From NCBI GenBank assembly GCA_024697545.1, contig JAILFN010000067.1, positions 1-64,000 on the forward strand: 64,000 bases of DNA. Reading direction: 5' to 3'. The DNA comes from Ruminococcus sp. GTDB lineage: Bacteria > Bacillota > Clostridia > Oscillospirales > Ruminococcaceae. Positions 1 to 64,000 of this stretch are shown in pieces. How positions within the stretch are numbered: position 1 is the first letter of the stretch; each line of letters begins with the position of its first letter. Both the position numbers and the translations under genes were made by a program. A model generated the notes under the pieces. It had not been told where the DNA came from, made no database searches, and worked only from the letters and a program-made list of their open reading frames with translations.

Positions 1-110
1 GCCCCTGCCTGAAAAAGAATAGAAAAAGTTTAGGAGGGGTCCGGGGAGACCCTTTCCAAAGGGTCCCCCGGCAGGGGTTTGGGGACAGAGTCCCCAACAG
101 TTTACCGCAC
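1..110. repeat. GC-rich intergenic palindromic repeat / structured 3' region
   Basis: GACCCTTTCCAAAGGGTC and GGGGACagaGTCCCC hairpins; GCCCCTGCC (1-9) complementary to GGCAGGGG (70-77); lies just downstream of the minus-strand stop at 112 and may act as its terminator. Confidence 0.5.
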
Positions 111-111
111 T

Positions 112-720
112 CTACTGCAAAGGCTCAAAGTCCGAGGCGGGGTGTTTGCAGATAGGGCAGGTGTAATCGTCGGGCAGAACTTCACCCTCGTAGATAAAAC
201 CGCATATCTTACATACCCAGCCCTTTGACGCTTTCGGCGCTGGCTTTGGCTTAACGTTTGAGTGGTAAAAAGCGTAAGTCATGGAAGGCTTATCGCTCAT
301 AACGACAGCGTCGGTCAGTTCGCATATAAACAGTCCGTGGCTGCCCATGTCGATATAGTTCACCACTTTGAGCGACATGAATGAATTGATATATCCGCCG
401 AGGATAGCGCAACCGTTACCCGAACGGAACACCTGCTCCCCCGCTAACTTATCGGTATCCCTGCCGCTGACGAATCCGAACTTTTTGAAGATATCAAAAG
501 GCGCGTCCTCGGTAAGGCAGTTGACGTTCATAACACCCGTTGCCTTGACGGTATCGTGGGTGTAGTTTGCTTTGTTTATCGAAACTGCGACAAGCTCGGG
601 GCTTGAAGCCACCTGCGAAACGGTGTTGCATATCATGCCGTTGTCGCGGCTGCCGTCATTTGTTGTTATGACGTAAAGTCCGTAGCCTATCTTGAACAGT
701 GCGGTATGATCGTATCCCAT
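112..720 (-). CDS. flavin reductase-like domain fused to C-terminal rubredoxin (high-molecular-weight rubredoxin type)
   Basis: FMN-binding flavin reductase N-domain; C-terminal WVCKICGFIYEG...DYTCPICKHPASDFEPL rubredoxin with two CxxC knuckles. Confidence 0.9.
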   Translation of the reverse strand: MGYDHTALFKIGYGLYVITTNDGSRDNGMICNTVSQVASSPELVAVSINKANYTHDTVKATGVMNVNCLTEDAPFDIFKKFGFVSGRDTDKLAGEQVFRSGNGCAILGGYINSFMSLKVVNYIDMGSHGLFICELTDAVVMSDKPSMTYAFYHSNVKPKPAPKASKGWVCKICGFIYEGEVLPDDYTCPICKHPASDFEPLQ

Positions 721-761
721 ATCTGTCCCTCCTTTAAGGTCGTCAGCTCCGCAGCCGAGGA

Positions 762-1913
762 TCAGACCAGCTCGTCCGCGAGAGCTTCGATCTGAGCTTC
801 GCTTTCGGCGTTAAGTGCTGAAGCAACTGTTACTGTAGTATCAGTGAAGGTGATGTTCTTGCTCTTTTCAAACTTCGACTTTATCACCTTGGCAGCCATA
901 GGTGCCCATGTGCCGTTTTCAATAATGCCGATGGTGCGGTTCTGATATCCGCGCTCGACAAGCTCTTCGATAAAAGTTCTCATGAACGGGAAAATGTCGG
1001 CATTGTAGGTAGTAGTCGCGAGCACCAGCTTGCCATAGCGGAAAGCGTCCTCAACAGACTCTGCCATGTCCTCGCGGGCGAGGTCTGCGATAGCCACCTT
1101 CGGGCAGCCCTTGGCTTCAAGCTTTTCCTTGAGCAGCTCTGCCGCTTTCTTGGTGTTGCCGTAAACGGAGGTGTAAGCTATGAACAGCCCGTCCGACTCT
1201 ACGCCGTAGGACGACCATGTAACGTAGAGGTCGAGATAGTATTCCAGATCTTCCGACAGCACGGGACCGTGCAGCGGGCAGATGGTCTTTATATCAAGAG
1301 CCGCAGCCTTTTTGAGTAGGTTCTGCACCTGCATACCGTATTTACCAACTATGCCGAAGTAATAGCGTCTTGCCTCGCAAGCCCAGTCCTCGTCAACATC
1401 GAGTGCGCCGAACTTGCCGAAAGCGTCTGCCGTGAAGAATATGCCGTACTTCTCGATGTAGGTCATCATGACTTCGGGCCAGTGTACCATCGGTGCGAAT
1501 ATGAATTTAAGCTCGCAGCTGCCGAGCGAGAGAGTCTCGCCGTCCTTTACGACTACCTGCTTATCGGGATAATCTGTGCCGAAGAATCGCTTTATCATAG
1601 CGAAGGTCTTGGCATTGCCGACGATCTTCGCATCGGGATAAGCCTCGACAAATCTGCCGATGTTTGCCGAATGGTCGGGCTCCATATGCTGAACGATAAG
1701 GTAATCGGGCGAAGCACCGCCGAGAGCCTCGGAGATGTTCTTCAGCCACTCATCGCCGAAATTGATATCCACGGAATCCATTACCGCGGTCTTTTCATCC
1801 TTTATCAGATAGGAGTTGTAAGCCATTCCGTTGGGCACATCGAACTGACCCTCAAAAAGGTCAATCTTATGATCGTTCACTCCGATATAGATCACATTTT
1901 CATTGATATTCAT
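762..1913 (-). CDS. fprA: A-type flavodiiron protein (O2/NO reductase)
   Basis: Metallo-beta-lactamase fold motif HMEPDHSAN plus C-terminal flavodoxin domain (YTSVYGNTKKAAE). Confidence 0.92.
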   Translation of the reverse strand: MNINENVIYIGVNDHKIDLFEGQFDVPNGMAYNSYLIKDEKTAVMDSVDINFGDEWLKNISEALGGASPDYLIVQHMEPDHSANIGRFVEAYPDAKIVGNAKTFAMIKRFFGTDYPDKQVVVKDGETLSLGSCELKFIFAPMVHWPEVMMTYIEKYGIFFTADAFGKFGALDVDEDWACEARRYYFGIVGKYGMQVQNLLKKAAALDIKTICPLHGPVLSEDLEYYLDLYVTWSSYGVESDGLFIAYTSVYGNTKKAAELLKEKLEAKGCPKVAIADLAREDMAESVEDAFRYGKLVLATTTYNADIFPFMRTFIEELVERGYQNRTIGIIENGTWAPMAAKVIKSKFEKSKNITFTDTTVTVASALNAESEAQIEALADELV

Positions 1914-1938
1914 AGTATTCCTCCGTATATTTTTATTG

Positions 1939-1990
1939 TAGACTTTTTCAGTCTATGTTCTATTATAGCATATTTTTCTCAGATAGTCAA
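1939..1990 (-). promoter_or_regulatory. promoter for fprA plus inverted repeat at the start site
   Basis: Minus strand TTGACT (1985-1990) - 17 nt - TATAAT (1962-1967); TAGACT-N5-AGTCTA at 1939-1955. Confidence 0.7.
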
Positions 1991-1996
1991 GCCTTA

Positions 1997-3289
1997 TCAG
2001 AAATGTCCCGAAGAACCGCCGTGTGACGAACCCGAAGAGCTGTGGTGCGAGGACGAACCGCCGCCGCCTCCGCCGCTCGAAGATGATGGCGGATTGTATC
2101 TCTTGGTGGTGTTCTTGTAAAGGAATGTGTCATTTCTCTTGTTGATAACGATGCTGTCGCGCCTGATGTAATCATCTGCCTGACCCTTGAACTGTACCGA
2201 GGTCAGCTTGTGCTTTTCTATCGTGCAGATGATAAGCCATATGACAAATGCGATAGCAGCAGAAAAGGGTACTACCACGACGAGATCTCCCAGCAGTTCC
2301 TCGCGGTATGGTCTGAGGGAATGCTCGGGGAGGTGCCCCACGTCATAGGGTTGCTTTTCTCTGGCTTCGTTGATATAGTCATCGCAGAGCCTTGCATAAA
2401 GATCAAATGCCTTATCATACTCCCCCGAAGAAAGATATCCCTTTATCTCGCTTATTATATACTCCTGACCCTTATCGGTAAAGTAAGGTATGCCGTCGCC
2501 GCAGGTGGATATAGCCCAGTCACGGTTCTTCATGGAGATAAGCAGGCATATGCCCGAGCGTTTGTCATCCAACCCGAAGCCGCTGTAATCATAGTAGTCA
2601 TCGGTATAATCACGGGAGGATCTGCCGCCGATATCATTTTCGGTGACGATGACCACCTCGAACTTCTGACGCTCGCTGATCTCATCACACATCTTCAGAA
2701 GCTCCGCTTCCTTATCATCGGAGATGATGCCTGCGCGGTCTACTACCCTTTTCTCGTCCTTGTAGGGCTCAACGGTATGTGCCTGCCGCAGGTATGCGTC
2801 CATGATATTTCCGAATCTCTCAAACGCCTGAACAAAGCGCCCTTCCTTGAAAAGCGGGTCAATGTATTTCGGAAAGTTATCAAGCCCTTCATCGCTGAGC
2901 GCTTCAAGACCCAGACCTTCTCCGACGATCCGCCAGTCTTTGTCAAGGGTGGAGTAGCAAAGAAGTATGCCCGATCTATCCGAATCAAAGCCCAGGTCCA
3001 GCTCCTTGTAAAGGCTCATGGCATAGCTTTTGAGATCCGTGCCGCCGTTATCGGCAGTAGTTGCCAGGGCGACCTCGCAGTAATTGTTATGCGTCACAGT
3101 GAAAAGAAGACTGTTAAGATCAGACTCGTTCCAATCTTTCAGCATATCGGCGTAGTCATAAACATAGACCTCGTTCTCAGGCTCCGACGCGGCTCCGTCA
3201 TCGGCGTAAGTATCCAGAGGGTATGAGGACTGCATCATCACCGCACAAGCGGCGAGCGCGAAAAGGCGTTTCACTATTTTTTTCATCAT
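1997..3289 (-). CDS. secreted/membrane protein with two TPM (YgcG-like) domains and a Ser/Gly/His-rich tail
   Basis: Signal peptide; two tandem TPM-like segments; TM helix; SSSSGGGGGGSSSHHSSSGSSHGGSSGHF C-terminus. Confidence 0.8.
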   Translation of the reverse strand: MMKKIVKRLFALAACAVMMQSSYPLDTYADDGAASEPENEVYVYDYADMLKDWNESDLNSLLFTVTHNNYCEVALATTADNGGTDLKSYAMSLYKELDLGFDSDRSGILLCYSTLDKDWRIVGEGLGLEALSDEGLDNFPKYIDPLFKEGRFVQAFERFGNIMDAYLRQAHTVEPYKDEKRVVDRAGIISDDKEAELLKMCDEISERQKFEVVIVTENDIGGRSSRDYTDDYYDYSGFGLDDKRSGICLLISMKNRDWAISTCGDGIPYFTDKGQEYIISEIKGYLSSGEYDKAFDLYARLCDDYINEAREKQPYDVGHLPEHSLRPYREELLGDLVVVVPFSAAIAFVIWLIICTIEKHKLTSVQFKGQADDYIRRDSIVINKRNDTFLYKNTTKRYNPPSSSSGGGGGGSSSHHSSSGSSHGGSSGHF

Positions 3290-3302
3290 ATTCCGCCCCC
3301 TC

Positions 3303-4391
3303 TCAGAATGAAAGGTATGAATATATCATACCCGCAACGCTAAACAGCACAGAGCAGGCGAGGGTGCCGTAGCCCAGCCAGCGCTTGTATTTCTTTTTAT
3401 CCAGCGGAAGATCGCCGACGAATTTTCCCGTCTGACCGTTCATTGCGAAAATATAGGTCTTGCCATCATACTTCGTGGTAAGTATCCACACGGGGTATAG
3501 GGCGTAGACAGCCTTTGCGTTGTGATAATCAATATTCCCGCCCTCCTTCTTGACCGAGGAGTAACCGTGTACGTCCTTACGGAAGGTGGTGTTCACGCTC
3601 TGGGTCACGCGGTTGTTCACGCGCACAACGCTCATGTTGTCGTCAACGTCATACTTATCGGCGATATAGCCTGCCAGATAGCCTGTATTGAACGGCACAG
3701 CCTCCTTGAAATCAAACGGCTCGATGGATTCCATAAGATCATCCGGCATCTGCGAAGAGCCGTCTACCGCTATCTTTTCAAAATCCATAGTACCGCCGCG
3801 CACTACCGAAAAATATGAAGTCTCGGTGTAATCATAGTTGCCGGACGACCATCTGCGTACCTTTGTCGCCTTGAAGCGGATAGTCGCGTCGATGTGAGAA
3901 TCAAACAGCCAGAACGGAACATAAACGCCCTTGATCTCTTCAAAGTGCTCGATGTTCCTGAACTCCTTGGGAAGCAAATGCTTGTGCAGCAGATGCTTCT
4001 TGAACTCATTTACAGCGCGCTTTTTATCCAGCTTGAAGGGTATGACATACTCGGGCTTCCATTGACCCTGCAAACTGCTTAGCATGACCACGGGGTTATC
4101 GCAGTAAGGGCAGGTCGTCGCAGAGGTCGTGAGGTCTGCCATGATCTCGCCGCCGCAGTAATTGCAGCGGTATACCTTTATATCATCCTGCTCGCCGCCT
4201 TCAAAGCTCTGCTCGCTCTGATCCCATTCCGAATCATCGGTACCGTCCTTTTTAAGATCCTCGGCATAAGCCTCAAGGGTCTCGACATCATAGACGTTTT
4301 CGCAGTATGGGCATTTCATCTTCTGTATAGCCGAGTCAAATCTGACAGCACCGCCGCAGCACGGGCAGGTGTATTCGCTCGCCTTTGCCAT
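3303..4391 (-). CDS. zinc-ribbon domain membrane protein
   Basis: CPCCGGAV...CPYC and CNYCGGE...CPYC ribbons, C-terminal TM. Confidence 0.75.
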   Translation of the reverse strand: MAKASEYTCPCCGGAVRFDSAIQKMKCPYCENVYDVETLEAYAEDLKKDGTDDSEWDQSEQSFEGGEQDDIKVYRCNYCGGEIMADLTTSATTCPYCDNPVVMLSSLQGQWKPEYVIPFKLDKKRAVNEFKKHLLHKHLLPKEFRNIEHFEEIKGVYVPFWLFDSHIDATIRFKATKVRRWSSGNYDYTETSYFSVVRGGTMDFEKIAVDGSSQMPDDLMESIEPFDFKEAVPFNTGYLAGYIADKYDVDDNMSVVRVNNRVTQSVNTTFRKDVHGYSSVKKEGGNIDYHNAKAVYALYPVWILTTKYDGKTYIFAMNGQTGKFVGDLPLDKKKYKRWLGYGTLACSVLFSVAGMIYSYLSF

Positions 4392-4491
4392 TTACATCGC
4401 CTCCGAACAAAGATATTATAAATATACTATATATATTCTAACATATTTATTACATACAATTGTTACGGTAATTTAAATTCCTATGAAAAAT

Positions 4492-4530
4492 ACACAAAAA
4501 AACGGCTGCACCGCGACGGGTGCAGCCGTT
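4492..4530 (-). terminator. intrinsic terminator (minus strand)
   Basis: AACGGCTGCACC-GCGAC-GGGTGCAGCCGTT with U-run on the minus strand. Confidence 0.85.
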
Positions 4531-4533
4531 TGT

Positions 4534-4752
4534 TCATTCAAAGACTCCTTTGTACTTGATGCCGTTTTCCTTCATGAGCCGCAGCGCGGTGCTGCGGTCG
4601 GTGTCGGGCTCAATGGAATAACCGCACCCGCTTCCTACGTTCTTCGGGGTCGGGACTATCCTGCATCGTATGTTCTTTGATTTGAACATATTCTGCGCTT
4701 TAACGGCATAGGTGATGGAAGTCATTGTTATAAGGTACCTCATAGCCTCCAC
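4534..4752 (-). CDS. DUF3343 family (putative Se/S carrier-like) small protein
   Basis: MRYLITMTSITYAVKAQNMFKSKNIRCRIVPTPKNVGSGCGYSI pattern. Confidence 0.7.
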   Translation of the reverse strand: MEAMRYLITMTSITYAVKAQNMFKSKNIRCRIVPTPKNVGSGCGYSIEPDTDRSTALRLMKENGIKYKGVFE

Positions 4753-4832
4753 CTTTACAGCCTTCGGGTCACAAGCGCCGTTCTGAACGGCGGACGTTCA
4801 TATTCCATATTATGACCCATATGCAAAAGGCG

Positions 4833-6656
4833 TTACTCGGCATCGTCAGGCTTGGGTGTTACCTCGAAAAGCTCTGCTGTAAATGGCGGAAGATCAAGCT
4901 CCAATATCTCACCGTCGATATGGCGGAAGGTGTCGATCGGGACAATATCCGCGGCGGGAGTTGTGCCGCTCCATGTCTGCTCATCTGAGTTTATGAGCGG
5001 GATAAGTCTGCCCGACATCGGCATATTCACGCGGCAGGACTGTTTCTTATCCGAGAAGTTGAAGGCGCAGAGCACCGTCCCGCCCTCAGCCATACGCAGG
5101 TATACATAAACGCTCTGCTCGCAGTTGTCAGCCATCAGCCAGCGGAAGGCATCGGGGTTGTACTCAGCGTTGTGCAGTGCAGGGTTTTCGGCATATATGC
5201 CCGACAGCTTCTTGAAGTAGCGGTTGAAGCTTTCATGCAGCGGGTACTTCAAGATATCGAAGTCCTGAGCGCGGGTCTCGTCCCACTCGCGGAACTGCGC
5301 GTTCTCACCGCCCATGAAGTTGAGCTTCTTGCCGGGGTGGGTGAACATATAGGCATACATCGCCCTTGCCTGCGGGAACTTTACGTCATAATCGCCCCAC
5401 ATCTTATTGATGACCGTTGCCTTGCCGTGAACGTTCTCATCGTGCGAAAGCTCAAGCATATAAAGCTCGTTGTAGAAATACTGCATGGAGAAGGTGAGCT
5501 TGTAATGCTCACGAGGGCGCTCGTCGGGCGGGGTGCGGAAATAGTTGAGGGTATCGTTCATCCAGCCGAGATCCCATTTATAATCGAACCCCAGACCGCC
5601 GTACTCTATCGGCGCGGTGATCTTCGGGTATGCGGTCGAATCCTCCGCGATAAGCATACAGTCACCGTGGCGCATTTGCAGACCCGCGTTCATCTGCTTC
5701 AAGAAATTCAGGGAATTGGGGTTGACTCCCCTTGCCTGATCGCCCATCCAGTATATCGCGCGGCTGATAGCGTCCATACGCAGACCGTCGAAATGATATC
5801 TGCTCAGCCAGTAATCAGCGCAGGACTGCATAAAGACCGCCGTCCAAGGCTTATTAAACTGGAAATTGCAGGTGCCCCATTCGCTGACCGAAACGTCAGA
5901 CTCGGGGTATTCGTAGAGCGGTGTGCCGTCGAATTCGCGGAGAGCGTAATCATCGAGGGCAAAGTGAACGGGCACGAAATCCATGATAGTACCGATCCCC
6001 GCATTATGCAGTCTGTTTATAAGCTCCATAAGCTCTGCCGCCGTGCCGTAGCGTGAGGTGGGAGCAAAGAATCCCGTATTCTGATATCCCCACGAGATAT
6101 CGGCAGGATGCTCCGAGAGCGGCATGAACTCAACGTGTGTGAAGTGATGTTCCTTGAGATAAGGTATCAGCAGGTCGGCGATCTCGGTGTAGCTGTACCA
6201 GCCCGTTTCATCGGAATCGTCCTTTTTCATCCAGGAGCCCAGGTGCATCTCATAGATATTCAGCGGCTTGTTGTAATTTTTATCGCGGAAGTAGATCCAT
6301 TCGTCGTCGGTGAACTTGAACTCATCAAGGTCGCGAACAACGGAAGCCCAGCGTGGGCGAAGCTCCATACCGAAGCCGTAAGGGTCACAGTGTTCGCGGC
6401 GCTCACCTGATTTGGTATAGATAACGTACTTATACATATCTCCGACTTTCGCGCCCTTTATAAATATCTCCCAGAAACCGCGGTCGGGTGCAAGATAATA
6501 CGGCTCCCAGTTGTTGAAATCGCCAACGACAGCGACTTTAGCCGCAGCGGGGGCGAATACCGAGAAGCGCACACCATCACCTTCAACGTGAGCACCGAGA
6601 TATTCATAGGCATCAAAGATCGAGCCTTTAAAAAAATCATCCTTATTTATCTGCAT
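4833..6656 (-). CDS. glgB: 1,4-alpha-glucan branching enzyme (GH13)
   Basis: CBM48 + GH13 motifs (DFVPVHFA, GLRMDAISRAIYW, ELSHDENVHGK); internal Met start at 6656 chosen, downstream of the MarR stop. Confidence 0.92.
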   Translation of the reverse strand: MQINKDDFFKGSIFDAYEYLGAHVEGDGVRFSVFAPAAAKVAVVGDFNNWEPYYLAPDRGFWEIFIKGAKVGDMYKYVIYTKSGERREHCDPYGFGMELRPRWASVVRDLDEFKFTDDEWIYFRDKNYNKPLNIYEMHLGSWMKKDDSDETGWYSYTEIADLLIPYLKEHHFTHVEFMPLSEHPADISWGYQNTGFFAPTSRYGTAAELMELINRLHNAGIGTIMDFVPVHFALDDYALREFDGTPLYEYPESDVSVSEWGTCNFQFNKPWTAVFMQSCADYWLSRYHFDGLRMDAISRAIYWMGDQARGVNPNSLNFLKQMNAGLQMRHGDCMLIAEDSTAYPKITAPIEYGGLGFDYKWDLGWMNDTLNYFRTPPDERPREHYKLTFSMQYFYNELYMLELSHDENVHGKATVINKMWGDYDVKFPQARAMYAYMFTHPGKKLNFMGGENAQFREWDETRAQDFDILKYPLHESFNRYFKKLSGIYAENPALHNAEYNPDAFRWLMADNCEQSVYVYLRMAEGGTVLCAFNFSDKKQSCRVNMPMSGRLIPLINSDEQTWSGTTPAADIVPIDTFRHIDGEILELDLPPFTAELFEVTPKPDDAE

Positions 6657-6679
6657 GGCATTTATCCTCAGTGTACAGA

Positions 6680-7111
6680 TCAGCGGTCGTTTTCCTCTGG
6701 AGGGGTGGTAAGCTTTTTCACGATACTGATAAACTGTTCGCATTCCTCACTGCTGAGTGCGCCGAACCTTTCATCGAAGAAGTCGGTGATATTGCCGCGC
6801 TTATCGTCGATATACCTGACGCCCTTTTCGGTTATTGTGACAAACACCTTGCGCTTGTCGGCAGTACCGCAGCGGCGGACGATCATGCCCTTATTCTCAA
6901 GCGCCTTGAGTATAGAAGCCACGCGGGCGGTAGATATACCCAGTTTTTCAGCTATCTTTCCCGGCTGGACGCTTTCCTCTTCGCTGATATTGAGATACAG
7001 CAGAAGTCTGCACTCACCGCGAAGATATTCGCTCAACATTCCCGCCTCATCGCCGTAGTAGGCGATCCTCAGAGCATCAAAAAACTCCTCTGTATACTTA
7101 TTCTTTGACAT
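6680..7111 (-). CDS. MarR family transcriptional regulator
   Basis: winged-helix VQPGKIAEKLGISTARVASILKALENKGMIVRR...KRKVFVTITEKG. Confidence 0.88.
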   Translation of the reverse strand: MSKNKYTEEFFDALRIAYYGDEAGMLSEYLRGECRLLLYLNISEEESVQPGKIAEKLGISTARVASILKALENKGMIVRRCGTADKRKVFVTITEKGVRYIDDKRGNITDFFDERFGALSSEECEQFISIVKKLTTPPEENDR

Positions 7112-7126
7112 TATATCACTCCTATG

Positions 7127-7171
7127 CCTAACACTATTAGCTATTATAGCATATCATTATTCTAATGTCAA
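7127..7171 (-). promoter_or_regulatory. promoter for marR-glgB with candidate operator
   Basis: Minus strand TTGACA (7166-7171) - 17 nt - TATAAT (7143-7148); CTAA-N5-TTAG at 7127-7139 near +1. Confidence 0.75.
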
Positions 7172-7312
7172 CAGCAGTAAATGAAAAAACAGTTTACGTT
7201 ATATAAATTAACTGCAATTTCATTTAATTTTTTATCATTTACACAATTGTTTCGGGACTGAGTTCTCAGTGCCATCAGAATAACTGCGTCAAAACGGCAT
7301 TTTTTATCCATA

Positions 7313-7344
7313 AAAAAACTGCCGCACGATCGCACGGCAGTTTC
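7313..7344 (-). terminator. intrinsic terminator
   Basis: CTGCCG...CGGCAG hairpin followed by U7 on the minus strand. Confidence 0.8.
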
Positions 7345-7354
7345 ATATTATCGC

Positions 7355-7798
7355 TTAAAACCTCTTTAGCTCTTCATCGGAAACAAGTTTGAAACCGCCC
7401 TCTTCAAGTGCGGTGACAGCCGTATCGAGCCTGTCAACTCTCAGCACAAGGTATGCCGTTTCATTAGTCTCACTGATGAATGCCGCGTACATATACTCAA
7501 CGCTTATGTTCTCCTTGTAGAGACATTCCATAGCGTCGGCAAGTCCGCCCGGCTTATCGGCGAGCCTGATGCAGAGAACGCCGGTCGAGGTCACAGCCAT
7601 GTCGTTGTCCTTCAGGACCTTCAGCGCCTTTTCAAAATCGTCAACGATAAGACGCAGGATACCGAAATCTTTTGTATCGGCAATGCTCATGGCGCGGATG
7701 TTTATATCATTGTCGGCAAGCAATCTGGTTATACCGGAAAGTCTGCCGGGACGGTTCTCGCAGAAAACCGAAAGCTGCTTTACTGTCATGTATATCAC
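7355..7798 (-). CDS. tandem ACT domain protein
   Basis: MTVKQLSVFCENRPGRLSGITRLLADNDINIRAMSIAD and a second repeat GVLCIRLADKPGGLADAMECLYKENISVEYMYA. Confidence 0.88.
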   Translation of the reverse strand: MIYMTVKQLSVFCENRPGRLSGITRLLADNDINIRAMSIADTKDFGILRLIVDDFEKALKVLKDNDMAVTSTGVLCIRLADKPGGLADAMECLYKENISVEYMYAAFISETNETAYLVLRVDRLDTAVTALEEGGFKLVSDEELKRF

Positions 7799-7814
7799 TC
7801 ACTTTCATCAAAGG

Positions 7815-8315
7815 TCAGAGATCAGCCGTGAACAGCACCCAAAGACCGTTGTCAGCGGCAAATTTCCAGAATGCCAGGCTGTTCTCAAAAAATTCGAGCG
7901 TTTCTTCAAGATCCTCGCCGCTTTTATCGGGATAGTCTGCGGCTGGGATAGCCTTATACATCTTCGAGAAGGAAGCCGCGTCAAGCTTTGAAAGCTCACC
8001 GCAGAGCGCCCTTACCGCAAGCGGCGGCTTTGCGGTGATGATATAATCATCATGCTTTTCGCCGTCAAAGTAAAGCACCTCACCGCCGAGTATCGCGGGA
8101 GCAAGCGGAGAATCCGAGTCGAAGTCAAAGCCGCCTGTAAGTGCGCGGTGAATAGCCTCCCATGACTCTTCAAGCTCATAGGTGCGCTCGGGGTATTCTT
8201 CAAAATACAGCTCTTCAAGCTCTTCCGAAATGTATACGGGGCGCTCGTTCACGGGCATATCACGCAGCTTCTCCACCGTATCGGCGGGAACTGCAAACAG
8301 TACACCGAAGCCCAT
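7815..8315 (-). CDS. DUF1877 (YfbM-like) family protein
   Basis: MGFGVLFAVPADTVEKL...LEESWEAIHRALTG. Confidence 0.65.
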   Translation of the reverse strand: MGFGVLFAVPADTVEKLRDMPVNERPVYISEELEELYFEEYPERTYELEESWEAIHRALTGGFDFDSDSPLAPAILGGEVLYFDGEKHDDYIITAKPPLAVRALCGELSKLDAASFSKMYKAIPAADYPDKSGEDLEETLEFFENSLAFWKFAADNGLWVLFTADL

Positions 8316-9628
8316 TATACGAGCTTTCTCTTGTCAACAACGCGCACAGCCTTGCCCTCGGAGCGGGGGATAGACTTAGGCTCGACGAGCTTGATCTTTG
8401 CGCGTATGCCGAGCATACTGTGGATATCGTTCGCGATCTTCTTCTGAAGCTCCTCGAAGGTCTTTATGGTATCGGAGAACATATCGGGCGAGACTTCAAC
8501 TAGTATCTCGAAGGTATCGGTGGTGCCTACGCGGTCTACTACGATCTGATAGTTCGGGGTAGCGTTGGACATCTTGAGCAGCACAGTCTCGATCTGCGAC
8601 GGGAATACGTTTACGCCCTTGACGATGAGCATATCGTCCGTTCTTCCCATAGGCTTAGCCATCTTGACGAGAGTTCTGCCGCAGGAGCATTTTTCGTGCG
8701 AAAGCACGCAGACATCGCGGGTGCGATATCTGAGAAGCGGGAAAGCTTCTTTATCGAGGCTCGTGAAGACAAGCTCGCCCTTTGAGCCCTCGGGCAGCTG
8801 TTCACCCGTATCGGGGTCGATTATCTCGGCATAGAAATGATCTTCATTTATGTGCATACCGCTCTGCTCGCAGCACTCAAATGCAACGCCCGGACCGGTA
8901 GATTCGGTAAGTCCGTAGATATCGTAAGCCTTCAGCCCGAGCATACGCTCGATCTCCTGACGCATTTCCTCCGTCCAGGGCTCAGCGCCGAAGATGCCCG
9001 CTTTGAGCTTTAGGTCTTCGGGCTTGATACCCATCTCGGCGATAGTCTCACCGATGTATGCTGCATATGAAGGCGTGCAGCAAAGGAGCGTGGTACCAAG
9101 ATCCTGCATGAACTGTATCTGTCTTTCGGTGCTTCCCGAAGACATAGGCAGGGTAAGGCAGCCGACCTTGTGCGAACCGCCGTGAAGACCCATACCGCCC
9201 GTAAACAGACCATAGCCGTAAGCTACCTGACATACGTCTTCTTTGGTACATCCTGCCGCCGTGATGGCGCGGGCGGTGCATTCTTCCCAGAGATCAACGT
9301 CGTTCTGAGTATAGAAAGCAACGACCCTCTTTCCTGTAGTGCCGCTGGTAGAATGTATGCGGACGCACTCGGAGAGCGGCTTTGCCAGCAGACCGTAGGG
9401 ATAAGCATCGCGCAGATCAGCCTTTGAAAGGAACGGGAGCTTGCCGATATCGTCGATGGACTTTATATCATCGGGAGTAACGCCCTTTTCTTCCATAAGC
9501 TTCTTATAATAAGGCACGTTGTCCCAGACATGGCGTACCTGCTTTACAAGCTTTTCGCTCTGAAGCTTTTTCATTTCCTCGCGGGACATACACTCATGTG
9601 CTTCGTCCCAGTATTTCTTTTCAGGCAT
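8315..9628 (-). CDS. paaK: phenylacetate-CoA ligase-type AMP-forming ligase
   Basis: Adenylate-forming motif HSTSGTTGKRVV, YGLTESTGPGVAFEC, PaaK length. Confidence 0.9.
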   Translation of the reverse strand: MPEKKYWDEAHECMSREEMKKLQSEKLVKQVRHVWDNVPYYKKLMEEKGVTPDDIKSIDDIGKLPFLSKADLRDAYPYGLLAKPLSECVRIHSTSGTTGKRVVAFYTQNDVDLWEECTARAITAAGCTKEDVCQVAYGYGLFTGGMGLHGGSHKVGCLTLPMSSGSTERQIQFMQDLGTTLLCCTPSYAAYIGETIAEMGIKPEDLKLKAGIFGAEPWTEEMRQEIERMLGLKAYDIYGLTESTGPGVAFECCEQSGMHINEDHFYAEIIDPDTGEQLPEGSKGELVFTSLDKEAFPLLRYRTRDVCVLSHEKCSCGRTLVKMAKPMGRTDDMLIVKGVNVFPSQIETVLLKMSNATPNYQIVVDRVGTTDTFEILVEVSPDMFSDTIKTFEELQKKIANDIHSMLGIRAKIKLVEPKSIPRSEGKAVRVVDKRKLV

Positions 9629-9659
9629 AAATCAATCTCCTTCCTGAGATAATGCGGTC

Positions 9660-10235
9660 TTACACCGCTTCCCTGCCGAGGGCGAACGCCTTCTTGTTCA
9701 GCTCAAGGAACTTTGCGGGGACGCACTGTTCAAGAGCCTGCTGCCATACGCTTTCTTCAAAGGGTAATTTTTTGGACACTACGCCCATAAGCACCACGTT
9801 TGCCGCCTTTGAAGTACCTGCCTGCTCGGCAAGTCCGAGTGCGTCAACTGCTGTGACCTCTACGCCCTTTGCCTTTATCTTGCCGATGATATCATCGGGA
9901 TAAACGGCAGCGCCTGTGATAACGGGCATGGGGTCGAGGGTCTGATCGGAGGTGACGAGCTTGCCGCCCTTTTTGAGATAAGGCAGCCATCTTGCGCTCT
10001 CCAGCTGTTCAAAGCTGATGATAACGTCAGCCTCGCCCAGCTCTACAACGGGAGAATAGACCTTCTCACCGTACTTTACATATGTAACGACGGAACCGCC
10101 GCGCTGGCTCATTCCGTGTACCTCGCTCACCTTGACATCATAGCCCTGTGCGAGGAAAACATTACCGAGTATGCGTGAAGCGAGCAGGGTGCCCTGTCCG
10201 CCAACGCCTACTATCATAACAGACTTTGTTTCCAT
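9660..10235 (-). CDS. iorB: indolepyruvate ferredoxin oxidoreductase, beta subunit
   Basis: VGVGGQGTLLASRILGNVFLAQGYDVKVSEVHGMSQRGGSVVTYVKYG. Confidence 0.92.
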   Translation of the reverse strand: METKSVMIVGVGGQGTLLASRILGNVFLAQGYDVKVSEVHGMSQRGGSVVTYVKYGEKVYSPVVELGEADVIISFEQLESARWLPYLKKGGKLVTSDQTLDPMPVITGAAVYPDDIIGKIKAKGVEVTAVDALGLAEQAGTSKAANVVLMGVVSKKLPFEESVWQQALEQCVPAKFLELNKKAFALGREAV

Positions 10236-10282
10236 TTGTATTTACTCCTTAGTTATTGTGTTATCTTAACAACGTGTATGAA

Positions 10283-10741
10283 TTACAGATCTTCCATCAC
10301 GCCAAGCTTGTAAAGCAGCACAACGCCGCCGCCAAGGGTCATCAGGTATCCCAGACCAAGGTCTTTGATAAAGGACTTTTTCATGCTTCCAATGGCGAGA
10401 AGTTTATTCATAGTGCTCATACATTCGCCGAAAGACTTTTCACCATGAAGGGCAAAGCAGAGTGCTGCCGCATAGCTGCATCTTACGGCGATATATACCG
10501 ATACGATGAGCACAACAGCACAGATGATAATACCTATCTTGCTGATACCTTTTCCGAGAAGTATATATCCGCCGAACACTCCCAGGCAGAGAAATAACCC
10601 GCCTATAAGAGCAAACTTTCCGAACATACCTATCAGGGTCCATATACCTATTCCTATAGCAGCACCTATCAGCGAACCGATAACGCCTGCTATCACGCTG
10701 TTTTCTTCATCTAACATTATTGATCTTATCCTCCCATTCAA
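10283..10741 (-). CDS. small multi-pass membrane protein, unknown function
   Basis: Three to four hydrophobic segments; the start could also be the internal ATG at 10717. Confidence 0.6.
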   Translation of the reverse strand: MNGRIRSIMLDEENSVIAGVIGSLIGAAIGIGIWTLIGMFGKFALIGGLFLCLGVFGGYILLGKGISKIGIIICAVVLIVSVYIAVRCSYAAALCFALHGEKSFGECMSTMNKLLAIGSMKKSFIKDLGLGYLMTLGGGVVLLYKLGVMEDL

Positions 10742-10747
10742 GAAGAT

Positions 10748-10972
10748 CTATTTATTTTCACCATCTTTGCCTTCTTCGGCATTACTGCCTGCCGCCGGCT
10801 TTTCGGCAGCTTCGCGCTTTTCCTCATCGGTCATATAAAGATCGGGGCGCACTCTTCTGAGGACATATCCGACGCCGCCGATGACAAGTGCTGCTGCCAG
10901 AAACGGCAGACCGAATGAGCAGCAGAGCAGCAAGGTCTTTTCACTGATCTCGATCCCCCCTTGAGCGGGCAA
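10748..10972 (-). CDS. small single-TM protein, unknown function
   Basis: One TM helix and charged tail; compact spacing in the cluster. Confidence 0.5.
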   Translation of the reverse strand: MPAQGGIEISEKTLLLCCSFGLPFLAAALVIGGVGYVLRRVRPDLYMTDEEKREAAEKPAAGSNAEEGKDGENK

Positions 10973-10999
10973 TGCCGTCGCTCACGTTTTCGTCATTTA

Positions 11000-11194
11000 T
11001 CATCGTTTTTTCTTACGGGAGCTTTTACACAGGAAAAACTCCAGCTTTCTGCATTTCGGACATTTCATTATCGAGACCGGCAGATAACCTGACAGGAGAT
11101 TGTCGAGATGCGGAAGAAAAATGCTCTCGCCGCCAAGCTGTATTCTTTCGGTAAGATAATGCTTCATCGGAACTCCGCAGCGGAGACAGTTTAT
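11000..11194 (-). CDS. small double-CxxC zinc-ribbon protein; start uncertain (ATA 11194 or ATG 11167)
   Basis: INCLRCGVPMKHYLTERIQLGGESIFLPHL...VSIMKCPKCRKLEFFLC; the supplied ORF begins upstream in iorA. Confidence 0.55.
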   Translation of the reverse strand: MNCLRCGVPMKHYLTERIQLGGESIFLPHLDNLLSGYLPVSIMKCPKCRKLEFFLCKSSRKKKR

Positions 11195-11199
11195 CTCTC

Positions 11200-12963
11200 T
11201 TATTCCACGATAGCTCCCGGCTTGCACATTTCGGTGCAGATGCCGCAGCCTACGCACTGAGTATGATTGATAACGCTCACCTTTGTCTTCTTTGCATCGC
11301 CCTCGGGTCTGTCCTTCATGGAGATAGCGGGACAGCCGATCTTTAAGCACTGCTTGCAGCCTACGCACTTGTCATTGTCAACGTGCAGAGGCGGGTTGTG
11401 CTTAACATATTTGAGCAGAGCGCAGGGACGGCGGGAGATTATAACGGAAGGCTCTTCCTTTGCAAGCTCCTCCTCGATGACCTTTTTGGTCTCTGCCATA
11501 TGATAAGGATCAACGACGCGGACGCTCTTTATGCCGATAGCATGGCAGAGAGCTTCAAGGTCAACGGCAGCGGCGGGATCGCCCTTTAAGTTCTTGCCCG
11601 TTGTTGGGTTCTGCTGATGGCCTGTCATGCCGGTGATGGAGTTATCGAGTATGATAACGGTGGAGTTGGTAGCATTGTATGCAACGTTCACAAGACCCGT
11701 CATACCGCTGTGCATGAAGGTGGAGTCGCCGATAACGGCAACGCTCTTCTTCTCTGCCTCAGCGCCGAGTGCCTTGTTATAGCCGTGCAGCGCACTGATC
11801 GAAGCGCCCATGCAGATGGTGGTATCCATAGCGTTCAGAGGTGCAGCGGAGCCGAGGGTATAGCAGCCGATGTCGCCGGAAACGTAAACACCGAGCTGAG
11901 AGAGGCAGTAGAACAGACCTCTGTGGGGACATCCCGCGCACATTACAGGGGGACGAACGGGAACGGGCTCGTCAAACGCCATTGTGTCGGGCTTTTCACC
12001 GAGCAGCTTCTCGCGCACGATGGACTGAGATATCTCATACTCCCAGCCGAACACTTCCTTGCCGACAACGTCGATGCCGTTCTTCTTGCAGTGAGCTTCG
12101 ATAACATCATCAAGCTCCTCTATAACGTATACCTTATCGCACTTGGAAGCGAAATCGCGGATGATCTCAACAGGCAGCGGGTTTATCATACCCAGCTTCA
12201 GATAGCTTGCCTTGTCGCCCATAGCTTCCTTGGCGTAAAGGTAGCAGTCACCTGCGGTGATGATACCGATGGAGGTATCGTTGTACTCTACCTTATTGAG
12301 CAGAGAAGTCTCGGCGTACTTTGCAGCGTCGCGGAGCTTCTGCTCGACCTCGGGATGGCGGCGCTTTGCGTTAGCGGGCACCATTACGAACTTGGCGGGG
12401 TTCTTCACATAAGGCTTAGTCTCGGGAACGACTCTGTCGAGCAGTTCAACGGTGGACTGTGAATGTGCGATGCGGGTAGACATTCTCACGATAACGGGGC
12501 TGTCGAACTTTTCGGAAAGCTCAAATGCGAGCTTTGTGAAGTCCTTGCACTCCTGAGAATCGGAGGGCTCTACCATCAGCACCTTTGAAGCGATAGCGTG
12601 ATGGCGGGAATCCTGCTCATTCTGGGATGAATGAAGACCGGGGTCGTCCGCAACGCAGATGACCATACCGCCGTTGACACCTGTGTAGCCTGCGGTGTAC
12701 AGCGGGTCTGCGGCAACGTTAAGACCAACGTGCTTCATACCGCAGAAGCTTCTCTTTCCCGCGATAGACGCGCCGAGTGCCGCTTCCATAGCCACCTTTT
12801 CATTGGGTGCCCATTCGGCATACATCTCGTCATACTTTGCGGCAAATTCCGTCACCTCTGTCGAGGGTGTTCCGGGGTAAGAAGATACGAACTCGCAGCC
12901 TGCTTCATACAGACCGCGTGCAAAAGCCTCATTACCCAGCATAAGTTTTTTCATAAAAAACAT
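11200..12963 (-). CDS. iorA: indolepyruvate ferredoxin oxidoreductase, alpha subunit
   Basis: TPP-binding GDIGCYTLG, RPPVMCAGCPHRG; C-terminal 2x[4Fe-4S] CVGCKQCLKIGCP/CVGCGICTEMCK. Confidence 0.94.
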   Translation of the reverse strand: MFFMKKLMLGNEAFARGLYEAGCEFVSSYPGTPSTEVTEFAAKYDEMYAEWAPNEKVAMEAALGASIAGKRSFCGMKHVGLNVAADPLYTAGYTGVNGGMVICVADDPGLHSSQNEQDSRHHAIASKVLMVEPSDSQECKDFTKLAFELSEKFDSPVIVRMSTRIAHSQSTVELLDRVVPETKPYVKNPAKFVMVPANAKRRHPEVEQKLRDAAKYAETSLLNKVEYNDTSIGIITAGDCYLYAKEAMGDKASYLKLGMINPLPVEIIRDFASKCDKVYVIEELDDVIEAHCKKNGIDVVGKEVFGWEYEISQSIVREKLLGEKPDTMAFDEPVPVRPPVMCAGCPHRGLFYCLSQLGVYVSGDIGCYTLGSAAPLNAMDTTICMGASISALHGYNKALGAEAEKKSVAVIGDSTFMHSGMTGLVNVAYNATNSTVIILDNSITGMTGHQQNPTTGKNLKGDPAAAVDLEALCHAIGIKSVRVVDPYHMAETKKVIEEELAKEEPSVIISRRPCALLKYVKHNPPLHVDNDKCVGCKQCLKIGCPAISMKDRPEGDAKKTKVSVINHTQCVGCGICTEMCKPGAIVE

Positions 12964-13125
12964 TCCTTTCGGGTGTATAGTATACTTATTTTAGCATATT
13001 AGTAATTTAATTATATCACATCATAAAAAAAAAATCAATAGCAGAACAGAATTTTTTCATTTATTGTAAAAACAACGAAGTTCACCTCGTTAACAGGGGT
13101 GTCATAAATATTTGTTGAAAATCTC

Positions 13126-13154
13126 TTTACATTTTGTAATATAAGTAGTATAAT
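13126..13154 (+). promoter_or_regulatory. sigma-A-type promoter for uvrB
   Basis: TTTACA - 17 nt - TATAAT. Confidence 0.75.
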
Positions 13155-13188
13155 AATAAGGTACGCACTAATGAACAGGAGGTTCGGC

Positions 13189-15153
13189 ATGGATCATTTT
13201 GAACTGGTGAGCGATTACAAGCCCGCAGGCGACCAGCCCGAGGCGATAGATGCCCTCGTTGACGGCATAAACCGCGGTCTGAAGGAACAGACGCTGCTCG
13301 GCGTTACGGGCTCGGGAAAGACATTTACGATGGCGAACGTTATAGCGCGGGTCAACCGCCCGACGCTCGTGCTGGCTCACAACAAGATACTGGCGGCACA
13401 GCTGTGCACCGAGTTCAGGGAGTTCTTTCCGAACAACGCCGTTGAATACTTTGTCTCATACTACGACTACTACCAGCCCGAGGCTTATATCCCGAGCAAG
13501 GACGTATATATCGAAAAGGACAGCTCGATAAACGACGAGATAGACAAGATGCGCCACTCCGCCACAACAGCTATCGCCGAGCGCCGTGACGTTATCATCG
13601 TGGCATCGGTTAGCTGCATATACTCACTCGGCGACCCCGAGGAATACCGTTCGATGGTAGTCTCGCTGCGCCCCGGCATGGAGATATCCCGCGAGGAGCT
13701 TATAGCAAAGCTCGTGGGCATACAGTACGAGCGCAACGACATTGATTTTCAGAGAAACAAGTTCAGGGTGCGCGGCGATGTGGTCGAGATATACCCCGCC
13801 GCCAACACCGACGTTGCCGTAAGGGTCGAGTTCTTCGGCGACGAGATAGACCGCATAAGCGAGATAAACGTAGTGACGGGCGAGGTCCTTTCCCGACTCA
13901 GCCATGCGGCGATATTCCCTGCCACACATTACATCGTCGGACGGGACAAGCTTCGTGAAGCCATCGCCGAGATCCGTGCCGAGATGGAAGAGCGGGTAAA
14001 ATACTTCAAGAGCCGCGATATGCTCATCGAAGCGCAGCGCATAGAACAGCGCACCAACTATGACATGGAGATGCTCGAAGAGATAGGCTTCTGCTCGGGC
14101 ATCGAAAACTACTCGCGCGTGCTGGCACGCAGAGCACCGGGTTCGGTGCCGTATACGCTGCTCGACCACCTGCCCGATGATTTCCTGCTGATGGTGGACG
14201 AGAGCCATGTCAGCCTGCCGCAGGTAAGGGGTATGTACGCGGGCGACCGCGCCCGCAAGGAAACTCTCGTGGAATACGGATTCCGCCTGCCGAGCGCCTT
14301 TGACAACCGTCCGCTGAGATTCGATGAATTCTACAAGCACATTAATCAGGCAGTGTTCGTTTCCGCGACACCGGGTCCGATAGAAAAGGAAAATTCGCAG
14401 CAGATAGTCGAACAGCTGATACGTCCGACGGGACTGCTCGACCCCGAGATCGATGTCCGCCCGACAGAGGGGCAGATAGAAGACCTGCTGTTTGAGATAA
14501 ACGCGCGCATAGAAAAGCACGAGCGCGTACTCGTGACGACGCTCACAAAGAAAATGGCAGAGGATCTTACCAACTACCTCAAGGGATTTAACGTAAAGGT
14601 AAGATATATGCACCATGACATCGACACCATCGAGCGCATGGAGATAATCCGCGACCTGCGTCTGGGTGAATTCGATGTGCTGGTCGGCATAAACCTGCTG
14701 CGTGAGGGTCTTGATATCCCCGAGGTATCCTTGGTGGCGATACTCGATGCCGACAAGGAAGGCTTCCTGCGTTCCGAAAGCTCGCTGATCCAGACGATAG
14801 GACGAGCCGCACGAAATGCAGAGGGCAGAGTCATAATGTACGCCGACGAAGTGACGGGCTCGATGGAGCGTGCTATCCGTGAGACCGAGCGCCGCCGCGA
14901 ATTGCAGATGAAGTTCAACGAGGAGCACGGCATCACTCCGAAGACCATCATCAAGGACATACGCGATGTTATCGAGATATCCACAAAGGAAGAGGTGGAA
15001 TACTCGGCGCGGCAGAAGTCAAAGCTTTCAAAGGCGGAGACTATGCAGCTGATAGACAAGCTTACAAAACAGATGAAGGAAGCTGCAAAGATGCTCGAAT
15101 TCGAGCACGCGGCTTACCTGCGCGACAAGATAAACGAACTGAGGAACGGGTAG
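13189..15153 (+). CDS. uvrB: excinuclease ABC subunit B
   Basis: [22 protein letters not shown] hairpin, C-terminal UVR motif; ATG 13189 preceded by AGGAGG. Confidence 0.96.
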
Positions 15154-15171
15154 CATCAAAGGAGACAGCAT

Positions 15172-15993
15172 ATGAAGAAAAAGAACATCATCGTGGTCGT
15201 TACCGCCGCCGCCCTTTCGGCGGCTATGCTCACCGGCTGTGTGAGTATAAAAGACCGGATGGCGGGAAACTACCTTAACAGCAAGAAAAACATAAACTAT
15301 GCTATCGAGACAATGGAAGACCGGTTCTACACTGATTTTGAATATCTGGAGGACAGAGAGTTTGAAGTGGGTTCGGGAGATGTTTTTGGCAGGCACAGCG
15401 GCGTTGCCACCTACATCTATGTTGAGTGCGACGAGCTTCCCGGCGAGAAGATATTTGTGACAAGCACCGATGACGGTAGGGTCTCAAGCGACTATATCTT
15501 CAAGCTCTATGAGAAGGAGATAAAGGACGTGTTCAAGACTCTGGCAGGAGAAGTATACGACGGCGAGCTTGAGGTGTTCCTGGACGAGGACAGGGTGACC
15601 TGGAACTTTGACGCTGATACCTCACTGAAAGATGTGCTGAAGTCAAAAGACATGCACTTTGTTGACATCTGCACCACCGACGACGGACAGCGTGAAGAGA
15701 AGTTCCGCCGGTTCGTTGACCTGCTGATAGAGAACCAGGTCAACTGCATCCCCACCGTCACCATATTCGATGAGGATGTATACTCCCACGGGGAAAGCTA
15801 CATCGATATTTTCAGCTTTGACAACCCTCACGGTATAGGTGTTTCAAGGTACGAAAGTCTCAGCTACACCCTGGACGAAGACTTTGAATTCGTGTATGAA
15901 TTCAACGACAGCTTCTTCAACAGCGATGTTCAGAGAGTGACTACTTTTACAGGGTTCGACCTTAGCGTCTCGGATACAGAAAACAACGACTGA
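15172..15993 (+). CDS. lipoprotein of unknown function
   Basis: Signal peptide with lipobox LTGC; no recognised domain. Confidence 0.7.
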
Positions 15994-16016
15994 TTTATGA
16001 AAAGGACAGTAAAGAT

Positions 16017-18845
16017 ATGCAGAACGATAAGATAATAATACGCGGTGCGCGTGAGCACAACCTGAAAAACGTTGACGTAGAGATCCCCCGCGACAAGCTC
16101 ATAGTTATGACGGGGCTTTCCGGCTCGGGCAAGTCATCGCTCGCGTTCGACACGATATTCGCAGACGGTCAGCGCAGATATATGGAATCGCTTTCAAGCT
16201 ACGCAAGGCAGTTCCTGGGGCAGATGGAAAAGCCCGACGTTGATTCGATAGACGGGCTCTCGCCTGCCATATCCATAGATCAGAAGACTACCTCAAAGAA
16301 CCCGCGTTCGACAGTCGGCACCGTCACCGAGATATACGATTACCTGCGTCTGCTCTACGCACGGATAGGCGTGCCGCACTGTCCTGTCTGCGGCAGGGAG
16401 ATAAAGCAGCAGTCGGTAGACCAGATAGTAGACCGCGTGCTGGAGCTCCCCGAGCGCACGAAGATACAGCTGCTCGCCCCCATCGTAAAGGGCAGAAAGG
16501 GTGAACACAAGAAAGAGCTTGAACGCGCACGGAAATCGGGTTATGTAAGAGTTCGCATCGACGGCGAAGTGTATGACCTTTCGGAAGAGATAAAGCTCGA
16601 CAAGAACAAAAAGCACGTTATCGAGATAGTGGTAGACCGCCTTGTGATAAAGGACGGCATAAAAGGCAGGCTCACAGACTCCATCGAAACGATAAACTCG
16701 CTGACCGACGGCATGATAGTAGTAGAACCCGTGGACGGCGAGCAGATGGTATTCTCGACAAACTATGCCTGCCCCGAGCACGGGGTATCTCTGCCCGAAT
16801 TGCAGCCGAGGATGTTCTCATTCAACAACCCCTTCGGCGCCTGCCCGACCTGCACGGGTCTCGGCGTATTCAAAAAGGTAGACCCCGACCTCGTGGTGCC
16901 CGACAGGACCCTTTCGATACGTCAGGGCGCTATAAGGGCGAGCGGCTGGAACTCACTCGGGGAGGATTCCGTCGCTATGGCGTACTACAAAGCCATAAGC
17001 CAAAAGTACGGCATCGACCTCGACAAGCCCGTTGAAGAACTCGACCCCGATGAGCTTGACATCTTCCTCTACGGAACAGGCGGTCAGAAGCTTGATCTTC
17101 AGCGCGGAGTCGGCTGGTTCGGCGACCTCTATCACACCGCTTTCGAGGGAGTCATCAACAACCTTGAACGCCGCTACAACAAGGAGAACGTTTCCGATGC
17201 GGCGAAGGCGGAGCTTGAAGGCTACATGAGCGACAGCCCCTGCCCCGACTGTCACGGCAGAAGACTGCGTCCCGAGAGCCTTTCGGTGACTGTCGGCGGA
17301 AAGAACATCTACGAGCTGACAACGCTAAGCGTCACCGAAGCGCTTACATTCTTCAACGAGCTGAAGCTCGACCATCGCGACAGCATCATAGGCGAGCGCA
17401 TCATAAAGGAGATAAAGGAGCGGCTCGGATTCCTCAACAGCGTGGGGCTTGAATACCTCACACTCTCACGTTCGAGCGGCACCCTTTCGGGCGGCGAGAG
17501 CCAGCGTATACGCCTTGCGACGCAGATAGGCTCTTCGTTGATGGGAGTGCTGTATATCCTCGACGAGCCCTCCATAGGTCTGCACCAGCGCGACAACGAC
17601 AAGCTGATAGCCACGCTGAAACGCCTTCGCGATCTCGGCAACACGCTGATAGTGGTCGAGCACGATGAAGACACCATGCGGGCTGCCGACTACATCGTTG
17701 ACGTAGGTCCCGGAGCGGGCGTACACGGCGGCGAGATAGTCTGCGCGGGCACCATCGACAAGATCATGAAATGCAAAAAGTCATGGACGGGACGCTATCT
17801 TTCGGGAACACTCAAGATACCGATCCCCCGCGAGCGCAGAAAGGGCAGCGGCAAGCTTCTGACCGTCCGCGGCGCACAGGAGAACAACCTGAAGGACATC
17901 GACGTTTCGATCCCCCTCGGCACATTCACCTGCGTGACGGGCGTTTCAGGCTCGGGCAAATCATCGCTCGTCAATGAGATAATATCAAAGAATCTTTCAA
18001 ACAAGCTCAACCGCTCAAAGGAGCGTCCCGGAAAGTTCCGCAAGATGGAGGGGCTCGAACACCTCGATAAGGTGATACACATAGACCAGTCACCCATCGG
18101 GCGCACTCCCCGCTCAAACCCCGCGACATACACGGGCGTATTCTCAGACATACGCGAGCTGTTCGCGAACACCGCCGATGCCAAGGCGCACGGCTACGGT
18201 GCGGGAAGATTCAGCTTCAACGTAAAGGGCGGACGCTGCGAAGCCTGCGAGGGCGACGGCATACTCAAAATAGAGATGCACTTCCTGCCCGACGTATATG
18301 TTCCCTGCGAGGTCTGCCGCGGCAAGCGTTACAACCGCGAGACCCTTGAAGTTCGCTACAAGGGCAAGAATATCCACGACGTTCTTGAAATGACCGTTGA
18401 GGAAGCGGCGAAGTTCTTTGAGAATATCCCGAAGATAAAGCGCCGAATGGACACCCTTGTCGAGGTCGGGCTGGGGTACGTCAAGGTGGGGCAGCCCGCC
18501 ACTACCCTCTCGGGCGGCGAGGCGCAGCGCGTAAAGCTTGCGACCGAGCTTTCAAAGCGTGCAACGGGAAGGACATTCTATATCCTCGACGAGCCTACGA
18601 CGGGTCTGCATTCGGCTGACGTTCACAAGCTGATCGAGGTATTGCAGAAGCTCGCGGACAGCGGCAACACCGTGCTGGTCATCGAGCACAACTTAGATGT
18701 GATAAAGTCTGCCGACTATATCATAGATCTGGGTCCCGAGGGCGGAAGCGGCGGCGGCACAGTCGTATGCACAGGAACTCCCGAGGAGGTAGCGGAGTTT
18801 GAGGGCAGCTACACTGGACACTATCTGAAGAAGATGCTGGAATAA
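16017..18845 (+). CDS. uvrA: excinuclease ABC subunit A
   Basis: Two ABC domains ([33 protein letters not shown]), zinc modules, [12 protein letters not shown]. Confidence 0.97.
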
Positions 18846-18872
18846 GGCTTCACATAACAAAGGTGTGAGATA

Positions 18873-19850
18873 ATGAGAGAGTTTACCATCGGCAAAAACG
18901 ACGCGGGGCAGCGTGCGGACAAGTTCCTGCAAAAAGCCTGCCCCAATCTGCCGAAGAGCGCGATGTACAAATACATCCGCAAAAAGAGCATAAAGTGCAA
19001 CGGCAAGCGGCTGGAGATATCCCAAAAGCTCTGCGAGGGCGATGTCATCACCATGTATATAAACGATGAGTTTTTCGCAAAGGCTTCGGACGAGGGCAGT
19101 TTTATGGCAGCGCCCGCCCGCGTGGATATCATTTACGAGGACGAGAATATACTGCTTTGCGACAAGCCCTCGGGGCTCGTGGTACACGAGGACGAGAGCG
19201 GCGGGGCTGATACCCTTATCGGCAGGGTGCTGCACTATCTTTACGACAAGGGCGAGTACGACCCCGCAAAGGAGCAGAGCTTTACGCCCGCTCTCTGCAA
19301 CCGCATAGACCGCAACACGCAGGGCATAGTGATATGCGCCAAGACCGCCGAAGCACTTAGGATAATGAATCAGAAGATACGCGACCGCGAGCTGCACAAG
19401 ACATACCTCTGCGTAACGGCAGGCATACCCCAAAAAAAGAAAGCCCGCCTTACTGCATACCACTGCCGCGACGAAAAGACCAAGACAGTGCGTGTATACG
19501 ACAAGCCGCAAAGCTTCACCAAGACGATGATAACCGAATACACCGTCCTTGCCGAGGACAAGAATGAAGGGCTCGCGCTGCTGGAGGTAGACCTCATAAC
19601 GGGGCGCACCCACCAGATACGCGCACACATGGCGCACGAGGGCTATCCCCTGCTCGGCGACGGAAAGTACGGAATAAACGCCGTCAACCGCGCATATAAT
19701 ATAAAAACACAGGCACTGTGTTCATACCGACTGACATTTGATTTCACCACCGACGCAGGGGCGCTCTCAAAACTCAACGGAAAGAGCTTTACTGTATCCG
19801 ATGTGTGGTTCGTCGGCAAGTATTTTTCCAATTATCGGATCACGCGGTGA
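18873..19850 (+). CDS. RluA-family pseudouridine synthase
   Basis: S4-like N-domain, catalytic NRIDRNTQGIVICAKT, GRTHQIRAHMAHEGYPLLGDGKYG. Confidence 0.92.
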   Translation: MREFTIGKNDAGQRADKFLQKACPNLPKSAMYKYIRKKSIKCNGKRLEISQKLCEGDVITMYINDEFFAKASDEGSFMAAPARVDIIYEDENILLCDKPSGLVVHEDESGGADTLIGRVLHYLYDKGEYDPAKEQSFTPALCNRIDRNTQGIVICAKTAEALRIMNQKIRDRELHKTYLCVTAGIPQKKKARLTAYHCRDEKTKTVRVYDKPQSFTKTMITEYTVLAEDKNEGLALLEVDLITGRTHQIRAHMAHEGYPLLGDGKYGINAVNRAYNIKTQALCSYRLTFDFTTDAGALSKLNGKSFTVSDVWFVGKYFSNYRITR

Positions 19851-19953
19851 TCCCGATATGTAAGACTTCAACAAAAGCGGGCTCTTATGTTTGTTTTTTA
19901 TGACAATAATTATAAACAGAGTGTAATCAAACTCAGAATATTGAAAATAACTA

Positions 19954-19982
19954 TTGAATTTTATTGAACTTTATGATATAAT
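19954..19982 (+). promoter_or_regulatory. promoter for PHP gene
   Basis: TTGAAT - 17 nt - TATAAT. Confidence 0.7.
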
Positions 19983-20014
19983 AGTATAGCTGATTTTTTA
20001 AACAAACGGAGGCA

Positions 20015-20890
20015 ATGCTTATGAAAGGCGATCTTCATTGTCATACTACTCTGTCCGACGGCTCAATGGGCATTGAGGAAGTAATACTACAGGCAAAGCG
20101 CATGGGGCTCGATCATCTCGCGATAACCGATCATGACACGCTGTCGTCCTCCAACCGCGCACACATACTCGGCGACAGATACGGCGTAAATGTCATCCCC
20201 GCGGTCGAGCTTTCCGCATGGGACAAGACCCGCGGCGAAAAGGTACACATACTCTGCTACGCCCCGCAGAAGCCAGACAGGCTTGAGGGACTCTGCCTTA
20301 AATCCTGCTCCATCAGGACCGAGTGTGCAAAGGATATGATAGACAAGGTGATGGAGCGCTATCCGATACCCAAAGACGCGGTAAGGATGTACACCAAAGG
20401 CTCGAAAAGCATATTCAAGCAGCACATAATGCGCGCCCTCGTAAACTACGGCTACGCTACCGAATTTTACGGCGAGGTGAACGACAGGCTGTTCTCATAC
20501 CCCGACGGCGAGTGCCTTGTCACCCGTGAGTACCCCGATGTAAATTTCGTGCTCGACCTTATCCACTCCTCTCGTGGAGTTGCGGTAATGGCACACCCCT
20601 ACCTCTTCGGCGGCGGCAACATCGAGCTTCTTGATGAGCTTATCGAAAAGGGAAAGCTCGACGGCATTGAGGTAGACCACTTCTCTGCCAACGATGAGCA
20701 GAGGGAGTATTTAAGGAGCAAATGCGCCGAACACGGACTTATCGCGACGGGCGGCTCGGATTTCCACGGGCTTTACAATCAGGTGAGCACTTACATCGGG
20801 AGCTGCACCACCGACGAGGAAAACCTTGCCAAGCTGTTCGACCTCATACAGAAAAACAAGCAGTCGCTCAAAAAGCCGGCTAATCAATAA
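20015..20890 (+). CDS. PHP domain phosphoesterase
   Basis: DLHCHTTLSDGSMGIEEVILQAKRMGLDHLAITDHDTL; late GSDFHG. Confidence 0.9.
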   Translation: MLMKGDLHCHTTLSDGSMGIEEVILQAKRMGLDHLAITDHDTLSSSNRAHILGDRYGVNVIPAVELSAWDKTRGEKVHILCYAPQKPDRLEGLCLKSCSIRTECAKDMIDKVMERYPIPKDAVRMYTKGSKSIFKQHIMRALVNYGYATEFYGEVNDRLFSYPDGECLVTREYPDVNFVLDLIHSSRGVAVMAHPYLFGGGNIELLDELIEKGKLDGIEVDHFSANDEQREYLRSKCAEHGLIATGGSDFHGLYNQVSTYIGSCTTDEENLAKLFDLIQKNKQSLKKPANQ

Positions 20891-20905
20891 ACGGAGAAAT
20901 AAACT

Positions 20906-21157
20906 ATGGCAAAGATATCTTATACCCCCAAGGGGGTCTGTTCAAGACAGATAAACGTTGAAGTCGAAGACGGCATCGTTAAGAAGGTGCAGTTTATCGG
21001 CGGCTGCAACGGCAACACTCAGGGCGTTGCAAAGCTTGCGGAGGGACGTCCCGCCAAGGAGATAATAGAGCTCCTGCGCGGCACCGACTGCAACGGCAGA
21101 GGGACTTCATGCCCCGCACAGCTCGCGATCGCACTCGAAAAAGCCATCAACGAATAA
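20906..21157 (+). CDS. TSCPD domain protein (TIGR03905-like)
   Basis: YTPKGVCSRQINVEVEDGIVKKVQFIGGCNGNTQG...GRGTSCPAQLA. Confidence 0.85.
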   Translation: MAKISYTPKGVCSRQINVEVEDGIVKKVQFIGGCNGNTQGVAKLAEGRPAKEIIELLRGTDCNGRGTSCPAQLAIALEKAINE

Positions 21158-21162
21158 ACGCA

Positions 21163-21187
21163 AGGCGGGCGGTTGCCCGCCGCTTTT
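21163..21187 (+). terminator. candidate hairpin terminator
   Basis: GGCGGGCggttGCCCGCC followed by a short T-rich run. Confidence 0.45.
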
Positions 21188-21224
21188 ATATGTACGGAAT
21201 TTTGTACAGCTACGGAGACTGAAA

Positions 21225-22040
21225 ATGACTAAGAGAAATATATACGATATCCCGAGATACATAGCCCACCGCGGGCTTCACGGCAGCTGCGGCGGCATGA
21301 GCCCCGTCATCGCGGAAAACACGCTGCCTGCTTTTGAGAAAGCGATAGAGCACGGCTTTGCCATCGAGCTTGACGTCCGCTTTACCGCCGACAGGAGAAT
21401 GGTGGTCTTTCACGACAAAAACCTTATGCGTATGTGCGGCTGCAATATAGAGCTGAACAGGCTGACGTATGAAGAGCTGAGAAAGCACTCCATACCAGGC
21501 ACGGGAGAGTTCGACCCGCGTCAGCTCTGGCAGATACCGCGAGCTGACACAAAAGGCGAAGCGCATATCCCCCTGCTTTCGGAGGTACTGAAGCTTGTGA
21601 ACGGACGAGTGTTCCTGCTAATAGAGCTGAAGGACTGCCCCGAGGTCCCCGATGCGGAAAAACGTCTGGCGCATATGCTAAGGCAGTACCGAGGCGAGTA
21701 TGCGGTGCAGTCGTTCGACCCGCGTTCGCTTATGAAGCTGAGACTTACAGCTCCCGAGATAATGCGCGGTCAGCTGGTATCGCTTACGGGCAGCGGCAGC
21801 AGAAGGCTCGCAAAGGAGATCGCCGCTTCAATGCCCGTCTGGAAAGGTATATCAAAGCCCGATCTGCTCTCATGGGATCTGAGATCGGTGAGCATAGACT
21901 CGGCATTTTCTGCGGCGGAGCTCGGCGCAAAGCTTCTGACCTGGACTGCCGACAGCGAAGAGCTTATCTCGACCGCCGAAACATTCTCGGACGCGGTGAT
22001 ATTTGAGAATATACCCCTCAAATATTTTACAGACATATAA
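21225..22040 (+). CDS. glycerophosphodiester phosphodiesterase
   Basis: AHRGLHG...ENTLPAFEKAIEHGFAIELDVRFTADRRMVVFHDKNLMRMCG. Confidence 0.92.
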   Translation: MTKRNIYDIPRYIAHRGLHGSCGGMSPVIAENTLPAFEKAIEHGFAIELDVRFTADRRMVVFHDKNLMRMCGCNIELNRLTYEELRKHSIPGTGEFDPRQLWQIPRADTKGEAHIPLLSEVLKLVNGRVFLLIELKDCPEVPDAEKRLAHMLRQYRGEYAVQSFDPRSLMKLRLTAPEIMRGQLVSLTGSGSRRLAKEIAASMPVWKGISKPDLLSWDLRSVSIDSAFSAAELGAKLLTWTADSEELISTAETFSDAVIFENIPLKYFTDI

Positions 22041-22139
22041 AATTTATAAGCATTTCATTTTTTCATCACATAGTTAAAATATAATTATTAGGTATAAGTC
22101 TGCGTAAGGCAGGACACCAAAAGGAAAGGAAAACGAAAA

Positions 22140-23369
22140 ATGATCAAAAGATTTTCCGCGCTGGTACTGGCGCTCGTTATCGCAGCAGGTGCTATGTGCA
22201 GCTGCTCTAAAAAAGTAAATAAGAAGGACACCTCATCGAAGGACGAAAGCTCCGCGGCTTCGAGCGAAGCGGCAGATCCCAATGAGGAGACCGCTCCCGA
22301 AGTTCCCGATGCAAAGCTTGTCATCGACGGCAAGGAGATGGACACCGACGGGTTAGTTATGTGTACCATCGACGGCAGAGATGTCGATTTTGACACCTTC
22401 CGTTACTACTACTACTACACCGTGAACCAGCTGACACAGAGTTACGGCGCTACCATCGACACCATCAGAGAGACCGAGGGCGGCTTTGACTCCCTGCTCG
22501 AGAACACTATCACAAACATAAAGCAGGAGTATGTTACCTACCACATCTGCGACGAAAACGGCGTCACCCTCAGCGATGAGGAGATCAAGGCAAACGAGGA
22601 TACCTACAACAACAGCATCGAGCAGATGGGCTCGGACGAGGAGTTCCAGAAGACGCTGAAAAGCGCATACCTCACAGGCGACGTATACAAGCAGATGCTC
22701 GAGCTTGCAGCGCTCTACTCCAAGTGCGAATCGGAGCTTTTCACCAACGAGGGCGTGTACGCTACCTCAAAGGACGAGTTCCGCAAGATAGTCAAGGATC
22801 CCGAGAAGTACGCCTGCGTGCGCTCTATCCTTATCCCTTACAGCTGCAAGACCGACATCCCCGATTCCGAAGCCGCTGATTACGACGCAAAGTCTCTCTC
22901 CGAAAAGTATTCCGCAAAGCAGATGGCTTATGCGGGTCTTGATGACGACGCCAAGGAAGCCGCAAAGAAAGAGGCAAAGAAGGTAGCCGATGAGGTCATA
23001 GAAAAGGCTAAGAACGGCGATGATTTTGAAAAGCTCATCGAAGAATACAACTGGGATCCCGGTCAGGAATCTATGCCTGACGGATATTACCTGACCCCCG
23101 CAAGCAGCTACGTCAAGGAGTACCTGGACGCTGCATTCAAGCTCGAAGAGGGTCAGGTAAGCACCGAGCTGGTCGAGAACGACAGCTACGGCTGGTTCGT
23201 GATCAAGAGAATGCCGATAGATATGGAGTACGTTGAAGCTAACATCGACACTATGATACAGGATTACGACCTTCCCTCGCGCGAGAAGCTTTACACGGAT
23301 ATCATGGACTCTATGGAAGTGACCTACGCCGATTTCTACGACAAGCTGACCATCGACAGCATAACCTGA
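22140..23369 (+). CDS. PrsA/SurA-like parvulin-type peptidyl-prolyl isomerase lipoprotein
   Basis: Lipobox MCSC; C-terminal rotamase-like region DEVIEKAKNGDDFEKLIEEYNWDPGQESMPDG. Confidence 0.78.
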   Translation: MIKRFSALVLALVIAAGAMCSCSKKVNKKDTSSKDESSAASSEAADPNEETAPEVPDAKLVIDGKEMDTDGLVMCTIDGRDVDFDTFRYYYYYTVNQLTQSYGATIDTIRETEGGFDSLLENTITNIKQEYVTYHICDENGVTLSDEEIKANEDTYNNSIEQMGSDEEFQKTLKSAYLTGDVYKQMLELAALYSKCESELFTNEGVYATSKDEFRKIVKDPEKYACVRSILIPYSCKTDIPDSEAADYDAKSLSEKYSAKQMAYAGLDDDAKEAAKKEAKKVADEVIEKAKNGDDFEKLIEEYNWDPGQESMPDGYYLTPASSYVKEYLDAAFKLEEGQVSTELVENDSYGWFVIKRMPIDMEYVEANIDTMIQDYDLPSREKLYTDIMDSMEVTYADFYDKLTIDSIT

Positions 23370-23384
23370 TAACAGTACGAAATT

Positions 23385-24137
23385 TTGGACAGTGACAGAT
23401 TTGAGCGAGCCTGCCGCGAAACGGTGGGCATCGAGCGCGAACGAAACGGCATCGGCACGCTTGGGGAAAAGACCCTGCACGCCGTGCTGAAGCGCTACAT
23501 CGAGCCCGACGCGGACAATCATGAAGTCAGGATAGGCAGATATGTGGCGGATATAGTCGGCGAGGACGGGATAATCGAGATACAGACGGGCAGCTTCACG
23601 CCGCTTCGTCCAAAGCTTGAAACGCTTCTCGACTACACCGCCGTAACTGTCGTATACCCTATGGCGGCTGTAAAGCTGCTGAGCTGGATCGACCCCGAAA
23701 CGGGCGAGGTAACGGCTCCCCGCAGGTCACCAAAACGCATGAAGCCCTGCGATGCTTTCTTTGAACTTATCAAGATAAAATATACCCTAGACAATCCCAA
23801 CTTCCGCCTGAAGCTCATCATGCTGGAGCTTCACGAACAAAGGCTGCCCGAACCGAAGCACGGCGGGCACTCGCGCGGGTCAAAGCGGGTGGACAGGATA
23901 CCTACGCGGATAATTGACGAGATAGACCTTAACTGTCCGCAGGACTACACCATGTTCATACCCGTTGAACTGCCCGAGCGATTCACCATCACCGAGCTTG
24001 CAAAGGCAAACGGCGTGAGCTATAAATGCGGACAGCGGGCTCTCAGGGTACTTGAATATCTGGAGCTTGTGCAGCAGTGCGGAAATAACGGCAGAACAAA
24101 GCTGTTCAGGCGGACAGAATGGAGTAAGTATAAATGA
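23385..24137 (+). CDS. putative PD-(D/E)XK-like nuclease domain plus C-terminal winged helix
   Basis: VRIGRYVADIVGEDGIIEIQTGSF (D-x8-ExQ arrangement); C-terminal HTH FTITELAKANGVSYKCGQRALRVLEYLELV. Confidence 0.55.
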   Translation: MDSDRFERACRETVGIERERNGIGTLGEKTLHAVLKRYIEPDADNHEVRIGRYVADIVGEDGIIEIQTGSFTPLRPKLETLLDYTAVTVVYPMAAVKLLSWIDPETGEVTAPRRSPKRMKPCDAFFELIKIKYTLDNPNFRLKLIMLELHEQRLPEPKHGGHSRGSKRVDRIPTRIIDEIDLNCPQDYTMFIPVELPERFTITELAKANGVSYKCGQRALRVLEYLELVQQCGNNGRTKLFRRTEWSKYK

Positions 24138-25558
24138 GAAAAGGTATTTTAAGGCGAGGATCCGTCCTTTTGATGACCGCCGCCGTTTTTCTGAGCGGGG
24201 TCGGGAGCTTGTCGGCTGCGGCTTTTAATTTCACGCCCATAACAGGCATCGACGAGGACAACAAGGCTGAGATACTCCAGCTGCGGTCGGAATCGGTGTA
24301 CATGATAAACATGGATAACGATGAGGTGCTGGTAGATATCGAAAGCGATAAGCAGCGGGTGCCCGCTTCACTCACAAAGATAATGACCGCCATAGTGCTG
24401 CTGGACGAATTCGGCGGCGACGAGGAGGTCATGAGCAGCACCCGATACTCGGCGGGCTCGGAGGCCTTTGACGACATCTATGACACGGGCGCTTCCACCG
24501 CAGACATCCAGCCCAATGAAAAGGTCACCTGCACCGACCTGCTTTACGCGCTGATGCTGCCCTCCGCCTGCGAGGCTGCAAATATCATCGCCATCGGTAT
24601 GTGCGGCAGCATCGACGATTTCTGCGACAGGATGAACGCCAAAGCCGAAGAGCTCGGCATGAAGGACAGCCACTTCTCAAACGCGCACGGTCTTTCGGGC
24701 GACAACAACTACACCACCTGCCGCGACATCGCGAAGATGTGTACATACGCCCTTGAGACCTATCCCCTGTTCAAGAAGGTGGTCGGCACTTACGACTACA
24801 CCCTTTCGCCCACCAACTTCCACCCCGACGGCACTTACATTTACAGCACCAATTACCTGCTCGGCTCGAACGGCGAGAACAAGTATTATTACAGCCGCTG
24901 CAAGGGCATAAAGACGGGTACTCTCGACACTGCGGGGCGCTGCTTTGCAAGCTACGCCGAAAGCGACGGAGTAAGATACCTGACAGTCACGATGGGCGCT
25001 CCTATGGACAAGCTTGACGAAGACTATCAGAAAGGACTGGAAAACCCCGCTTCCGTTTATTCCGATGACGTTATATACTACAACCTTGTTGACCACATAA
25101 ACCTTTACGAATGGGCGTTCCTGTATCTCGACGAGACACAGCTTGTTGACAAAAACAGCGAGCTCCGCGAAGCAAAGGTAGAGTTCGGTGAATCGGGGCG
25201 GGATTACGTCACGCTGAAGCCGGAACATGGGATGTCCATATACTACCCGTCATATCAGTCGAAAAAGGACATCACGAAGACCATTGATGTCTACAAGGAT
25301 ATAGTCGCTCCCGTATACAAGGGCGACAGGCTTGGAGAGCTGACACTCAGGTACAAGGACGAGGTCATCGCGACGATACCGCTGGTAGCGACAGAGAACG
25401 TCAACCGCTCAAAGCTCGATGAGACAAAGGAGATAGCGAAGGCTTTTCCCTCATCTACCGAGTTCAGGGTGGCTCTGCTTCTCATAATACTCTTTGCGCT
25501 TGCCGTGTTTATCATACACATAATGATAATACAGAGCAAATACAGAAAGAGAGACTGA
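24134..25558 (+). CDS. D-alanyl-D-alanine carboxypeptidase (penicillin-binding protein 5/6 family)
   Basis: PASLTKIMTAIVLLD (SxxK), PSACEAANI, KGIKTGTLDTAGRC (KTG), C-terminal TM. Confidence 0.92.
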   Translation: MRKGILRRGSVLLMTAAVFLSGVGSLSAAAFNFTPITGIDEDNKAEILQLRSESVYMINMDNDEVLVDIESDKQRVPASLTKIMTAIVLLDEFGGDEEVMSSTRYSAGSEAFDDIYDTGASTADIQPNEKVTCTDLLYALMLPSACEAANIIAIGMCGSIDDFCDRMNAKAEELGMKDSHFSNAHGLSGDNNYTTCRDIAKMCTYALETYPLFKKVVGTYDYTLSPTNFHPDGTYIYSTNYLLGSNGENKYYYSRCKGIKTGTLDTAGRCFASYAESDGVRYLTVTMGAPMDKLDEDYQKGLENPASVYSDDVIYYNLVDHINLYEWAFLYLDETQLVDKNSELREAKVEFGESGRDYVTLKPEHGMSIYYPSYQSKKDITKTIDVYKDIVAPVYKGDRLGELTLRYKDEVIATIPLVATENVNRSKLDETKEIAKAFPSSTEFRVALLLIILFALAVFIIHIMIIQSKYRKRD

Positions 25559-25639
25559 TATTTGCGTTAATAATAAGTTTACAGACAATTAATCATGAGT
25601 TATCACTTTCGGCTAAAAACAGTTGTATAATGATAAACG

Positions 25640-25936
25640 TAAAATTGAATATCCGAAATCCTATGAGCAAAAGTAAGTAACCTTCGGAGATGTTTTCAGA
25701 GAGTGCGCGGTCGGTGTGAGCGCATAGCGGGAACGGAGGCGAATGGATTTGTGAGGAGCGTCGTGAAAGCTGTATTGCAAGTATCGATCGCCGCGTTTCC
25801 TGCGTTAGTGTGACAGGGTATTTCTCCCCGCTTTGGCGAGAGGGAGCGTACCTGCTGAGGCGGCAGCGATGCCGTGAATACGGGTGGCACCACGAGTAAT
25901 TCGTCCCATAGCATAAAACAATGCTATGGGACTTTT
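25640..25936 (+). promoter_or_regulatory. T-box leader, tRNA-Trp specific, with intrinsic terminator
   Basis: Stem I core AGAGAGtgcgcGGTCGGTGTGAGCGC; specifier GAA-TGG-A with TGG at 25744-25746; T-box GGGTGGCACCACG 25882-25894; terminator TCCCATAGCATaaaacaATGCTATGGGACTTTTTT 25904-25937; trpE follows. Confidence 0.93.
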
Positions 25937-25968
25937 TTAATGCAAAAAAACAGACGGAGGTAATCATA

Positions 25969-27444
25969 ATGCTTTATCCTGAGATCCGCACCGTAAAAGA
26001 ACTACTGAAAGACTACAAGAACGTTCCGACGTTCTATGAACTGCTGATGGATTCATACACCCCCGTGCATCTATTCAATGCGCTGCACGAAAAGTATGAG
26101 AACTGCTTTATACTTGAATCGGTAGACAGCAAGGATCAGTGGAGCAGGTATTCCTACATCGGTATCGAGCCGAAGCAGAGGATAACACTTGACAAGCACA
26201 AGGCTTACGTCGAGGAGCTCTCGGGCGAGCGCGAGGTCACAGACGTTGACGACCCCATAAGCTTCTTCAACGAGCTGATCGAGAAAAACAAGGCTCCCGG
26301 GTTTCCCAACCGTCCCAAGCTGACGGGCGGACTTATGGGATACTTCAGCTACGATGTCGTCCGCTACTTTGAAAAGACACTCGGCGAACCGCCGACAGAC
26401 GATCTCGGGCTCCCCGATGCCGAGCTTTTCAACTACGACAAGCTGGTAGCTTACGACCACCTCACCAACAAAGCGGTGATAATACTCAACATAAATGCAA
26501 ACGACGACACAGACGCTATGTATGCAGAGTGCGAGCGCAAGGCGGCTGAGATCGAAGAGGTACTGAAAAACTACGTTCCAAAGCAGAACGTTACAAAGGA
26601 CAGCACAAGGGAGCTGACAGTTACCTCGAACATCAGCAAGGAGCAGTACCTGAAGAACGTTGAGACCGCGAAGGAATACATCAGAGCGGGCGACATCTTC
26701 CAGGTAGTTCCCTCGCAGAGATTCGAGATACTCGATCCCCCCAACAGCTTTGATGTTTACAGAATGCTGAGAAGCACCAACCCCTCGCCGTACCTCTATT
26801 ACTTCGAGTGCCTTGACTACGCTTACGCGGGAGCTTCTCCCGAGATGCTGGTGTCGGTCGATGGCAAGAAGATCGTCAACCGCCCGATAGCAGGAACGAT
26901 AAAGCGCGGCAGAACGCAGGCTGAGGATATCGAAAACGAAAAGCAGCTGCTTGACGACCCCAAGGAACGTGCGGAACACACAATGCTCGTAGATCTCGGC
27001 AGAAACGATCTCGGCAAGGTATCTGAATTCGGAAGCGTCAAGGTGACCGACTATATGGTGGTCGAGAGATACTCAAAGGTGATGCACCTTGTATCCAACG
27101 TTACGGGCGAGCTTGCAGATGACAAGAAGCCTATGGACGCGCTAATGGCTGTTCTCCCCGCAGGCACACTTTCGGGAGCGCCCAAGGTAAGGGCTATGGA
27201 GATCATCGACGAGCTTGAAACTACCAAGAGATGTCTCTACGGCGGAACGGTGGGCTACCTCGCTTACGACGGCCACATCGACACCTGCATCGCGATACGC
27301 ACCGTGCTGTTCAGAAACGGCAAGGCTTACGTTCAGGCAGGCGGCGGCGTAGTGCTCGACTCCGACCCCGAGAAGGAATACGAGGAGAGCGTAAACAAGT
27401 CAATGGCGGTAGTCAACGCCGTCAAGGAAGCTGCAAAGCTTTGA
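25969..27444 (+). CDS. trpE: anthranilate synthase component I
   Basis: Chorismate-binding RPIAGTIKRGRT, PAGTLSGAPKVRAMEII; ATG 25969 after CGGAGG. The supplied ORF start (25921) lies inside the terminator. Confidence 0.95.
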   Translation: MLYPEIRTVKELLKDYKNVPTFYELLMDSYTPVHLFNALHEKYENCFILESVDSKDQWSRYSYIGIEPKQRITLDKHKAYVEELSGEREVTDVDDPISFFNELIEKNKAPGFPNRPKLTGGLMGYFSYDVVRYFEKTLGEPPTDDLGLPDAELFNYDKLVAYDHLTNKAVIILNINANDDTDAMYAECERKAAEIEEVLKNYVPKQNVTKDSTRELTVTSNISKEQYLKNVETAKEYIRAGDIFQVVPSQRFEILDPPNSFDVYRMLRSTNPSPYLYYFECLDYAYAGASPEMLVSVDGKKIVNRPIAGTIKRGRTQAEDIENEKQLLDDPKERAEHTMLVDLGRNDLGKVSEFGSVKVTDYMVVERYSKVMHLVSNVTGELADDKKPMDALMAVLPAGTLSGAPKVRAMEIIDELETTKRCLYGGTVGYLAYDGHIDTCIAIRTVLFRNGKAYVQAGGGVVLDSDPEKEYEESVNKSMAVVNAVKEAAKL

Positions 27445-27495
27445 CAGGATCACACATCACAACGAATATATGATATTACTGAGGAGTAAGAAAAA

Positions 27496-28575
27496 ATGGC
27501 AGAAAACAACATCATCTTAACAGGTGACAGACCCACGGGGTCACTTCACTTAGGACATTTTGTAGGTTCGCTGAGCAACAGAGTCCGCTTACAGAACACA
27601 GGCAAATATGAGCCTTTCGTTATGATAGCAGACCTTCAGGCGCTTACAGACAATGCAGAGAACCCCGAAAAGATAAGACAGAACATCCTTGAAGTGACTC
27701 TCGATTACTTAGCGGTAGGGCTCGATCCCGCAAAGACCACCATCTTTGTACAGTCGCACATACCCGCACTGACCGAGCTTCCCATGTACTACTCGAACCT
27801 CGTTACCATGTCGAGACTTGAGCGCAACCCCACCATCAAGTCTGAGATCAAGATGCGTAACTTTGAGCGTTCTATCCCCGTAGGCTTTATGACCTACCCC
27901 ATCAGCCAGGCGGCAGACATCACCGCTTTCAGAGCAAAGTATGTGCCCGTCGGCGAGGATCAGCTCCCCATGCTCGAGCAGGCGCGTGAGATAGTATCCA
28001 GCTTCAACCGCATATACAACTGCGAGATACTCGTAGAGCCCGAAGCTATACTTCCCGAAAATTCAAGCTGCAACCGCCTTGTGGGCACCGACGGCAGCTC
28101 AAAGATGTCCAAATCGCTCGGCAACTGCGTTTACCTCAAGGACGACGAAAAGACCCTCAAGCAGAAGGTAATGTCCATGTACACCGACCCCGAGCACATA
28201 AACGTTTCCGACCCCGGACACCTCGAGGGCAACGCGGTATTCACCTACCTCGACGCTTTTGCCACCGACGAGCAGGTGAACGCTTTCTTCCCCGAGTATC
28301 AGACGCTCGGCGACATGAAGGAGCATTACACAAAGGGCGGTCTCGGCGATATGAAGTGCAAGAAGCTGCTCAACAGCATCATGCAGGATATGCTCAGACC
28401 CATCCGCGAAAGACGCGAGGAGTATGCAAAGGACAAGGGCGAGCTGCTCAACATACTCCGCAAGGGCACAGACCACGCCATTGAAGTTTCAAACGAAACA
28501 CTTAAACTTGTCAGAAATGCTATCGGCATAGATTATTTCAGCGACAAGGAATTCTTAGAAAAGTACGCAAAGTAA
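27496..28575 (+). CDS. trpS: tryptophanyl-tRNA synthetase
   Basis: GDRPTGSLHLGHFVGSL (HIGH) and KMSKSLGN (KMSKS). Confidence 0.96.
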   Translation: MAENNIILTGDRPTGSLHLGHFVGSLSNRVRLQNTGKYEPFVMIADLQALTDNAENPEKIRQNILEVTLDYLAVGLDPAKTTIFVQSHIPALTELPMYYSNLVTMSRLERNPTIKSEIKMRNFERSIPVGFMTYPISQAADITAFRAKYVPVGEDQLPMLEQAREIVSSFNRIYNCEILVEPEAILPENSSCNRLVGTDGSSKMSKSLGNCVYLKDDEKTLKQKVMSMYTDPEHINVSDPGHLEGNAVFTYLDAFATDEQVNAFFPEYQTLGDMKEHYTKGGLGDMKCKKLLNSIMQDMLRPIRERREEYAKDKGELLNILRKGTDHAIEVSNETLKLVRNAIGIDYFSDKEFLEKYAK

Positions 28576-28677
28576 CAAAGCAATATGTCCGAATAGATCA
28601 AGGCGCCTGATCGTTCGGTCGTTACGCGGCAAACAGCAATACGCCCGAAGCAGGCAAATAACGAAAGGACGACCACT

Positions 28678-30321
28678 ATGATACTGCTTATTGACAATTA
28701 CGACAGCTTTACTTACAACCTTTATCAGTACATCGGCGAGATGTACCGCGACATAAAGGTCGTCAGAAATGACGAGATAACCATCGAAGAGATCGAAAAG
28801 CTCTCTCCCGCTGCTATAATAATATCCCCCGGACCCGCAACGCCCGACAAGGCAGGCATCTCCGAAGAAGCTATAAAGAGGTTCTCGGGCAGCATACCGA
28901 TACTCGGCATATGTCTCGGTCATCAGGCTATCTGCGAGGTTTTCGGCGGTAAGATAATCCGCGCAAAGACGCAGCTCCACGGCAAGCAGACAAAGATAGG
29001 TCTTGATGTTACCGCCCCCATATTCTCGGGACTTCCCAAGGTGATAGAAGCGGCAAGATATCACTCTCTCATAGCAGAGCGCGAGACTCTTCCCGACACC
29101 CTTGAAGTCATCGCGGAGGACAAGGAGGGCACGGTAATGGCTGTAAGAGTCAAGGGTCAGCAGACCTACGGCTTGCAGTTCCATCCCGAATCTGTAATGA
29201 CCGAAGTCGGCAAGCGTATACTGGCGGCATTTCTGCTCGATGCAGGGCTGGATCTCAACCCGAAGGGCGTGCCTGTTATCCCCGATGCCGAAAAGAATGA
29301 GCTGAAACCGCTTATCGGAAAGGCAATGGACGGTCAGCACTTGACCAAGGAAGAGGCAAGAAAAGCCGTTGACATCATCATGAGCGGAAAGGCAACAAAC
29401 GCTCAGACGGCTGCTCTGCTGACAGCCCTTAGAATGAACATCGAGACTACCGAAGAGATCACAGGCTGCGCCCTCGGAATGCGCGGCAAGATGACCACCG
29501 TTCCACACGACGAGGAAGTGCTCGAGATAGTAGGCACGGGCGGCGACCTTGCACAGAGCTTCAATATATCAACAACATCGACCTTTATCATATCCGCACT
29601 GGGACAGCCCGTTGCAAAGCACGGCAACAGAAGCGTTTCCTCGCTCAGCGGTGCGGCTGACGTTCTTGAAAGCCTCGGCGTTAAGATCACGACGACCCCC
29701 GACGTGGCATCAGCCTGCATAAAGGAAGTCGGCATGAGCTTCCTGTTCGCACAGAGCTACCACAAAGCTATGCGATTTGTAGGACCTGTCCGCGGTCAGA
29801 TCGGCGCAAGAACGGTCTTCAACATTTTAGGACCGCTCACTAACCCCGCAAATGCGGAATACAACATCATCGGCGTTTACGAGGAGCGTCTGCTTGACAT
29901 CGTGGCTGAGGTGCTGAAAAACCTCGGCGTAAAGCACTCGCTCGTGGTATACGGCAGAGACAGGCTCGATGAGATATCTATATCTGCATCCACCGCAGTA
30001 CGCGAGATAAAGGACGGCGAGATACTCGCCTATGACATATCTCCCGAGGACGTTGGCTTAAAGCGCGGCAGCAAGGAGGATATCGTAGGCGGCAACGCGG
30101 CAGTCAATGCCGACATCACCCGCGGTATCTTAAACGGCACCATCACCGATGCAAAGCGCGATATCGTGCTGTTCAACGCAGGCGCTGCACTTTATGTATG
30201 CGGCAAGGCAAAGGACATTGCAGAGGGCGTAAAGCTCGCGCAGACCGCCATCGACGACGGCAGCGCTTACAGGCAGCTTGAAAAGCTCATTGAGTTCACC
30301 AACAGAGGACGCACAGTATGA
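28678..30321 (+). CDS. trpGD: bifunctional anthranilate synthase component II / anthranilate phosphoribosyltransferase
   Basis: Glutaminase GICLGHQAI + QFHPES; then PRTase GTGGDLAQSFNISTTSTFI. Confidence 0.95.
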   Translation: MILLIDNYDSFTYNLYQYIGEMYRDIKVVRNDEITIEEIEKLSPAAIIISPGPATPDKAGISEEAIKRFSGSIPILGICLGHQAICEVFGGKIIRAKTQLHGKQTKIGLDVTAPIFSGLPKVIEAARYHSLIAERETLPDTLEVIAEDKEGTVMAVRVKGQQTYGLQFHPESVMTEVGKRILAAFLLDAGLDLNPKGVPVIPDAEKNELKPLIGKAMDGQHLTKEEARKAVDIIMSGKATNAQTAALLTALRMNIETTEEITGCALGMRGKMTTVPHDEEVLEIVGTGGDLAQSFNISTTSTFIISALGQPVAKHGNRSVSSLSGAADVLESLGVKITTTPDVASACIKEVGMSFLFAQSYHKAMRFVGPVRGQIGARTVFNILGPLTNPANAEYNIIGVYEERLLDIVAEVLKNLGVKHSLVVYGRDRLDEISISASTAVREIKDGEILAYDISPEDVGLKRGSKEDIVGGNAAVNADITRGILNGTITDAKRDIVLFNAGAALYVCGKAKDIAEGVKLAQTAIDDGSAYRQLEKLIEFTNRGRTV

Positions 30322-31106
30322 TACTTGATGAGATCGTAAAGCAGAGAAGGATACAGCTTGAAAAAGAGACCGCCCGCTGCACGCCGGGTGATATGAAAAA
30401 ACGTGCGGAAGAGCAGCTTGCAAGACGCACTCCCCTGTCGCTTGCAAAGGCACTCAGGCAGGACACCCTAAGCTGCATCTGCGAGGTCAAGAAAGCCTCG
30501 CCTTCAAAGGGGCTTATCAGACCCGACTTCCGTCCCGTTCAATTTGCAAAGGAATACGAAGCGGCAGGCGCTGATGCAATATCCTGTCTGACCGAAGAGC
30601 ATTATTTTCAGGGCAGCTCGGAATATCTGGCTGCTATCAGAAAAGAGGTCGGCATACCGATACTCCGCAAGGATTTTATCTTCGATGAGTATCAGATATT
30701 TGAAGCGGCAGCCCTCGGCGCAGACGCGGTACTTCTCATAGCTGCGGTGCTGGACACGGGCGACTTCGACAGACTGTACGCTCTTGCACATTCGCTCGGA
30801 CTCAGCGTTCTGGGCGAGATGCACACGGTCGAAGAAATGCAAGAATACGCTTTCGGCAAGGAGGATATGGTGATAGGTGTCAACAACCGAAACCTCAAGA
30901 CCTTTGAGGTGAGCCTTGACACCGTTGCAAAACTCAGACCATATGCCCCCGAAAGCGCGGTGTTCGTATCGGAAAGCGGTATCAAGACAAACGAAGACAT
31001 GAAAATGGTACGCTCACTCGGAGCGGACGCGGTGCTTATCGGCGAAACGCTGATGCGTGCCGAAAGCATCACGGATGAATTACATAAACTGAGAGAAGGT
31101 ATATAA
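30318..31106 (+). CDS. trpC: indole-3-glycerol phosphate synthase
   Basis: EVKKASPSKGLIRPDF, ILRKDFIFDEYQIFEAAALGADAVLLI; ATGA overlap with trpGD. Confidence 0.95.
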   Translation: MILDEIVKQRRIQLEKETARCTPGDMKKRAEEQLARRTPLSLAKALRQDTLSCICEVKKASPSKGLIRPDFRPVQFAKEYEAAGADAISCLTEEHYFQGSSEYLAAIRKEVGIPILRKDFIFDEYQIFEAAALGADAVLLIAAVLDTGDFDRLYALAHSLGLSVLGEMHTVEEMQEYAFGKEDMVIGVNNRNLKTFEVSLDTVAKLRPYAPESAVFVSESGIKTNEDMKMVRSLGADAVLIGETLMRAESITDELHKLREGI

Positions 31107-32297
31107 ATGGGCAAAGTAGGAAGATTTGGCGAGTACGGCGGACAGTATGTCCCCGAGACCGTCATGAATGCCGTCCACGAGCTTGAGGCGGCTTACGACA
31201 AATACAAGGACGACCCCGACTTCATCGCAGAGCTGAAGGCTCTTTACCGCGATTACGCAGGCAGACCGTCCATGCTCTATTACGCAGACAAGATGACAAA
31301 GGATCTCGGCGGCGCTAAGATATACATCAAGCGCGAGGATCTGAATCACACGGGTTCGCACAAACTCAACAACGTGCTGGGTCAGATACTTCTCGCAAAG
31401 CGCATGGGCAAGAAGCGTATAATCGCAGAGACAGGTGCAGGTCAGCACGGTGTTGCGACCGCTACCGCCTGTGCTCTGTTCGGGCTGGAGTGCGAGGTAT
31501 ATATGGGAGCCGAGGACTGCAAGCGTCAGTCGCTCAACGTTTACAGAATGAACCTGCTCGGCGCTAAGGTAACTCCCGTTGCAAGCGGCACCTCTACCCT
31601 CAAAGACGCCATCAACGAGGCTATGCGCGACTGGTGCTCAAATATCGAGACCACCTTCTATTGCATCGGCTCGGTAATGGGCCCGCACCCCTATCCTACG
31701 ATGGTTCGCGATTTCCAGAAGATAATTTCCGAGGAAATAAAGGATCAGCTGCGTGAGCGTGAGGGCAGACTTCCCGACTGCGTTGTCGCCTGCGTAGGCG
31801 GCGGCTCAAACGCAATGGGCGCATTTTACAACTTCATCGAGGACAAGAGCGTGCGTCTTGTAGGCGCTGAAGCTGCGGGCAGGGGCATAGATACCCCCGA
31901 CACCGCCGCTACCATGGCACTCGGAACTATGGGCATTTTCCACGGCATGAAGAGCGTTTTCCTGCAGGACGAATACGGTCAGATAGCTCCCGTATATTCC
32001 ATTTCCGCAGGACTCGACTACCCGGGCGTAGGACCCGAGCACACCTACCTCCGCGACACGGGCAGGGCTGAATATGTGCCTGTTACCGATGAAGAAGCGG
32101 TATGCGCTTTTGAGTATCTCTCAAAGACCGAGGGCATAATCCCCGCGATAGAATCCAGCCACGCTGTTGCGGCTGCACTGAAAATAGCTCCCGCTATGGG
32201 CAAGGATCAGATACTGGTCATAAACCTTTCGGGACGCGGAGACAAGGACGTTTATTCCATAGCAAGATACAGGGGGGTAGATCTCGTTGAAGAATAG
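31107..32297 (+). CDS. trpB: tryptophan synthase beta subunit
   Basis: [46 protein letters not shown]. Confidence 0.97.
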
Positions 32298-33072
32298 GAT
32301 CGACAGCTGCTTTGAGCAGCTTAAAGCAAAGGGTGAAAAGGCGCTGATAACATTCGTGACAGCAGGCGATCCCGATATGGAGACCACCGAAAAGCTGGTT
32401 CTCGAAATGTTCGACAAGGGCGCGGATATAATAGAACTCGGTGTTCCCTTCTCCGACCCCATCGCAGAGGGCAAGACGATACAGCTGGCTTCTCAGCGTT
32501 CACTCAGAGGCGGCACGACCCTCGACAAGATATTCGATATGGTCAGGAGCCTTCGCACAAAGACCGATAAGCCGCTGCTTCTCATGATGTATGTAAACAC
32601 GATATTCAAGTACGGCACCGAGCGCTTCTTCAAGAACTGCGCCGAGCTGAGCATAGACGGCGTTATCGTGCCCGACCTTCCCTTTGAGGAGCGCGATGAG
32701 ATACAGCCCGCTGCCGACAAGTACGGCATTTACAACATAAACCTCGTATCCCCGACCTCCGCCGACCGCGTCAGCATGATCGCGAAAGAGTCAAAGGGAT
32801 TCCTCTATGTTGTATCCTCACTCGGCGTTACGGGTACCAGAAGCGAGATCACGACCGATTTCTCAACTCTGCTGGCACCGCTCAAGGACTTTGACGTTCC
32901 CGCCTGCATAGGCTTCGGCATATCCGATCCCGAGCAGGCAAAGAAGATGTCCGAGTTCTCTAACGGCGTTATCGTCGGAAGTGCGATCGTCAACAAGGTC
33001 GCAGATAACGGCAGAGACTCGATACCTGTCGTAGGCGAGTTCGTTGCTGCTCTCAAAGCACCGCTCAGATAA
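32287..33072 (+). CDS. trpA: tryptophan synthase alpha subunit
   Basis: [40 protein letters not shown] start overlapping trpB by 11 nt. Confidence 0.96.
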
Positions 33073-33100
33073 GATCTTTTATATTTTCCAATACAACAAA

Positions 33101-33142
33101 AGCACCGCTTCGGTCTACTGTTCCCGAAGCGGTGCTCTTGTT
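33101..33142. terminator. bidirectional terminator after trpA and the convergent ABC operon
   Basis: AGCACCGCTTCGG / CCGAAGCGGTGCT, 13-bp stem with T-rich flanks on both sides. Confidence 0.85.
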
Positions 33143-33204
33143 TTGTTGTTTCTCTTTCTCTATATATTATCCATCATATTTACTGCGAAGGTTTGAAGAT
33201 CTTA

Positions 33205-34743
33205 TCAGTATGCCGGTGCGGGTTCTTCGCTCATCGGCACTTCTTCCTCATAGACACCGTCGTCGTAGTTGTCGTAGTCATTGTAATCAGTATAGCTTAT
33301 GTTGACAGGTATACCGAGCTCCTTTAGCTCTGCGAAAAGCTGTTCGACATCTTCGTTGCTCATGAGAATATGCTGATCTAACGTCGTTCTCTCTAATGTG
33401 TATTCGCTGCCGTCTTCCATACGCTTGTACTGCTTACAGCTCTCAACCTTAACCATATTAAAGCTAGAAGAATCAGTATCACCGTCCCTGACCCTGCCGT
33501 AAGCATCGCCGCTTACCAGTCCGAAGAATCGGTCTGCGGTCTTTGCAGTGTAGCCGTACTTGCGGCATATCTTTATGACCTCACGCATCTGCTCATCGGA
33601 AAGCTCACCGAAATCAGTCTGTACCTCATAGTCAACAGTACCACGGACATCATCGAGGACATAGGTGTATATGCGTATGTCGTTGTTAGCCATGCTGCGG
33701 ATAGGCATATAGTCGTAGATGCCGAAGCCGTCGGTCAGGAAGCCGGCGAAAACTATCGCCATGAATACTGCCGAAGTAGCAGCCAGCTTCAGGAGCCAGA
33801 AAGCTATACGCTTGGGGTTTATCTTTGCGCGGATAACGATTATATTTATCACAAGATAGATTATTGCGGTCAGTATAACTCCTACCTTCATGGCGCTGCT
33901 GCAAATGAAAGCGGAATAAACGGTGAATACTCCGAGTACCATAATGATCTCATAGAAGAGCTTGACCGCGATGGGGTCACCTACCGAGGAAGCGTCGCGG
34001 CGCTTGAAGGTGAGGTATGCAGCTGCGAACAGAGCACAGGATATCAGTATGCTTATTATCTGAGGCAGGATCATATCGCTCGGGCTATTGGCATCTTCAG
34101 CTGCCAACACGGCGGAAAAAGTCCAGTACTTGATAAATTCGGGAACATCGCTCATGCCGCCGAAGGCGTTCGCTATCTGGTAATACATAACGCCGGGTGC
34201 TACCGAAATGCAGCCCATAGCGATGATCGAGAAGTAAACGCTCTCTGCCAGCGCACCGCAGCAGGTGGTGCAGAACACCGTTACCGAGTCTATAAACAGG
34301 GTAATGCCAAGTGCTATCATGTATATGGCAACAACGTCCGGAATGCGTATATTATCTAAAAATCCTTCAGAAAAGCCGTTTGAGATATACATTCCTGCCA
34401 GACCTAAAAATCCATAGCCCATCATGGGGAATATGTGTATATAAGCCAGTGTGAGCAGGCGTGAGAAGTATCTTTCAAGATTGCTCATCGGCAGCGAAAG
34501 CTTTACATCGCAAAGCTGAGAGTTCGTCATCTCACGGAATACATTGACGCTTGCGATGATGCCTATGGCTCCGCCCACGCAGAACAGGAACATACCCAGC
34601 ACCATCAAGCCTTCATTGTCTACCATCCAGAGCAGCAGGGTAGCTGCTGCAAGCATGATATTCATTATCATCAGTATCTTTTTATGTGTACGCACTTCGG
34701 CTAATGCCGTGCGGTTTATCTTATTTAAGCTCATTGTTGCCAT
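33205..34743 (-). CDS. ABC-2 type multi-pass permease
   Basis: Multiple TM segments, paired with the upstream ATPase; start at internal Met 34743. Confidence 0.8.
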   Translation of the reverse strand: MATMSLNKINRTALAEVRTHKKILMIMNIMLAAATLLLWMVDNEGLMVLGMFLFCVGGAIGIIASVNVFREMTNSQLCDVKLSLPMSNLERYFSRLLTLAYIHIFPMMGYGFLGLAGMYISNGFSEGFLDNIRIPDVVAIYMIALGITLFIDSVTVFCTTCCGALAESVYFSIIAMGCISVAPGVMYYQIANAFGGMSDVPEFIKYWTFSAVLAAEDANSPSDMILPQIISILISCALFAAAYLTFKRRDASSVGDPIAVKLFYEIIMVLGVFTVYSAFICSSAMKVGVILTAIIYLVINIIVIRAKINPKRIAFWLLKLAATSAVFMAIVFAGFLTDGFGIYDYMPIRSMANNDIRIYTYVLDDVRGTVDYEVQTDFGELSDEQMREVIKICRKYGYTAKTADRFFGLVSGDAYGRVRDGDTDSSSFNMVKVESCKQYKRMEDGSEYTLERTTLDQHILMSNEDVEQLFAELKELGIPVNISYTDYNDYDNYDDGVYEEEVPMSEEPAPAY

Positions 34744-35650
34744 AGCCCCTTGCCTCCAGTTCGTAAATGAAAATCTCCTCAAGCGTAAGCGGTATAAGCT
34801 CGGTTATGTCTGTCTTTATTGCCGAAAGCTTACGCATTATGTCTTCTTCGGTTCCGCGGACTACCGCCTGTATAACGCTTCCCTGTGAGGTGTACTGCAT
34901 TATCTCGAGCCCCAGATCTTCAAGCTCCTTGCGGGCAACGGGAGCGCCGGAGCGTGCAAGCTGTATCTTTCTGAAGCCGCCCTGGATCTCATCTATCTCA
35001 CCCGAGAAAACAAGCTTGCCCTTGTGGATGAGCATCGCTCTGTCGCAAAGCTCGTTTATCTCGGCAACGTTGTGGCTTGAAACGATAAGCGTTGCCTGAC
35101 GGTCGAGCATCTCGTCCACTATCATATTCTTGATGACCTTACGCATAGCGGGGTCAAGTCCGTCAAATGCCTCGTCCAGCATGATGTACTTTGTCATGCA
35201 GCTGAGTCCGATAATAACTATCGACTGACGCTTCATTCCCTTTGAGAACTCAGCAAGGCGCTTGTCGGTGGGAAGTCCGAGCTTCTTTGTAAGCCTGTCG
35301 AAGGTCTCATCGGAGAATGTGGTATAATAGCTCTTGTAATACTTGCGAAGCCCGTCGAGGGTAAAGGTAGTGAACTGCACAGTCTCATCGTTTACGAAGA
35401 AGATATCTCCCTTTGCCTGAGGGTCATCGTAGACCTCTCTGCCGTCTATCTTAATGCTTCCCTGCTCTGTCCTGTACACACCGCAGAGCATACGCATAAG
35501 GGTAGATTTGCCTGCGCCGTTGGAGCCCAGAAAACCGTATATGCAGCCCTCGGGTATCGTTATACTGATATCATCGACTGCCTTGAAGCCCTCTCCGCCC
35601 GAGAAGCCCTTCTGCTTGAAAACCATTGACACGTTCTGTATCTCTATCAT
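34721..35650 (-). CDS. ABC transporter ATP-binding protein
   Basis: Walker A GSNGAGKSTL, AEFSKGMKRQSIVIIGLS, Walker B YIMLDEAFDGLD. Confidence 0.94.
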   Translation of the reverse strand: MIEIQNVSMVFKQKGFSGGEGFKAVDDISITIPEGCIYGFLGSNGAGKSTLMRMLCGVYRTEQGSIKIDGREVYDDPQAKGDIFFVNDETVQFTTFTLDGLRKYYKSYYTTFSDETFDRLTKKLGLPTDKRLAEFSKGMKRQSIVIIGLSCMTKYIMLDEAFDGLDPAMRKVIKNMIVDEMLDRQATLIVSSHNVAEINELCDRAMLIHKGKLVFSGEIDEIQGGFRKIQLARSGAPVARKELEDLGLEIMQYTSQGSVIQAVVRGTEEDIMRKLSAIKTDITELIPLTLEEIFIYELEARGYGNNELK

Positions 35651-36021
35651 TCCGACGCGCCTCCTTTGACCTGTTTATCCATATCTTTTACTATCTCTAT
35701 CAGTGTCTCGGCTGTGACCCCTGCTGCCAGAAGTTCCTTTGTCTTCTGCTCAAAATCGTTTGTCATTCGTTTATCCGCCTTTCCGTCATGCTTAGCCACA
35801 AAGCAGCCCTTGCCCGCCACGGAATAGATTATCCCGTCACGCTCCAGCATACCGTAAGCCTTTGCAACAGTGTTTGGGTTTAGCCCAAGCTCCTTTGCCA
35901 AGGCTCTTGCCGCGGGTATCCTGTCGTTCTCTTTATAGACCCCGCGTGATATCTCGGCGCAGATACCATGACATATCTGCTCGTATATCGGGCTTCTGCC
36001 TGTTACATCTATGGTTATCAT
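35647..36021 (-). CDS. GntR family (YtrA subfamily) regulator
   Basis: PIYEQICHGICAEISRGVYKENDRIPAARALAKELGLNPNTVAKAYGMLERDGII, short YtrA-type C-terminus. Confidence 0.9.
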   Translation of the reverse strand: MITIDVTGRSPIYEQICHGICAEISRGVYKENDRIPAARALAKELGLNPNTVAKAYGMLERDGIIYSVAGKGCFVAKHDGKADKRMTNDFEQKTKELLAAGVTAETLIEIVKDMDKQVKGGASE

Positions 36022-36176
36022 CAGTAACCTCCTTCTGAAATGATCTGTAGTCTCTTTTCTTTTGTTTTACACGTTTTCGTTTTTCTCTCTTGTATTCGCG
36101 GTACCTTTCGGCATCGTATGCCCTGCTGCCGATCTTTTTTTCTACGGCAGCGGGGCGATGGTTTTGCTGTCAGCCG

Positions 36177-36281
36177 TCAGACGATTATGCCGTTGAGGGC
36201 GACCAGTGCAGCTGTTCCCGCAACTGCGAGCATTGACATTACCATACGGAACATCGTCCTGTCGAGATCATCTTCTTTCAT
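36177..36281 (-). CDS. 34-aa single-TM micropeptide (not in supplied ORF track)
   Basis: MKEDDLDRTMFRMVMSMLAVAGTAALVALNGIIV*, preceded by AAGGAG at good spacing; inside the YtrA-type operon. Confidence 0.65.
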   Translation of the reverse strand: MKEDDLDRTMFRMVMSMLAVAGTAALVALNGIIV

Positions 36282-36338
36282 TTTGTTTTTCTCCTTTCTT
36301 TTGTTCTGCACATTCTTTATTCATTTGTACCGCAGCAC

Positions 36339-36647
36339 TCACTCGGTCGGTATCATCACGAGACCGCTGAACACGCCTCTCTGTCTGTGGCTGTGATATT
36401 TGAAGCCCGAAGCACGTTTACTTTTGTCAGCCTCCTCCAACAGCGGAGATTTGATAACATCCGAAAGATCGGGGGCATTCTGCTGTCTTTCTTCCCTGAG
36501 CTTCAATACACGCCGCGCGATCGGCTCGTCTATGTATTTCTCTCTGCAATGCACGACTGCGGCGTTTATCCTTCCGCCAAAAACTGCAAGCGTTACAGCC
36601 AGCAGCGCTGTTACAACGGCGATAAGTCTTTTGCTTTTCAGGTCCAT
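36339..36647 (-). CDS. small membrane-anchored protein, first gene of the YtrA-type operon
   Basis: N-terminal TM (LIAVVTALLAVTLAVFGG), AGGGGG RBS. Confidence 0.65.
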   Translation of the reverse strand: MDLKSKRLIAVVTALLAVTLAVFGGRINAAVVHCREKYIDEPIARRVLKLREERQQNAPDLSDVIKSPLLEEADKSKRASGFKYHSHRQRGVFSGLVMIPTE

Positions 36648-36683
36648 ATCTTTGCCCCCTTACGGTGTGTACCGTGTGTATCA

Positions 36684-36740
36684 AGTGTACTATGTGTTGT
36701 AGTACACTTAGATTATATAATACACGCCCCTGTTTGTCAA
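36684..36740 (-). promoter_or_regulatory. consensus promoter plus YtrA-type operator
   Basis: Minus strand TTGACA (36735-36740) - 17 nt - TATAAT (36712-36717); AGTGTA-N13-TACACT at 36684-36708. Confidence 0.88.
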
Positions 36741-36843
36741 TACATTCACTTAAATTTTGGCAGTATGCACAATTTGATATATGCAGTTTAGTGGAGCTTG
36801 CACAATCGGATATTTCGCAAATGTGAAAAATAACTGCTATATA

Positions 36844-36872
36844 TTGACTTGCGTCATGAAATGTATTATAAT
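36844..36872 (+). promoter_or_regulatory. promoter for cohesin-like gene
   Basis: TTGACT - 17 nt - TATAAT. Confidence 0.75.
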
Positions 36873-36957
36873 TGTAGAATAGATAAACTGGCGGCAGAGC
36901 GCCGTTTTCACGCTTTGCCGATCAGACGGAGACAGCATTTTTCAGAGAGGTTGTAAT

Positions 36958-38028
36958 ATGATATATAATAGTATCGCGGCGAAACGGACGCTTGCCGCCT
37001 TTCTTCTTGCGGCTGTTATGCTGATACTGCTGCCGGTGACGGCTTATGCCGACGCACAGGCACAGTTCTATATCCCGAACAGCGCGGTGCCGCAGGGCTC
37101 TCAGTTCACAGTGTCGGTAGAGTTCAAAGCAAGCGGGAACATAGGCACCGTACAGGCGCAGATCTCCTACGACGAAACGGCGATCGAGTTTATAAGCTCA
37201 GACTTCGGCAACGGCGGCGGCGGTCTGGTGAATCTTATGGGATTCCCCGAAAGCGCTTCGGATTCAATGATGGTCAGCATGACCTTCCGTGCCCTTACCC
37301 CGGGCAGCTCGCAGCTTGACCTTATAAGCGGCTCGGTGATGTCGCCCGACGGCGTTATGCTTTCAAACTCGATAAACGCATATGCTTCCGTGACGGTGAG
37401 CGCGGCTGACACCGCTGCCGACAGCACCGCCGACGACAGCTCACAGTCTGATCCGCAGGACGGCAGAACGCCCTCGCATCCCGACAGCAGGAACACGGCT
37501 TCCGCACAGCTCAAGTCCATAACGCTCAGCGAAGGACAGCTGGTTCCCGAATTTTCGCCCGATGTATACGACTACACCGTGACGCTCCCCCACAGCATCG
37601 ACTATCTGTCAATAGATGCCGAGACGAGCGACCCCAACGCCGGGATATGGTTTGAAGGCTCGGAGTATCTTGCAGACGGCATCGTGCCGCGCACGATAAC
37701 CGTAACTTCTCCCGACGGCAGCGTGGTGAACGTTTATACTATAAGCGTGACAAGGCTTAGCGACGGCGAAAGTGAAGCCGCAGAGAACAGCGACAACGAT
37801 GAGTTCATAATCCCGGGCGATGAGGCTTACACCGACAGCGAAGCTATCACGACACTTTCCACAAAGACACCCGCCTCCCCCGACCTGCCCGACAGCGAAG
37901 GATCGGGCGTTGAGAAGCTTCGTGACAAGCTTATGCCGCTGCTCATAACCGCAATGGCAGTTATAGTCCTCGCGATCGTTATACTTATAGTATGGATCAG
38001 AAAGAAAAGCAAAAACAGGATAAGATAA
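36958..38028 (+). CDS. surface protein with cohesin-like domain, cadherin-like beta-sandwich domain and C-terminal TM
   Basis: AQFYIPNSAVPQGSQFTVSVEFKASGNIGTVQAQISYDETAIEFIS; LKSITLSEGQLVPEFSPDVYDYTVTLPHSIDYLSIDA; terminal hydrophobic helix + KKSKNRIR. Confidence 0.8.
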   Translation: MIYNSIAAKRTLAAFLLAAVMLILLPVTAYADAQAQFYIPNSAVPQGSQFTVSVEFKASGNIGTVQAQISYDETAIEFISSDFGNGGGGLVNLMGFPESASDSMMVSMTFRALTPGSSQLDLISGSVMSPDGVMLSNSINAYASVTVSAADTAADSTADDSSQSDPQDGRTPSHPDSRNTASAQLKSITLSEGQLVPEFSPDVYDYTVTLPHSIDYLSIDAETSDPNAGIWFEGSEYLADGIVPRTITVTSPDGSVVNVYTISVTRLSDGESEAAENSDNDEFIIPGDEAYTDSEAITTLSTKTPASPDLPDSEGSGVEKLRDKLMPLLITAMAVIVLAIVILIVWIRKKSKNRIR

Positions 38029-38030
38029 CA

Positions 38031-38065
38031 AAAGCCCCTCGAACGCTCAATGCGAACGAGGGGCA
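38031..38065 (-). terminator. intrinsic terminator for the AraC gene
   Basis: GCCCCTCGttCGC..GCGttCGAGGGGC then TTTTG on the minus strand. Confidence 0.75.
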
Positions 38066-38079
38066 GATCTTATCGATAA

Positions 38080-38844
38080 TCAAAAATCGTCGTCATCATC
38101 AAACTTCTTGCCTTCCCAGCTCAGGCGGAAGAAGCTCTCGCGGTACTGACGCGGAGTCATGCCCGTATGCTTGCGGAAGCAGGAGATAAAGTGGCTGTGC
38201 GAGCTGAAATTAAGATAATTTCCGATATCGAGAGGCGTGTAATCTGAGAATTTCAGCATATTCTTAGCCGCCTGTATCCTTCTTGACATAATGTAATCGG
38301 AGATGGTCACGCCGACCTCCTGCTTGAACAGCTTGGAAAGATACTGCGGAGTAAGCCCCAGCTTGTCTGCGAGCTCCTGCACACGGATACCGTTGTAGAT
38401 GTTGTTGTAGATAAGGTCAAGGCACATCAGAACGTGCTTTGAATAAGCCTCGCCCGAATTGACCTTCTGCATACGCTTTGTGTATTCGAGGAAAACCTCA
38501 CGGTGGATCTCGGAAAGCTGCTGCTGCGTATTGCTTACGTCAAGACGGTTGATATAGATGTCGCTTATTGTATAGGAAGTCTCCATAGGCATACCCGCCT
38601 CGATGCAGAACCTTGCGATAAGCGCTATCGTTATGACAAGATGATACTTTATATTGCGGACAGGATCCTGACTCAGCTTACCGTAACCCTCTACCGCAAG
38701 CGGGGTATAAAGAGACTTTACACGCTCGATATTTCCCGAGCTTACTGCCGAGTAAAACTCCAGTTCCTTTTCATACGGAGAATGAAGCAGCCCCGTTTCA
38801 CGCTGCCTGAACTCTCTGTCGGAAAGTTCTTTATTAATGCTCAT
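38080..38844 (-). CDS. AraC family transcriptional regulator
   Basis: C-terminal HTH: RVQELADKLGLTPQYLSKLFKQEVGVTISDYIMSRRIQAAKNMLKF...FRKHTGMTPRQYRESF. Confidence 0.93.
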   Translation of the reverse strand: MSINKELSDREFRQRETGLLHSPYEKELEFYSAVSSGNIERVKSLYTPLAVEGYGKLSQDPVRNIKYHLVITIALIARFCIEAGMPMETSYTISDIYINRLDVSNTQQQLSEIHREVFLEYTKRMQKVNSGEAYSKHVLMCLDLIYNNIYNGIRVQELADKLGLTPQYLSKLFKQEVGVTISDYIMSRRIQAAKNMLKFSDYTPLDIGNYLNFSSHSHFISCFRKHTGMTPRQYRESFFRLSWEGKKFDDDDDF

Positions 38845-39289
38845 AAGCTATCACTCCAAATACTTAAATAATCGGTTCGCTTGCAGAAAGAGCCATCAAA
38901 ATGCTCATGTCAAACATTCGGATAAAAAATGTCAAGTATCATTGCACCGCGGATAAATGCGGCAGCAGATATCACTGTCATCAGGGGTATCATAGATATT
39001 ATACCATAAAAATATTCATTTGTAAAGATTATAACATAAAAACCCCATTTTGTAAAGCAAGGCAGCGCTGTTTTGTTAACGCTGCCCCACCTAACAGGAA
39101 TATGAAATTTGAAGAAACCGCTTAATTAGTTTTCATTGTCTCAATTTTACACTATAATCGCTCTCAGGTATATAAAAAATGTAAGATATCTTGATATAAT
39201 CTAATCTATTTTTCATTTATTCACAGATAATTATAAAAAAATATCATTTTTCCGTCTGACGAAGATTTGATTTTTTTCACAAAAAACTA

Positions 39290-39318
39290 TTGAAAAGAAT
39301 TTCAAAATATGTTATAAT
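39290..39318 (+). promoter_or_regulatory. promoter
   Basis: TTGAAA - 17 nt - TATAAT. Confidence 0.7.
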
Positions 39319-39347
39319 GATTATTGTATTCTGAAAGGAGCCCGCAA

Positions 39348-39710
39348 ATGGATAAAGCTACCAAAGCCAAGATCAATAAGATAGTAAAAAAAATCAAAGC
39401 TTCCCGCGAAAAAGGCAGGGCAAAGGCAGATACGCCCGAGACTGCCGACTTTCCCTATCAGGTTGCAAGCCGCGCCGAAAGACTTATGATAGGTGCTTCA
39501 CTTGCGGCGGCTGCCGCTGTGCTTACTTCATCTTCACGCAGAAGGAAGAAACGCTCCTTTGTGAAGCGCGCAAAGACCTACTACGGCTGGCTGGGCGGAC
39601 TTTTGGATTCCACGGTCGCCAAGCAGATGAAGATAGACAACGAGCGCGAGTTTATCGACGAAGCTCTTGAAAACCTGAAGATTGAGGACGCGATAAGATT
39701 CGACCTCTGA
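39348..39710 (+). CDS. hypothetical protein, Lys/Arg-rich
   Basis: ATG 39348 after AAAGGAG; promoter directly upstream. Confidence 0.65.
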   Translation: MDKATKAKINKIVKKIKASREKGRAKADTPETADFPYQVASRAERLMIGASLAAAAAVLTSSSRRRKKRSFVKRAKTYYGWLGGLLDSTVAKQMKIDNEREFIDEALENLKIEDAIRFDL

Positions 39711-39721
39711 GGACAACTGCC

Positions 39722-40072
39722 ATGACCAAATATTTTCTTGAATACCTGGAATGGCTTGACGGACAGCTGGCGTCGGAAGACACCGATCTCCGCAGGCTAA
39801 TGGAAATACACCGCGAAAAAATACGCTGCTTTCAGCACGAACGGCTGGTGCATCTTTTAGTCATGATACTCTTCGCACTATGCACCGTGGCGACCTTCCT
39901 TATAATAGTCGTCACCGAACGGGTAATACTCATACCTCTTGCACTTCTGCTGCTGGGGCTGCTGATACCTTATATCGCGCACTATTACTTTCTTGAAAAC
40001 AACACCCAGAAGCTTTACAGATACTACGACCGCATCGCCGAAAAGCTTGAAGGCGATGCTTTATACAGGTGA
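39722..40072 (+). CDS. hypothetical membrane protein
   Basis: Two TM segments; close spacing with neighbours. Confidence 0.65.
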   Translation: MTKYFLEYLEWLDGQLASEDTDLRRLMEIHREKIRCFQHERLVHLLVMILFALCTVATFLIIVVTERVILIPLALLLLGLLIPYIAHYYFLENNTQKLYRYYDRIAEKLEGDALYR

Positions 40073-40076
40073 ATAT

Positions 40077-40670
40077 ATGTCCGAAGAATTGTACAGTAAA
40101 CAAAGCTGGAAGGGCAGCGTCATAACCTCTCCCCTGCCGCCTACACTTGTCAGCTGCGGCAGCGGCGACAGCGCAAACCTGCTGACCGTAGCATGGACGG
40201 GTATATGCTGCACCCGCCCGCCGGTCGTTTACATTTCCGTAAGACCCGAAAGGTTTTCATACGGTCTTATCAAAAAAACGGGAGAGTTCGTCATAAACCT
40301 TCCGACCGAACCGCTTACCCGCGCGGTCGATCTTTGCGGGGTAAGATCGGGACGCGACTGCGATAAATTCGCGCTGGCAGGACTTGAACCCCGCGAGGCT
40401 TCGCAGGTCAGTGCGCCAATAATAGCACAGTGCCCCGTAAACATCGAATGCAAGGTGCGCGAGGTCATAGCCCTCGGTTCGCACGATATGTTTTTAGCCG
40501 ATGTCGTGGCAGTTGACGCCGCCGAGGAGCTTATCGACGAAAAAGGCAGACTGGCTCTTGAAAAGGCAGGGCTCATCGCCTACGCCCACGGTCAGTATTT
40601 CTCACTCGGCAAGGTGTTGGGGAGCTTCGGCTATTCTGTACGAAAGAAAAAACGCGCAAAGCGCAGATAA
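40077..40670 (+). CDS. flavin reductase family protein
   Basis: SPLPPTLVSCGSGDSANLLTVAWTGICCTRPPVVYISVRPERFSYGLIKKTGEFVINLP; start moved to ATG 40077. Confidence 0.85.
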   Translation: MSEELYSKQSWKGSVITSPLPPTLVSCGSGDSANLLTVAWTGICCTRPPVVYISVRPERFSYGLIKKTGEFVINLPTEPLTRAVDLCGVRSGRDCDKFALAGLEPREASQVSAPIIAQCPVNIECKVREVIALGSHDMFLADVVAVDAAEELIDEKGRLALEKAGLIAYAHGQYFSLGKVLGSFGYSVRKKKRAKRR

Positions 40671-40685
40671 AAAGGAGAAGGATCA

Positions 40686-41198
40686 ATGGATCTTTTTAAA
40701 GAGTTTATAGTAAAAAAAGAACTTACCCGAAACGAGAAGACTTCGAGGACGTTCATAATAATCGCCTGCGTGGCGTTTGCTGCGACTGTCCTCATACTCA
40801 CGCTGGGGACGATCCTTCAGATATTCGGCATCGTATTTGCCGCTGCGGGCATATACTTCGGCTGGCACATCATAAGCAGGTTCTTTGTCGAATACGAATA
40901 CATCGTGACCAACACCGATCTTGATATCGACAAAATCACAAATCAGGCTTCGCGCAAAAGACTCATAACCGTAGACCTCCACAAGGTAAGCGAGTACGGC
41001 AAGGTCGATGATAGCTTTGAGGCGGGCGAGGACGATACCGTTATACGCGCATACGCCTGCAACCCCGAGCTTGACGACTACTACCTCAGATTCACCCACA
41101 AGCAGTACGGAAGCTGCGTTCTGGTGTTCACGCCCAGTATGGAGATCATCGACATCATAAAGCCTTCGCTCCCGAGAAACGTGGTGGCTAAATTATGA
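40686..41198 (+). CDS. hypothetical two-TM protein (DUF6106-like)
   Basis: TM segments then VEYEYIVTNTDLDIDKI; ATGA overlap with acpS. Confidence 0.55.
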   Translation: MDLFKEFIVKKELTRNEKTSRTFIIIACVAFAATVLILTLGTILQIFGIVFAAAGIYFGWHIISRFFVEYEYIVTNTDLDIDKITNQASRKRLITVDLHKVSEYGKVDDSFEAGEDDTVIRAYACNPELDDYYLRFTHKQYGSCVLVFTPSMEIIDIIKPSLPRNVVAKL

Positions 41199-41554
41199 TA
41201 GCGGGTGTCGGCTGCGACCTTATCGAGGTCGAAAGGGTAAAGCGCGCGGCTTCGAGAGAGAGCTTTTGCAGACGCGCATTCTCCGCAGAGGAGATGGAGT
41301 TTTTCTCACAGTTTCGGGATCCCGCGCAGGAGATGGCGGGGGTGTGGGCTGTCAAGGAAGCCTTTTCAAAATCCATCGGCACGGGCGTTCGCGGGTTTTC
41401 ACTCAACGAGATAACCGTCGCCCATGACGAGCTCGGCGCACCTTATCTGGTGCTCTGCGGAAACGCCGCAAAATGTGCAGGGGACAGAAGATTCCATATC
41501 AGCATCTCACATACAAAAGAATACGCGCAGGCTTTCTGCGTTGCTGAGAAATGA
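41195..41554 (+). CDS. acpS: holo-[acyl-carrier-protein] synthase
   Basis: IAGVGCDLIEVERVKRA...AGVWAVKEAFSKSIGTG. Confidence 0.93.
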   Translation: MIAGVGCDLIEVERVKRAASRESFCRRAFSAEEMEFFSQFRDPAQEMAGVWAVKEAFSKSIGTGVRGFSLNEITVAHDELGAPYLVLCGNAAKCAGDRRFHISISHTKEYAQAFCVAEK

Positions 41555-41563
41555 GGTATAAAC

Positions 41564-43075
41564 ATGGCGAGATTACTTACACCCGAACAGATGTCACAGG
41601 CAGAACAAACCAGCGAGCACCTCGGCACTCCCCTGTGGACGCTTATGCTAAATGCAGGCAGCGCGCTGGCTTCGATGATAAAGAGCCGTGCCGCAGAACG
41701 CCGCGCAAAGAAGATACTCTTCCTTTGCGGCAAGGGCAACAACGGCGGCGATGGATTTGTTGCCGCTGCAAAGCTCAAGGGCGGCGATCTGAAGATCAAG
41801 GTCAAGCTGATGTGCGGTATGCCCACGACCGAGCTTGCAAAGCGAGCTTACAACCTGCTTGAAAGCAAGGACTTTATCGACATCGCCGTGAACTATGACG
41901 CGGATATCATCGTAGACTGCATCTTCGGTCTGGGCTTCAAGGGCGAATTTGACGACCTGCTCGCGGCAGAGCTTTACGAGATCTCATTAAAGCCCGCATA
42001 CCGCATAGCCTGCGATATGCCGAGCGGCATAAACTGCTGCAACGGTGAAGCTGCCGCGGAGACACTTTTCTGCGACGAAACGCTCACCATGCACGCTCCC
42101 AAGCTCGGTATGTACCTCAGACCCGCAAAGAGCTTCTGCGGAAAGATAAGCGTAGCGGATATCTCGATACCAAACAACTGGGCAGCGCAGCTTGATGATG
42201 ACACCATCATCGAGACCGCAGAACCCGAATACTTAAAGAAGCTCTTCCCGTACAGAAACGAGGTCGATCACAAGAACAGATTCGGCAGGCTGCTTATGAT
42301 CTGCGGCTCGGAAAACTATGTCGGTGCGGCTGCCATAGCTTCAAGGGCGGCACTCAGAAGCGGCTGCGGCATCGTTCAGCTCGCAGCTCCTAAGTTCGTT
42401 ATACAGTGCATCTCGGGCAACGCCCCCGAATGTGTATACACCCCATTGCCCTCAGACGACGAAGGCTTTATCAGCGAGGAGGCGATCCCGCGCCTTAACG
42501 AGCTTATCGACGGTGCCGACGCGGTAGTGATCGGCTGCGGTCTCGGCTGCACCGAAGGCACTATGAAGATCATTGAGGAGATCGTCAAAAAATGCAGGGT
42601 GCCGCTTGTCATCGACGCCGATGGAATAAATCAGCTTGCCAAGCATATAGATGTATTGAGGGAAAAGAAATGTGAGATAATCCTTACCCCACACATCGCC
42701 GAGCTTGCAAGGCTCTGCGCCACCGACAACGCCGACGCGAAGCTTCACCGCTACCGCCTCGCGCGGGAGCTTTGCTTTAAGTACGGAGTTACCGTTCACG
42801 CAAAGGACGCGACCTCAATAACCATCAAGGACAGGCTTGCATACGTCACCGATTTCGGCACCTCGGCACTTGCAAAGGGCGGTTCGGGAGATATGCTCGC
42901 GGGGATCATCGGCTCGCTTCTCGCACAGGGTCTGAAGCCCAGAACGGCTTGTATGCTGGGAGACTACATCATGGGCAGCACTGCCGAGCTGCTGAGCGAT
43001 CAGTATTCCCCCGCAGCGATCACCGCAAGCGATATCATCAGCGCATTCAAGGATACACTCACAAAGATCAGTTAA
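41564..43075 (+). CDS. nnr: bifunctional NAD(P)H-hydrate epimerase / dehydratase
   Basis: YjeF_N LCGKGNNGGDGFVAA; carbohydrate-kinase-like KGGSGDMLAGIIGSLLAQG. Confidence 0.94.
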   Translation: MARLLTPEQMSQAEQTSEHLGTPLWTLMLNAGSALASMIKSRAAERRAKKILFLCGKGNNGGDGFVAAAKLKGGDLKIKVKLMCGMPTTELAKRAYNLLESKDFIDIAVNYDADIIVDCIFGLGFKGEFDDLLAAELYEISLKPAYRIACDMPSGINCCNGEAAAETLFCDETLTMHAPKLGMYLRPAKSFCGKISVADISIPNNWAAQLDDDTIIETAEPEYLKKLFPYRNEVDHKNRFGRLLMICGSENYVGAAAIASRAALRSGCGIVQLAAPKFVIQCISGNAPECVYTPLPSDDEGFISEEAIPRLNELIDGADAVVIGCGLGCTEGTMKIIEEIVKKCRVPLVIDADGINQLAKHIDVLREKKCEIILTPHIAELARLCATDNADAKLHRYRLARELCFKYGVTVHAKDATSITIKDRLAYVTDFGTSALAKGGSGDMLAGIIGSLLAQGLKPRTACMLGDYIMGSTAELLSDQYSPAAITASDIISAFKDTLTKIS

Positions 43076-43093
43076 TTGTACAAAAAGCTGTAC

Positions 43094-43127
43094 TATCCCC
43101 TCGATGTATGTCGGGGGGATATTTTAT
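43094..43127 (+). terminator. candidate terminator
   Basis: TATCCCC...GGGGATA stem followed by TTTTATT. Confidence 0.55.
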
Positions 43128-43141
43128 TAAGGAGTGGTCAT

Positions 43142-43630
43142 ATGTCAAATAAGCTTTTGAAGAAAACGGCGGCAGTATTTTCCGCAGCTGCACTCATCTG
43201 CCTGACGGGATGCAGCGGTACGGCAAAAGATGAACCCGCAAAGCTGCCGAAATATTTCAGCATACACGCCGAGATGACCGATGGAAAACTGAACGCGGGC
43301 GCCGACCTCACACGTTCTTCGGACGGCTGGCTCATGACTGTCACCTCCCCTGAGAACCTAAAGGATATGCAGTTTTTGCTTTCCGACGCGGGCTGGACGA
43401 TAAGCTGCGACGGGCTGAGCTATTCTGCGGGCGAGGGGCAGCTTCCCGCCTGTTCGCCGCTTCGCATGACGGCACGGGCTTTAGACGGCTGCACAAACGA
43501 AAAGCACAGCGGCAAGCTTGGCGGTCAGCGGTATGAAGTCGAGTTCAGGGACGGTATACCCTCTGGCATGACGGCAGAGAACGGACTGAAGGTCAGCTTT
43601 TCAAAATACAAAAAGACCGCACACTCATAA
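43142..43630 (+). CDS. lipoprotein, unknown function
   Basis: Signal peptide with lipobox LTGC; AAGGAG RBS. Confidence 0.65.
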   Translation: MSNKLLKKTAAVFSAAALICLTGCSGTAKDEPAKLPKYFSIHAEMTDGKLNAGADLTRSSDGWLMTVTSPENLKDMQFLLSDAGWTISCDGLSYSAGEGQLPACSPLRMTARALDGCTNEKHSGKLGGQRYEVEFRDGIPSGMTAENGLKVSFSKYKKTAHS

Positions 43631-43646
43631 GAATGTGCGGTCGGAA
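43617..43646 (-). terminator. intrinsic terminator overlapping the convergent stop codon
   Basis: GACCGCACA...TGTGCGGTC with U-run on the minus strand. Confidence 0.75.
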
Positions 43647-43666
43647 ATATCGGTATTCAGCCGAGA

Positions 43667-44803
43667 TCATTCGAGAGCAGCGATAGCAGCTTCCTTAGCC
43701 TTGTCAAAGTCAAATCCTTCAACAGTGTTGGGGTCAACTACCAGCGACTCGTCCTCATATACGCAGTTGCCTGCTTCGTCATAGGTGAGGTTGCTGTTGA
43801 CTTCATCAAGATCGGGATACTCGTCAGCGGTGTAGGAAGCGCCGCCGGGGATATTCTCCTCGGGAACCGCGATGATGTTGCCGTCAGCGTCCTCAAATAC
43901 GAGATCTGCTACATAGAAGTCCATGTGAGACTTTACCTGCCAAGCCATTAAAGTGATATAGTTGGTCTCAAAGTCCTTGGAGAACTGAGCCTCACCGCCC
44001 TTGATGCCGGGACGGCACATAGCCTCGGTATAAGCCCACTGATTGGACCATGCGGTCTCATCGCCCTCAGCAGAAGCGTTGGAAGCCAGGCTGTACTCTA
44101 CAAGGTTGCCGTTCCAAACGTTGTTGTTGTTAACGCCGAATGCGCCGCCGTACCAGGGAACGCATACAGGGCTGAGCGTACCGGTATCATAAAGCTGCTG
44201 GTTGCGTCCGATGCAGACGAGGTCAGCCTTGATGGTGAAGATCTTCTCCATATCTTCCTCATGACCCTTGAAGAGCTTGTTCATATCAAATCTGATCTTG
44301 GGGATCATATACTTATAAGTGCCATCGGGCATTACCTGATAGCAAAGCTCATCTATCTTGAGCATATTAACGCCGGCAACTTCCTGAACGCTCAGGTCGC
44401 ATACAGCCTCATCGCCCTCATAGCCTTCTTCGCCGGGCTTCTTGCCGCCTACCTCTTCGTTGAACATCTCGGTAAAGGCGTTTACATCGGTATCAGCTGC
44501 AAATACGAGAGAAGCATTGTCGATGTTCTTGAGCTGATCCTTAATAGCGGATACGGGAGCGAACTCAGCGCCGCCCGCCTTTTCGGTGTCGTCACCCTCG
44601 CCCTCGCTGTCAGCGGGAGCTTCGGACTCAGCCTCAGTCTCGGCAGCCTCAGTCTCAGTCTCGGTAGCTTCGGTCTCGGCAGCGGTAGTTGTAGTAGTAG
44701 TCTCTTCCTTCTTGGAAGAGCTGTCGTTTCCGGACTCTCCGCAAGCAGTCATCATAGCACAAGCCATAGCAATAGCAACTGTGCAAGCTAAAAGCTTTTT
44801 CAT
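43667..44803 (-). CDS. lipoprotein with acidic/Thr-rich linker, unknown function
   Basis: Lipobox MTAC; TTTTTTAAETEATETETEAAETEAESEAPAD low-complexity linker. Confidence 0.75.
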   Translation of the reverse strand: MKKLLACTVAIAMACAMMTACGESGNDSSSKKEETTTTTTAAETEATETETEAAETEAESEAPADSEGEGDDTEKAGGAEFAPVSAIKDQLKNIDNASLVFAADTDVNAFTEMFNEEVGGKKPGEEGYEGDEAVCDLSVQEVAGVNMLKIDELCYQVMPDGTYKYMIPKIRFDMNKLFKGHEEDMEKIFTIKADLVCIGRNQQLYDTGTLSPVCVPWYGGAFGVNNNNVWNGNLVEYSLASNASAEGDETAWSNQWAYTEAMCRPGIKGGEAQFSKDFETNYITLMAWQVKSHMDFYVADLVFEDADGNIIAVPEENIPGGASYTADEYPDLDEVNSNLTYDEAGNCVYEDESLVVDPNTVEGFDFDKAKEAAIAALE

Positions 44804-44964
44804 TTAGATTACCTCCAATATCATTAGTAAAAAGTATAGTATCTAACGATTAAATTATATCACAAATACGGTTTTCTTTCAATATCCTATTTGCACAAAT
44901 CGGCAGATTCTTTATAGTAACATTCTACAGAAAACGATTACTTTTTCCAACAAAATACACAAAA

Positions 44965-44992
44965 AAGGCTGTGCCCGAAAGACACAGCCTTA
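44965..44992 (-). terminator. intrinsic terminator
   Basis: AAGGCTGTG...CACAGCCTT followed by U-run on the minus strand. Confidence 0.8.
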
Positions 44993-45007
44993 ATGTATCG
45001 TTATTGA

Positions 45008-46165
45008 TTACTTCTTGCGGGATACAACTATTGCTGCACCTGCGAGAGCTGCGATCGCAAGACCAACGCCTGCTGCCGCACCGGAATTTGCATTCTCGGT
45101 AGCATCAGAAGCTGCCTCACCTTCGCCAGCAGCGGAAGTGTTGGTGCCGGTAGTGCCGCTGCCGCCCTTGCTGCCGCCGCCTCCGTTGCCGCCCTTGGAG
45201 TTATTGTTGCCGCCCTTGGAGTTGTTGGAATCGCTGCCGCTTGCGTTGCTGTCAGCGTTGGAGCTGTCGCCCTTGCTGTCGTTTTCGCTGTTTCCGCTGC
45301 CGCCTTCGCTGCTGTCATCGCCATCCCTGCAAACTGCGCCGGGGATCTGCTTGTTGATGTAATCGCCGTCAACGACTACCTGAATAGCTTCGCCCTCATC
45401 GGTAGCATTTACCTTGGTATAAGGATCGCCGTCACCGGAAACGCTGCTGGGATTGAATCCGCCGTTGCCGCCGAAAGTGCAGATGATGTACTGATAATCG
45501 TCAGCGCTTTCCTCGCTGTAAGGATGATACTCCCAAGTGGTCTTGTCGGTCGATTCAACGGTGATCTCGAAGTGAAGTGCGGAAAGGTTGTCATCGGTAA
45601 GGGAGATCTGTACCCACTGACCGTTGAACTTGCCGCTGCCGCTGTTCCAGCCGTTCATATCGCAAGCACCGTCAGCATATACGGGATTGCCGTCTGCATC
45701 ATAAGAATGAGTCCAACCCTGCTGGAAGTCAGCAGAGCAGTCGCCGTTCCAGGACTTCTGAACGGTGTACATATAAGCTTCACTTACGGCACTACCTTCG
45801 CCTGCTGCGTTCTCGTCAGCCATCCAGATGTTGTTTGTATCACTGGTAACATGGATAGAAACAACAGCCTTCTTCGCGTGACCTACCTGGAAGTTACAGC
45901 CAAAGTTGTAGAAATCGACCTTGCCTGTCTCCTGGTTGGTATAGCCTACCAGCTGTCCCTTAGCGCCCTCGTTCCATGTATCGCCCTCGGGGTCAACTGC
46001 TGTTGCAACATTATCCAGGCTGGAGCCGTCGAAGTTGACGGTCCATGTACCGGTAGCATTATAGAAACCGTTTTCCGCAGGTGCCTCGTCAGCGGTTACG
46101 GGAACTGCAACTGCTGCTGCGAGTGCTACCGCAGACATACCTGCAATGATCTTAGATATTTTCAT
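45008..46165 (-). CDS. secreted surface protein with Gly/Ser/Asn-rich linker and C-terminal anchor
   Basis: Signal peptide (MKISKIIAGMSAVALAAAVAVPVTA); low-complexity linker; AAAGVGLAIAALAGAAIVVSRKK tail; start moved to 46165. Confidence 0.75.
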   Translation of the reverse strand: MKISKIIAGMSAVALAAAVAVPVTADEAPAENGFYNATGTWTVNFDGSSLDNVATAVDPEGDTWNEGAKGQLVGYTNQETGKVDFYNFGCNFQVGHAKKAVVSIHVTSDTNNIWMADENAAGEGSAVSEAYMYTVQKSWNGDCSADFQQGWTHSYDADGNPVYADGACDMNGWNSGSGKFNGQWVQISLTDDNLSALHFEITVESTDKTTWEYHPYSEESADDYQYIICTFGGNGGFNPSSVSGDGDPYTKVNATDEGEAIQVVVDGDYINKQIPGAVCRDGDDSSEGGSGNSENDSKGDSSNADSNASGSDSNNSKGGNNNSKGGNGGGGSKGGSGTTGTNTSAAGEGEAASDATENANSGAAAGVGLAIAALAGAAIVVSRKK

Positions 46166-46406
46166 TGTGATCTCCTCCATATTTATTGTTTGCGCTGTCA
46201 TTTTCGACAGCTTATCAACATACCGTGATCCGACAACACACCCGTGCAATATTCGGATCCAATATATATTATATCAGATATCCCGCGTAAAATCAAGCAT
46301 TTTTTCAAAAAATGAACGCTGTACCCGCTCAAATATATCACAAACTTTTCAATAATCTTTTGTGCATTTTTAACAGATAACGATTACTTTATATCAAAAA
46401 TATAAA

Positions 46407-46433
46407 GCGGCAGAACATTCTGCCGCCTTTTTT
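46407..46433. terminator. bidirectional hairpin terminator
   Basis: GCGGCAGAACATTCTGCCGC followed by T-run. Confidence 0.75.
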
Positions 46434-46442
46434 CTGTTATCA

Positions 46443-48779
46443 TCAGACCGCAACATCGGAGAACATTATGCCCACCTGCTTGCCTTCATACTCGCAGGTG
46501 TACTCATAGCCCACCTCTTTGCACTTTGCGTTCTTGCCGCTTATATCGAACTCGCCCTTTACCGAACGTGTGATATATACCTGCTTGACCGCGCCGGGAT
46601 AGTTGCTGTCATAGACCTGAAGCACGAACTTGCGGTGATCCTCGCTGTCCTGGATAAGTCCGATAGCGTTGACGGTGTGAGAACCGTCGATGGTGGTTAT
46701 AACGGGTTCGCCGCGTGCGAGAAGCTCCTTGAGGTTCTCAAATCCGCTGTCGCCGTCATAAAGATCGAACTCGGCAAAGCTGTCGTCCCACTGGATAGCG
46801 TTAAGGGTATACAGAGCCCTGTAGAACTCAGCCTCCTCCTCGCTGCTCGCCTTCGCGATCTTATCTATACTGCCCGAAATGTCAAGGCTCAGAAGCTCGA
46901 CCTTTTCCCATTTCAGGTTGCTTGCATTGAGCTTGTATCTCTGCGATACCCAGCCCTCATCGGCAGCTCTGCCCGCATAGCTGCTCTTTACCTTGATAGT
47001 GCTGCTCTTGCTGTTGAAGTCGAGGTATTTCTTGACATCAGCAAGGTCACTCGTCAGCATATTTGGAACTATGCTCGAAAGCGGTTCGTGCGATGTGAAC
47101 TTTTCTTCTATGCTGCTTCCCTTGAGCTTGTAGCCGGGAGCGTCATACTTCTGCGAGCTTTCGTCAGAGGGGCTGAATTTCGACTTGCTCATACTGAGTC
47201 TGCCGACGTACCAGTCTCTTGCGAAAAGCGCCATGCCGAAGTCAAGGCTCGGGGTATCAGAAGCGCGGAAGTTCTTGAAGGAATAGCCGTTCTTCAGAGG
47301 ATCGAAGCCCGTGTTGTAAAGCGAATATCCCTTAGCGCTGTCGTCCGTGCTGTCATACTCCACAACGTCGTAGTTGAGTGTCGTGACGATCTGCTTGTAA
47401 ACGCCTTCGAGAGCGTCGGCGTCGGAAGCGGAGTAATAGCGTCCGCCAGTGTGAGCCGAAAGATTCTGGAGCCAGTTTCTGTCAGCCTCACGTCCGAGCC
47501 CTACCGTCATGACGATGATGTTCTTCTCAAACGCGATCTTTGCGAGCTCTTCAACGCTCTTTGCGTCCTTTTCATCGGAAGCGCCGTCGGAAAGCAGAAC
47601 TATTATATTTCTTGTATTGCCGTTCCTCGCAAAGGAATCCATGCAGGTCTCGAGTGCAGTCTCGATATGAGAGCCGCTGAAAACTTCATCTGAGTGTCTG
47701 ATGTCGTCAAGAGCGTCATGCAGCTTTCTGTTGTCCTTTGTGAAATCGGTCATAAGGCTGTAATCGGCGGTGAACTTTGCGATGCTGTAAAGGAAATCGC
47801 CGTCGCCTTCTATCTTCTTTATGAGCTTTTCGGTAAAATCAAGACGCTTGAAGTCAACGTCGTTCTCGGCGGGGAAATTCGATACCTCGTAAGGGTACAT
47901 CGAGCCCGAGTTGTCGAGCAGGAAGGCTATGCGGGTATCGGGCGCTTTGTTCGCCTGCTTTTCAACGCCGACAAGATATGTGCCGTATGTCTTTATGTTT
48001 GCGGTAACGGTGCCCGAAGCGGAGTCTGCCTTCGTATCGAGCTTTTCATAGGTGAGGTTGCTCTTGTTGAACTTCAGCACCGAAAGGTTCTTCATGCTGA
48101 TGCCGCGGTTTTCGAGAGCCTTTTTGTTGACCTTGAAGGTCACCTTTGCCGAATCGAAATTGTAATCGGACATGATGTCATAAGCCTTGCTGACAACGCC
48201 CGTATTCGAGGATATGTTGAATATCCTCATCTCGTATATCGAAGCGTCGACTATGTTAGCGCTCCCCTTCATATCAAGGGTGAGCTCGCCGCTTTTCTTT
48301 GTATGTTCGACCACAACAGAGCCGTCATTCTGAGAGCCGTCGGTAGATGCTGCGGTAGGATCAAGCCCGACTACCAGCTCATAGCCGTCGAGCAGACCGT
48401 CGCCGTCGGTGTCCTTGTTCTTGGGATCGGTGCCGAGCTTTTCTTCATCTCCGTCAGAGAGCGCATCGTTATCGCAGTCCTCATCGAGGGGGTTGGTGCC
48501 GTTGTGCTTTTCGGTATCGTTTATGACATCGTCGCCGTCATTGTCACCGTCGGGAGCAAGCTCCTGTTCGCGGTATGTGGTGTTGATATCAAATTGCGAG
48601 ATAACGTTCTGAGCCAGCAGCAGAGCGTCGTTGCTGCGTATTCGCTTGATGGTCATCACCGCCACCACCGCAAGTGCGGCAGCCGTAACAGCAGCAGTAC
48701 CTGCCAGAACCTTTCTTCTTCTTCCGCGTTTATACTGTTTGTTTGCGAGCGCTTCCGCAGCAGACAGTCCTTCCTTCAT
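46443..48779 (-). CDS. membrane-anchored VWA protein with thrombospondin type-3-like repeats and C-terminal cysteine-peptidase-like region
   Basis: DNDGDDVINDTEKHNGTNPLDEDCDNDALSDGDEEKLGTDPKNKDTDGDGLLDGYE; MIDAS RIAFLLDNSGSM; HTVNAIGLI...YDSNYPG near the C-terminus. Confidence 0.85.
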   Translation of the reverse strand: MKEGLSAAEALANKQYKRGRRRKVLAGTAAVTAAALAVVAVMTIKRIRSNDALLLAQNVISQFDINTTYREQELAPDGDNDGDDVINDTEKHNGTNPLDEDCDNDALSDGDEEKLGTDPKNKDTDGDGLLDGYELVVGLDPTAASTDGSQNDGSVVVEHTKKSGELTLDMKGSANIVDASIYEMRIFNISSNTGVVSKAYDIMSDYNFDSAKVTFKVNKKALENRGISMKNLSVLKFNKSNLTYEKLDTKADSASGTVTANIKTYGTYLVGVEKQANKAPDTRIAFLLDNSGSMYPYEVSNFPAENDVDFKRLDFTEKLIKKIEGDGDFLYSIAKFTADYSLMTDFTKDNRKLHDALDDIRHSDEVFSGSHIETALETCMDSFARNGNTRNIIVLLSDGASDEKDAKSVEELAKIAFEKNIIVMTVGLGREADRNWLQNLSAHTGGRYYSASDADALEGVYKQIVTTLNYDVVEYDSTDDSAKGYSLYNTGFDPLKNGYSFKNFRASDTPSLDFGMALFARDWYVGRLSMSKSKFSPSDESSQKYDAPGYKLKGSSIEEKFTSHEPLSSIVPNMLTSDLADVKKYLDFNSKSSTIKVKSSYAGRAADEGWVSQRYKLNASNLKWEKVELLSLDISGSIDKIAKASSEEEAEFYRALYTLNAIQWDDSFAEFDLYDGDSGFENLKELLARGEPVITTIDGSHTVNAIGLIQDSEDHRKFVLQVYDSNYPGAVKQVYITRSVKGEFDISGKNAKCKEVGYEYTCEYEGKQVGIMFSDVAV

Positions 48780-48977
48780 AGGTCCTTAGCCTCCCGAAAT
48801 TTCAAATATATAAATATATTTTAACACAAGATCAAAATTTAATCAACCGATAAATTGTTACTATTTTTTCTGATTTGATTAACATTTTTTAGCGTTCTTG
48901 GCTATATCCGCCGCATAAGCGTCATTCCCGTCGGGCGGTAAATATATTAACGTCATATTAACATTGAGTACAAAAGC

Positions 48978-49006
48978 TTGAAATCCAGGGAGAATCCTGC
49001 TATAAT
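48978..49006 (+). promoter_or_regulatory. promoter
   Basis: TTGAAA - 17 nt - TATAAT. Confidence 0.7.
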
Positions 49007-49012
49007 ATTCAT

Positions 49013-49093
49013 GTTAAGGCAATACTGTACAACTGTTGGTGCGTCAGATGGGCCTGCAAAGGCGACGAGCCGCCGCTCGCTGCGGTATTGCTC
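49013..49093 (+). other. structured 5' leader element (candidate cis-regulatory RNA or MITE/REP-like repeat)
   Basis: Closing stem GCAATAC (49019-49025)/GTATTGC (49085-49091); internal GCCTgcaaAGGC and GAGCcgccGCTC hairpins. Confidence 0.55.
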
Positions 49094-49148
49094 CTATAAT
49101 AATAAACACACGCGACAAAGCGTATGGATATCGGCAGGAGGCAGAAAA

Positions 49149-50651
49149 ATGCCATATAATTCCACTCCAAACAACTTACCGATAAGGAAGATAAGGCGCC
49201 GCACGATTATCGGGTATACCGCAGCCATGCTGCTGACCGTTGCCACAGCGACCATTCTTTTGTTCCTGACCCTCGGCAGGACAGCCGATGAAAAGGAATC
49301 GCGCCTGATCGAAAGCGGAGCGAGGAACACCACCCTTGCGGCTGACAATTACATAAAGGAATGTGAATCGGAATGCAATGAAGTCTTTGTGAATGAGACT
49401 ATCCTTAAATACTCCCCCTGCATACTCTCCGAAACACACCGCAGCTCCGGCTATGAACAGTCTAAGGCAGAGATCAAAGGTCAGCTCTCAAAGATCTCGG
49501 CGGGAAAATGCTATAACGACTTTTTCCTGATCTACTCAAATTCCGATACCATCGGAAATGTCTCTCAGGTAGCTGACGACGTAACTGCGAACGGCGGATA
49601 CAGCTTATTTGCCGAAACGCTCGACGGCAGCAGCGATAAATGGGTGTTCGGCGAGTTCGGGGATTTTTCAAAGATGTACTATCTCAGACGACTGAACGAG
49701 GACGCCATCTTCGTTATGTCCTGCTACACCGGCAGCCTGAACATAGTCTTCCCCTCATACCACACCGATTCGGAAGTTGACTATATCCTCGCCGACGGCA
49801 GCGGGAGCGTTATCTACTCGGACATCAAAAGGATAAGGTCGGGCAACCATATGCCTTCAAAGTATTCCTCACTTTTCCATAAGGAAAACGAAAGCGTTAT
49901 AGATGATTACTACATCGCTTCAAGGATAAAGATGAAAAACGGCTGGACGGTATATGCCGTGACGACCAACAGCGATTTCTTCCCGAACTACACCGTGGTA
50001 CTTACCATAACGCTTATCGGTATGTCGGCGGTCGTGCTGATCTCACTGCTCACGGGGATACTGGTGTTCTCCGTCGGTCCCAAACAGTCTGAGCAGCTCA
50101 CGGGCGGCGAATACTTAGACCCCGTCACGGGAACGCTTAACGAATACGGTCTTGATGAGATGATAAGCGAAGTGCTGGAGACTTCCCTTGTCGGCAGCAC
50201 CTACGCATTCATCATGATAGGCATCAAGGATCACGAGCAGATAAAGAGCACCGTATCCCTCAGATACTGGAACGACATAAGGTTCGCCCTCGCCGAAAAG
50301 GCAGAGAGCTTCTTTGAAAACAGAAAGCACCACATAGGCAGAGCTTATGACGACTATATGACGGTATTCGCCGATTACAGCGAGTTTGACCTTTTCAAGG
50401 CTCACGATGAGCTTAGAAAGAGCTGCGAGGAGCTTTACCGTTCCTTTGAGGACTTTACCGCAGGCGATGACGGCACGCTTAAGCTCAATATCACCATCGG
50501 CGCTTCGATATACCCCGATGACGGAGATGACTTTGATACTCTGCTGGGCAAGGCAAGACAAGCCTACAAGCTTGCAGACCACAAGGAAAAGAACAGATTC
50601 GGGATATACAAGAACCCGCACAGCGATGGAAAAGAAAAGGAGGAGAGCTGA
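49149..50651 (+). CDS. membrane sensor with extracytoplasmic domain and degenerate GGDEF domain
   Basis: Two TMs around an extracellular region; C-terminal GGDEF-fold (DPVTGTLNEYGLDEMI, LNITIGASIYPDDGDDFDTLLGKARQAYKLADHKEKNRFGIY), signature replaced by AYDDY; start at 49149 after AGGAGG. Confidence 0.75.
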   Translation: MPYNSTPNNLPIRKIRRRTIIGYTAAMLLTVATATILLFLTLGRTADEKESRLIESGARNTTLAADNYIKECESECNEVFVNETILKYSPCILSETHRSSGYEQSKAEIKGQLSKISAGKCYNDFFLIYSNSDTIGNVSQVADDVTANGGYSLFAETLDGSSDKWVFGEFGDFSKMYYLRRLNEDAIFVMSCYTGSLNIVFPSYHTDSEVDYILADGSGSVIYSDIKRIRSGNHMPSKYSSLFHKENESVIDDYYIASRIKMKNGWTVYAVTTNSDFFPNYTVVLTITLIGMSAVVLISLLTGILVFSVGPKQSEQLTGGEYLDPVTGTLNEYGLDEMISEVLETSLVGSTYAFIMIGIKDHEQIKSTVSLRYWNDIRFALAEKAESFFENRKHHIGRAYDDYMTVFADYSEFDLFKAHDELRKSCEELYRSFEDFTAGDDGTLKLNITIGASIYPDDGDDFDTLLGKARQAYKLADHKEKNRFGIYKNPHSDGKEKEES

Positions 50652-52040
50652 ATGAATAAGCTTCATATCCGCTCGGCTGCCGCAATAATGACCGCAGCCG
50701 TCATGACGCTTTCCTCATGCTCGCTCAAACGGTCGATAGTCGCCAACAGCAGCAGAGAGATCGTCGTGGCACCTACCATCTCATTCTCATGGTGGGGCAG
50801 CGAGGCACGCAATTCCTATACCCTGCGCGGACTTACGATATTTGAACAGGACACGGGCGATACCCTTGAGGTCGTGCCGTACCCCTATGACTTTGACGGC
50901 TACAAGAGCAATCTTGACGCACTGCTCAGATGCGGCAAGGAATGTGACCTCATGCAGCTCAATTCCTTCTGGCTGAAGCCTATGGTCGAGGAGTACGACG
51001 CCCTTTACGACCTGAATGAGCTGAAAGACTATATCGCCCTTCAGAACTACTCCGCCGAGGAGCTGAGCTACTGCACCATCGACGGCAAGCTTTACGGCAT
51101 CCCGACCTCTCTGAATGCCGTCACGTTCTATCATAATAATGCGGTGTATGCGAAATACGGCATAAAGCCGCCCGAGACCTGGGAAGATCTTTTTGCAGCA
51201 GCGAAGGTATTTTCGCCCCACAACGTATATGTTCTTGAAAGCCATCCCAAGCACTACTGGCTAATGCTCATCGCACACGAAGAACAGATCACGGGAAAGG
51301 CTTCATTTGACGACGGATTCGACAGCGAAAATATCATATCAATGATGCAGTTCTATAAAGAACTGCGCGACAAAAAGGTCATCCCCGTTGAAGATTACAA
51401 CAGGGATATGTTCCTTGACGGCAAGTGCGCCAGCGAAGCGCTCTGGGTATCAGACGCCGATTATTACGCCGTGCCTGTCTCCGAACACCGCGGTCTGCTC
51501 CAGGTAGGTGCTCCCCTCTGTACGCAAGAGACACTGGAGTTCGTTGAACAGAAAAGAGAAGAAACGGGAAATAAAAATGAAGAAGGGGGACAGAATAATG
51601 CTTCCCCGTACAGTTCAAGCAATGCCCCCGACGAAGAAACGCAGCAATATGAAAAGCTTATGTTCGCGGGCTGGTACGTCAAGCCGAATCAGGTCTATTC
51701 CATCAAGAAAAACACAGAACACCCCGAAGAGACCGCCTCACTGCTGAACTTCCTCCTGAACGACAGCCGCATGGCAGAGCTTCAGGGAACAGAAAAGGGC
51801 GTGCCGCTCTCACGTTCGGCACTTGAGGTGCTTGAGGGAAATAATATGCTCAAAGGCACCGCCTATGAAGCAGGAAAGCTCGTCAATGACAATCTGACAT
51901 ACTTCAGGCAGATGCCGAACGAGATAGAAGAGACCGAACGCTACGAAGCCTTCTTTGAGCAGTATATGCTCTTTGAAAACGGCGAGAAGACCGTAGAGCA
52001 GGCGGCTGATGATTTCATAGCACTCTATCCTTTCAAATGA
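50652..52040 (+). CDS. extracellular solute-binding (sugar-type) lipoprotein
   Basis: Lipobox LSSC; ISFSWWGSEARNSYT...LYGIPTSLNAVTFYHNNAVYAKYGIKPPETWEDLFAAAK. Confidence 0.88.
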   Translation: MNKLHIRSAAAIMTAAVMTLSSCSLKRSIVANSSREIVVAPTISFSWWGSEARNSYTLRGLTIFEQDTGDTLEVVPYPYDFDGYKSNLDALLRCGKECDLMQLNSFWLKPMVEEYDALYDLNELKDYIALQNYSAEELSYCTIDGKLYGIPTSLNAVTFYHNNAVYAKYGIKPPETWEDLFAAAKVFSPHNVYVLESHPKHYWLMLIAHEEQITGKASFDDGFDSENIISMMQFYKELRDKKVIPVEDYNRDMFLDGKCASEALWVSDADYYAVPVSEHRGLLQVGAPLCTQETLEFVEQKREETGNKNEEGGQNNASPYSSSNAPDEETQQYEKLMFAGWYVKPNQVYSIKKNTEHPEETASLLNFLLNDSRMAELQGTEKGVPLSRSALEVLEGNNMLKGTAYEAGKLVNDNLTYFRQMPNEIEETERYEAFFEQYMLFENGEKTVEQAADDFIALYPFK

Positions 52041-52050
52041 CCCAAAGTCA

Positions 52051-52087
52051 ATGACCGATGTTTCCGCCATCGGTCATTTTTTTATTT
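52051..52087 (+). terminator. intrinsic terminator
   Basis: ATGACCGATG...CATCGGTCAT followed by T-run. Confidence 0.85.
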
Positions 52088-52117
52088 CCCAATTGTCACG
52101 CTTTGTCCTAAAGTCGT

Positions 52118-52146
52118 TTGACAAAGAATGACAGGTGTGATAAAAT
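52118..52146 (+). promoter_or_regulatory. promoter for tgt
   Basis: TTGACA - 17 nt - TAAAAT. Confidence 0.75.
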
Positions 52147-52191
52147 ATCATTTAGTCTTTAGCAAGGGCGAGCTATGCCCGAACACGGTAA

Positions 52192-53343
<1,152 letters not shown>

Positions 53344-53346
53344 TAA

Positions 53347-54072
53347 ATGGAAGAAAAAGCGTCTGATAGAGCAGCCGACGGGCTCTGGTTCTTTTTAGTG
53401 ATGATCGCATTCCTGCTTTTGCTTGCAGGCATCGGGCTGGTAATACTAGCCATCGGTGTGGCAGTTTCCGACAGGGACTTCCCTGTTGCCGGAGTGCTTG
53501 CCCTTGGAGCCGCAGTCTGCTTCGTTATCAACAGGCTGATAGTAGCGACTGACGACAAGCGGGATGCCAAGAAAAAGAAGAAGGCGGAAGAAGAGCGTGC
53601 AGCGCAGATACACGATCTGACCTACAACGATGATGTGTTTGGCAGGCTCACCTTCCGGTATGATTCTGCCGAAGATGAGATCACCATGGACAGCGAGCAG
53701 CTGCCGAAGTTTTCAGACTACAGTGAGCTTGAGGTCCGCGCCAACGAGATCGGGGACAGAGTCAGCGTTATAGTTAAAGCTCTTCACCGTATTTACGATA
53801 ACAAGGAAGAGATCATCGCCCTTACTCAGGAAAGATACCTGGCAGAGTGTGTAAAGCAGGGCTATACCCATTTTGAAGAAGAGATCATCGACAGCGAGTT
53901 CGTTGCCGGCAATCTTGTATTCAAAGAGCTGTCCGTATGGCTGGAAGAGGTTGACGGCAGATACTACGGTTGTCTGAGCGCCAACACCTATGATCCGGTG
54001 ATCTTCGATGATCTTCACATCACCTTCAAGTTAGATGATGAAGACAGCGGTTATGAATTTAACTGGTACTGA
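53347..54072 (+). CDS. hypothetical membrane protein
   Basis: Two N-terminal TMs then soluble domain; 3 nt after tgt. Confidence 0.65.
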   Translation: MEEKASDRAADGLWFFLVMIAFLLLLAGIGLVILAIGVAVSDRDFPVAGVLALGAAVCFVINRLIVATDDKRDAKKKKKAEEERAAQIHDLTYNDDVFGRLTFRYDSAEDEITMDSEQLPKFSDYSELEVRANEIGDRVSVIVKALHRIYDNKEEIIALTQERYLAECVKQGYTHFEEEIIDSEFVAGNLVFKELSVWLEEVDGRYYGCLSANTYDPVIFDDLHITFKLDDEDSGYEFNWY

Positions 54073-54076
54073 TACT

Positions 54077-54736
54077 ATGATAAAGCTTGCAATATTTGAT
54101 CTTGACGGAACTTTGATAGATTCCCTCGGCGACCTTGCGGCGGCGGTGGAATATGTACTCGCGCAGAACGGCTATCCCCCGAACCCGTTCGAGAGTTACA
54201 GATACTTCGTGGGCAACGGTGCGATGAAGCTGATAGAAAGAGCCCTGCCGGAAGGTACCGGCGAAGCCGAGATAAAGCGCATACACGAAGCATTCTCTAC
54301 ACGGTACAGAGAACATTGCCTTGACCTTACGAAGCCCTACGACAGAATTCCCGAAATGCTTACAAAACTAAAGGACGCAGGCATAAAGCTTGCTGTTGCT
54401 TCAAACAAGCCCGATGAATTCTCAAAGAAGATCGTGGAGCAGGTGTTCGGCGTAAATCTTTTTGACAGCGTTCACGGCAAGCGCGACGGCGTTCCCACAA
54501 AGCCCTCGCGGGAGATAGTTGATTCGATAATGTGTGAACAGGGCACTTTAGCGGAAGAAACGATATTCATCGGGGATTCCGACGTTGATGTGCAGACGGC
54601 GCGAAACGCGGGGATAAAGTGCATCGGCTGTGCCTGGGGTTTCAGAGGCGCAGAGGAGCTTAAAAACGCGGGCGCAGACTTTATAGCTTACAACAGCAAT
54701 GATATAGATGAATTTTTACTGGAGGCAGTTGAATGA
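54077..54736 (+). CDS. HAD superfamily hydrolase (phosphoglycolate phosphatase-like)
   Basis: IFDLDGTLIDS, VASNKPDEFSK, FIGDSDVDVQTARNAG; start moved to ATG 54077. Confidence 0.92.
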   Translation: MIKLAIFDLDGTLIDSLGDLAAAVEYVLAQNGYPPNPFESYRYFVGNGAMKLIERALPEGTGEAEIKRIHEAFSTRYREHCLDLTKPYDRIPEMLTKLKDAGIKLAVASNKPDEFSKKIVEQVFGVNLFDSVHGKRDGVPTKPSREIVDSIMCEQGTLAEETIFIGDSDVDVQTARNAGIKCIGCAWGFRGAEELKNAGADFIAYNSNDIDEFLLEAVE

Positions 54737-56379
54737 AGGACTTCTACAAGAGATTTGTTAATGAAGAGCTTGACAGCGAGGGAAGGCTAGTTAAATTTGA
54801 GCTGGATCTTCCCGATAACTTCAACTTTTCATACGACGTAGTTGACGGGATGGCAAAGCTCGATCCCGACGGGCTCGCGATACTCTGGGTCGGCGAGAAC
54901 GGCGAGGAAAGGCGCTTCACATACCGTGAGCTGAGCGAGCTTTCAAACCGCGTTGCCAACATGATGACCGGACACGGTGTAAAAAAAGGCGACCTCGTGA
55001 TGGCGGTGCTGAAACGCCACTATGAGTTCTGGCTGCTCGCATACGGTCTTTTCAAGATCGGCGCGGTGCTCGTCCCCGCGACAAATCAGCTCTCGCCCAA
55101 GGACTACGTTTACCGCTTTGAGGCTGCCGATATCAAGTATATCGTCACCACCGCCGAGAACAGCGTTGCGGAAAAGGTGGACAAAGCGCTGAACAAATAT
55201 ACGTCGATGAAAGAAAAATTCATCACCCACGGTCAGCGCGACGGCTGGACCGACTTTATGACAGAGGTCATGAAGTACCCCGCATCGCTCGAAAGAGTTC
55301 CCACCATAAAGACCGAGCCCATGCTCATGTATTTCAGCTCGGGCACAACGGGTCAGCCCAAGATGGTGCTGCACAACCATATGATAGCGGCGGCACACAT
55401 ACTCACGGGCAAGCACTGGCACCATCTTTCCGAGGGTGCGCTTCACCTTACCGTTTCCGAGACAGGCTGGGCTAAGTGTGCATGGGGAAAGATGTTCGGT
55501 CAGTTCGCAGCGGGCGCTACGACATTCATATACGACTTCGACCGCTTCGACCCCGACAAGCTCATGGCTATGATCGAAAAGTATAAGGTAACGAGCTTCT
55601 GCGCTCCGCCTACCATGTATCGCTTCTTCATCAAGGCGGGAATGGAAAAGTATGATCTTTCAAGTATCAAGTACAGCTGCATAGCAGGCGAGGCTCTGAA
55701 TCCCGAGGTGTTCAACCGCTGGTACGAATACACGGGGCTGAAGCTTATGGAAGGCTTCGGACAGACGGAATCCGCCGTGACGGTCGGCAATCTTTACGGC
55801 ATGGAGCCCAAGCCCGGCTCAATGGGCAAGCCCACTCCGCTTTACAATGTAGGGCTCGTTGACGATCTCGGAAGACCCGTAAAGGTCGGCGAGGTCGGCG
55901 AGATAGTTATTTACGGCGAGCAGGGCAAGACCCCGGGTCTGCTGATGGAATACTACCGCAATCCCGCCGAGAACACCCACGCATGGCGCTTCGGATTCTA
56001 CCACACGGGCGACACCGCCTATATGGACGAGGACGGCTACTTCTGGTACGTCGGACGCACCGATGATCTTATCAAGGCTTCGGGCTACCGCATCGGACCC
56101 TTTGAGATAGAGAGCATACTGATGGAGCACCCCGCAGTTATGGAATGTGCCATAACCGCAGCCGACGACCCGATACGCGGCAAGGTGGTCAAGGCTACGA
56201 TAGTCCTCACCAAAGACTACTCGCCCTCAGACGAGCTGGTCAAGGAGCTGCAAAACTATGTAAAAAGCTCCACAGCCCCCTACAAGTACCCCCGCATAAT
56301 TGAGTTCGTAGACGAGCTGCCGAAGACTGTAAGCGGAAAGATACAGCGCGCTCAGATACGCAAAAACGACGCTAAGTAA
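54733..56379 (+). CDS. acyl-CoA synthetase (AMP-forming, acetyl/medium-chain type)
   Basis: MYFSSGTTGQPKMVLHNH, GFGQTESAVTV, GRTDDLIKASGYRIGPFEIES, PKTVSGKIQRAQIR. Confidence 0.92.
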   Translation: MKDFYKRFVNEELDSEGRLVKFELDLPDNFNFSYDVVDGMAKLDPDGLAILWVGENGEERRFTYRELSELSNRVANMMTGHGVKKGDLVMAVLKRHYEFWLLAYGLFKIGAVLVPATNQLSPKDYVYRFEAADIKYIVTTAENSVAEKVDKALNKYTSMKEKFITHGQRDGWTDFMTEVMKYPASLERVPTIKTEPMLMYFSSGTTGQPKMVLHNHMIAAAHILTGKHWHHLSEGALHLTVSETGWAKCAWGKMFGQFAAGATTFIYDFDRFDPDKLMAMIEKYKVTSFCAPPTMYRFFIKAGMEKYDLSSIKYSCIAGEALNPEVFNRWYEYTGLKLMEGFGQTESAVTVGNLYGMEPKPGSMGKPTPLYNVGLVDDLGRPVKVGEVGEIVIYGEQGKTPGLLMEYYRNPAENTHAWRFGFYHTGDTAYMDEDGYFWYVGRTDDLIKASGYRIGPFEIESILMEHPAVMECAITAADDPIRGKVVKATIVLTKDYSPSDELVKELQNYVKSSTAPYKYPRIIEFVDELPKTVSGKIQRAQIRKNDAK

Positions 56380-56384
56380 ACAAT

Positions 56385-56426
56385 ACGACCGAACAGCACA
56401 TCACGCGGCTGTCCGGTCGTTTTTTT
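56385..56426 (+). terminator. terminator
   Basis: ACGACCGaACAGC...GCTGTcCGGTCGT followed by T7. Confidence 0.85.
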
Positions 56427-57486
56427 ATACGGCATATATCATCGTATCCCACGCGGGGTAGTATGGCGGCTGACGCAGATAAAGCGTGTAGTCACCGCGT
56501 ATCGAAAGTATCTGCTCGGCAAGGTCGAGGATATCATAGGGGCGGTGGTAAGCCGACACCGCAAGCCTCGGGCGGTATCGGGATATAGTCTCTGCCGAGC
56601 CGTCGAGCGCATGGCTCTCGGCACCCTCGACATCGAATTTTATCACGCTGCACTCGCCGCCGCACAGCACCGAATCCAACGAACGTGCAGCCGTCACCTC
56701 GCCGCCCGCCGATATCTGCGACTGCCTGCCCGCGCTCTGTGAAAACCCGATGTTCCCGTCATGGCTCCATGCACAGGCGTTCACGGCTATCACGTTGTCA
56801 AAGCCCTCCAGCCTTTTGACAAGCTTGCGGAAGGAACGCTTGTCGGGCTCGAAGGCGTAAACGCCGAGGTAATCGGGGCAGAGTTCTGCAAAAAGCTCGC
56901 AGGTGTCGCCGTTGTATGCACCGAGGTCGGCGTAGATATCGTCCTCTCGCGGGGCGATAAGGCGTTTGAAGTCGGCTGTCGGATCGGTGAATACCCGGCC
57001 GAGCCCCGAAAGCTCGCCTGTGAGCTTGTAACGAAGGACAGCATCTAGCACTTCCCTGCTCTGTTCATCGGCAAAGCGTTCACGCACGCGGACATACTGC
57101 TCGTAGCGCTCAAGCAGACCCTTTTTCGAGAACATCTCGCCGCCCGCAACGGGCAGGTCGGGCATAAGCAGGGTGTGCCTTTCCGAAAGCGAATCTATCG
57201 CCGACATGACATCGGGCAAGGAGCTGCCGAACGCGGACACGGCGGTGAACCTCCCGAGCTTTGCTTCAAGCTCCGAAAGTGAGCAGACCTTGTGCCCGCG
57301 GAACTCGCGGTCGCGTACAAACCCGTCGCTTGCGAATATCCCCGCGCACTCTATCCCCCGCAGCTCAAATATATCAAGTATCCTCTCGGCGGCATCGCCC
57401 GTGCCGTAGATGCAGACAGGTCCATCGGCGCGGGCAAGTCGGCTCCACACATCGGGCAGACCGTTTATTTCCTTGTATGTAAGCAT
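56425..57486 (-). CDS. FkbM family methyltransferase
   Basis: DDIYADLGAYNGDTCELFAEL...VYAFEPDKRSFRKLVKRLEGFDNVIAVNACAW...VIKFDVEGAESHALDGS; start moved to 57486. Confidence 0.85.
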   Translation of the reverse strand: MLTYKEINGLPDVWSRLARADGPVCIYGTGDAAERILDIFELRGIECAGIFASDGFVRDREFRGHKVCSLSELEAKLGRFTAVSAFGSSLPDVMSAIDSLSERHTLLMPDLPVAGGEMFSKKGLLERYEQYVRVRERFADEQSREVLDAVLRYKLTGELSGLGRVFTDPTADFKRLIAPREDDIYADLGAYNGDTCELFAELCPDYLGVYAFEPDKRSFRKLVKRLEGFDNVIAVNACAWSHDGNIGFSQSAGRQSQISAGGEVTAARSLDSVLCGGECSVIKFDVEGAESHALDGSAETISRYRPRLAVSAYHRPYDILDLAEQILSIRGDYTLYLRQPPYYPAWDTMIYAV

Positions 57487-57532
57487 AACATCTCTCCAAA
57501 GAAAAAGCGGCAACAGGTGCCGCTTATGTGAT

Positions 57533-57698
57533 CTTATACTAATTCCTAAAAGGTTAGTAGACAAAGATTGGTGCTGACGGCTCAGCAATCAAGGAAAGCG
57601 ACCGCAGTTGGGCTGACGCCCTGCAAGGGAGCTTGACGACGAGTGATGAGCCGTCAGTGTCGAGATTTGTCTGCTGTTCTTTTAGGGATTAGTATTAA
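57533..57698. mobile_element. MITE-like palindromic element
   Basis: Terminal inverted repeats TTATACTAATTCCTAAAAG / CTTTTAGGGATTAGTATTAA extending into AGTAGACAAA/TTTGTCTGCT and CTGACGGCTCA/TGAGCCGTCAG; no ORF. Confidence 0.7.
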
Positions 57699-58108
57699 GT
57701 ATCGAACTCTCCGTCAAAGTGCTGATCGAACTCTCCGTGATTATCATGCCCGTACATATCTCTGCCGCGGATATTGTACTTGTCGCGGTTCATGTCGATC
57801 TGCTTGTCGAGTATGCTGAGCACGTCGCGGGCGTTCTTGATGGACTTTATCTCCTTGACGGGAGTATCCGTATCGTTGCGGACATGGAGCGTGATGGTCG
57901 CGCAGCCGAACATCCTCTGACCGAGCGGCAGCGAGAGCTTCTTGTCAGTGACCTTATAAAGCTCGAACTCGTCCTCCTCAACGTTCAGGAATCCCTTGCG
58001 GGTTATAAACTTTGTCTCGGTGATGAAATAGCGTGTAAAGGACAACGGGAGTCCGAAAAGGGTACGCTTTTTATCCGTCCAGATGTATTCAAACAGGTCT
58101 TTTTTCAT
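57695..58108 (-). CDS. bacterial PH-like domain protein
   Basis: KKRTLFGLPLSFTRYFITETKFITRKGFLNVEEDEFELYKVTDKKLSLPLGQRMFGCATITLHVRN. Confidence 0.7.
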   Translation of the reverse strand: MKKDLFEYIWTDKKRTLFGLPLSFTRYFITETKFITRKGFLNVEEDEFELYKVTDKKLSLPLGQRMFGCATITLHVRNDTDTPVKEIKSIKNARDVLSILDKQIDMNRDKYNIRGRDMYGHDNHGEFDQHFDGEFDT

Positions 58109-58195
58109 AACGATCTCTTCCTTTCGGGATATTGCCGTAGGCTATACAGTCATTATATCACCATATATCAAAAATGTCAAGTCCCGCCGCGGCAG

Positions 58196-59098
58196 TTATT
58201 GCCCGGCGGTGTGCTTTCTGTTGTAGTCAAACGAAACCAGAGCCGTGGATATGATTATGAGATATCCTATTATGCTGTAAATATCGGGCTTGTCGCCGAA
58301 AAGCAAAAAGCCGATGGCGGTGGTGAAGATAAGCTGCGTGTAATCGTACACCGATATCTCCTTTGCGGGAGCGTAGGTATAGGCGGCGGTTATGGAGAAC
58401 TGTCCGCCCGCGGCTGAAAGCCCTGCGCCGAGCAGTACGAGCACCTGAGTCAGCGTCATCGGGTGATAGTCGAATATCAGAAACGGCAGGAAAAACAGAG
58501 TAGAAAAGCCCGAGAAGAATACGACGATGAACGGACCCTTTTCGCCGTGGCTGCCGCAGTAGCGAACGGCGGTATATGCAGCACCTGCCGAGATGCCGCC
58601 GACCAGCCCTACAAATGCGGGGAAGGAGGAAAGCCCCGAAAAGCTCGGCTTTATGACAAACAGGCTGCCGACGAACGCCGTCAGCACCATCATTCCCTGA
58701 AACACCGTCAGCTTCTCGCTCAGGAACAAAAACGAAAACAGCACCACGAAAAACGGCGACATCTTGTTCAGCATTGAAGCGTCGGAAAGCACGAGATGGT
58801 CTACGGCGTAAAAATTGCAGAGTATGCCGAAAGCGCCAACCGATGAGCGTATGAGCAGGGCGGGCAGGTTCCTTTTATCATGCGGGACGAGCGGTATGCC
58901 CTTCCTTTTCAGTGCCGCCAGTGCAAAGAAAAGCGCCACCAGATTGCGGAAGAACGCCTTCTGCGCCGAGGGCAGATCCCCCGCGAGCCGCACGAAGGTG
59001 CTCATCCATGCAAAGCAGAAGGCGGATATCACGATGCAGACGATCCCCTTTGCGCGGGGCGAAAGCGAAAGCAGCTTTTTTTCTGCCGAACTGTTCAT
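58196..59098 (-). CDS. DMT superfamily (EamA) transporter
   Basis: 10-TM pattern, two EamA-like repeats. Confidence 0.88.
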   Translation of the reverse strand: MNSSAEKKLLSLSPRAKGIVCIVISAFCFAWMSTFVRLAGDLPSAQKAFFRNLVALFFALAALKRKGIPLVPHDKRNLPALLIRSSVGAFGILCNFYAVDHLVLSDASMLNKMSPFFVVLFSFLFLSEKLTVFQGMMVLTAFVGSLFVIKPSFSGLSSFPAFVGLVGGISAGAAYTAVRYCGSHGEKGPFIVVFFSGFSTLFFLPFLIFDYHPMTLTQVLVLLGAGLSAAGGQFSITAAYTYAPAKEISVYDYTQLIFTTAIGFLLFGDKPDIYSIIGYLIIISTALVSFDYNRKHTAGQ

Positions 59099-59472
59099 CG
59101 GGCTCCGCCCCCGTTCATATATTCATGTTCCTTCCTGAGCTCGGCGATAAGATCATCAAGCTTCCAGCCTATGTTGTGGGCGGTCACTACCGCTTTGAGG
59201 GGGATGCGTACCCCCGAGGTCCTGAGGCTTTCAAGCAGGGCATTCAGCTCCGCGCGGTCAAATCCCGAAAAGATCAGGCATTCCTCGGCGGGAGCAGCAC
59301 CCTCGCCCTTTATGCCGCCGAGCTGCTGCCCGAGCGTCAGCGAGCCGTCCCCCGCTTCAACGATATCGGCGCCGTGGTCGGCAGCGCACTTCCCGACTAT
59401 CTGCAAGCGTTCGCGGGATAAGCCGCAGCAGAGAAGCTTTTTATCTGCGCTGCGGGTAACTCTTGCTTTCAT
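59095..59472 (-). CDS. DUF3783-like protein
   Basis: EECLIFSGFDRAELNALLESLRTSGVRIPLKAVVTAHNIGWKLDDLIAELRKEHEYM; overlaps the EamA start. Confidence 0.65.
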   Translation of the reverse strand: MKARVTRSADKKLLCCGLSRERLQIVGKCAADHGADIVEAGDGSLTLGQQLGGIKGEGAAPAEECLIFSGFDRAELNALLESLRTSGVRIPLKAVVTAHNIGWKLDDLIAELRKEHEYMNGGGAR

Positions 59473-59614
59473 TCATGGTCTTCCTTTCTTTTCAAATACT
59501 TTTCCATGTAGTATTATACACCATACGACAGCAATATGCAAGCAAAAACGGGGCACACAAAAAGAATTTGTAAATTTTGTTTATAATGACTATAAAAGTT
59601 AAATAAATATGTAC

Positions 59615-59643
59615 TTGAAATCATAGTAAAAATGTGTTATAAT
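59615..59643 (+). promoter_or_regulatory. promoter for cheY-cheX-like pair
   Basis: TTGAAA - 17 nt - TATAAT. Confidence 0.75.
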
Positions 59644-59698
59644 TAATTTACATCAGAGTGCCATTATCGCAGGCACGGTAAAAGAGGAGGAACAACCA

Positions 59699-60079
59699 AT
59701 GAAATTAGAGGAAATGTCGGTTCTTGTATGTGACGATTCTATGTTTGCAAGAAAGAGCCTTTGTCTTTATATCACAAGTCTTGGCATAAAAAACGTGTAT
59801 GAAGCTGCTGACGGTCAGCAGGCGATAGATCAGTATTCCGAGCATAAGCCCGATATCGTATTCATGGATATCGTTATGCCCGTTATCACAGGTATAGACG
59901 CACTTACTAAGATCAAGGAGATCGACCCCGACGCTAAGGTCATTATGGCTTCCTCGGTAGGAACTCAGAACCACCTCAAAGCCGCTATAAAGGCAGGAGC
60001 AACGGATTTCCTGCAAAAGCCCATCTCCAACGATCAGGTCAGACAAACGCTTGAAAACGCGGCGAAAGGAGTGATCTGA
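59699..60079 (+). CDS. stand-alone CheY-like response regulator
   Basis: VLVCDDSMFARKSL, IVFMDIVMPVITGIDAL, VIMASSVGTQNHLKAAIKAGATDFLQKPI. Confidence 0.92.
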   Translation: MKLEEMSVLVCDDSMFARKSLCLYITSLGIKNVYEAADGQQAIDQYSEHKPDIVFMDIVMPVITGIDALTKIKEIDPDAKVIMASSVGTQNHLKAAIKAGATDFLQKPISNDQVRQTLENAAKGVI

Positions 60080-60081
60080 TC

Positions 60082-60963
60082 ATGTTCTCACAGTTTTTCG
60101 GAGGTTATCTGCTCAATCAGGGTGCGGTAACAAAAGAGCAGCTTGCAAAGGCGCTCGACGAAAAAAAGGTAACAAGAATGAGGCTCGGTGTGCTCGCTAT
60201 CAACGCGGGTCTTATGACTGCCGAGCAGGTCGAGCTCGTGAATGTGACCCAGCAGACCGTCGATAAACGCTTCGGCGACCTCTGCGTTGACATGGGCTAC
60301 CTCAAAACGGAACAGGTAGATGAGCTTCTGAGCAAGCAGCCCACCGATTACCTGCTGCTCGGGCAGACCCTCGTTAACATGGGTGCGCTCAGCAATGCGG
60401 ATTTCGAGAAGTATATCAACGAATACCGCGAGCATAATCAGATAAGCGACGATGATATCTCGGGCGACCGCAGCGACAAGCTCGCTCAGCTCGTCAGTGA
60501 GTTCTATCATTTCAGCACCTCGCAAAACGCAAAGCTTTACACAAAATATGTCACCCTGCTGCTAAAGAGCCTGATACGCTTCGTCGGCGATGACTTTACA
60601 CCGCTCGATGCTTCTCCCGCCAGAGCTTCTTCGGGAGAGCTTACCATCAGGCAGAATATCACAGGTGCATACGAAGGTATCACAGCCATTTCCGCAGGTG
60701 CCGAGGAGTACGCGACCTTCGCCAAGAGATTTGCAAAGGACGCTTATGTCCGCGACCCCGAATTCGATGACGCGAGCGTTGGCGAGTTCCTGAACGTCTG
60801 CAACGGTCTTTACGCCGTCAACGAATCCAACGAGTCGGGCGTTGAGATAAGCCTGACCCCCCTCACTACTGCCAAGAATGAGGACATGAGATTTGATAAG
60901 GAAGTTTTTTCTATCCCCGTACAGTTCACCTTCGGCGAGATAGAATTCCTTGTGGCATTCTGA
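60082..60963 (+). CDS. MshEN-like repeat protein with C-terminal CheX-like phosphatase domain
   Basis: Repeats FGGYLLNQGAVTKEQLAKALDEK / RLGVLAINAGLMTAEQVELVNVTQ / RFGDLCVDMGYLKTEQVDELLSKQ / LLGQTLVNMGALSNADFEKYINEY; C-terminal VGEFLNVCNGLYAVNES (ExxN). Confidence 0.7.
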   Translation: MFSQFFGGYLLNQGAVTKEQLAKALDEKKVTRMRLGVLAINAGLMTAEQVELVNVTQQTVDKRFGDLCVDMGYLKTEQVDELLSKQPTDYLLLGQTLVNMGALSNADFEKYINEYREHNQISDDDISGDRSDKLAQLVSEFYHFSTSQNAKLYTKYVTLLLKSLIRFVGDDFTPLDASPARASSGELTIRQNITGAYEGITAISAGAEEYATFAKRFAKDAYVRDPEFDDASVGEFLNVCNGLYAVNESNESGVEISLTPLTTAKNEDMRFDKEVFSIPVQFTFGEIEFLVAF

Positions 60964-61018
60964 TATTACCCGTTCCCCGCTGCGGCGGGGAATTGCGTGT
61001 ATAAACAAAAAGGAGAAT

Positions 61019-62164
61019 ATGGAAAGTATGGTATTTTTAGAGAATTTGAGGTCGGAGCTTGAAAGCTACCGACCCAAGATACAGGAGCTTCACGATGTTT
61101 ATGACATCGAAAACAGCCGCGAACGTATCCTTGAGCTTCAGGAAAGAGCCGCAGAGCCCGGCTTCTGGGACGATCCCGAAAAGAGCCAGCCCGTGCTAAA
61201 GGAGACCCGCACCTTAGAGGGTCAGATCGAGAAGTATGAAAAGATCACTTCTGCCTTTGAAGACATCGAGGTAATGCTCGAAATGGCTGCCGAAGAGGAA
61301 GACTCCGAGGAAATGATCGCCGAGATACAGGAAGAGATCGCGAGCATGGGCGAGAAGATCGAGGAGCTTACCCTCGCTTCCCTGCTGACGGGTCAGTATG
61401 ACAAGTCCAACGCGATAGTCAATTTCCACGCAGGCTCGGGCGGCACCGAGGCTCAGGACTGGGCTGAGATGCTCTTCCGTATGTACACCCGCTGGGGCGA
61501 GGCTCACGGCTTCAAGGTCCAGACTCTTGACTACCTTGAGGGCGGCGACGCGGGTATAAGCTCCGCTTCGATAATCATCGAGGGCGAGAACGCTTACGGC
61601 TATTTAAAGGGCGAATCGGGCGTACACAGACTCGTCCGCGTATCTCCCTTTGACGCACAGGGCAGACGCCACACCTCCTTTGCGGCGGTCGATGTAATGC
61701 CCGAAATGGACGATTCCATCGACATTGAGATAAACGATGCGGACATTGAGATGCAGGTGTTCCGTTCATCTGGCGCGGGCGGTCAGCACATCAACAAGAC
61801 CTCGTCCGCTGTACGTCTGATACACAAGCCGACGGGCATCGTCACCTCCTGCCAGACCCAGCGTTCGCAGTTCCAGAACCGCGATTACGCGATGAAAATG
61901 CTCATCGCAGAGCTGGTGAAGATCAAGGAGCGCGAACACCTTGAGACCATCAACGACATCAAGGGCGTTCAGAAGGAGATCGCATGGGGCTCGCAGATAC
62001 GTTCATATGTATTCATGCCCTACCAGCTCGTAAAGGACACCCGCACGGGCTATGAGACTTCAAACATCAACGCCGTGATGGACGGCGACCTTGACGGCTT
62101 CATCAACGCATATCTGAAATCCCTGTCCCTCGGCACACTCAATGAGGACGAGAGAAGAGAGTAA
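61019..62164 (+). CDS. prfB: peptide chain release factor 2
   Basis: RSSGAGGQHINKTSSAVRLIHKPTGI (GGQ), SPFDAQGRRHTSFAAV; ATG 61019 after AAGGAG. Confidence 0.95.
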   Translation: MESMVFLENLRSELESYRPKIQELHDVYDIENSRERILELQERAAEPGFWDDPEKSQPVLKETRTLEGQIEKYEKITSAFEDIEVMLEMAAEEEDSEEMIAEIQEEIASMGEKIEELTLASLLTGQYDKSNAIVNFHAGSGGTEAQDWAEMLFRMYTRWGEAHGFKVQTLDYLEGGDAGISSASIIIEGENAYGYLKGESGVHRLVRVSPFDAQGRRHTSFAAVDVMPEMDDSIDIEINDADIEMQVFRSSGAGGQHINKTSSAVRLIHKPTGIVTSCQTQRSQFQNRDYAMKMLIAELVKIKEREHLETINDIKGVQKEIAWGSQIRSYVFMPYQLVKDTRTGYETSNINAVMDGDLDGFINAYLKSLSLGTLNEDERRE

Positions 62165-62174
62165 TAACAGCAAC

Positions 62175-62206
62175 AAGGGCTGCTGCACCAACGTGCGGCA
62201 GCCCTT
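62175..62206. terminator. bidirectional hairpin terminator
   Basis: AAGGGCTGCTGCAC-caac-GTGCGGCAGCCCTT between convergent genes. Confidence 0.75.
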
Positions 62207-62210
62207 ATAT

Positions 62211-63095
62211 TTATCCTTTCAGCATCACCGTCACCGCAAAGCGTCCGCCGCTCAACTCGGCTGAGATCTCACCGCCCAGCATCTCGGTGAACTGCTTGGC
62301 TATCGCAAGCCCCAGACCCGTGTTGCCTTTAGTTCTCGAGATATCCTTTGTGTAAAATTCATCGAAAACGTGGTCGATGTCTATATCTTCCGATACCACC
62401 CCGTTTTCAAACCGAACGGATATGCCGTCATTTTCCGATACGCTGACTTCAAGGTCGCCCATGCCGTGCTTGTAGGAATTGCTTATCAGATTGTCGAATA
62501 TCCTCACGAGCATATTGCGGTTTGAGTTTATCATAAGACGGCTCTTGCCGCAGCTCAGCATTATCTGCCTGCCGCGGGCGCTGTAATCATCGTAGTAATG
62601 CACTATCGACTCTTCGAGCAGCGATATCAGATTGAGTTCGGTCATCTCGGGCGCTTTGCCGCTTGAAATGGTCTTCGAGAACTCAAAGAACGAGTCGATA
62701 AGCTCCTCGAGAATCAGCAGGCGGTCCTCGATTATTTTCAGCTCCCGAGCCTTTTCCTCCTCTGAGATATCAGAGTTCTGCAAGATGTTGATATACCCCA
62801 CAGCCGAAGTCAGCGGCGTCCTCAGGTCGTGAGAGATGTTGGTCATCATCTTCTCTAAGTCGTGGTTCTTTCGCGCATATTCTATGCGGTCGCTGCGAAT
62901 GTATCCAAGCAGCCCGTTGATCTCATCTATCAGCCTGACGGCAGTGCCGTTTACAGAATGTACCACACCGTTTGTGTCCTTTTCCTTCAGCTCGCTTATC
63001 TGCTTCGCGGCACTTTCCATCTCCTGTCGCTGCAATATCACTGCCGTAAGCAGCACCGCGGCTGCTATCGAAAGCAAAATGACGGCTGCGATCAT
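62211..63095 (-). CDS. sensor histidine kinase
   Basis: H-box NISHDLRTPLTSAVGYI, N-box DNLISNSYKHG, GNTGLGLAIAKQF. Confidence 0.94.
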   Translation of the reverse strand: MIAAVILLSIAAAVLLTAVILQRQEMESAAKQISELKEKDTNGVVHSVNGTAVRLIDEINGLLGYIRSDRIEYARKNHDLEKMMTNISHDLRTPLTSAVGYINILQNSDISEEEKARELKIIEDRLLILEELIDSFFEFSKTISSGKAPEMTELNLISLLEESIVHYYDDYSARGRQIMLSCGKSRLMINSNRNMLVRIFDNLISNSYKHGMGDLEVSVSENDGISVRFENGVVSEDIDIDHVFDEFYTKDISRTKGNTGLGLAIAKQFTEMLGGEISAELSGGRFAVTVMLKG

Positions 63096-63163
63096 AATAT
63101 CTCACCTCTTTTATCAAACAACGATACCGCACCGAGACTGCTCCGTGCGGTATGTTTTATATA

Positions 63164-63925
63164 TCAGTCAAGCTCACGCCTTGTGAATGCCAGATATCCG
63201 AGTACCGCCGATGCCGCGGCGACAACGGCTATGCCCGTATAGCAGGTCATGCGGTAGCTGTCGGTGCAGCCCACTGCCATCTTGCTCATCACGGTGCTTA
63301 TCTCATACTTTAGCAAATGCTCGGCTGTGTTCTTCGTAGACTTTATGCCGAAGAGCAAAAGCGAAACGGTAGTGTAAACAATGGGTGTGATTATCGTCAC
63401 CGAATTGAGAACAGCACCTTTCCTGAAGAAGAACGCCACAAGGATGAACACCGCAACGAACCCCGCGATCACGGGCAGCTGCCTGAAAAGCGCCTTGGTG
63501 AACTCCCCCGCGGGCGAGCTGTACTTGCTGCCGTTTATCACCCTGTTGAGTAAGTAGAAGATGTAGCAGGCGAGGGTGTAGGAAACTACCGAATAGAGCA
63601 TCGTGAAGATGAACTTCGTAAGATAATACACATTCTTGCTTATCGACGAGGATATGGTGTTCTTTATCGTATGCTCATTGAATTCCGCAGATATCAGGTT
63701 GTACACGGGGATTATCAGCAGGAAGTAATAGGTAAAGTTCATACCGAGCTGAACGATATCCATTTTGAGCGAGGGCGGGTAATCAAAGGAAGCCCCGAAG
63801 CTGACACCGCCCGGCTCCTTGAATAACACGGAGATCAGCGAGGTGCCCAGAGAAGCTGTCCAGAAAAACCAGAATCCGAAACCTTTTGTCAGGCGGTAAA
63901 GCTCCGCACGCATCATATTTATCAT
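63164..63925 (-). CDS. ABC-2 type permease
   Basis: Six-TM pattern; start overlaps the stop of the preceding ATPase (TGATG). Confidence 0.82.
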   Translation of the reverse strand: MINMMRAELYRLTKGFGFWFFWTASLGTSLISVLFKEPGGVSFGASFDYPPSLKMDIVQLGMNFTYYFLLIIPVYNLISAEFNEHTIKNTISSSISKNVYYLTKFIFTMLYSVVSYTLACYIFYLLNRVINGSKYSSPAGEFTKALFRQLPVIAGFVAVFILVAFFFRKGAVLNSVTIITPIVYTTVSLLLFGIKSTKNTAEHLLKYEISTVMSKMAVGCTDSYRMTCYTGIAVVAAASAVLGYLAFTRRELD

Positions 63926-64000
63926 CACGATACCTCCCCCACAAGCTGCTTGAAGTAATCCTCGAGAGAAACTCCCGATTCGGTTATTGAGTTGACAGTG
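63925..64000 (-). CDS. partial ABC transporter ATP-binding protein (C-terminal end, truncated by window)
   Basis: Minus-strand ...TVNSITESGVSLEDYFKQLVGEVS*, typical ABC ATPase C-terminus next to a permease. Confidence 0.6.
   Translation of the reverse strand, partial: TVNSITESGVSLEDYFKQLVGEVS

Follow-up and report, generated by a model that had tools for sequence, protein, structure and literature searches.

A stand-alone CheY paired with an MshEN-CheX protein in Ruminococcus as a candidate c-di-GMP-responsive output arm of its chemosensory system

We analysed a stretch of 64,000 nucleotides from Ruminococcus sp. (assembly GCA_024697545.1, contig JAILFN010000067.1, positions 1 to 64,000, forward strand), hereafter called the window. 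It contains a two-gene module composed of a gene for a stand-alone CheY-type response regulator and, starting 2 nt past its stop codon, a gene for a protein of 293 amino acids that joins MshEN-like repeats to a CheX-like half (Table 1). The promoter, the CheY gene, the 2-nt gap and the 293-residue reading frame had been named in a preliminary description made from the sequence alone, and all of them were confirmed on the sequence. The putative promoter, an exact match to the consensus, combines TTGAAA as -35 element (59615-59620) and a 17-nt spacer with TATAAT as -10 element (59638-59643). With at most one mismatch, the pattern TTGAAA-N17-TATAAT occurs at eight sites in the window (7143, 19954, 36712, 39290, 44854, 48978, 58152 and 59615) versus 0.26 expected, which suggests that near-consensus promoters are usual in this Ruminococcus genome. 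To judge from their layout, the two genes probably form a translationally coupled pair. A search against Rfam revealed no RNA element or riboswitch upstream of the module.

Table 1 Features of the cheY and MshEN-CheX gene pair. Positions refer to the window; residue numbers refer to the respective protein.
Feature	Position	Strand	Remark
Putative promoter TTGAAA-N17-TATAAT	59615..59643	+	Consensus match; TG precedes the -10 element
Ribosome-binding site GAGGAGG for cheY	59684..59690	+	Read from sequence
Stand-alone CheY-type response regulator, 126 aa	59699..60079	+	Response_reg match, genome search
CheY D57	59867-59869	+	Listed with K107; invariant in 8 aligned homologues
Ribosome-binding site AAAGGAG for the MshEN-CheX gene	60065..60071	+	Within the 3' end of cheY; read from sequence
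MshEN-CheX protein, 293 aa	60082..60963	+	ORF, profiles, fold prediction
MshEN unit 1, residues 5-28	60094..60165	+	Degenerate: F5 replaces R
MshEN unit 2, residues 34-57	60181..60252	+	RLG...G...Q; N54 where the consensus has L
MshEN unit 3, residues 63-86	60268..60339	+	RFGD...G...Q; nearest to the full consensus
MshEN unit 4, residues 92-115	60355..60426	+	Degenerate: L92 for R, Y115 for Q
CheX-fold domain (predicted), residues 145-293	60514..60960	+	AlphaFold pLDDT mostly 75-94 in this part
Predicted phosphatase motif E235-F-L-N238, helix 226-252	60784..60795	+	Conservation in 38 homologues
P260	60859-60861	+	21 residues between N238 and P260

Upstream of the module lies a divergent gene for a DUF3783 protein (59098-59472; 81.6 bits), and this gene and one for a DMT-type transporter stay adjacent, upstream of the module, in many members of the genus. 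On the other side, a GC-rich inverted repeat without a T run, CCCCGCtgcGGCGGGG (60972-60992), separates the module from prfB, the gene directly downstream; a terminator scan gave no call for this repeat. The minus strand carries a HisKA-type sensor kinase gene (62211-63095) 1.25 kb downstream of the module. It follows an ABC-permease-like gene (both together 62211-63928), and the two probably form an operon of the antibiotic-sensing type that is unrelated to the module; the kinase was not noticed beside the module in any of the homologous loci inspected. Because of this HisKA gene, the earlier statement that no kinase, MCP or flagellar gene is nearby holds, as far as kinases are concerned, for those of the CheA type alone.

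The CheY protein matched the Pfam model Response_reg with 97 bits (E 7.6e-28), and its residues D12, D13, D57, S85 and K107 were invariant among eight aligned homologues. A search of its own genome turned up no further stand-alone CheY relative. When five genomes of the genus were searched with this CheY, each yielded one short receiver ORF, namely the module's own, and all remaining matches lay in frames of at least 210 amino acids.

The N-terminal half of the neighbouring protein had been described as four degenerate MshEN units, and this was borne out. The protein scored 76.9 bits (E 7.4e-22) against the NCBIfam model NF053729 for the MshE-related c-di-GMP motif, which has a curated cut-off of 38 bits. 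All spacers between the four 24-residue units measure 5 residues, an exact match to the MshEN domain as given in its 2016 description, with two 24-residue motifs and a 5-residue spacer (PMC5013675). In profile alignments, residues 31-86 matched residues 6-61 of c-di-GMP-bound Vibrio cholerae MshE (structure 5htl) in register, with unit 2 on motif I and unit 3 on motif II, and further matches were found to PilF and PilB. The full-length AlphaFold model, which is of moderate confidence, contains repeated helix pairs in this half. A separate, low-confidence model of the N-terminal half (pLDDT 77, pTM 0.51) gave no significant Foldseek match, MshE included (5htl, E 3.3). Pfam matches to FumaraseC_C, DUF4388 and DUF3867 fell below the cut-off here and were treated as helical-repeat cross-hits. 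Genome G088 encodes, near prfB, a second MshEN-repeat protein with about 300 amino acids and a C-terminal half devoid of ExxN (L042:1483-2388).

The six c-di-GMP contacts of a MshEN motif are R, L, G, L, L and Q, and no single unit pair has all of them in both motifs. Units 2 and 3 together offer R, G and Q in both motifs, but N54 in place of L, and one R is missing in each of the pairs formed by units 1 and 2 and by units 3 and 4. The corresponding NF053729 scores are 46.0 bits for units 1 and 2, 37.2 bits for units 2 and 3 and 35.7 bits for units 3 and 4. Because units 1 and 4 lack the arginine, unit 2 carries N54 and single pairs score in this low range, we regard c-di-GMP binding as likely, not certain. 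It could be argued that the chain from CheA over CheY to CheX holds while the repeats no longer bind c-di-GMP and act as a docking surface, for instance for PilB, PilM or the chemoreceptor array, so that location sets the phosphatase activity. This would fit the missing arginines, the low pair scores and the replacement of a hydrophobic contact at position 54 by Asn or His, seen in 35 of the 38 homologues; a MshEN domain that lost binding is known in XpsE (PMC5013675). However, Gly7, Gly36, Gly65, Gln57 and Gln86 are invariant across the 38 homologues, R or K is kept at position 34 in every one of them, and the whole-protein profile score lies well above the cut-off. The same paper reports that Arg changes in MshE cost less than fivefold, and GGDEF domains abound in the genome (28 matches), which indicates a well-developed c-di-GMP signalling. 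We therefore consider loss of binding in favour of docking unlikely.

For the C-terminal half, a CheX fold is predicted. Among the PDB structures matched by the AlphaFold model, the first 13 were all CheX or CheX/CheC-like (E 8.7e-11 to 5.7e-7; TM by target 0.70-0.79) and included the Borrelia CheX-CheY complex 3hzh. The Pfam model CheX (PF13690) scored 18.9 bits for the window protein, below the gathering cut-off of 27 bits, and matched 17 of 17 family members tested (E up to 0.1; best E 3.7e-8). Fold matches and family profile thus uphold the proposed CheX-like half, and the ExxN motif is present as EFLN with 21 residues to P260, as had been claimed. Published CheX-type consensus sequences have Asp or Ser four residues before the Glu of this motif, whereas most homologues examined here have Ala. 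This deviation, together with the weak profile score of the window protein, would be compatible with a CheX-like domain that binds phosphorylated CheY (CheY-P) as an effector or adaptor and is no phosphatase. We rate this as improbable: E235 is conserved in 36, N238 in 37 and P260 in 33 of the 38 homologues, and no other candidate for a CheY-P phosphatase was seen that could serve the single CheA system of this organism. From the predicted fold and these residues, CheY-P phosphatase activity appears very probable.

Close homologues of the MshEN-CheX protein all came from Ruminococcus records, one of them being 94% identical. A profile search detected the full-length protein in 20 genomes among 150 relatives; when 391 genomes sampled across the class were searched, about 20 contained it. 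The genomes are partly MAGs, and members of the genus are non-independent data points. Of 38 distinct homologues, 37 have a CheY gene directly adjacent on the same strand, upstream in 28 pairs and downstream in 9; one of these CheY proteins is a fragment of 63 amino acids. Most of these loci, like the one in the window, lie outside any chemotaxis operon, in agreement with the position noted previously; in one of them, L110, CheA and CheW are located about 6 kb away.

CheW/CheA was found in all 38 module carriers of the two surveys (20/20 relatives and 18/18 class-wide). In the genome of the window, three CheW-domain matches resolve into one cluster, cheA-cheW-cheR-cheB-cheW (L069), in which CheY, CheC, CheX and CheD were all absent; relatives whose cluster was fully read have an identical chemotaxis gene content. 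One MCP was detected. The assembly of this genome is 87% complete, which is why absences lean on relatives that are 92-99% complete. The CheA, encoded at L069:10654-12723, contains one Hpt domain, P2, dimerisation, HATPase and CheW domains and no receiver. Since the only CheA/W/R/B cluster lacks CheY as well as CheC and CheX and is accompanied by one MCP, the CheY of the module is its likely partner, and the simplest account is apparently that the CheY and the phosphatase which the cluster does not encode come from the orphan pair. With regard to this gene content, we consider phosphotransfer from CheA to CheY highly probable.

With a donor other than CheA, such as a different histidine kinase or a metabolic phosphodonor, the pair would become a free-standing timer for c-di-GMP and phosphate. 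The position of the module outside its own che cluster would fit this, and in the related clostridia G238 and G328 the order is MshEN-CheX gene, CheY gene and, directly after it, a gene for a CBS-Hpt-HATPase kinase (L109:5815-9104 and L108:8676-13642). The constant presence of CheW/CheA in carriers speaks against such a donor, as does the P2 domain of the genus CheA, which has no partner CheY in its cluster, and we judge this alternative to be rather improbable. The kinase of G238 and G328 has no CheW domain, and in L108 a transposase-like ORF (11315-12772) seems to have been inserted into the kinase gene and to interrupt it.

Concerning the output of CheA and CheY, flagella were ruled out for the genus: FliMN_C was absent from the genome of the window and from 12 relatives within the genus (13/13), while it was present in 39 of the 150 genomes searched. 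Type IV pili are a better candidate. In the genome of the window, pilB (with a MshEN domain of its own), pilT, pilD and pilin-like genes lie together in one locus (L070). All 20 carriers among the 150 relatives possess both CheW and PilB, 14 of them being without FliM/N, and the module was found in none of the 17 genomes with CheW and no PilB. With one genome taken for the genus, Fisher's test gave p 4e-6 for CheW and p 2e-6 for PilB. Among genomes with CheW and PilB and no FliM/N, 14 of 17 carry the module, and the other three are 55%, 56% and 87% complete. In the relative G004, 88 bp separate the end of pilD-pilB-pilT from the convergent che cluster, which has the order cheW-cheB-cheR-(peroxiredoxin-like)-cheW-cheA (L123:4759-12946). 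In the relative G003, a gene for a type IV pilin-like protein (GFTLVELVVVIAIIGVLAAI; L072:13833-14369) is found at a distance of about 1.1 kb from the che genes.

An action on pili is suggested by this co-occurrence and synteny. In the class-wide sample, CheW was present in 18 of 18 carriers and PilB in 12 of 18. Pili as a universal partner were thus ruled out by the six clostridial carriers without PilB; CheA is the constant partner, with a motor that may differ. In most CheAs of the Tfp class, several Hpt domains are combined with a receiver domain (PMC10782961). Since the CheA described here has one Hpt and no receiver, the system is placed outside that class by its CheA architecture, though a control of pili is possible.

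The carriers without PilB would also be in line with an output in exopolysaccharide production or attachment and not in pilus mechanics, as in the Dif pathway of Myxococcus. There, the orphan CheY-like EpsW is a substrate of the CheA DifE, likewise in a type IV pilus organism, with exopolysaccharide as output (PMC4671073); this offers a precedent for an orphan CheY with its CheA elsewhere. Furthermore, Ruminococcus albus makes a glycocalyx on cellulose (PMC4300822). This alternative has to be weighed against the adjacency of the che cluster and pilB-pilT in G004, the presence of PilB in every carrier among the relatives and the lack of the module in genomes with CheW and no PilB, and we regard it as having a minor chance of being correct. 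Type IV pili, which published work connects with the binding of R. flavefaciens and R. albus to cellulose (PMC3672088, PMC4300822), remain somewhat favoured as the best output candidate in Ruminococcus. The input and output of the module, called unknown in the preliminary description, are therefore narrowed by one CheA/W/R/B cluster, one MCP, the lack of a flagellar switch and the pilus motor genes.

A unit that couples c-di-GMP to CheY-P dephosphorylation is still the best reading of the gene pair. In the explanation we prefer, the pair, encoded at a separate locus, would provide both output and signal termination for the sole chemosensory system; as a whole, this has about an even chance of being right. 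The one MCP, which has a cache-type sensor in the relative inspected, would signal to the CheA of the cluster, which would phosphorylate the CheY of the module. The CheX domain would bind CheY-P and remove the phosphate with E235 and N238. Binding of c-di-GMP to the MshEN repeats, which together with the resulting gating is likely in view of their sequence, would raise or lower the CheX activity, and c-di-GMP would in this way set the lifetime of CheY-P. It may be speculated that high c-di-GMP switches the phosphatase on and shuts off chemosensing on surfaces, the reverse sign being just as conceivable. In Ruminococcus, which is devoid of flagella, CheY-P would most probably act on the type IV pilus machinery, in which the extension motor PilB likewise contains a MshEN domain, and so influence attachment to fibre or surface movement; in flagellate clostridia, the unit could serve whichever motor exists. 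The complete scheme, in which c-di-GMP directly gates CheY-P lifetime and the pair, as the one output arm available to the only chemosensory system, controls type IV pili, is proposed tentatively, as somewhat more apt to be wrong than right; in such a case, the control of pili probably serves attachment to plant fibre.

The architecture itself is not new. The preliminary description did not know it as a described system, but proteins joining MshEN to 'phosphatase CheX', a domain combination identical to that of the Ruminococcus protein, were listed by Wang et al. in 2016 (PMC5013675). In its accessible portion, that paper merely lists them, with neither gene pairing nor function, and our literature search on MshEN and CheX found no dedicated study besides this listing. 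Compared to CheX of Thermotoga maritima (1squ/1xko) and Borrelia burgdorferi (3hzh), the Ruminococcus protein shares the predicted fold and the ExxN...P residues, and the adjacency to a CheY gene matches as well. It differs in its fusion to four MshEN units, in a gap of 21 instead of 22 residues between Asn and Pro, and in being encoded apart from the chemotaxis cluster. To our knowledge, no MshEN-CheX phosphatase has been recognised in the DifE-EpsW pathway of Myxococcus. The N-terminal half of the Ruminococcus protein resembles the MshEN domains of MshE (5htl), PilB and PilF in the 24-residue motifs, the 5-residue spacers, the RLG...G...Q pattern and the match to the curated profile, whereas the Ruminococcus protein has four tandem units instead of two, some degenerate contacts and a CheX domain in place of the ATPase. 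Links between c-di-GMP and chemotaxis that are known to us run via PilZ chemoreceptors, PilZ brakes or other receptors, and we know of none via a CheY-P phosphatase. Within the genus, R. flavefaciens 007 possesses a pilus locus with pilT, pilB, pilD and pseudopilins and raises its pilin 19-fold on Avicel; chemosensory control was not reported in that study (PMC3672088).

New in our analysis are the near-constant pairing with CheY and its distribution across Clostridia, the adjacency of che and pil genes in G004, and the likely role of the pair as the missing end of a non-flagellate system with one CheA and one MCP. If this holds true, the MshEN-CheX/CheY unit would represent a direct junction between c-di-GMP and a chemoreceptor phosphorelay within one protein, conserved across several families of Clostridia. 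Gut and rumen Ruminococcus would thereby gain a full and testable pathway consisting of an MCP, CheA, an orphan CheY, a c-di-GMP-gated phosphatase and pili.
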